Source: a virus. From it: 26,948 nucleotides of DNA. The DNA lies in IMG/VR virus record IMGVR_UViG_3300033148_004800, positions 1 to 26,948 of that record; one strand, given 5' to 3'. Under the pieces are notes generated by a model. The model was not told where the DNA came from. It searched no databases and was given only the letters and a program-made list of their open reading frames with translations. A program made the translations under genes and the position numbers. This document shows positions 1-26,948 of this stretch, one piece after another (position 1 is the first letter of the stretch; each line of letters starts with the position of its first letter).

Positions 1-765
1 AAAAGCAAAAAAGCAGACTACACAGAATACCCAACACCGATTTGCAAAACAAGTTGGGTTAACATCTTCGTGGCTAACTCCAACGATGTTGCTGAAATGA
101 TCAAGAAGGGTAAAGACCCAGCGAAGTACAGAAGAAAATGTACTTTCATGTTCCCGAAGAGTATTGAAAGCGTTGACATAGACTTCAGTGCAATCAAGCT
201 GAAAGGAAAACCTATGACTGAAGACCAAATCCAAGCGACTAAAGAAGGCATCGTCGCCAAAGGAAAAGCGTTCCTGAAAGCATATAGAGCTGCCGCGCTT
301 AAAATGTCTCTGTCTGTATGGGATGACTGCGAGAACCAAACCGATCTCGAAGAGTCTGAAATTCGATGGAGTCCTATTATCGATGGCGACAACAAGAAAC
401 TTATCAAAACATATGCAGGAAACGCGGGTTACTGGTTGGTACGCGCGGGAACTGGTTTTGACTATGCCGACTCAAGTAAAATGCCTTTCGTCTACAGCTC
501 AAAGAATGAAAGGGTTTATGAAGAAGGTACGCTCAAGTCTGGTGACTGGGTTAAAGGTTACTTGTCTTTGTTCACTTATGGAGGTCAGACAGAAGGTGTG
601 ACTGCAGGGATGAACAACATCAAAAAGATGTTCACTGGAGAGTTCACAGGTGTACAAACCGCAGAGTTCGATGGTGACGAAGACCTGGCAGAGAATGAAG
701 CAACTCCAGATGATTTCAATAGTGACGACAACTTAGTTGAAGACACTGAAGAAGATTGGGGTTAA
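1..765 (+). CDS. Phage ssDNA-binding protein, DUF2815-like (5' partial)
   Basis: The frame is open from base 1 with no start needed, so the gene begins left of the window. A GTG at 70 would give 231 aa, but the residues before it (ADYTEYPTPICKTSWVNIF) match the first strand region expected of DUF2815 proteins, so 70 is not the true start. DUF2815 is the family of the Enc34-type phage single-stranded DNA-binding proteins, OB-fold proteins that coat ssDNA during replication. The C-terminus is very acidic and ends in DTEEDWG, resembling the protein-interaction tail of SSBs. The gene directly precedes and overlaps by 10 bases a family A DNA polymerase, which fits a replication role. Family assignment is by pattern recognition. 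The acidic tail and context are seen directly. Confidence 0.75.
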   Translation, partial: KSKKADYTEYPTPICKTSWVNIFVANSNDVAEMIKKGKDPAKYRRKCTFMFPKSIESVDIDFSAIKLKGKPMTEDQIQATKEGIVAKGKAFLKAYRAAALKMSLSVWDDCENQTDLEESEIRWSPIIDGDNKKLIKTYAGNAGYWLVRAGTGFDYADSSKMPFVYSSKNERVYEEGTLKSGDWVKGYLSLFTYGGQTEGVTAGMNNIKKMFTGEFTGVQTAEFDGDEDLAENEATPDDFNSDDNLVEDTEEDWG

Positions 766-2870
766 CCAAAAAATTAAGTAAGAAAGTAGCTGGGCCTTCG
801 GGTCCAGTTGTTTTCCTCGACTTCGAAACGAGAGCTGTTCGCGACCTACTCAAAGTAGGTGCTTACAAATACACGCTTTGCCCTGAGTTTGATGTGCTTT
901 GTTTATCTTATGCGATGAACGACGAGGAAGCAAAAAATTGTGATGGACCTAAGTTTGCAGACGTGGATTGGGAGTTTGATATGTGGCTGGACGAATTAAA
1001 CGACCTAGCCAAAAACCCTAATGTAACTTTCGAAGCCCATTATGTTGGCTTTGAGTTCTGGGTGTGGCATAATTACATGGTGCCAAAATACGGTTTTGCT
1101 CCCATACCTATTGAGCGTTGGAGATGTTCGGCTGCGGCTGCGGCTGCCCAAGGTTTTCCTCGTTCTTTGTTTGGCTTATGTAAAGCTATAGGATCAAAAG
1201 TTCAGAAGGACATGGAAGGTAAAAAACTTATGCTCAAGATGTGTAAACCACTTCCCGTAAAGCAGCAAGAAAAGAATGGGGGCAAATGGTTTTGGAACCA
1301 CGAAGCTCAAGAAAGATTAAAAGAATATTGCGGCCAGGACGTTGAATCGGAAAGATCAGCGGGAAAACAAATTCCGCCTTTAACTCCCTTCGAACAAGAG
1401 GTATGGGTTGAAGACCAGAAGCTAAACCAACGAGGCGTTACCATCGATATGGGCTTAGCGAATAGAGGTTTTGCTATGGTGGATGAGTTAAAAATTAAAT
1501 GGGCAGCGGATTGCAAGAGTGAGTTTGGTTTTAACCCTACTCAAGTTGGCGAAGTTAAGAAATGGATGGAAGCTCATGGTGTCACAATACCTTTGGTGAA
1601 AAACCAAAAAGGTGAGATGACCAAATCTATGGGTGCTAAGTTTTTAGATAAACTTATGATTGAAACTAAAGATCCTCAAGTTAAGTCTGTCATTAAGTAC
1701 AGGAAAGATGCGGGGTCTCCTTCACTAGCCAAGTATAAAAACTGTATTGAAATGTCTGTAGACGGCGTGTGCCGTGATCAGTTCATCATGAACGGGGCGA
1801 ATACTGGGCGCTGGAGTTCGAAGGGGGTTCAGTTCCATAATTTCCCTCGCGGTACTCTGCTTGAAGACCATGAAGAAGATGATATGGAAATGATAGTAGC
1901 CGCTATTAAAAAGGGAGACTCCGATCAACTGCAATGGGCTGGGTCTGAAATGGAAGGTATGAAGACCGCGATGCGTGGATTGATCATTGCACCTCCAGGT
2001 AAAAGATTGTATGTCATGGACTACTCTCAGATTGAGGCGAGAATCATGGCGTGGTTAGCTGAGCAGGATCACATCCTCCAATATTTTATTGATGGGAAAG
2101 ACCTGTACAAAGTGACGGCAGCCTTGATGTTCAACATCCCTTATGAAGAGGTGACGAAAGCACAAAGGTTTCTTGGGAAGGTCGGATCTTTATCTCTACA
2201 ATACCAAGGCGGTGAAGATGCTTTCATGGGTATGGCCACCAACTATGGACAGATTATCCCAAGGAAAGAAGCTAAACGGATCAAAAACCTATGGCGAGAA
2301 GCTAACCCAGAGATTAAAAGTCTGTGGAGTGAGTACCAGTGGGCGGCTATCCAAGCAATTGAAAGAGGCGGGACTCGTGCGGTAGGGAGAATTAAATTCA
2401 GGAAGCAAGGAGATTTTCTCAAGTGTATGCTGCCTAGTGGTCGTTGTCTTCATTACTATAAGCCCGAAGTTCAAACAGTCACTATCCATCCAAAGCCAGA
2501 GCAAGACTTCGATTCCTTTGAAACAAAACAGATGACTTACATCGGGGCTGATTCAGCTAAAGGAATTGTTTGGGACAGGGTAAGTATCTATGGCGGTAGA
2601 TGGGCTGAGAACATTTGTCAGGCTATCGGTGCAGACATTCTGCGTATTCCGATGGTGGAGATCCCTAAACGTAAAAAATGGAGATGCATGTTTGATTTGG
2701 AATGTATTTTTCATACTCATGACGAGCTTGGCGCCTTAGGTCCAGATGATGAGCATTGGAAGCAGCGTTTAGCAGAGATGCAGCACGTTATGTTAGAAGT
2801 TCCAGATTGTTATGATGGTTTGCCGATGGCGGCAGAAGGTTTTTCAGGTTACAGATACAGGAAGGATTGA
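756..2870 (+). CDS. DNA polymerase, family A, with 3'-5' exonuclease domain
   Basis: Replicative phage DNA polymerase of 704 aa. The N-terminal proofreading domain shows Exo I (LDFET, D22/E24), Exo II around residues 95-100 (AHYVGFE, with FE instead of the usual FD) and Exo III near Y191/D195. The polymerase domain shows ANTGRWSS, then motif A (DYSQIEAR, D422), motif B (RFLGKVGSLSLQYQGG, K475) and motif C (HDE, 655-657). The combination is typical of the compact phage PolA type lacking a 5'-3' exonuclease. The start is a TTG inside the end of the SSB-like gene with GAAGAAG just ahead. No other start codon lies before Exo I, so this start is forced unless translation is coupled differently. 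It is followed by a TGATG junction to the next gene. Confidence 0.96.
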   Translation: MGLTKKLSKKVAGPSGPVVFLDFETRAVRDLLKVGAYKYTLCPEFDVLCLSYAMNDEEAKNCDGPKFADVDWEFDMWLDELNDLAKNPNVTFEAHYVGFEFWVWHNYMVPKYGFAPIPIERWRCSAAAAAAQGFPRSLFGLCKAIGSKVQKDMEGKKLMLKMCKPLPVKQQEKNGGKWFWNHEAQERLKEYCGQDVESERSAGKQIPPLTPFEQEVWVEDQKLNQRGVTIDMGLANRGFAMVDELKIKWAADCKSEFGFNPTQVGEVKKWMEAHGVTIPLVKNQKGEMTKSMGAKFLDKLMIETKDPQVKSVIKYRKDAGSPSLAKYKNCIEMSVDGVCRDQFIMNGANTGRWSSKGVQFHNFPRGTLLEDHEEDDMEMIVAAIKKGDSDQLQWAGSEMEGMKTAMRGLIIAPPGKRLYVMDYSQIEARIMAWLAEQDHILQYFIDGKDLYKVTAALMFNIPYEEVTKAQRFLGKVGSLSLQYQGGEDAFMGMATNYGQIIPRKEAKRIKNLWREANPEIKSLWSEYQWAAIQAIERGGTRAVGRIKFRKQGDFLKCMLPSGRCLHYYKPEVQTVTIHPKPEQDFDSFETKQMTYIGADSAKGIVWDRVSIYGGRWAENICQAIGADILRIPMVEIPKRKKWRCMFDLECIFHTHDELGALGPDDEHWKQRLAEMQHVMLEVPDCYDGLPMAAEGFSGYRYRKD

Positions 2871-3172
2871 TGGATTACAGTTTTTATGTAGATAGATATG
2901 AAAGCACTCTTTTCCTTTTACCCCGAGAGTTTCCAATTTCAGATGAACTGATCGAGCTTAAAATTTCAGGTCGTCGTGTCGAATGGTTTAAATTCGGGCA
3001 AACCATTAGAGGTCATAGACCAGATGCAGTAATCATTGACCAAAGGGAGCTAGAACGATATCTTAACCCTAGGAGTCAAGCAGAGTTTCATAAAAATAGA
3101 GATTGGTACATGTCTGAGGTTAAACCAATGAACCACCGTGCAGATATGATTTTTACTAAAAGGAAGGATTAA
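2870..3172 (+). CDS. Hypothetical protein (100 aa) in replication operon
   Basis: Small protein of 100 aa starting at an ATG that overlaps the polymerase stop (TGATG), with GGAAGGA ahead of it. A TTG three bases upstream is a weaker alternative. The sequence is charged and soluble, with no signal peptide or membrane segment. Residues about 31-59 read GRRVEWFKFGQTIRGHRPDA followed by VIIDQ. This resembles the stretch leading to a Walker B strand in phage terminases and helicases, but there is no P-loop and the final residue is Q rather than E or D. I therefore do not call it an ATPase. Its position between polymerase and resolvase suggests a role in DNA metabolism, which is inference only. Confidence 0.75.
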   Translation: MDYSFYVDRYESTLFLLPREFPISDELIELKISGRRVEWFKFGQTIRGHRPDAVIIDQRELERYLNPRSQAEFHKNRDWYMSEVKPMNHRADMIFTKRKD

Positions 3173-3735
3173 TGGCTAAAGAATTTGAAAGAGAACAAAA
3201 GATCGTGGACGCTGTAGAAGATATGCAGTTCGTCGAAGGTCTTAAAACAATCGCGACAGGTGAGCAAACTGTATTAGGGCACTCACCTACCAACGCTGAA
3301 TATAAAACAGCGGGGGAATATATCATGTACCTTGAAAACCAGATAAAAGGTTTTGGCGCAGGCGTTCAAAACCCTGCAGGTGGTAATTTCAAAGAAGCTG
3401 TCGACCAAGACATTCAAATCGTTTTCAAACAACCCGCTGCAAACAACATGCTTCAGGAGGCCAAAATAATGACGCTGAATGGACGAGTGAAGGTTCAGGG
3501 TGGAGTTAAAGGTTATATCCAAGCGGTGCTAGAGGAGGCCCCAGAAGACATGAAGTTTACACTAATTGAAGAGAAGGTCAGAACAAAGCAGAAAGTTGTC
3601 AGTGCTGTGGCTTCTGCAGGTAATGTGAAAATTATGTTCGACGATGGCACTTTCCAGAATGTGCATTTAACCGCTCCTCCAAAAGAAGAGTTTAAATTTG
3701 AAGACGATGAAGTAGACGATCAAGAATGGCAGTAG
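3172..3735 (+). CDS. Hypothetical acidic protein (187 aa) in replication operon
   Basis: Protein of 187 aa with a start codon overlapping the upstream stop by one base (TAATG) and AGGAAGGA ahead of it. I do not recognise the family. The N-terminal half looks helical. The segment around residues 130-170 has alternating hydrophobic residues suggesting beta strands (VRTKQKVVSAV, NVKIMFDDGTFQNVHL). The last 20 residues are strongly acidic and end in DDQEWQ, similar in character to the tail of the SSB-like protein at the start of this operon. Two proteins with acidic tryptophan-containing tails in one replication operon may mean both contact DNA or a shared partner. That is inference. Confidence 0.8.
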   Translation: MAKEFEREQKIVDAVEDMQFVEGLKTIATGEQTVLGHSPTNAEYKTAGEYIMYLENQIKGFGAGVQNPAGGNFKEAVDQDIQIVFKQPAANNMLQEAKIMTLNGRVKVQGGVKGYIQAVLEEAPEDMKFTLIEEKVRTKQKVVSAVASAGNVKIMFDDGTFQNVHLTAPPKEEFKFEDDEVDDQEWQ

Positions 3736-4187
3736 GTTCCATTCTAGCTTTAGACATGGCCACCTTTACTGGCTGGGCTCTACTGAAAAATGGCAAAACA
3801 ACATTTGGGTCAGAGAAGTTTTCTGACCCTACTTGGGATGGTAATGGAGCGAGATATCTAAAATATGAAGCATGGCTTAATAAGTTTCCTGAAGTTGAGT
3901 TGGTTGTTTATGAAGCTGTCATGGCTCATAGTGCGGTTTATGCTGCGCATATGTATGGGGCTTATCTCTCCGAAGTTCAAAAGTTTTCACAGAAACGTGG
4001 CATCCCTTACATCGGACTTCATGTTACAACAATCAAGGAACATTGGACAGGTAAAGGGAAAGCTAAGAAAGATCTTATGATGAAAGAAGCCTGGAAACGT
4101 GGTTATAATGTGAAAGACGACAACCAGGCCGATGCTTTAGCTATTCTAGACTTAGGCAAAAAACAATACTTTGACGATTGGGCTTAA
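3726..4187 (+). CDS. RuvC-like Holliday junction resolvase / endonuclease
   Basis: Protein of 153 aa with an RNase H-like resolvase layout. The first catalytic aspartate is in ILALDMATFTGWAL (D10), the glutamate in VVYEAV (E63), and the C-terminal acidic set in VKDDNQADALAI (D131, D132, D136). This is the arrangement of phage RuvC-type endonucleases that cleave branched DNA before packaging or during recombination. Lysine-rich residues 104-120 (KEHWTGKGKAKKD) match the basic segment before the last acidic helix in the family. The ATG lies 10 bases inside the previous gene and lacks a clear Shine-Dalgarno site, so translation is probably coupled. Its stop codon abuts the stop codon of the opposite-strand virion operon. 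Confidence 0.9.
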   Translation: MAVGSILALDMATFTGWALLKNGKTTFGSEKFSDPTWDGNGARYLKYEAWLNKFPEVELVVYEAVMAHSAVYAAHMYGAYLSEVQKFSQKRGIPYIGLHVTTIKEHWTGKGKAKKDLMMKEAWKRGYNVKDDNQADALAILDLGKKQYFDDWA

Positions 4188-7100
4188 CTATTTAAACAAA
4201 TTGCTGGTCCTCGATGTAGGATCAGCAACCAATGAAGGAACACCCACTGCTTGAAGAAATACTTTGGCCATCTTTTGGCCATTTCTTTCCTTCACGCCTT
4301 CAGCCATGTCGTGTACCTGATCAAATCCAGGCAACCCTTGTTCGAAGGGTTGTCCCCCCAAAGTGGCATTTGCCAATGATGCAAGTGGAGCACCGACAAC
4401 TGGAGTGACCCCGATAGTTCCTTGAATCATATTCTGTACAAATTTAAAAGCTATGCCATCCCTTCGATCTTCTAACCTTTTTCTTTCCTTCTCAGTTTTG
4501 AATTGGTCTTTAAAAGCAGAGACAACCGTTGCCGCTCCAGTACCAACCGCCGCCGCGTATCCAGTTTGAATCATAAGCGGAATAACTGCACCCCATAAAT
4601 CTTCCCATGCTTTTTGCTGTACTTCCTCGGACATTTTTGATTTGTCCATGTTGATGTATGTTGTGTAATTTTTATCGAAGAGTTCAGCTATCTTACGAGT
4701 CTGAGTTGTATATTGTGTCAGAGCTTTATTGATAATCCCTCGTTTCATCTGGTTAAATGATTTTGAAACGATATCTTGAGTAGGCTGTGATTCTAATGCG
4801 ATATTAACTGCCAACTCACTCACCTCATCCCAATAAGCTTTAGTCCCTTTCTTGGCTTTGATCTCCGAAGACCCCTTTGTTTGCTCCCATATAGCGGCAA
4901 TCTGAGCGCGGTCAGCAATTTGAATACCCTCAGTAGTTTTCTCTAGAGTGGCAATCCAAGCGTCAGATTTTTTTATTCCTTTTTCTTTGGCTAATTTGAC
5001 GACCTCTTTTACGTTCAGCTTGCCGTTCCTTTCATAAATGCCTAAGTCTCCCGCAATTTTATACACGCCTAAGTCGCTAGTGATTTCTTCGAGTTCTACC
5101 CAACGAACTTTTGACTCTCTACGCCTTTTGAAATAACCGTTCGCAGCATCCATCTCGGCTTCAATTGCTTTTAGCCTTTTTGGACTAATTGCTAAAGAAA
5201 CTGCATCACGGTATAGTTTGCCCCCAGGTATAATTTTTCCTTCAGCATCTCGAAGTCTTCCTGTCGCAACAGCGGTCCAGGCAGAACTGAACTGTTTTAG
5301 TATCACAGATGGGTTAGTGCCTAACTGTGATACGACAGAGAGTGAGTAAATTTTTGATAGCGAGGTGTCTGATCTTTCACCAAGAACCCTTCGATCCCCT
5401 TGCAGTATTTTAACTAAGTCAAGCATTGCTTGCCGGTAAGGCGTTCCGAATTGGTGCGCCAGCATCTCGCCGCCCCCCTCCATGAAAACATCCATATTTT
5501 TGGCAGATTTTGCGTAGGATGAAGTCTCAGCCACGAAGTTTATGTAGTTGCCCATATCTGCGATAGGGTTAACATCTATGAGAGGCGCATCTCCTACGCG
5601 GGCGTGAAACGCACCCCTGGAGCTGTCGACGTCCCTAGTTGGTAATACAGCTTCTATCAGTCCACTTACGGCATCACCCTCAGTAGTTTGCTGTGACACG
5701 TAGTAATAGTTGTCAGGGTTAATGAAGTCCTGGCCTGTCAGCGCTCGCACTTTAGCGTTGGCTAATTTTCCCGCTTCTCTGTAGCCTGCTTGAATAGCAG
5801 TCACCAGTTCCATTTCTTTTTTGGAAAGTGGCCCCCCTTTTTGCAACCACTTTAGCTGATCAAGGGATACTTTAACAGGACGGCCTTTATATATAAAGCC
5901 TTGTTTCATTAGCTTAACTTGAGCAGAGTTCTCCGTTGGGGGTTTTGTTTTATCTTTGTTGAACCCGTCCATAGATTCCAAAACTCTGCGAACCCAATAA
6001 GCCTTGCTTTGTTTTATTTTTACTGTACGCCCTCCGTTAGCCCCTCCTAGCTGGACCTCAACCTGCTGCGTGTGGATGTCAAGCAGGCGTTTAGTATCCC
6101 AATTGAAGTCATCTAAAATTTTGTTGTACGCAGCTTTAGCCTTCAGGTTGATGTCTGCGGTGTCTATAGCACTCCTTGCAAACCCCGAGGTGATTTCTGA
6201 GAATGAGTCACCAAGTTGACCCCTTTGCCCTACGAGGCTATTATTGTTCGGACCAAGAAGCCTACCGTTGAGCGAGATCGCTTTCTTGAATGCCTGATAC
6301 CTTCTGCCCCCTGCTGTCCTTGCGACCTTGGTGCTTGTTCGCTCAATTGAGTTGGCTGCTCCTTTCTTGATTGCACTTTGTTCTGCAAGGTTGCGTTTTG
6401 TGGCGTCATCAATTTCCTTTTGCTGTTCGGGTGAGAATTTAGATTCTTTCTTTTTAGGCGTTTCAGGTGAGTGCAATACCTCTGCCTTCTCCTCCAGCCT
6501 TTCTTTAAACACGCGTAATTCTTTCTTGGCGCTAGGTATGTCAACAGGTATGTCATGAACTTCACCCAATAGTGCCGCGAAGACTTCTTCCTTAGTTGAT
6601 GTTTGGGGTAGTCCAAGTGCTTTTGAGTACACGTTTTTTACCCATTCAGTGAAAGCCTCAAGAGCCCTTCGAATTCCTCGGGGCTGATTCTGAGTGTCCC
6701 CTATTATAAAATCCTTAATGTCCTCGGCGAATTTCTCTTCCTGAGTTTCTGACCAAGCTTGGCCTTTGTTGACGCCGTACCTTTTTTCTAAATCCGTTAA
6801 GTGTTTGCCGTCCAGATCAGATCTTACGATGTGGCCAATCTCATGGAGTAGCCCAGATGTGCTCGAAGCCTTTCTTGGTGCAGTCAGAATAAGTCTGCCC
6901 TCTTCTGTAATAAGGGACATAGCCTGGTCAGCTTTAACTCGTAGCTTCTTAGCCTCCATGTACTGTTGAAACTTCATACCAGCCGCTTCTGCTCTGGCAT
7001 CTATAACTTTCAGAATGTCATCAGCTTGGTGTTTGAACTCTGGCAACAAAGACTCATTTAACCACGACTTGAAATTTCTTCTGGAGGGCCTGACATTGAA

Positions 7101-8204
7101 ATCATCGGCAGCGCTTCTAGTTTCTGGAGAATCAAAAGCTTTGACTGTGGGCTCGATGTCTACATCTGGGGGCCTGGTGTGTTCTGCTTCCATCACAGAT
7201 TGGGCTTTATTTGCTCTAGGCACATCGGCCTCAACCCTGAGAGTTGGCGCATCAGGGTCAACTTGACCTACCACTTCAGCGAGAGTTTCTGGTACGCTTC
7301 TGTCTAAATCTGACTTGATAGTTTCGACATCTAGGCTTGTGACTTCTTCGAGGTCCTTGGCAGCTTTCTCGATGTAGCCTCTTCTAAACGAAGTGTACCC
7401 TTTACCACTTAAGGCGCGAGCGTTATGCAGGGCAAATCCAAAGAATGGACTTGCGATAGCATCCGTCGCCGCAGAGGCAAAAACCTCTCTCGCGCCCCCT
7501 TCTTTCCCCATACCTTGCAGCCACAATTCGGCAATGCCTCCTGTGGCTAAACCTTCTAAGGTGTCAATCTTAGCATTTTTTAACGTGGCTGCTTTAAATC
7601 CTAAGTCCTGTGACTGGTTTATCCTGGCTTGCTTAAACACCGCTTGAGCCTTCTTGAGACGCGCAGCGAGTGCAACACCTCGCAATGAGTTGGCTGCCAC
7701 TAGGCCTTCGGCTGCAGCACCTAAAGGGCCACTCACCAAAGCGATCCCGATATCAAGTGGGGCATTACCAACAAAGTGGGTGGCTATGGTGTTGAAAGTT
7801 GAGGTCCAAGGTGAGTTCGCAGCCGCGTTGGATGTCGATCTGCTCAATATTTCTCTGTCAGCTAGACTTGAAACCACATTAGTATGTCCTAATAAAGTCT
7901 CTTTGAACGTAGCTTGAGTGACATCAGATTGCCGTCCACGCAAGATTGCCGCCTCCTCGAAGGGACTTGGAGATGACTCACGGAATGAAGATGGTTCAAC
8001 GACTGAAGCAAACTTATCAAATTGCGGGTCACTCTCTGCAGGGGCAGGAGCGGATGAAACTGGTGCAGGTTGAGGCGCTGGCCTGTCAGGGGTCTTAAAA
8101 GCAGTCGCAATAGTCCCGTCAGGGGCTAGAGTGAAGCTTAAAGTTTGAGGGGTGCTTAAAACCCCTGGTCCTGGTGGCCTTAACCCTGATTCAACTTCAG
8201 CCAT
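4188..8204 (-). CDS. Giant ejection (internal virion) protein, gp16-like position, with zincin motif
   Basis: Protein of 1338 aa, close to the size of T7 gp16, and last in the virion operon as gp16 is among the T7 core genes. The N-terminus (about 1-60) is Pro/Ala-rich. A Gly/Ala-rich hydrophobic stretch follows at about 148-175 (NAPLDIGIALVSGPLGAAAE). Residues 454-458 are HEIGH, an HExxH zinc-metallopeptidase motif, with E486/E489/E490 about 30 residues further on as a possible third ligand. A second Gly/Ala-rich hydrophobic segment lies near 1205-1230. The middle is long and helical. I see no lytic transglycosylase motif such as T7 gp16 carries. Predicted role: enters the cell envelope during DNA ejection. 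Its start overlaps the upstream stop (TAATG). Confidence 0.8.
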   Translation of the reverse strand: MAEVESGLRPPGPGVLSTPQTLSFTLAPDGTIATAFKTPDRPAPQPAPVSSAPAPAESDPQFDKFASVVEPSSFRESSPSPFEEAAILRGRQSDVTQATFKETLLGHTNVVSSLADREILSRSTSNAAANSPWTSTFNTIATHFVGNAPLDIGIALVSGPLGAAAEGLVAANSLRGVALAARLKKAQAVFKQARINQSQDLGFKAATLKNAKIDTLEGLATGGIAELWLQGMGKEGGAREVFASAATDAIASPFFGFALHNARALSGKGYTSFRRGYIEKAAKDLEEVTSLDVETIKSDLDRSVPETLAEVVGQVDPDAPTLRVEADVPRANKAQSVMEAEHTRPPDVDIEPTVKAFDSPETRSAADDFNVRPSRRNFKSWLNESLLPEFKHQADDILKVIDARAEAAGMKFQQYMEAKKLRVKADQAMSLITEEGRLILTAPRKASSTSGLLHEIGHIVRSDLDGKHLTDLEKRYGVNKGQAWSETQEEKFAEDIKDFIIGDTQNQPRGIRRALEAFTEWVKNVYSKALGLPQTSTKEEVFAALLGEVHDIPVDIPSAKKELRVFKERLEEKAEVLHSPETPKKKESKFSPEQQKEIDDATKRNLAEQSAIKKGAANSIERTSTKVARTAGGRRYQAFKKAISLNGRLLGPNNNSLVGQRGQLGDSFSEITSGFARSAIDTADINLKAKAAYNKILDDFNWDTKRLLDIHTQQVEVQLGGANGGRTVKIKQSKAYWVRRVLESMDGFNKDKTKPPTENSAQVKLMKQGFIYKGRPVKVSLDQLKWLQKGGPLSKKEMELVTAIQAGYREAGKLANAKVRALTGQDFINPDNYYYVSQQTTEGDAVSGLIEAVLPTRDVDSSRGAFHARVGDAPLIDVNPIADMGNYINFVAETSSYAKSAKNMDVFMEGGGEMLAHQFGTPYRQAMLDLVKILQGDRRVLGERSDTSLSKIYSLSVVSQLGTNPSVILKQFSSAWTAVATGRLRDAEGKIIPGGKLYRDAVSLAISPKRLKAIEAEMDAANGYFKRRRESKVRWVELEEITSDLGVYKIAGDLGIYERNGKLNVKEVVKLAKEKGIKKSDAWIATLEKTTEGIQIADRAQIAAIWEQTKGSSEIKAKKGTKAYWDEVSELAVNIALESQPTQDIVSKSFNQMKRGIINKALTQYTTQTRKIAELFDKNYTTYINMDKSKMSEEVQQKAWEDLWGAVIPLMIQTGYAAAVGTGAATVVSAFKDQFKTEKERKRLEDRRDGIAFKFVQNMIQGTIGVTPVVGAPLASLANATLGGQPFEQGLPGFDQVHDMAEGVKERNGQKMAKVFLQAVGVPSLVADPTSRTSNLFK
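4201..4228 (+). terminator. Hairpin at the convergent junction
   Basis: An 11-bp inverted repeat (TTGCTGGTCCT, six-base loop, AGGATCAGCAA) lies 13 bases after the resolvase stop, inside the last codons of the opposing 1338-aa gene. The one non-Watson-Crick pair is G-U in plus-strand RNA but C-A in minus-strand RNA, so it folds better in the rightward transcript. No T-run follows on the plus strand. It may act as a weak terminator, RNase barrier or transcript 3' end. The inverted repeat is seen directly; its role is inferred. Confidence 0.45.
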
Positions 8205-9802
8205 TATTCAAAAACCCCAGCTTCTAGCGCCATTGCTTTGGCCCTTAACGCTTTGTAATTGACATATGCCTGAGCTGCCGCAGTGCTCTCGTCGATCTCT
8301 TCTTTAAACTTTTTAACACGACTTCTTTTTCTTACTCCGAGGCCTGAAGTTTCTTTCATAGACGCTTCAAGGCTTTTTAGTAGGTCCAACAATAGCCCTG
8401 CATCTGAGTTGGTGTTAATAACTTTTTTCGATTCACCTTTTTTCGCTCCTTCAGTTCCTTCTGGAACCAGGACCCTTTCAAAAACTTTACTGCGGCTGCG
8501 GCCTGTAGTTCTCCCCGTATCTCTAGCTAAAAAGAACTGGTCTTGGTCTATAAAAGCGTCATCTCGTTTTTTTACATCGGCTATAAGTTTTTCGTTCAGC
8601 CCGTTAACAAAGCCGATAGGTGATTGTTTTTGACCAAAAAAGTTTGTTTCTTTAGTCGCGTCTTCGATGTATTTTCTGGCTTGTAGCACTCTTGCTTCCG
8701 AAGGGATCTCAACTGGGTTGCCATCTGGTCCTTTTTTAGTAACCAAGTTTCCCTGCGCATCTCTCTCCATTTGGTAAAAAATTGCAGGGGTGTTCATTCC
8801 TTTAGACGTCACCCCAAAGGTCCCGTCACTCATTTCAGAATAGATCAAGGGTAGGCCTGTCGTCGGGTCTCCCACAAAACCTTCAGACACTACGTTTGGA
8901 TCACCTTCGTAAACTTTTTCTTTTTTAATTTTAGCCGGATCAAACTGCATGACATTGTTTGCGAAAGCTGTTTTGGAAAAACCAGAAGTGCTAAAGCCTA
9001 CCTCTTTCGCTTTACTCATGAAGTCTTCGCTTCGTATTCTAGCTTGCTGCTTACGGTTATCTTCACGTACTCGAAGATTCTTTTGGTTGGCAATGCCTAA
9101 TTTCAGTTCACCTATGTCAGTGCTCAAATTCTTAAACAGATCAGGGTTATCTGCCATGAAATCGCTCATCCCAGCATCCGTTGGGCTCTCCCCTAAGTCT
9201 TTCACCATTTGAGTCACAGCATGAGTCACCCCTGCATCTCGTGCTTTTATTTTACGGTCTATCTCGGCTTGTTGGTTTGTGGCATTAGACATTTGAATGT
9301 CTGCAAGCTTAGCTTTTTGCTCCGCACCCTGAGCTTCAAGCTGCGCTTTTTGTTGTTGCGCATGGGAGGCCATAACCTGTTGTGTCAGAGCGCGAGTTGT
9401 CCCTTCGTAATCGTTCAACGCCATGTTTTTGTAGCTCTTGATTACTCCTGGGTTATTAGGCAAAACTCCAGCCGCGACGGCTTCATCAATAGCTGCATTT
9501 GTGGCTAGAGTGCCAGAATAGTTTGCACTAAATTGACGGAAAGACTCAGGGTCTCTACCCCATGCCGCATCACGTTTTGACATCTCTTTGAAAAGCTTTT
9601 GCCCTTCTGGGTCATTGCCCATGTTTAGTTGAAACTGCTGTACGTTTTCCTCGTGCTTTTCTTGTTGCCTTCGGCTTTCATCAATCTCTGCTTGACGTTG
9701 GATAACAGCTCCGACGTTTTGCTGAGTTAACCCTGCGATAAAACCTTGAACCCCTGCATTAAGTGCGGAGTTTGGCGCTCGTGTTGTTTGGCGTGGAGGC
9801 AT
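8204..9802 (-). CDS. Ejection (internal virion) protein, gp15-like position
   Basis: Protein of 532 aa, almost entirely helical in character and rich in Gln, Ala and charged residues. A coiled-coil-like stretch runs through about residues 35-60 and 145-190 (VMASHAQQQKAQLEAQ, AEQKAKLADI). No signal peptide or membrane segment is seen. It sits between a gp14-like small protein and the 1338-aa gp16-like protein, coupled to both by one-base TAATG overlaps, which would keep expression stoichiometric. By position it corresponds to the gp15-type core protein of T7-like ejectosomes. I cannot recognise sequence similarity directly, so the assignment is by synteny and composition. Confidence 0.7.
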   Translation of the reverse strand: MPPRQTTRAPNSALNAGVQGFIAGLTQQNVGAVIQRQAEIDESRRQQEKHEENVQQFQLNMGNDPEGQKLFKEMSKRDAAWGRDPESFRQFSANYSGTLATNAAIDEAVAAGVLPNNPGVIKSYKNMALNDYEGTTRALTQQVMASHAQQQKAQLEAQGAEQKAKLADIQMSNATNQQAEIDRKIKARDAGVTHAVTQMVKDLGESPTDAGMSDFMADNPDLFKNLSTDIGELKLGIANQKNLRVREDNRKQQARIRSEDFMSKAKEVGFSTSGFSKTAFANNVMQFDPAKIKKEKVYEGDPNVVSEGFVGDPTTGLPLIYSEMSDGTFGVTSKGMNTPAIFYQMERDAQGNLVTKKGPDGNPVEIPSEARVLQARKYIEDATKETNFFGQKQSPIGFVNGLNEKLIADVKKRDDAFIDQDQFFLARDTGRTTGRSRSKVFERVLVPEGTEGAKKGESKKVINTNSDAGLLLDLLKSLEASMKETSGLGVRKRSRVKKFKEEIDESTAAAQAYVNYKALRAKAMALEAGVFE

Positions 9803-10356
9803 TAAATGGTCCCTCTTGAGGTCTCGAAGAATTGTTGTTTCTGCCCACCAGCGGCCACATCACCAGCTTGTCTTTTTATGTCTTGCATAGCTCTGAGGCT
9901 TTCATTTAATACTGCGAGGTTGCGGTTGTTCCTGAACATTCTCTGGTTGTAGGCCATGTCCTGATATCCTCTTTGAAGCTCAGCTTGAAAAATCTGATCT
10001 TGTGATTTTAAATTTTCTGCATTAGTCCACACTGAAACACCTGCGGCTACGGCAGACCCCGCTGCAGCTCCTATAGCTGCTGAAGTCTCTCGTGAAAGGC
10101 CCTCTTGTTTCTTTTGCGGGAGGTTCGTCTCACCTTGGTTTACCTGCACTTCTGGCTGAATTCGTTGTTGAGCTAGAGGTACATCGAAGTCAGGATTGAC
10201 ACCCGCAGTTACAACCTCTCTTTGAAGACTGTTGGGGTCGAAGTTGAGAGTATTAACTGGTGCTTCAGTGATACCTGTGCCACCACCTAACCCGCTCGGA
10301 TCTACCGAAGGCTGGCCTATTGCAGTTGGTCCAAGAATATTATCTGAAACAGCCAT
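9802..10356 (-). CDS. Small internal virion protein, gp14-like position
   Basis: Protein of 184 aa, similar in size to T7 gp14 (about 196 aa). The N-terminal 85 residues are low-complexity and Gly/Pro/Asn/Gln-rich. Then comes a Gly/Ala-rich hydrophobic segment (SAAIGAAAGSAVAAGVSVW, about 90-108). The C-terminal helix-forming region contains AYNQRMFRNNRNLAVLNESL. One hydrophobic segment followed by an amphipathic helix suits a protein that inserts in the outer membrane during ejection, as gp14 does; this is inference from position and composition. An AGGAA site precedes the ATG. Its stop overlaps the next start by one base. Confidence 0.7.
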   Translation of the reverse strand: MAVSDNILGPTAIGQPSVDPSGLGGGTGITEAPVNTLNFDPNSLQREVVTAGVNPDFDVPLAQQRIQPEVQVNQGETNLPQKKQEGLSRETSAAIGAAAGSAVAAGVSVWTNAENLKSQDQIFQAELQRGYQDMAYNQRMFRNNRNLAVLNESLRAMQDIKRQAGDVAAGGQKQQFFETSRGTI

Positions 10357-10359
10357 AAG

Positions 10360-10719
10360 TTAGATTCCTGTATTCGGTTTGATAGAGGCAGAAGGGTTCA
10401 ACGCGGCTGCTGCAGCGTTAGGGGTTGTGGCACCTAAAGCGGTAGTGTCCAGTGTTGATTGGATACCTTGTTCTCTAAGCTGGGTATCACGCGCACCCTG
10501 AGCTGTAGCTTCTTGGACTGCCCTAGAATCTCGTTGCCTTTGGGACTCCGCTTCCTGCGCAGATACCTCGCCCTTTCTTTGGGCGTCGGCTTGCTTTTTT
10601 TTGTCCTTGGCTTGATCTCTGCTTTGCTGCCTTGTTTTGTTAGCGTTCGCCGCGCCTGCTGCGGCGGTAGCTGCAGTTGCGACTAAACTTACAATTGTTG
10701 CTGTACTTAACGCGCCCAT
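10360..10719 (-). CDS. Small hydrophobic-N-terminus virion-region protein (119 aa)
   Basis: Protein of 119 aa with an N-terminal hydrophobic Ala/Thr/Val segment (residues 5-25). A very basic, Gln/Lys/Arg-rich helical middle (residues 28-85) and an Ala/Thr/Pro-rich tail follow. No lipobox is seen. Its start lies 13 bases inside the GNAT-like gene. With the next gene it has the same layout of one hydrophobic helix plus a charged coil, so the two may be a duplicated or split gp14-type function. Alternatively it is a small ejection accessory or a holin-like protein. I do not recognise a family and cannot decide between these. Confidence 0.65.
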   Translation of the reverse strand: MGALSTATIVSLVATAATAAAGAANANKTRQQSRDQAKDKKKQADAQRKGEVSAQEAESQRQRDSRAVQEATAQGARDTQLREQGIQSTLDTTALGATTPNAAAAALNPSASIKPNTGI

Positions 10720-11102
10720 AATTCTGGTCCTGAATAAATAAAGTTTGTCATACCCTCGTCGGTTCGAATAAAACCTTTTTTCTCTAAGATTTTAATCAAA
10801 CTTGTGTTTTTCACAGAGGAAAATATGAACGTCGCCCCGTGGTCACGCGCGATCTCGATAAGACCTTCTAGAACAGTATTGATGGCTCGAAGTTTGGAAG
10901 GTCCCGATACTTCAGGATTTCCGATTATCCATTCTGCGTGAGCCACTTTGCTGTTAGAGAGGTATATCCACCCCATGCAAATGTCGTTTACGATAACCCC
11001 TGTTTCTGGTAAGAAAGTCTTATGAACTGGTTCCCAGTCCTGTGCTTTCCACCACCCGCAGGCAGTTTCGTAGTCTTGATCGTTTATTGGTCGGCAGATC
11101 AT
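10707..11102 (-). CDS. GNAT-fold protein, gp13-like position
   Basis: Protein of 131 aa with the N-terminal pattern RPINDQDYETACGWWKAQDW followed by a beta-rich middle and a C-terminal helix-strand pattern (INTVLEGLIEIARDHGATFI, then ILEKKGFIRTDEG). It resembles small phage GNAT acetyltransferase-like proteins. The usual acetyl-CoA pyrophosphate loop (Q/RxxGxG/A) is not evident, so catalytic activity is doubtful. T7 gp13, a similar-sized protein between the nozzle and gp14, has been linked to the same fold. This gene sits in the same slot, so a virion assembly role is as likely as enzymatic modification. Its ATG overlaps the nozzle stop by 4 bases (ATGA). Confidence 0.75.
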   Translation of the reverse strand: MICRPINDQDYETACGWWKAQDWEPVHKTFLPETGVIVNDICMGWIYLSNSKVAHAEWIIGNPEVSGPSKLRAINTVLEGLIEIARDHGATFIFSSVKNTSLIKILEKKGFIRTDEGMTNFIYSGPELWAR

Positions 11103-13096
11103 GTTACAAAGTAAAAATCGTATAGAATTGCGTTAGGTTGAGCTACTATTGACAAACTCCATTTTCGTCCTTTTATCGCAGGTAGTCTACGGATAAACTC
11201 TTCGCGTCCAGAAGCAGCGTTCACTATCAATATGGTTTCTATTGGCGTTCCGAAGTCAGGGCCATACGCTCTGAAAAGAAGAGTTACTTGACCCTCTAGA
11301 TCAATTTTGAATTTTCTGGCGTATGCCATGTTAAAACGCTCTAGCACTTGAGGCGTTATGAGTTTACTCAACCAGAACCAAGTCCCTGCGGTTTCTATAT
11401 TTTTGCTGGTTTCTACCCAGCCTTGAACATCTCTGTGGTACAAAAGCGCGTTGTCAACTCCTGTTTTCTTTATCAAATATTTATCACTGCCCAGCATTAC
11501 CGCGAACTCTACCGCAGCCGAAGATTTGATCACATCTGATTCTTTCACCCTTGCAGAAACTTCGATTACTTTTTGAAGATCATACTCATATATTTTTTGC
11601 CCGTAAGGTCCTGTGTCATAAAGCCCATCCGTCGAGCTTGTGGCAAACATGATTATGCCATTCATATCAACGACTGAGTTTTGAACTACAGATATACCGC
11701 GCACCGCAGGAAAAAGAACATAAGGCTTGTCCTGGGTGCCATTACCTGTTATGTGAAAGATCCCGTCGGTGGTGAAAACTACCATAGTGAACTCACCGCC
11801 TACAGTCGTAGGGTCACGAGTGAATGTAATGTCTACGATGTCACCTTCAAAAGAAAATGCGTTAGTCCTAGGCCAGCCCCACCAATCTGATTGACGACTA
11901 TAGACCAAAAGGTCAAGCCTGCTTTCAGGGACCAGCCATAGCCTGTTATCTTTTTCGAAGAGTCTTTGGTATTGACCTGTAGTATTGTTGGTCGCTATGT
12001 CCTTCTCGATAAATGACTCATCTTTTTCTACTGCTAGAATTTTGAGATCCACTATCGAGCTAAGCAGCACAGTGTCGATGAAGGTATTACCGATTGAGGT
12101 TGCACCGTTTTCTAATGCGACGTTAACCCCGTCGTAAATCGCTACGCGAAGGAATTCTTCATCATCAATCCCTTTTCTGTACACCCAAACTTCATCGGTG
12201 TACGCAGGTAATGCTAACGGTAGCGTAACCCTGACATCATCTTGCGAAGTGATGTTGCCTAGATTGTCAGTGTTTTTCAACGAGATACTCGATGACGTAC
12301 TCGCTAAACCTTGTATGTCTTGACTTGGTATGATGGCAGTTCCTTCAACTGCGTTCTTGTTGTTTTGCACATTGATTGTGACATACGAATATTCCCCGTC
12401 AGGGATCGACGCTTCCTTTATAGGAACTGTTATGTCTACGAAGTCGCCTGCTGCTAAGGTGGAAAAATCATCCGCATCTATGCTAAATCCTACACCTTTA
12501 AGGTCCGAGTCCTGCGAACTCAAAAGGATTCCAGTGTCTTCTACTACCCCTGTGTATGTTGCTTCCACAGGATACCCAATATTAAGCAGCTCAACCCTCA
12601 TCGTCATAGGCGGTGAGCCGGGGTTGTTCGCAGCCACTTCTATGTGGAAACGCAGTACAGACTCAACGCGCCAAATCCAGCTCTCTCCCCGCACAGAAAA
12701 AGGAGTCAGCACCGCAGGAGACGCCGCCCCAACGTATCCAGCAGAGGAAGGGTTAAATGTTTGAGCGTCTTCCAGAGATAACGTCACCCCTACTCCGTTA
12801 GGAGGGTATAACTCTTGATTAACCTCTTTCCATATAGCGTTCTCAGCTTCTTCGAATTCAAGTTTTTTCGAAGTTGCTTCAATTCTGAAAGCTCTCCCAC
12901 CTAGTACCGCTTCGTCATAAGGGTTTGGTACAGGCAAAGGGTCGTCTAGATAGTTACTTACCTGGAGTGTCCCTAGGGCTAATTTATCCGCGTCTAAGGA
13001 ACCTAAAGAAGGGGACTCTTTAGAAGCTAAATCAACAGGGTCTTGGTTATTGTTCAGATAACCAAAGGTAAATTTCTGATTTTTAGGGTTTGGCAT
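11099..13096 (-). CDS. Tail nozzle / tail tubular protein B-like
   Basis: Protein of about 665 aa, beta-rich. The core block around residues 370-500 has the succession typical of podoviral nozzle proteins: NRLWLVPESRLDLLVYSRQS, then DWWGWPRTNAFSFEGDIVDI, a FTTDGIFHITGNGTQ segment, and DMNGIIMFATSSTDGLYDTG. These strands form the propeller-like body of gp12-type proteins closing the distal end of the tail tube. I place the start at ATG 13096, which overlaps the preceding stop (TAATG), the junction used repeatedly in this operon; a GTG four codons upstream is less likely. Neighbours (fibre upstream, GNAT-fold and ejection proteins downstream) agree with a T7-like tail module. Confidence 0.85.
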   Translation of the reverse strand: MPNPKNQKFTFGYLNNNQDPVDLASKESPSLGSLDADKLALGTLQVSNYLDDPLPVPNPYDEAVLGGRAFRIEATSKKLEFEEAENAIWKEVNQELYPPNGVGVTLSLEDAQTFNPSSAGYVGAASPAVLTPFSVRGESWIWRVESVLRFHIEVAANNPGSPPMTMRVELLNIGYPVEATYTGVVEDTGILLSSQDSDLKGVGFSIDADDFSTLAAGDFVDITVPIKEASIPDGEYSYVTINVQNNKNAVEGTAIIPSQDIQGLASTSSSISLKNTDNLGNITSQDDVRVTLPLALPAYTDEVWVYRKGIDDEEFLRVAIYDGVNVALENGATSIGNTFIDTVLLSSIVDLKILAVEKDESFIEKDIATNNTTGQYQRLFEKDNRLWLVPESRLDLLVYSRQSDWWGWPRTNAFSFEGDIVDITFTRDPTTVGGEFTMVVFTTDGIFHITGNGTQDKPYVLFPAVRGISVVQNSVVDMNGIIMFATSSTDGLYDTGPYGQKIYEYDLQKVIEVSARVKESDVIKSSAAVEFAVMLGSDKYLIKKTGVDNALLYHRDVQGWVETSKNIETAGTWFWLSKLITPQVLERFNMAYARKFKIDLEGQVTLLFRAYGPDFGTPIETILIVNAASGREEFIRRLPAIKGRKWSLSIVAQPNAILYDFYFVT

Positions 13097-13722
13097 TATG
13101 CGTACCACCCCGTAAGGGATAAAGATAAATTCTGTACATTTGATGTCCCGTTAATGCTATCTAGAGATGAAGCTTTCACTTCTATTTGATCCGTCGATAT
13201 CTCACATGTCACCCTTAACTTCCTGTTGGAGTGCAGGGTGCCCTCTATTAACGCGACAAAACTAAGGCTTGCCCCTGAGTTCAACCCTACGGCTTTAGGT
13301 GCTGTGTCGTTACCTCCTGCATCCTGAGTCCAACTTAACGCGCTTAGTACATGGTGAGGGCTAGCCGCGTCAGGCGTGGCATTCGAGTTAAACACCCACG
13401 ACCCTTTGAGAAAATACACTTCGTTAGTTCCCCCAGGGTCATACGCAGCGATGGTAAAATCGCAAAACACACTTTTGAGATGTACGAGCGGGGCGGCAGA
13501 GATGTGTTGTAAAACATTTATGTTGACGCCTGAGTACGCATCACCAAAAGCTGTAAGAGAAAATGCTGTGGAGGTGTTTGCAATAGTAGCAAAAGGGTTC
13601 CCTGCACTAGGGCCTGCTGCATTATGCAGCGCCGCTTGTTCATTGGCAGTGATGCCTAAATTCGTAAGTGAAGTATCCGCGTCAGCTACATCCGAAAGGT
13701 TATCTGTTTTCAGTAGCCTTAA
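13096..13722 (-). CDS. Downstream part of a tail fibre, open frame without a normal start
   Basis: The frame is open from 13728 to the stop at 13096. It encodes LLKTDNLSDVADADTSLTNLG near its beginning, a motif highly typical of phage tail fibres, then a beta-rich C-terminal region. There is no ATG, GTG or TTG before the GTG at 13470, which would remove the fibre motif and cut into continuous beta-rich sequence. The preceding fibre-like gene stops at 13719 in another frame, overlapping this one. A -1 shift, or one extra T in the run at 13722-13724, would join them into one protein of about 421 aa. Alternatives are a CTG start at 13713 (TAAGG just ahead) or the short GTG form of 124 aa. See findings. 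Confidence 0.6.
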   Translation of the reverse strand, partial: LRLLKTDNLSDVADADTSLTNLGITANEQAALHNAAGPSAGNPFATIANTSTAFSLTAFGDAYSGVNINVLQHISAAPLVHLKSVFCDFTIAAYDPGGTNEVYFLKGSWVFNSNATPDAASPHHVLSALSWTQDAGGNDTAPKAVGLNSGASLSFVALIEGTLHSNRKLRVTCEISTDQIEVKASSLDSINGTSNVQNLSLSLTGWYA

Positions 13723-14360
13723 ATCGTCCTACCATCGAAGAACGCAGTTGCAGCGCAATCCTCTGCATCGGCTATATTACCTCCTGCGCCTTGAGAAAAG
13801 AACGTAACTGGGGCGGCGACGTAACCTGTTGGCCCACCTCCCCCGATCTGACTTGCATCCGCAGATACGTCATAGTTGTACACTTTAGTCGAGTCTGCTA
13901 CATCAGTAATAACAAGCTTATCACCTGCGCCGAGAAGCAACAAGATGTTAGCTATAGGTGTTCCTGATAAGTTATTATTTGAAAGATTGACTATTGTAGC
14001 TAGAGAAGGGTCAGCATTATCTAATTTAACCTCCCCCGTCGCAGGCGCATCTGTTGCTGTCCGAAATGTGTAACGGGTGGTTTGCGCTGTTGCTTGAGCC
14101 GCGACGTCTGCCAAAGAGGCTACACCATTACCGGCGTTTAGTGTTACATTTGCATCGAGTGCATCTTTCTGATCTTGTGTCGGGGCGGTCAGTTGGGCCT
14201 CAGTTACGTCCTCAGTTAGTTGCTGCTGAGTTATAAGAAGTTCAGCATTATACTGTTTTTCGATGTCTCTGTGAGTACCTGTTGGGGATTCAACATTAGC
14301 CGGATCAGCCTTATACGCCTGCATCTCCAGGCGTCCTGGTGTGTTTTCTTCTTCGCTCAT
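13719..14360 (-). CDS. Tail fibre-like protein, N-terminal part
   Basis: Protein of 213 aa. The N-terminal 60 residues are polar and helical (EEENTPGRLEMQAYKADP). From about residue 70 it turns into fibre-like sequence (NVTLNAGNGVASLADVAAQA) and then repeated beta elements (VITDVADSTKVYNYDVSADA, Gly-rich turn). It ends at FFDGRTI. The sequence character continues into the overlapping downstream frame, so this is probably the attachment end of a fibre whose tip lies in the next frame. The N-terminus would bind the adaptor or nozzle, encoded by neighbouring genes. Its ATG overlaps the upstream stop by four bases (ATGA). Function inferred from composition and position. Confidence 0.7.
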   Translation of the reverse strand: MSEEENTPGRLEMQAYKADPANVESPTGTHRDIEKQYNAELLITQQQLTEDVTEAQLTAPTQDQKDALDANVTLNAGNGVASLADVAAQATAQTTRYTFRTATDAPATGEVKLDNADPSLATIVNLSNNNLSGTPIANILLLLGAGDKLVITDVADSTKVYNYDVSADASQIGGGGPTGYVAAPVTFFSQGAGGNIADAEDCAATAFFDGRTI

Positions 14361-15007
14361 TTTGTCCCCGGCCTGAATATTTTATTTTTTGGTTTAACTT
14401 TGTCAGCTACAATTTTTCTAGCCTCAATCTGTACTTTATCGATATCTTTCATTTTTGAATCTAAAGCAGCTAAAGCTTTATCAATTTTTTCGTTTTGTAG
14501 CTTTAATTTATCAGCACTGATATCTAGTTTTTTAATGACAGAATCTTCACCTTCGCACAAAGACTTCTTCACGTTATTCTGAATTTCAACAATTCGGGCC
14601 TGTACATTTCCCTGAGATTTATCCATAAAATCCTGAGCCCATGTAGCCATATCATTTAACTTTTTGTGGTTCTCTAAAACAGATTTTAAATAAGTGACCT
14701 GTTTATCTTCAAGTAATTTTTGAATCTGTTTGCGATTGCGTGGGCTGATTGCAACATAAAGCGCAGAGGAGAACTGAACGTCTAACTGAACGCATTCTAG
14801 ATCGAATTGGCCCTTGTCCTGCATAGCCACTCGAAGTTCCTCAGTGCTTGTCTTTATGGAGCCTCTGACGTCCACAACTCCGTTTGTGGAGCCTAGAATG
14901 CCATTTAGACTCCGCAAGTTATCCTCTATACTGGCTATGCGTTTGTCTGACTTAGTAAAACCATCGGCCAGCCTTTGCAGGACTTGGACAAGTTTATCTA
15001 GTATCAC
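14357..15007 (-). CDS. Coiled-coil virion-region protein (216 aa)
   Basis: Protein of 216 aa with a GTG start overlapping the adaptor stop (GTGA). The N-terminus (LVQVLQRLADGFTKSDKRIA, then EDNLRSLNGILGS) and the C-terminal half (KLDISADKLKLQNEKIDKAL, AALDSKMKDI) are strong heptad-type coiled coils. A less repetitive block lies between them (about 75-110). The C-terminus is basic. There is no signal peptide or membrane segment. It lies between the gp11-like adaptor and the fibre gene, so a fibre-associated, adaptor-associated or chaperone role is plausible. I do not recognise a family. Confidence 0.75.
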   Translation of the reverse strand: MILDKLVQVLQRLADGFTKSDKRIASIEDNLRSLNGILGSTNGVVDVRGSIKTSTEELRVAMQDKGQFDLECVQLDVQFSSALYVAISPRNRKQIQKLLEDKQVTYLKSVLENHKKLNDMATWAQDFMDKSQGNVQARIVEIQNNVKKSLCEGEDSVIKKLDISADKLKLQNEKIDKALAALDSKMKDIDKVQIEARKIVADKVKPKNKIFRPGTK

Positions 15008-15675
15008 GGAAACATTCGGCGCGAAACTGATTTAGTTATCGCATCCACGGGCCTGTTTTGTTCGAGGATTTCTTCGGCAGCCGCTTTAAATCTTACGGCT
15101 TGATTTTGATCATTTGCGTTATCTTTTGTGAATAAAAGAAAATAGCAAGCTAGGTATTTGATTACTTCATCAAACTGTTCAGGGTAAGCAACATTGGTAG
15201 TGGCCTGATCAGCCACATCAAAAACATAATCTATTTCTGCATCAACCACAATGGCATTCAAGGCAGTTCGCCCAGGAGTAGGCCAAAGTGTTAATTGGTA
15301 CTGGTTTTCTGCCGTCCCACCTGTGAGCTGCAAAACAAAACGGTCGGGGTCCCGACCGCTCTGGACTGACAGAGTCAAAGGCAGATCTATTAAATCAATT
15401 TGGATAATTCCCTGGCTACGGGGTTCGTTACCATTTTCTGGGATTATCTTTACTTGATTTATCCTCCTGATCTTGTTGGCAATAGGGATATCATAATCAG
15501 CGACTCCATCCGACATATCGATGGCTAAACGCGTAGTGTTTCTTCCGACGTTATTGCCCACAAATCTACAAGCGCTCTCGGCTGCTTTAGCCACAACGGC
15601 ATCAGGGAACGTAGCAAGGCCGCCAGGGTCTTCCAGCGTATCCTGAATGTCGTCGATTAGAGCTTCAAGTAACAT
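15004..15675 (-). CDS. Head-to-tail adaptor, gp11/tail tubular A-like
   Basis: Protein of 223 aa with the pattern of podoviral adaptor proteins. It has an N-terminal helix (LIDDIQDTLEDPGGLATFPD), a central beta region with DYDIPIANKIRRINQVKIIP, QSGRDPDRFVLQLTGG and YQLTLWPTPGRTALNAIVV, and C-terminal helices containing PEQFDEVIKYLACYFLL. This resembles the phage adaptor family (gp11-like, DUF6682-type). In the particle it would bind the portal ring and connect to the nozzle. Its start overlaps the upstream stop by one base (TAATG). Gene order capsid, adaptor, nozzle supports the call. Confidence 0.75.
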   Translation of the reverse strand: MLLEALIDDIQDTLEDPGGLATFPDAVVAKAAESACRFVGNNVGRNTTRLAIDMSDGVADYDIPIANKIRRINQVKIIPENGNEPRSQGIIQIDLIDLPLTLSVQSGRDPDRFVLQLTGGTAENQYQLTLWPTPGRTALNAIVVDAEIDYVFDVADQATTNVAYPEQFDEVIKYLACYFLLFTKDNANDQNQAVRFKAAAEEILEQNRPVDAITKSVSRRMFP

Positions 15676-16244
15676 TATCTACCGTTTCTTGTTTTAGTTA
15701 TTTGGCCTTTTTTAACTCCTACCGGGATAGGATTATCAACCTCATCATACACAAGAACGCTAAAAAGTCTATGTTTCTTCTTTTTATAGAGATCAACCCT
15801 TACAGATTCTTCCTGCATAATCTCTGAAGCATTCATACTCCAGCCTGGGACTGAATACCAATCATGAGCTTCTTTCAAGCGATCTATGGCGTATTTGGTC
15901 AAACCTTGTTCTAGCATTTCGCCACAAAGCCCTCGAAGGATCACAGGTGAGTCGTTCTCAGGATCAGACAAAACCATCTCAAAGTCGGGCCATCCGCGTG
16001 TACTATCGATCTGGCAAACATACCGGATTTTACTCTCTTCTATGTATTTTTGTCTACCGACAGAAACTTCTTTTTCGCTTCTGATTTGATCAGCGGTGAG
16101 CTTTTCAAATTGTTTCATAAGCAATGCAGCACTTTCTTTGCTCACATTGTTTGGTATTTTTAAAGTGATTTCAGAGAACTGATCGTCGAAGTCGTCGAAC
16201 TCGTCTCTGTATTCTTCTTTCTTTTCCTTTGTCTTGGTCGCCAT
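15675..16244 (-). CDS. Hypothetical virion-operon protein (189 aa)
   Basis: Protein of 189 aa. The first 30 residues are highly charged (Lys-rich, then EFDDFDDQF) and likely disordered. A mixed alpha/beta domain follows, with DSTRGWPDFEMVLSDPENDS and many aromatic residues, and a basic C-terminus (KKGQITKTRNGR). No known family is recognised. It is the first gene after the terminator-like hairpin behind the capsid gene and has its own AAGGATAATC site before ATG. It could be a capsid decoration, head completion or connector protein. Position supports a structural role, without sequence proof. Confidence 0.75.
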   Translation of the reverse strand: MATKTKEKKEEYRDEFDDFDDQFSEITLKIPNNVSKESAALLMKQFEKLTADQIRSEKEVSVGRQKYIEESKIRYVCQIDSTRGWPDFEMVLSDPENDSPVILRGLCGEMLEQGLTKYAIDRLKEAHDWYSVPGWSMNASEIMQEESVRVDLYKKKKHRLFSVLVYDEVDNPIPVGVKKGQITKTRNGR

Positions 16245-16262
16245 GATTATCCTTGTAAATTG

Positions 16263-16333
16263 AAAAATTCCTTGGTCGGCAAGGCAGAGATCAGGTATAA
16301 ACCCAATCGTCTGCCCACCTGCCGACCAAGGAA
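16263..16333 (-). terminator. Rho-independent-type terminator after the capsid gene
   Basis: Perfect 14-bp inverted repeat (TTCCTTGGTCGGCA at 16268-16281 and its complement at 16320-16333) with an inner GGCAGA/TCTGCC pair. On the minus strand TTTTT follows immediately. It begins 7 bases after the capsid stop. Expected effect: partial termination so that scaffold and capsid messages exceed those for the tail and ejection genes. Confidence 0.85.
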
Positions 16334-16340
16334 GGTTATT

Positions 16341-17360
16341 TTATGCGTTTCCTAAAGAAAACTCATACTGGAACATGTAAGTCGGTTGAACGATAACCGC
16401 ACCTTTCAACGCTTTCCAGCCGATAGTTGCACGTTGATCGATAGGGTCACTTGTCCCGCCAGAACCTAGAGGCTTGATGAAAATTTGAACATCACCAGCG
16501 CCCACACGAGTTGTATGGAAGGCTTTGTCACCAAAGACAAGACCTAAAGCGATCTTCTGCGGTGTTCCGGCTGCATTGGTTTCAACCAGTACTTCAGTGT
16601 TGGTGATGAATGCGAAGTGTTTGAAACTCCCTTCTTCATCTGGCCATAATGTTTTTTGCCCAGCATAACGCTCAGCACTCACATATTGGCTTTGAAGCCC
16701 GTCATCCAATGCTTCGATCAAGCCTTGAGACTCGACAGGGAACATACAAGGATATTGGCGTCTTTGTGGTAAAGTTCCAACATTATCAGAACCAGTTGTC
16801 ATGGACCCGCCTTTCGGAACTTTTACATGCTCAAGCTTGAAGGCCTGGAACATGAAGTCGAAGTCAGCCGCAGGCATTGTGCTGGATGTGATAGAATCAC
16901 GGTCAGCAACACCACCCGCATAACGGATGTTAGTTGACCCATAAAGGTCATCACGAACAACAAGGTTCATGGTTTCAGCACCTTGCTCAGATATGATTTC
17001 GTTGAACTCGATGTTCAAACCCGTCACAGACTCGTTGCTTAAACGATCAGTAGTTGTCATGAAACCACCGTATTGATCAATGGCTTTTGAAAGCCTTGTC
17101 ATACGTGTTTGTTGTTCTACAGGAGTCACACCCTCAGAAAGAGGAGAGTTTTCTAGAGTAGAAAGTTTTAAAACTTTGTTGAATTTGATTACGTTTGAAC
17201 TGTTGTTTGGGATATCGCGAGGCGTTCCAAACATGTCAAAAAGTAAAATTGGGTTAGCAATTTCGATAAAGTCCTTTACATAGAACTCATGATTAGCAGG
17301 AAAATTGCCTAACGCTGGTGCGTTATCTCCTAAAGTTCCCTGTGAGGTATTCAATCCCAT
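16341..17360 (-). CDS. Major capsid protein, N4-gp56-like
   Basis: Protein of 339 aa with the look of the N4-gp56 capsid family (HK97 fold). The N-arm contains NHEFYVKDFIEIANPILLFD, then LSEGVTPVEQQTRMTRLSKA and IDQYGGFMTTTDRLS, which is the characteristic block with the strand and following YG. The body contains RDDLYGSTNIRYAGG, and the C-terminus IGWKALKGAVIVQPTYMFQY. A TAGGATAAC site precedes the ATG. It lies after the scaffold gene and is followed at once by a strong terminator-like hairpin, as expected for the most abundant virion protein. No N-terminal prodomain is obvious. Confidence 0.9.
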   Translation of the reverse strand: MGLNTSQGTLGDNAPALGNFPANHEFYVKDFIEIANPILLFDMFGTPRDIPNNSSNVIKFNKVLKLSTLENSPLSEGVTPVEQQTRMTRLSKAIDQYGGFMTTTDRLSNESVTGLNIEFNEIISEQGAETMNLVVRDDLYGSTNIRYAGGVADRDSITSSTMPAADFDFMFQAFKLEHVKVPKGGSMTTGSDNVGTLPQRRQYPCMFPVESQGLIEALDDGLQSQYVSAERYAGQKTLWPDEEGSFKHFAFITNTEVLVETNAAGTPQKIALGLVFGDKAFHTTRVGAGDVQIFIKPLGSGGTSDPIDQRATIGWKALKGAVIVQPTYMFQYEFSLGNA

Positions 17361-17390
17361 TTTGTTATCCTATAAGTAAAAAGTGCGAAA

Positions 17391-18500
17391 CTAGTGCCTA
17401 CCTATAATTTTCGCCTTCTCCGCAGCAAATTCTTTTGAGGTCATGTTTAAATACGACTTCTTTACTGGTGGTGCAGGCGTTCTGCTTGAGTTACCCGATG
17501 ACATCGAGTCCGTAAGCTCAGATAGGTCTTCTTTCGACTCCACTCTTTTAGGCACAGGTTCAGGCGCGCGTTGCATGGATTTAAACACGTTCGTAAAAGC
17601 TGTCCCCCAGGCGGCAGGGTCATTGTCCAACCTTAGTTGTTCTGCGAAGGGTAAAGTATTATACTTTTCGTCGAAAAGCTCCATAGCTTTTTCGGCATGG
17701 CCCTGCGCCACTAGGTCGAACATTATTTTCCGTTGTGCTGGGTTGTTATCGTAGGCATCATATACCTTCTCAGGTACGCTGCCTCGGAGAACGTCACGCA
17801 TTTTATCAAGAGTCGGTTGGTAGTCAACAGAATCTTTCAAGTGTTGAGGAAAATGTTCGTCCCATTCTTGGGCGAGTTTAGTCTCTGCCATTTTCTTTGA
17901 GGGGTCGAAGTTCCCTTCAGTTTTGTCCATCTCGTCGAGAAAGCCATCTTCGTTTTCACTGCCAGAAAATTCCTTGATCATGTCGAAAGCTTTTTTCTGG
18001 GCGGCCTTATCACCACCTTTAGCCGCAGCCAAGATTGTCCCGAACTCCATTTCTTCAGACTTCGACATCTTGTTGAGTGCTGCTTGAGAAGTTCTTCCGC
18101 GATCAATCTCAGATTTGATATCTGCGTACGAAGCCTTCCTTTCGCCTCGTTTTCCCTTGAGGGTTAGATGAGTATCCGGGTCTTCTAGAAGTTGGTTTAA
18201 GAGCGCTTGCTTGTCAGTTTTGTTTTCAGCCAAGAAGTCGTCGATTGCCACACCTCCTGAACTTTGATCTGCAGGCGGATTACTGTTATCATCAGCATCA
18301 GCAGGAGGAATATTAACGTCTCCGTGAACATCATCAGTGTGTCCAGCGGCAGGCTTATCACCGTCGCCAGGATTGCTATCACCGCCTTCGTCAACTTTTG
18401 GCCTCTCGTCTATTTCTTTCTGGTATTTTGACACTCGCGCTAGTTGGGCGTCTGTTAAATCAGATCCAAGGATCATCTTGCTGTTCGTCTCGGTCGGCAT
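17391..18500 (-). CDS. Scaffolding protein
   Basis: Protein of 369 aa, acidic and largely disordered in its first 100 residues (runs of Asp, Gly, Pro, Asn), with a helical middle and a basic C-terminal end (KKSYLNMTSKEFAAEKAKII, then GRH). This is the usual make-up of procapsid scaffolds, whose C-terminal basic helix contacts the capsid protein. The position directly before the major capsid gene is conserved in podoviruses. A strong AGAAGGAAG site stands ahead of the ATG. The ATG lies inside the last 41 bases of the 118-aa gene. The call rests on composition and synteny. Confidence 0.85.
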   Translation of the reverse strand: MPTETNSKMILGSDLTDAQLARVSKYQKEIDERPKVDEGGDSNPGDGDKPAAGHTDDVHGDVNIPPADADDNSNPPADQSSGGVAIDDFLAENKTDKQALLNQLLEDPDTHLTLKGKRGERKASYADIKSEIDRGRTSQAALNKMSKSEEMEFGTILAAAKGGDKAAQKKAFDMIKEFSGSENEDGFLDEMDKTEGNFDPSKKMAETKLAQEWDEHFPQHLKDSVDYQPTLDKMRDVLRGSVPEKVYDAYDNNPAQRKIMFDLVAQGHAEKAMELFDEKYNTLPFAEQLRLDNDPAAWGTAFTNVFKSMQRAPEPVPKRVESKEDLSELTDSMSSGNSSRTPAPPVKKSYLNMTSKEFAAEKAKIIGRH

Positions 18501-18816
18501 TCTTTCTTCCTTCTAAAGTGTTAAATGTGTCAGCCGCAGTTTTGGCAAACTCTTCTGTAATTCTTATGTATTTTTTGAGTAGTATTCGGGCGAGGTATTC
18601 ATGTTTTGCTTCATGGTCTTCCTCGCCTTTTACTAATTTTTCGTCAAGTGTTTCCTTTAAAACATCAAGCTGGGAGCCCAGGTATTCCCCCAGGAATAGC
18701 TCCTTGAACGCCCTGTTCTGGACCAGCTCCTTCAACAGGCGCCCCTTCTCCTGGGCCTTCCTGAGGTGGCTCTCCGCCTCCTGTGATTGGAGCTGTGACT
18801 CCGGGTCCTCCAACAT
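18460..18816 (-). CDS. Overprinted helical protein between portal and scaffold (118 aa)
   Basis: Protein of 118 aa read in a different frame from both neighbours. It shares its first 152 bases with the portal C-terminus and its last 41 with the scaffold start. It is strongly helical and charged (LLKELVQNRAFKELFLGEYL, LKETLDEKLVKGEEDHEAKH). An excellent Shine-Dalgarno site, GAGAGGAAA, lies 6-8 bases before its ATG, within portal codons. Most of the region between portal and scaffold is otherwise unused, so this frame is needed to fill it. I do not recognise the family. A head-assembly or packaging accessory role is inferred from position. Confidence 0.8.
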   Translation of the reverse strand: MLEDPESQLQSQEAESHLRKAQEKGRLLKELVQNRAFKELFLGEYLGSQLDVLKETLDEKLVKGEEDHEAKHEYLARILLKKYIRITEEFAKTAADTFNTLEGRKNADRDEQQDDPWI

Positions 18817-20587
18817 GGTCGATTTCCTCTCGTAATACAGCTTCGACTGCGGTGTTCCCCATGAGCCTTGCTGTGGTTAATGCTACTGTTTTGAGAACTT
18901 CTGGCTTGATTATGCCTTGTTGAACATATGGACCGAAGAACTGAGCCCAGTTTAAATTGTTGTCGATTTGAGTTTGCTCATCCGATTTTGTGGAAACGTC
19001 AAGCTCAAGATCGAAAGAGCCATCCAAGTCATTGTTATTTACAGCGACCCAATCCCCAGCCCTTCTTTTTGGAACAGTCACCTGGACACCACCAGAAGAC
19101 ATGACCGAAAACTCAGGTACGTTAAACTGCAGCTCAAGATCTACTGAAGTAAGCAAGGCCTGATTCAGTGACAGAACTTTTCGCCCTAGTTTTTTCATAA
19201 ACATTTCTGAAAAGCGCTTGGACATTTCCCACATCCGAAGTTCAGATCTGTTCAGTATTTGAGTTATTCCTGTTGCGGTCTGATTAAGTGAATTGCTGTC
19301 TTGCCCTTGAGAGTATCGAGTAAAGCCTGATCGATTCTCTTTTGACACTTCGAGTTTTTCTGTGATACTGAAAGCTTGATTAGCGATCGGCGCTGGTTGA
19401 ATTGGCACAATCGATCCAATGGCTCTAGACGCAATAGGGATTTTACTACCTGGAGGCGCCTTTTGTAAGAGCAAGATGGAGGACTGGTCAATTTTTGTTT
19501 GGTCATATTCGTAAATTCCATTGTGTTGGGCGTTTAAGTTATCGGAGAACATCCTCATGATTCCAGTCTGGTATTTCTGGATCTCAGATAGAAGCTCAGC
19601 CCAGCCCATAGCTGGATTACCCATAACATCCCTGATACACTCTCCTCGGATAAAAGGTGGTTTCTTGTCAGGAAGATTATTTCGTAGCACCTGAACAAGC
19701 TTATCATCAATAAAAACAGCCATAATGGGTTCCATGAAACCATTGCCTTCCATGTCGTACATCGTCCACTGCTCACGACGGAGGTAAAAGCTTTTATTTT
19801 TATCCGCATTATTCTGATCAACATCACCAACCCAGTTCCTTTGCTCAGCCTGCTCGTCACGAAGATAACCCGTTTTCGAGTTTCTTCCTTGTTGTGCGAT
19901 TGCCTGATTGAACCGGAAGTCAATGACCCCTTTTTTAAGTTTCTTTTTTGGAATGTTTTTCTCATGAGTTTGCTCGCTACTAGTTGTCATGAACAAATCA
20001 AGAACCTCTGAGCGAGTGAGTTCTTCCTCCTGAGTGACTACCGATGAATCTTCAAAGTTTTGTACGGTCCAGTCATACCGGATTTGATCGGCTGGCGTTG
20101 CGAAAATCTTCGGATAGTCAACAGGTTGACCCATCTTGGTATTTTTCTTTTGCCAGACAACTTTACAGAAGGACTCACCCCCTATCAGAAATCCTTTGAT
20201 AATGTCGTATAAAAACTGATAAAAATCATTTCTTCTACGGATTTGGTAATTTAACAACTCACGGGCAAGCTGAGCTTTTATAATGCTCTGCATACTCGCT
20301 GAAACAGGTTTGACTTTTAGAAAATCATTTGTTTCAATAAATGGCTGGATCAATGAGGGCACCATCCACTCTATCGCATCGAAGATCGTTGAATCTACAT
20401 ATTTAGAAGATCCATGTTCTTCGTTGCCGTATTTCTGAAATTTGTACTCGCGGTAAAACTGCATCCGCCTAGTCTTTTGGGCGTTATACCCGGACTTAAG
20501 GCTATCGAACTCTGTGTTCAGATCTCGCTCAATGTCGAGTATTTCCACTTTCTCGAAGTTGGGAAGAAACTTTGCTTGTTGGGCCAT
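18665..20587 (-). CDS. Portal protein
   Basis: Protein of 640 aa forming, by family knowledge, the dodecameric ring through which DNA is packaged and ejected. It has the podoviral portal layout. The N-terminal helical part includes DSTIFDAIEWMVPSLIQPFI and YDIIKGFLIGGESFCKVVWQ. The wing region contains PKIFATPADQIRYDW, and the stem/clip region LNQTATGITQILNRSELRMW. The last 40 residues are a Gly/Pro/Glu-rich tail (GGGEPPQEGPGEGAPVEGAG) that looks disordered and is overprinted by the 118-aa gene. The ATG follows the terminase stop by two bases without a clear SD site, indicating translational coupling. Confidence 0.9.
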   Translation of the reverse strand: MAQQAKFLPNFEKVEILDIERDLNTEFDSLKSGYNAQKTRRMQFYREYKFQKYGNEEHGSSKYVDSTIFDAIEWMVPSLIQPFIETNDFLKVKPVSASMQSIIKAQLARELLNYQIRRRNDFYQFLYDIIKGFLIGGESFCKVVWQKKNTKMGQPVDYPKIFATPADQIRYDWTVQNFEDSSVVTQEEELTRSEVLDLFMTTSSEQTHEKNIPKKKLKKGVIDFRFNQAIAQQGRNSKTGYLRDEQAEQRNWVGDVDQNNADKNKSFYLRREQWTMYDMEGNGFMEPIMAVFIDDKLVQVLRNNLPDKKPPFIRGECIRDVMGNPAMGWAELLSEIQKYQTGIMRMFSDNLNAQHNGIYEYDQTKIDQSSILLLQKAPPGSKIPIASRAIGSIVPIQPAPIANQAFSITEKLEVSKENRSGFTRYSQGQDSNSLNQTATGITQILNRSELRMWEMSKRFSEMFMKKLGRKVLSLNQALLTSVDLELQFNVPEFSVMSSGGVQVTVPKRRAGDWVAVNNNDLDGSFDLELDVSTKSDEQTQIDNNLNWAQFFGPYVQQGIIKPEVLKTVALTTARLMGNTAVEAVLREEIDHVGGPGVTAPITGGGEPPQEGPGEGAPVEGAGPEQGVQGAIPGGIPGLPA

Positions 20588-20589
20588 GT

Positions 20590-22053
20590 TTAAAACGAGG
20601 TAGAGCTGACTTGGTTTAAAATTGCACTGTGGTCAATAAGTTGAGGCTTCATTCTGATCAGGTTTAATTTCCCATAAGATAAAACGTCAAGCATATCGTC
20701 GTGTTTTCCTTTGGGGAATGATACCATTTCATCCTGCAAATCAAGAAGCCATGGGGCATTGTAGGGGACCATAATTTTTCTCGCCGTAAACTCAGGCTCT
20801 AAGTTGAAGATTCTTCCCTTACCGAGCCTCACTTGTTTACTGTCGAGTTCTTCTACGTTCATAGGATATCCAGATCCGTAGTTCCCGTCTTCTAAATCTT
20901 GAATTATGTAGTTTTGTCCTTGAACCCCTTCAACATAAACCTGTCTCGGGTTTTGCTCTATGTATTGTTTCTCTATTTCTTTGAGTAGTTCAGACTTTCG
21001 GACCTTGCCCCTAAACATGTCTAATACCCATATGTTACCTATCGGGTCCATGGCTAAAGTTCCAACAACCGAAGGGTCATGTTTCTCTTCGTCTTTTATT
21101 CCTGGGTCAACCACAATTATGATGTCTAATCCAGCCTTCTGAGCCGACTCTAGCTGGGCTTCATTGTAATATCTAAGTTGTCGTGGGTCGAACACCCTGG
21201 AGGCCCGTGAGACGGACTCATTCATGTATTCGTTATCCCATGTCGATTGCTGTCCTTGGTCTATTAAACTTCTTCTTTTATTTTCGATCCAGGTGTCCGA
21301 ATATTTTTCGGGCCAATTGGAATTACCATCCTCATCGACCACTGCAAACTTATGAGTTACCCAATGGTCCCCGGTGTCACCGTCGATTGGGGGGTTTTTT
21401 ATTAAATTGTTTAAAAGACTGTCTTCGTGGAGAATGGTTCCCATCACAAAAATCCTGGCATCTTTACCCAAAGGTATGATATCCGCATGGAACCAGTCCA
21501 TAAGTTTGGCCCTTTGATCTTCAGACCGAACACCCTCCTTCGATTCTATGTCATCCAGAATAATCAAGTCAGGACGAAAATGGGTGAATTTCTCCCCTCG
21601 AAGGTTTTGATTCGCACCAAAGACTGCAATCATATAAGGCTTACCATCAATGGAGTATTTCAGCTTATCTGCGGTATCTCCATGCTTATCGACCACATAC
21701 ATGTCTTTGATCATCGGGTGACTTTTTAGATGGGCTTTTACATTATAAAATGCTTTTTTACCTTTTTCTAAACTGGAAGCGATATAGACAATATACCGAT
21801 ATTTTCGGTGAATCATGTTCCAGGTGCAAGTGATCTCCCAAACATATGTGGTTTTACCCAGTTCCCTAGGTAAAGCCATGGCGGTAGACATTTCTGAAAC
21901 TATGAGTGCATCACTTAACTTGTAATGCAGAGGACTTGGCTTTAGCCTTTTTTCAACATTATCAAAGAAGAAAAGCCATATAGCAATAAGGCTTCTTCTG
22001 GTTTTATGGATCAACTCATCGAGTTGATCTTTCCTGGTATCAAGTAACTGCAT
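20590..22053 (-). CDS. Terminase large subunit
   Basis: DNA packaging motor and nuclease of 487 aa. The ATPase has a Walker A variant PRELGKTT (residues 62-69) and Walker B LIILDDIE (163-170, D167/D168/E170), with MGTILHED as the coupling motif (204-211). The RNase H-like nuclease has VVDPG (D316), YVEGVQGQ (E375) and KHDDMLDVLSYG (D452/D453/D456). All expected catalytic residues are present and the length is normal for a podoviral TerL. GAGGAAA precedes the ATG at ideal spacing. It directly precedes the portal gene, unlike T7, where the terminase is placed at the far end of the late region. Confidence 0.95.
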   Translation of the reverse strand: MQLLDTRKDQLDELIHKTRRSLIAIWLFFFDNVEKRLKPSPLHYKLSDALIVSEMSTAMALPRELGKTTYVWEITCTWNMIHRKYRYIVYIASSLEKGKKAFYNVKAHLKSHPMIKDMYVVDKHGDTADKLKYSIDGKPYMIAVFGANQNLRGEKFTHFRPDLIILDDIESKEGVRSEDQRAKLMDWFHADIIPLGKDARIFVMGTILHEDSLLNNLIKNPPIDGDTGDHWVTHKFAVVDEDGNSNWPEKYSDTWIENKRRSLIDQGQQSTWDNEYMNESVSRASRVFDPRQLRYYNEAQLESAQKAGLDIIIVVDPGIKDEEKHDPSVVGTLAMDPIGNIWVLDMFRGKVRKSELLKEIEKQYIEQNPRQVYVEGVQGQNYIIQDLEDGNYGSGYPMNVEELDSKQVRLGKGRIFNLEPEFTARKIMVPYNAPWLLDLQDEMVSFPKGKHDDMLDVLSYGKLNLIRMKPQLIDHSAILNQVSSTSF

Positions 22054-22077
22054 AAATTTCCTCGGTCGGCAAGTGGG

Positions 22078-22764
22078 CTAGTACATGGCACTTGAATGCG
22101 ATCTTTTTATATTCTCCGCTCGGTCTAAAACTCTTTTCATTTCGTTGAGCTTGATCATTTGACGGTCCACCTGATTTATGGTGGACTCGTCTAAATGGTT
22201 CGCTGTTCGAAGATTCACTAACGAGGCGTTTTCGGTGTCGACCATGCGTGTCAGGTCTTTCAGCATTTTCATCATTGAACCCGCTGCCTCGCCCACCGTT
22301 TCCACGGGGAACCCCCACTTCGTGGCCTCCTTCCTGAGATTACCCAGGGCTTTAACTAGCAGAAGACAACCTATCGCGGCAGCCAGGAACAATCCTCCCC
22401 CGAGATACGACATCTTCCTATGGAACTCCATCTCAGCCGTATGCTCGAAGGATGAAGATTTGTCTGAGTTTTTTGAATATTTTAGGTATTGAGCGGCCTC
22501 GATCATGTCTTTCGTCAAAACTTGCTCATTTGTAGTACCAGGTGTAGTCGGTGGGTGGATGGTCACATTGCCCTTTGCCTCTACAATTAAAGTGTTTTTA
22601 CGATTAAGTAGTGCGTGAGTACCTGTTTCTTCTGTTTTTGTTTTCTCTTTCTCTTTAGTCTCTCTACGGCTCTTATAACTATCATCTCTTTGCTCCAGAG
22701 ATAACATACTACACCCACTACATGCTACAACGAGAAGGGTGATTAGTAGGATATTTTTAAGCAT
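22078..22764 (-). CDS. Predicted lipoprotein with a mid-protein membrane helix
   Basis: I start this gene at ATG 22764, giving 228 aa, not at the in-frame ATG 22911, because the longer version would read through a terminator. From 22764 the protein begins MLKNILLITLLVVACSGC, a signal peptide with lipobox VVAC (lipidated Cys15). Residues 26-118 are polar and charged and would be periplasmic. Residues 119-138 (YLGGGLFLAAAIGCLLLVKA) form a membrane helix. About 90 charged, helical residues follow on the other side. A lipid anchor plus a transmembrane helix is the topology of unimolecular spanins, though those usually end at the helix. Function unproven. No strong SD is visible. Confidence 0.75.
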   Translation of the reverse strand: MLKNILLITLLVVACSGCSMLSLEQRDDSYKSRRETKEKEKTKTEETGTHALLNRKNTLIVEAKGNVTIHPPTTPGTTNEQVLTKDMIEAAQYLKYSKNSDKSSSFEHTAEMEFHRKMSYLGGGLFLAAAIGCLLLVKALGNLRKEATKWGFPVETVGEAAGSMMKMLKDLTRMVDTENASLVNLRTANHLDESTINQVDRQMIKLNEMKRVLDRAENIKRSHSSAMY

Positions 22765-22783
22765 AAGCCAGTAATTTTCGGCT

Positions 22784-22843
22784 AAAAAGAAAAAAGTCAA
22801 GGGAAGAAGAGTTAACCCACTATTCTGTGACCTTGACTTTTTT
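22784..22843 (-). terminator. Rho-independent terminator
   Basis: Perfect 13-bp inverted repeat (AAAAAAGTCAAGG at 22790-22802, complement at 22831-22843) followed on the minus strand by TTTTTTCTTTTT. It ends the small-gene operon and separates it from the lipoprotein, terminase and portal genes. It also argues that the lipoprotein gene starts downstream at 22764. Confidence 0.85.
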
Positions 22844-22894
22844 GGGTCCAGTAACCTGAAACTCATAATCTCAACGATACTGCTCAGGACTAAA

Positions 22895-23464
22895 TCATAT
22901 CGTTTTGGCATCTACGTCAAGCTCCTCATCTATTCTCTGTAGCCCTTCAGTCATCATAGACTGCATTGAGAAGTTGTTTTGGATATTTACTTGGGTTCCG
23001 TCACCACTACCTTCAGCTTTAGTTTTTTCTGAAAGTAGTTTTCTAAACCCGGACAAGTCAGCGAGTGCCAGACTTAACCGCCCACGAGCCATAACAGCAT
23101 TGATAACTTCACCACTGTGTTTTATTTCTATATCAAGTGCTGGGTTTGAGTCTGCTATTTTAGAGAGTATCCTAACATCTCGGTTTAGTCGGACGATCTC
23201 GCGTTGCATAGAATCATCGATTAACCTAGACATCGCCTCGGTGCTCGAAGGAGTTCCAGCGATTAGATCTAGGCCTCTTTGGTCAGCAACGTATTGGATC
23301 ACCTCCCTCATCTGAGTTTTAGATAAATCAACGTCCGGGTGTTCGAAGTCAAGGTCTACAGCAAAGGCTTCGATATCCCCATCTGCGCGATTTGCTGCGA
23401 CTATGACCCCGTGTGGCAGGGTGGTTACGCTGAACTCTTCAGTTTTTTCTAGTTCTTTAGTCAA
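22895..23464 (-). CDS. Hypothetical protein, possible small terminase subunit
   Basis: Protein of 189 aa starting at TTG 23464, inside the end of the Tad2-like gene, with GGGAAG ahead. It has an N-terminal beta part (VTTLPHGVIVAANRADGD), then a long helical region (TQMREVIQYVADQRGLDLIA, LNRDVRILSKIADSN), and a C-terminal QVNIQNNFSM segment. TerL usually has TerS just upstream, and several TerS proteins are helical oligomers ending in an N-rich strand like VNIQNN. Hence the suggestion, but a helix-turn-helix is not obvious and a terminator plus a lipoprotein gene lie between this gene and TerL. It is the last gene before that terminator. Confidence 0.7.
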   Translation of the reverse strand: MTKELEKTEEFSVTTLPHGVIVAANRADGDIEAFAVDLDFEHPDVDLSKTQMREVIQYVADQRGLDLIAGTPSSTEAMSRLIDDSMQREIVRLNRDVRILSKIADSNPALDIEIKHSGEVINAVMARGRLSLALADLSGFRKLLSEKTKAEGSGDGTQVNIQNNFSMQSMMTEGLQRIDEELDVDAKTI

Positions 23465-23696
23465 CTACTTCCCAATCTTCTGACATGATGTCAACGATTG
23501 TGCTGGCGTATGGTATTCTGCGGGTGCCTTCTTCACAATCTGGTATGGTAAAAAAAGGATACGCAAATGTCATTTTGCTATGCTCATCTGGAACTTGAAG
23601 TTCTAGGAACATCCCTTTACCGTTCCACCCTTTACGAGCTATTTTTTTGCCTTCTTTAAGTAATCTTAAAGCTAATCCAAAGTCTAATCTTTCCAT
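23457..23696 (-). CDS. tad2: DUF2829 / Tad2-family anti-Thoeris protein
   Basis: Protein of 79 aa (90 aa if it starts at ATG 23729). The start MERLDFGLALRLLKEGKKIA followed by RKGWNGKGMFLEL and the ending SEDWEVVD are the signature of DUF2829. Members of this family (Tad2) are known to bind and sequester the cyclic ADP-ribose-type signal made by Thoeris ThsB, blocking the host's abortive defence. The 23696 start has the better SD site (AGGAG, 5-base spacer) and matches the usual family N-terminus. The 23729 start has AAGGA. It sits among small genes beside a tRNA, a common place for phage counter-defence genes. Family recognition is strong; activity in this phage is inferred. Confidence 0.88.
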   Translation of the reverse strand: MERLDFGLALRLLKEGKKIARKGWNGKGMFLELQVPDEHSKMTFAYPFFTIPDCEEGTRRIPYASTIVDIMSEDWEVVD

Positions 23697-23750
23697 GTTT
23701 TCTCCTGTTGCTTCTACTGGTGTGCTCATTTTAAATCCTTGTGTCAAGTG

Positions 23751-24071
23751 TTAATTTTGCGAAGGGGTTTTGAATTTTGCTTTCCATCCTATTCTGCTTG
23801 GTCCGGTAGGTTGGTGTTTTTTCATTACCACCTCGACTCGGCTGCCTAAATAGTTTTCCATGTCTTTTATCGACACCTTAACTGCAGTCTTGCCCAGACT
23901 TTCTGCTATTTTGTAAACTAAAGCCCAGTCACCTTGGATGTCTTTTTGAGCTTCATCGTAAAGCCTCTCCCATTCATCCATGTCTTCAATTTCATCAAGG
24001 CGACCCAGCAGGTTTGCCATGGCGGAGCACAACCTTCGGAAGGTCATAGGGTGGGTTCTTTTGATTTTCAC
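23751..24071 (-). CDS. Hypothetical protein (106 aa)
   Basis: Protein of 106 aa with a GTG start overlapping the upstream stop (TAGTG) and GTAAGG ahead. It is mostly helical in the first 70 residues (MANLLGRLDEIEDMDEWERL) and basic toward the C-terminus (VEVVMKKHQPTGPSRIGWKA). There is no signal peptide, membrane segment or recognised motif. It is translated as part of the small-gene operon in front of Tad2. Operon neighbours of Tad2 in phages are often other host-takeover or counter-defence proteins, so it merits testing for such a role, but nothing in the sequence proves it. Confidence 0.7.
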   Translation of the reverse strand: MKIKRTHPMTFRRLCSAMANLLGRLDEIEDMDEWERLYDEAQKDIQGDWALVYKIAESLGKTAVKVSIKDMENYLGSRVEVVMKKHQPTGPSRIGWKAKFKTPSQN

Positions 24072-24334
24072 TACCTTACTGTTGCTCGACCGTAGTTGAA
24101 TTTGTTCATCTTTTTGAGTTTCATAAGATTGTTCGCCCTGTTTTTGAATTCCTGGGGCACATCCATAGCAAACTCAACACGCAGAAGCTTATTGTAATTG
24201 ATACTCCGGTCCATTCCGGTTTTAGGATCATGATACTGTATTCCGGTATCAGTAGACACCATTTCCATTGTGTTGATTTCCACCACGGCTGGTTCATGAT
24301 CATCATCCACTGGAATATAAGTTAGTGTTAGCAT
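24071..24334 (-). CDS. Hypothetical protein (87 aa)
   Basis: Protein of 87 aa with a good SD site (GAGGAGAGGGAA) before its ATG. The ATG lies 7 bases inside the end of the ribbon-helix-helix gene. The N-terminal two thirds look like a small beta-rich domain (LTLTYIPVDDDHEPAVVEIN, YHDPKTGMDRSINYNKLLRV). The C-terminus is basic and helical (NRANNLMKLKKMNKFNYGRA). No family is recognised. Small size, basic tail and operon position next to a DNA-binding protein would allow a nucleic acid or regulator-partner role, but this is conjecture. Confidence 0.7.
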   Translation of the reverse strand: MLTLTYIPVDDDHEPAVVEINTMEMVSTDTGIQYHDPKTGMDRSINYNKLLRVEFAMDVPQEFKNRANNLMKLKKMNKFNYGRATVR

Positions 24335-24501
24335 TTCCCTCTCCTCTTTTGATTATTTCTGTATAACGTGGCAATGTAGGCTATGAACGATCCGAGGGTC
24401 TCATAGCCTTTTGATTCTCCAAGTGTTCGAAGGTCAGTTTTCACATCCTCTGGGACACGCGCTTGGATTCGTGTATCCTTTCTATCTTTCTCGTTTTTCA
24501 T
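24328..24501 (-). CDS. Ribbon-helix-helix (Arc/CopG-like) small protein, 57 aa
   Basis: A 57-aa gene. It reads MKNEKDRKDTRIQARVPEDV, then KTDLRTLGESKGYETLGSFI and AYIATLYRNNQKRRGKC. This matches the ribbon-helix-helix pattern: a short strand with alternating basic/polar residues (TRIQARVP), helix A (PEDVKTDLRTLGESKG), the turn, and helix B (TLGSFIAYIATLYRN). RHH proteins bind operator DNA as dimers of dimers through the strand. The ATG follows the upstream TAG directly with AAGGATAG ahead, and the stop overlaps the next start. A plausible target is the repeat-rich control region about 0.7-0.9 kb upstream, by inference. Confidence 0.78.
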   Translation of the reverse strand: MKNEKDRKDTRIQARVPEDVKTDLRTLGESKGYETLGSFIAYIATLYRNNQKRRGKC

Positions 24502-24774
24502 CTATCCTTCATAGGCCATGTGACTTCGAATATGTAAGGTTTGCAACCTCTCTTTCTCTTTGCTGACCGTCAACTTTAAACTTTCAAGGACACCTTTATT
24601 TTTTGAAGACGAGAATTCAACAGCTTGAAGGTCAGCTCGTAATTGAACATTCTCTTCTTTTAGCTTTTTGATCTCGTCCATAACGGCTTTTTCAAATGTT
24701 TCGTTATGTGTTGGCTCTACCGTTTTTTCTTCAGATACGGGAGCTGGGGTTTTTTCTACTTTTGCTTTGGCCAT
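24502..24774 (-). CDS. Coiled-coil hypothetical protein (90 aa)
   Basis: I start this at ATG 24774 (MAKAKVEKTPAPVSEEK), which has CAGGA six bases ahead, rather than TTG 24825, which lies within a promoter-like -35 element. The first 35 residues are Lys/Glu/Pro/Thr-rich and disordered. Residues about 36-80 form a strong coiled coil (EIKKLKEENVQLRADLQAVE, LESLKLTVSKEKERLQTL). No family is recognised. It is the first protein gene after the tRNA and is immediately followed by the RHH gene, so the two are probably co-translated. Confidence 0.72.
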   Translation of the reverse strand: MAKAKVEKTPAPVSEEKTVEPTHNETFEKAVMDEIKKLKEENVQLRADLQAVEFSSSKNKGVLESLKLTVSKEKERLQTLHIRSHMAYEG

Positions 24775-24798
24775 GGTATTCCTGCTTTCGAAGTTTTC

Positions 24799-24825
24799 AT
24801 TCTTAGGGGCTACATAGGTTGTCAA
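24799..24825 (-). promoter_or_regulatory. Possible sigma70 promoter for the small-gene operon
   Basis: A perfect TTGACA (24825-24820) lies between the tRNA and the coiled-coil gene. The best -10 candidate, AAGAAT (24804-24799), is only 15 bases away, shorter than ideal. Weak support; the operon might instead be read from the upstream leader promoter. Confidence 0.3.
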
Positions 24826-24847
24826 GAAAAGTTCCGCAGCGAAAAGG

Positions 24848-24922
24848 TGCAGAAGGTTGGATTCGAACCAACACCATATCCCCTGATCAACGAGGCGCTC
24901 TGTCCAGTTGAGCTACTTCTGC
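24848..24922 (-). tRNA. tRNA gene with irregular anticodon arm (Ile-GAT possible)
   Basis: A 75-base cloverleaf on the minus strand. It has a perfect 7-bp acceptor (GCAGAAG/CTTCTGC), discriminator A, a D-arm GCTC/GAGC with GG in the loop, and a perfect T-arm GTTGG-TTCGAAT-CCAAC. The anticodon arm is poor: with a standard seven-base loop TTGATCA the anticodon is GAT (Ile), but two of five stem pairs fail and position 37 is C. An eight-base loop GTTGATCA on CCTC/GGGG is an alternative. CCA is not encoded (ACCT follows). It may be a functional odd tRNA, a decayed one, or an RNA-processing element. Confidence 0.7.
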
Positions 24923-24924
24923 AT

Positions 24925-24948
24925 AAAAAGGTGGAGGATTTTCACCTC
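24925..24948 (-). terminator. Terminator-like hairpin in front of the tRNA
   Basis: On the minus strand GAGGTG, a nine-base loop and CACCT are followed by TTTTT, ending two bases before the tRNA 5' end. The stem is short (5 bp plus one G-U). It would end or attenuate the leader RNA starting near 25203. Confidence 0.5.
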
Positions 24949-25203
24949 GCTGTGCTGTAACCTAAGTGCAGCTCTCCCCGACTAAATGGGGTAGTCGCGT
25001 TTACCCCGCCGGGTATATCTCGGGAGATGCCTTAGCTCAAGGCTGCTTCGATCTCCGTCGATTTCTTTACAGTTTTTTAACCGCAAAAACTGTCATCTCA
25101 AACAACGCCTAAGTTATCTGGTCACAAGCTGACCATCCTGACACAACCGTACAGGCACGTAGAACATCTTATTTTTAATCCCTCGAAGTCCCATGAGGTG
25201 ATA
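24949..25203 (-). ncRNA. Candidate structured leader or noncoding RNA
   Basis: Region between a strong leftward promoter and a terminator-like hairpin. Stems readable on the minus strand are TGGTCA/TGACCA (near 25125), ACAGTTTTT/AAAAACTGT (near 25085), GGAGAT/ATCTCC enclosing GCCTT/AAGGC (25023-25055), and a chain of mutually exclusive pairings between TACCC, GGGGTA, TACCCC and GGGG (24976-25015), overlapped by CGACTA/TAGTCG. The chain resembles an attenuator or antiterminator switch. No known RNA family is recognised. It does not match tmRNA: no TTCGAAT arm and no tag reading frame. Confidence 0.5.
25114..25194 (-). CDS. Possible 26-codon leader peptide
   Basis: Short frame starting about 9 bases after the predicted transcript start: MGLRGIKNKMFYVPVRLCQD, then GQLVTR and a TAA stop. 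No Shine-Dalgarno site precedes the ATG, so it would be a near-leaderless start. The stop lies just ahead of the alternative-pairing region, the arrangement of attenuator leader peptides, but there is no run of a single amino acid codon. It may be fortuitous. Confidence 0.2.
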   Translation of the reverse strand: MGLRGIKNKMFYVPVRLCQDGQLVTR

Positions 25204-25208
25204 CGCCC

Positions 25209-25236
25209 AGTATATATGGGATACCCCCTTTGTCAA
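25209..25236 (-). promoter_or_regulatory. Strong leftward sigma70 promoter with operator-like palindrome
   Basis: TTGACA (25236-25231), 16-base spacer, TATACT (25214-25209). The spacer holds the nine-base palindrome GGGTATCCC (25218-25226), which recurs exactly at 25360-25368 and in 8 of 9 bases at 25275-25283. A repressor at this site would cover the promoter. Predicted start near 25203. Confidence 0.75.
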
Positions 25237-25270
25237 TTTATTTTCCCTCTTTTTTCTCATAATCGTTTAA

Positions 25271-25395
25271 GTAGGGGATACCTTCTGGTAATTTACACGT
25301 AGGGAATATCTTCTGGTAATTTACACGTAGGGAATATCTTCTGGTAATTTACACGTAGGGGGATACCCTCTAGTTGTCTGGTAATTTACGCATGG
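25271..25395. repeat. 28-bp tandem repeats (iteron or operator array)
   Basis: Three tandem copies with an exact 28-bp period share CTGGTAATTTACACGTAGGG on the plus strand (25285-25304, 25313-25332, 25341-25360). A fourth, shorter copy with changed end starts at 25378. Each contains the palindrome GTAATTTAC (25288, 25316, 25344, 25381) and is followed by GGGAATATC or GGGATACC(C). The array sits 50-160 bases upstream of the leftward promoter. It may be an activator/repressor array or replication iterons. Confidence 0.85.
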
Positions 25396-25435
25396 AAATC
25401 TGTATGTGACTATGTTATTTGGAGTAGCTACATTC

Positions 25436-25448
25436 GGGGTCATACCCC
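25436..25448. repeat. Inverted repeat GGGGTCATACCCC
   Basis: Five-base arms GGGGT/ACCCC around CAT. It is close in sequence to the GGGATACCC elements of the promoter and 28-bp array, and may be a further, more widely spaced site of the same binding protein. Confidence 0.5.
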
Positions 25449-25467
25449 CTTCGGATAGTGAGTAATT

Positions 25468-25609
25468 GAACACGCTATTAGTATTACTGTTAATCCTCTT
25501 CTCGTCCTACTCTGAGCTACTTATACTACATTCCTGAGGAACACGCTACTAGTATTACTTACAAGCTTGCTCTCGTCCTACACTGAACTACTTATACTAC
25601 ATTCCTGAG
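25468..25609. repeat. 71-bp tandem direct repeat, two copies
   Basis: Copy A 25468-25538 and copy B 25539-25609 abut exactly. Both ends of the unit are nearly identical (GAACACGCTAYTAGTATTACT and TCTCGTCCTAC...CTACTTATACTACATTCCTG), while an 11-base middle block differs. Each copy holds AGTATTACT and the perfect palindrome TTCCTGAGGAA at its border (25531-25541, 25602-25612), and TATACT. No protein is encoded. A regulatory array or origin component is likely. Confidence 0.85.
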
Positions 25610-25673
25610 GAATTTGTGTTCTCCCCTCTACTAGTCATCCCCACGGTAGAGGAACTGTCCGTCCTTGTAGTAG

Positions 25674-25780
25674 TCCGAATGCTGACCACAAAAAACACTT
25701 CGTGTTTTATTGTTGAGTTTTGCGATTCCGGAGAGATCCGAATGCTGACCACAAAAAACACTTCGTGTTTTATTGTTGAG
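25674..25780. repeat. 44-bp direct repeat with hairpins, two copies
   Basis: Copies 25674-25717 and 25737-25780 are identical over 44 bases, beginning TCCGAATGCTGACCAC. Each contains the hairpin AAAACAC-TTC-GTGTTTT followed by ATT. A shared GCG..NCCGGAG follows both. AT-only arms and a short T-run make each a weak bidirectional terminator candidate; perfect conservation suggests recent duplication or selection. Translated frames across them only repeat one peptide and are not taken as genes. Confidence 0.8.
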
Positions 25781-26335
25781 CAGGGCGCTGCCGGAGTGCG
25801 TAGGATAACTGAGTGAAAATGTCATTGTATTAGATTGGAGCAGCGGAGGTTGGCCGAAATCAAGTGCATGAGATAAAGGGGGATTTTCGACGGTTAAAGG
25901 CGGAGCCTGGGTAGTTTGAACCCGCTACACTCAGAAAAGCCCTAAATCATTGAGGTTATTAAAGTTAATAGTAGTTGTAGTAGATGTAGTCAGTATAAGA
26001 GAAAGTATTCTATTTTATTATTTCTATATACCATTAATAGTGATATATACATTTATTATTATATGATCCACCATTTTTTACCCACTACACTGACTACATC
26101 CCGCCTCCCAATCTCAAAAAAGCCCTAAACTACTGACCTTTTAGCTCACTCAACGTGTAGTACGTGACGTGCAACATTCCGACTACATTTCCTTTTTTAT
26201 CCAACTCCTCGAACAAACTAACGTACAAGCCTCTTGATACCCTTCCTCCTCCCCTTCGCGCCTCCAACAAAAAAGCCCCTACATACTACATTTCCGCAAC
26301 ACCCAAACAATCTCAAACATTCCTGTCTAATTCTC
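25781..26335. other. Noncoding control region, possible replication origin
   Basis: No convincing gene. From about 25955 to 26080 the DNA is strongly AT-rich. This part is framed by a perfect 12-bp inverted repeat GATGTAGTCAGT (25983-25994) and ACTGACTACATC (26089-26100), and contains the imperfect hairpin TATATACCA/TGATATATA (26025-26049). An AAAAGCCCTA element occurs three times (about 25935, 26116, 26271, the last with an extra C), and ACTACATTYC several times. An AT-rich unwinding segment with flanking sites suits an origin, as inference. Confidence 0.4.
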
Positions 26336-26363
26336 TTGACAAGCATAGTCCCCTCTGTATAAT
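26336..26363 (+). promoter_or_regulatory. Perfect sigma70 promoter, rightward early
   Basis: TTGACA (26336-26341), 16-base spacer, TATAAT (26358-26363): both hexamers match consensus. Predicted start near 26370, giving a leader of about 30 bases to the ATG at 26399. It would be read by host RNA polymerase at once after DNA entry. Confidence 0.88.
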
Positions 26364-26398
26364 AAATACATCAAGTTAATAGAGAAACCCACAAGAAA

Positions 26399-26899
26399 AT
26401 GAGAATCAAATCAGTATCAAAGGTCGACAAACTAATGAAATTGAAAGCCCTTCGAGGCGTTTCATCATGGTTGATTCAAGAAGATGACAGTCAGTATTTA
26501 ATAGCGACCGATCATATTTGTCTTTTCAAAGTTGAAGTGCAACTCGAAGAGAAATTAAGCCTTGAACGACAACAACTTGAAGTTATGAACTGCACGAAAA
26601 TGAAAATAAAAGCAGACAGTGAAGGCTTATTGACCTTCGAGGCTGACACAAAGCTACACTCTGATATAAAGTCCTTCAAAGTGCCTGAAGTGCCTAAAGT
26701 TTCTGAAGCTCAACTAACAAGAGACCTCACAAAATGCGGCAGACTAAACATGATGTATATAAGTTTGCTGGAAAAAGTTTGCACTTCGAACGGCATAGTT
26801 TTAAACTCTTTCCAGACGAGAGCAGGAGTAAAACACACGCCGTTTTATACAAAAACGCCGTGCGGTGTTGAATGCTTTATTTCCCCAGCTGCACTTTAG
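26399..26899 (+). CDS. Early protein of unknown function, possibly sliding-clamp-like (166 aa)
   Basis: Protein of 166 aa directly behind a perfect promoter, so probably made first in infection. The N-terminus (KVDKLMKLKALRGVSSWLIQ, then SQYLIATDHICLFKVEVQLE) resembles small phage proteins with the pattern LVATDGHRLF that have been related to the beta-clamp fold. Here the G is replaced (ATDHICLF). The C-terminal VECFISPAAL would correspond to their VxxMPMR-like end only loosely. I regard this as a weak hint. There is no SD site; the start context is ACAAGAAAATGA, repeated at the next gene. Confidence 0.75.
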   Translation: MRIKSVSKVDKLMKLKALRGVSSWLIQEDDSQYLIATDHICLFKVEVQLEEKLSLERQQLEVMNCTKMKIKADSEGLLTFEADTKLHSDIKSFKVPEVPKVSEAQLTRDLTKCGRLNMMYISLLEKVCTSNGIVLNSFQTRAGVKHTPFYTKTPCGVECFISPAAL

Positions 26900-26911
26900 A
26901 GATACAAGAAA

Positions 26912-26948
26912 ATGATAGTAAACTTCGAATATGATGAGGACTTCATTT
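26912..26948 (+). CDS. Start of the next early gene (3' partial)
   Basis: Twelve codons (MIVNFEYDEDFI) open to the window end, 12 bases after the preceding stop. The start shares the 12-base context ACAAGAAAATGA with the gene before it, which supports it being a real initiation site. Product unknown. Confidence 0.55.
   Translation, partial: MIVNFEYDEDFI

Follow-up and report, generated by a model that had tools for sequence, protein, structure and literature searches.

A predicted structured RNA encoded directly ahead of a tRNA-like element in a podovirus-like phage

Background

In bacteriophage T4, the stable RNAs C and D, whose role is not known, are encoded in the tRNA cluster and co-transcribed with the tRNAs. 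The put RNA of HK022, which acts as an antiterminator in cis without a protein, is a short two-stem RNA. The RNA considered here, of about 280 nt, differs from put in this respect; it resembles the T4 RNAs in being a phage RNA predicted to be co-transcribed with a tRNA, although those sit inside a tRNA cluster.

GOLLD and ROOL are already known as large structured RNAs of phages or prophages, without known function, that often lie near phage tRNAs (PMC12286853). They share this placement with the present RNA, but are several hundred nt longer and of a different structure, and the DNA analysed here has no Rfam match to either. If real, the RNA would add to these a far smaller one, driven by a promoter and found in an unrelated podovirus-like phage. 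Its size would suit it to direct mutational tests, and the order RNA-hairpin-tRNA would be worth surveying across phages.

The window, that is, the whole stretch of DNA that was analysed, is IMG/VR virus record IMGVR_UViG_3300033148_004800, a fragment of 26,948 nucleotides. Its plus strand carries genes for a family A DNA polymerase and a RuvC-like resolvase, its minus strand those for terminase, portal and major capsid, a podovirus-like gene set. The structured-RNA region is on the minus strand, where it heads the small-gene and virion genes that follow downstream. The overall layout, promoter, about 280 nt lacking a convincing gene, T run and tRNA (Table 1), is real. Our preferred interpretation, for which we put the chances at about even, sees here a phage gene whose product, a structured noncoding RNA, is transcribed together with a tRNA-like element. 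It is probably a phage noncoding RNA that was not on record before. We favour an independent noncoding RNA because of its own promoter, its end-to-end closure, its adjacency to a tRNA and the parallel with an Rfam small RNA in another phage, L035.

Table 1. Features of the locus, with their positions in the window
Feature	Position	Strand	Basis
Sigma-70 promoter, TTGACA-16-TATACT	25209..25236	-	promoter scan, score 11/12
28-bp tandem repeat, 3.2 copies, immediately upstream of the promoter	25271..25360	.	repeat search
Predicted structured RNA, ~280 nt	24923..25203	-	folding; start near 25202 inferred from the promoter
TCACCTC, 5' strand of helix P1	25195..25201	-	mean pairing probability 0.96 with 24948-24942
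3' domain: hairpin GGAGAT...ATCTCC and four-segment chain, two competing forms	24972..25056	-	folding
GAGGTGA, 3' strand of P1; as GAGGTG also 5' arm of the terminator-like hairpin	24942..24948	-	folding
Terminator-like hairpin GAGGTG-9-CACCTT, T run 24929-24925	24925..24948	-	-6.2 kcal/mol, weak
tRNA gene, acceptor and T arms intact, anticodon arm abnormal	24846..24922	-	Rfam (49.1 bits), ARAGORN

Promoter and upstream repeats

The promoter named in the first-pass annotation is present as described. The match is unusual, because the window holds two sites scoring at least 11/12 while whole-window shuffles average 0.4, yet it is no proof of promoter activity. The second site, a perfect 12/12 sigma-70 promoter at 26336-26363 (+), faces the opposite direction, ahead of a 166-aa gene of no assigned family.

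The promoter spacer carries GGGGGTATCCC (25228-25218), the core of the 28-bp unit repeated in tandem immediately upstream; the repeat core GGTATCCCC is found again within the spacer. The 28-bp repeats are likely to be protein-binding sites, and this shared core in the spacer suggests that the promoter is under the control of a protein. Two more tandem repeats lie farther upstream, at 25468-25609 (71 bp, two copies, 86%) and 25674-25796 (63 bp, two copies, 90%).

Coding potential and folding

The absence of a real gene over some 280 nt, as first proposed, is upheld: a search of 25203-24923 (-) for a convincing gene found short frames only. Among ATG frames close to the 5' end, the longest has 26 codons and starts about 8 nt from the predicted RNA start, with no space for a ribosome-binding site. 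The strong structure claimed at the same time is also found, since the whole 281 nt folds better than shuffled sequences (-86.4 kcal/mol, z -2.53; equally stable shuffles, 1 of 200). When the whole window was scanned in 150-nt segments on both strands (260 in total), the core at 24976-25125 (-) reached z -3.90 and ranked fifth. Folding energy by itself is weak evidence, because several segments of coding DNA match these z values in the same scan.

End-to-end closure and the terminator-like hairpin

The predicted 5' end of the RNA complements a heptamer near its 3' end at all seven positions, forming a predicted helix, P1, that the first-pass annotation did not contain. P1 joins the first bases of the predicted RNA to the final stretch ahead of the T run, which speaks for a noncoding RNA; a closure of this kind arises in 77 of 5000 shuffles (1.5%), and we consider it more telling than the four-segment chain described below. 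P1 looks like an anti-Shine-Dalgarno sequence paired to a Shine-Dalgarno sequence. The predicted RNA start ATCACCTC, 25202-25195 (-), is identical to part of the bacterial 16S rRNA 3' end, GATCACCTCCTTA.

A hairpin with TTTTT two bases before the tRNA had also been noted. The T run does stand at that spacing, but the hairpin is weak and its T tract poor, two of the five T being consumed in the stem. With its loop of 9 nt, it was not reported by the terminator scan, which covered loops of up to 8 only. In the predicted folds, P1 and this hairpin are mutually exclusive through their common GAGGTG strand; the structure with P1 forced is at -86.4 and that with the hairpin forced at -82.7 kcal/mol, a gap of about 3.7. 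As modelled, the pair has the geometry of a switch, though the hairpin alone amounts to only -6.2 kcal/mol. The attenuator likeness proposed earlier survives in part: a competition exists, mainly between P1 and the terminator arm and not inside the four-segment chain.

This competition could be that of a cis-acting antitermination leader, in which P1 would tie up the terminator's 5' arm and allow readthrough into the tRNA and the small-gene/virion operon; a protein, a ligand or a ribosome opening P1 would favour termination, and the four-segment chain would tune P1. Such a leader is possible, if rather unlikely, and it remains a serious rival because P1 and the terminator hairpin share one strand exactly. 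Like known terminator/antiterminator leaders, the RNA would start right behind its promoter, and its closing helix is predicted to exclude the terminator arm; unlike them, neither a ligand class nor a credible leader peptide could be recognised here, and the terminator hairpin is a weak one. The operon indeed lies downstream on the same strand, as had been pointed out when control of the small-gene and virion genes was suggested. Control of the virion genes is at most putative, given the weak terminator and the nearest relative, L001, whose syntenic operon has neither tRNA nor such a leader. Also against a cis-acting leader, the predicted default is readthrough, and a perfect TTGACA at 24826, past the tRNA, indicates that the operon may own a promoter, though a good -10 is missing behind it.

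The four-segment chain

The earlier description had four segments pairing only with their neighbours in turn. All four are present on the minus strand, namely TACCC (25015-25011), GGGGTA (25007-25002), TACCCC (24993-24988) and GGGG (24979-24976), but the pairing is not exclusive, as the outer parts of the chain also pair with each other (CCCGGC/GTCGGG). Among 1000 dinucleotide shuffles, 2 had a comparable chain; this figure flatters because the criterion was chosen after the chain had been noticed. For the chain alone, the long hairpin that the outer pairing gives is predicted at -19.0 against -15.9 for a three-way form; with the neighbouring hairpin included, the values are -30.8 and -28.3, respectively.

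The same letters could act as DNA. The GGGGTA/TACCCC half-sites might form an operator for the protein that would bind the repeats and the promoter spacer, RNA pairing being a by-product. What makes this conceivable is that the window has 8 GGGGTA/TACCCC sites, of which 4 lie within 24988-25443; related GGTATCCCC sites occur in the repeats and the promoter as well. We hold it to be improbable: the half-sites in the RNA are not spaced as they are in the repeats, and P1, the other hairpins and the overall z are left unexplained.

The tRNA-like element and a possible route to the 3' end

The anticodon arm of the adjoining tRNA is a CCTC/GGGG stem without the normal 7-base loop, and ARAGORN assigns it a two-base anticodon and no isotype, a label given to 10 of the 580 tRNA calls of our comparison set, the window's own counted. 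Its D arm, read by eye, is of a kind that other loci have mainly in Arg-type tRNAs. The odd anticodon arm may reflect an erroneous base in this one metagenomic contig. ARAGORN found no tmRNA, and the tRNA is complete by itself.

RNase P reads the acceptor and T arms of a tRNA. If the region is a noncoding RNA gene, as we prefer, an RNA of about 250-280 nt would be made from its own strong, probably protein-regulated sigma-70 promoter and run into the tRNA-like element. Its 5' end would pair with its 3' end through P1, closing the RNA. The 3' end would arise either where the weak hairpin causes partial termination or where RNase P cuts at the 5' end of the tRNA, two bases past the T run, and either route would yield an RNA with a U-rich tail. 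From the sequence we infer its transcription, its processing and a role of its own; the simplest guess at this role is that of a regulatory or decoy RNA during infection.

One could go further and imagine a new class of small RNAs, cut by RNase P at their 3' end at a non-decoding tRNA-like processing signal and recurring as RNA-hairpin-tRNA units in unrelated phages. By analogy, mascRNA of MALAT1 follows a similar logic, a tRNA-like element serving there as an RNase P processing signal. We regard such a class as a long shot.

The same order in other phages

A simple filter that looked for a hairpin with a T-rich tail close upstream of a tRNA picked out 16 of the 580 tRNA calls. Several of these are pieces of the tRNA in front, and the window is not among the 16. 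The comparison set was picked by tRNA D-arm pattern and protein similarity and, being non-random, gives no frequency. Three entries have a plausible noncoding structured stretch. In L035, an RNA of the Pseudomonadales-1 family (RF03046, 118.6 bits) is followed by a hairpin with T6, two bases and a tRNA-Arg. In L012, a DUF3800-IX (RF02968) leader (z -2.58) is followed by a hairpin, five bases and a tRNA-Thr. L143 has a similar order and no Rfam match. Together with the lack of a convincing gene, this recurrence of the order in L035 and L012, and in similar form in L143, counts in favour of a noncoding RNA, as does the frequent placement of GOLLD and ROOL by phage tRNAs. Against it, the sequence likeness of the three RNAs to that of the window is not above chance.

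The L035 locus resembles ours in having a structured RNA, a T-run hairpin, two bases and a tRNA with the same D arm; it differs in its 164 model positions, its strong terminator hairpin (-13.5) and its normal tRNA-Arg. The L012 locus likewise places a structured leader and a hairpin immediately ahead of a tRNA, and its 3'-domain three-way junction is, by eye, of similar outline, but the RNA of the window gives no match to the DUF3800-IX model, and kinship by outline was dropped on that ground. A DUF3800 gene is absent from the window and from L012, but the window is a fragment and such a gene may lie past its ends. A tRNA linkage of RF03046 and RF02968 in bacteria was rejected: the figures were 0 and 2 of 398 genomes, respectively, and the two loci examined had no tRNA.

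The RNAs before the tRNAs of these two unrelated phages (L012:298-526 and L035:4035-4253) both contain GGGnGTAGCGTCCCG, which is absent from the window, and may form a single group not described so far. The Zobellviridae phage T4S1-k141_502596 (L176:341-600) has about 260 unannotated bases, unlike the window, abutting a tRNA-Arg-like sequence.

Searches for homologues

The first-pass annotation had found no fitting family and proposed an Rfam search. This assessment holds against the Rfam 15 covariance models: at the gathering score the tRNA is the sole match in the window, with none for T-box, riboswitches, tmRNA, group I intron, RNase P, 6S, GOLLD or ROOL. Permissive searches of 901 and 121 bases gave no other credible family on the minus strand. 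The Pseudomonadales-1 model has no match in the window, nor has that of DUF3800-IX, even at E 10 on 121 bases. A T-box, brought to mind by GGGGTA...CGCG, was dropped for want of a model match and of a UGGN bulge.

No DNA similar to the RNA region was found in phages or plasmids beyond the tRNA arms, and viral contigs contain none of its 20-mers in exact form; a profile search of 146 loci gave a best E of 0.37. The closest relative is L001, whose terminase is 68% identical and whose small genes are syntenic; although a fragment, it covers the corresponding stretch. The RNA feature is not conserved in this nearest known phage, because L001 has no tRNA and no comparable structured leader (best z -1.68 over the corresponding 900 bases). 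Searches through the terminase, portal, capsid, polymerase and small leader gene reached distant phages only; among those scanned, none had a similar RNA, and only L005 and L012 had a tRNA. Phages with a similar tRNA-Arg were rejected as relatives, their upstream stretches being unrelated.

A collinear motif, GGATTAAAAA...AGATGTTCNAC, is common to the window and L143, with an equal score in 3 of 300 shuffles. We rejected it as a sign of homology and attribute it to chance: among 257 Gb of bacterial and archaeal genomes it turned up 24 times, never within 800 bases of a tRNA, and 23 of these occurrences lie inside open frames of at least 199 codons.

The lack of a homologue, the absence of both RNA and tRNA from L001 and the similar z of coding segments all weigh against a noncoding RNA. 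They could instead mean that the stretch has no function, its fold having arisen by chance between a phage promoter and a tRNA in decay; the abnormal anticodon arm would agree with this as well. We think this very unlikely in view of the near-consensus promoter, a core z of -3.90, and a closure and a chain that appear in 1.5% and 0.2% of shuffles, respectively.

Other features of the window

Inside the small-gene operon, a Tad2-like gene (23457-23747, minus strand; PF11195, E 9e-19) is likely to encode an anti-Thoeris counter-defence protein. An inverted repeat at 25983-26100 (15 bp, 93% complementary, fold z -3.2), with an A+T-rich loop, is possibly a replication origin or a regulatory site. 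Immediately 3' of the major capsid gene, a very strong hairpin at 16263-16335 (-) is followed by TTTTT (z -6.5 in one fold test and -9.1 in the 150-nt scan); it is probably a terminator or attenuator among the virion genes.
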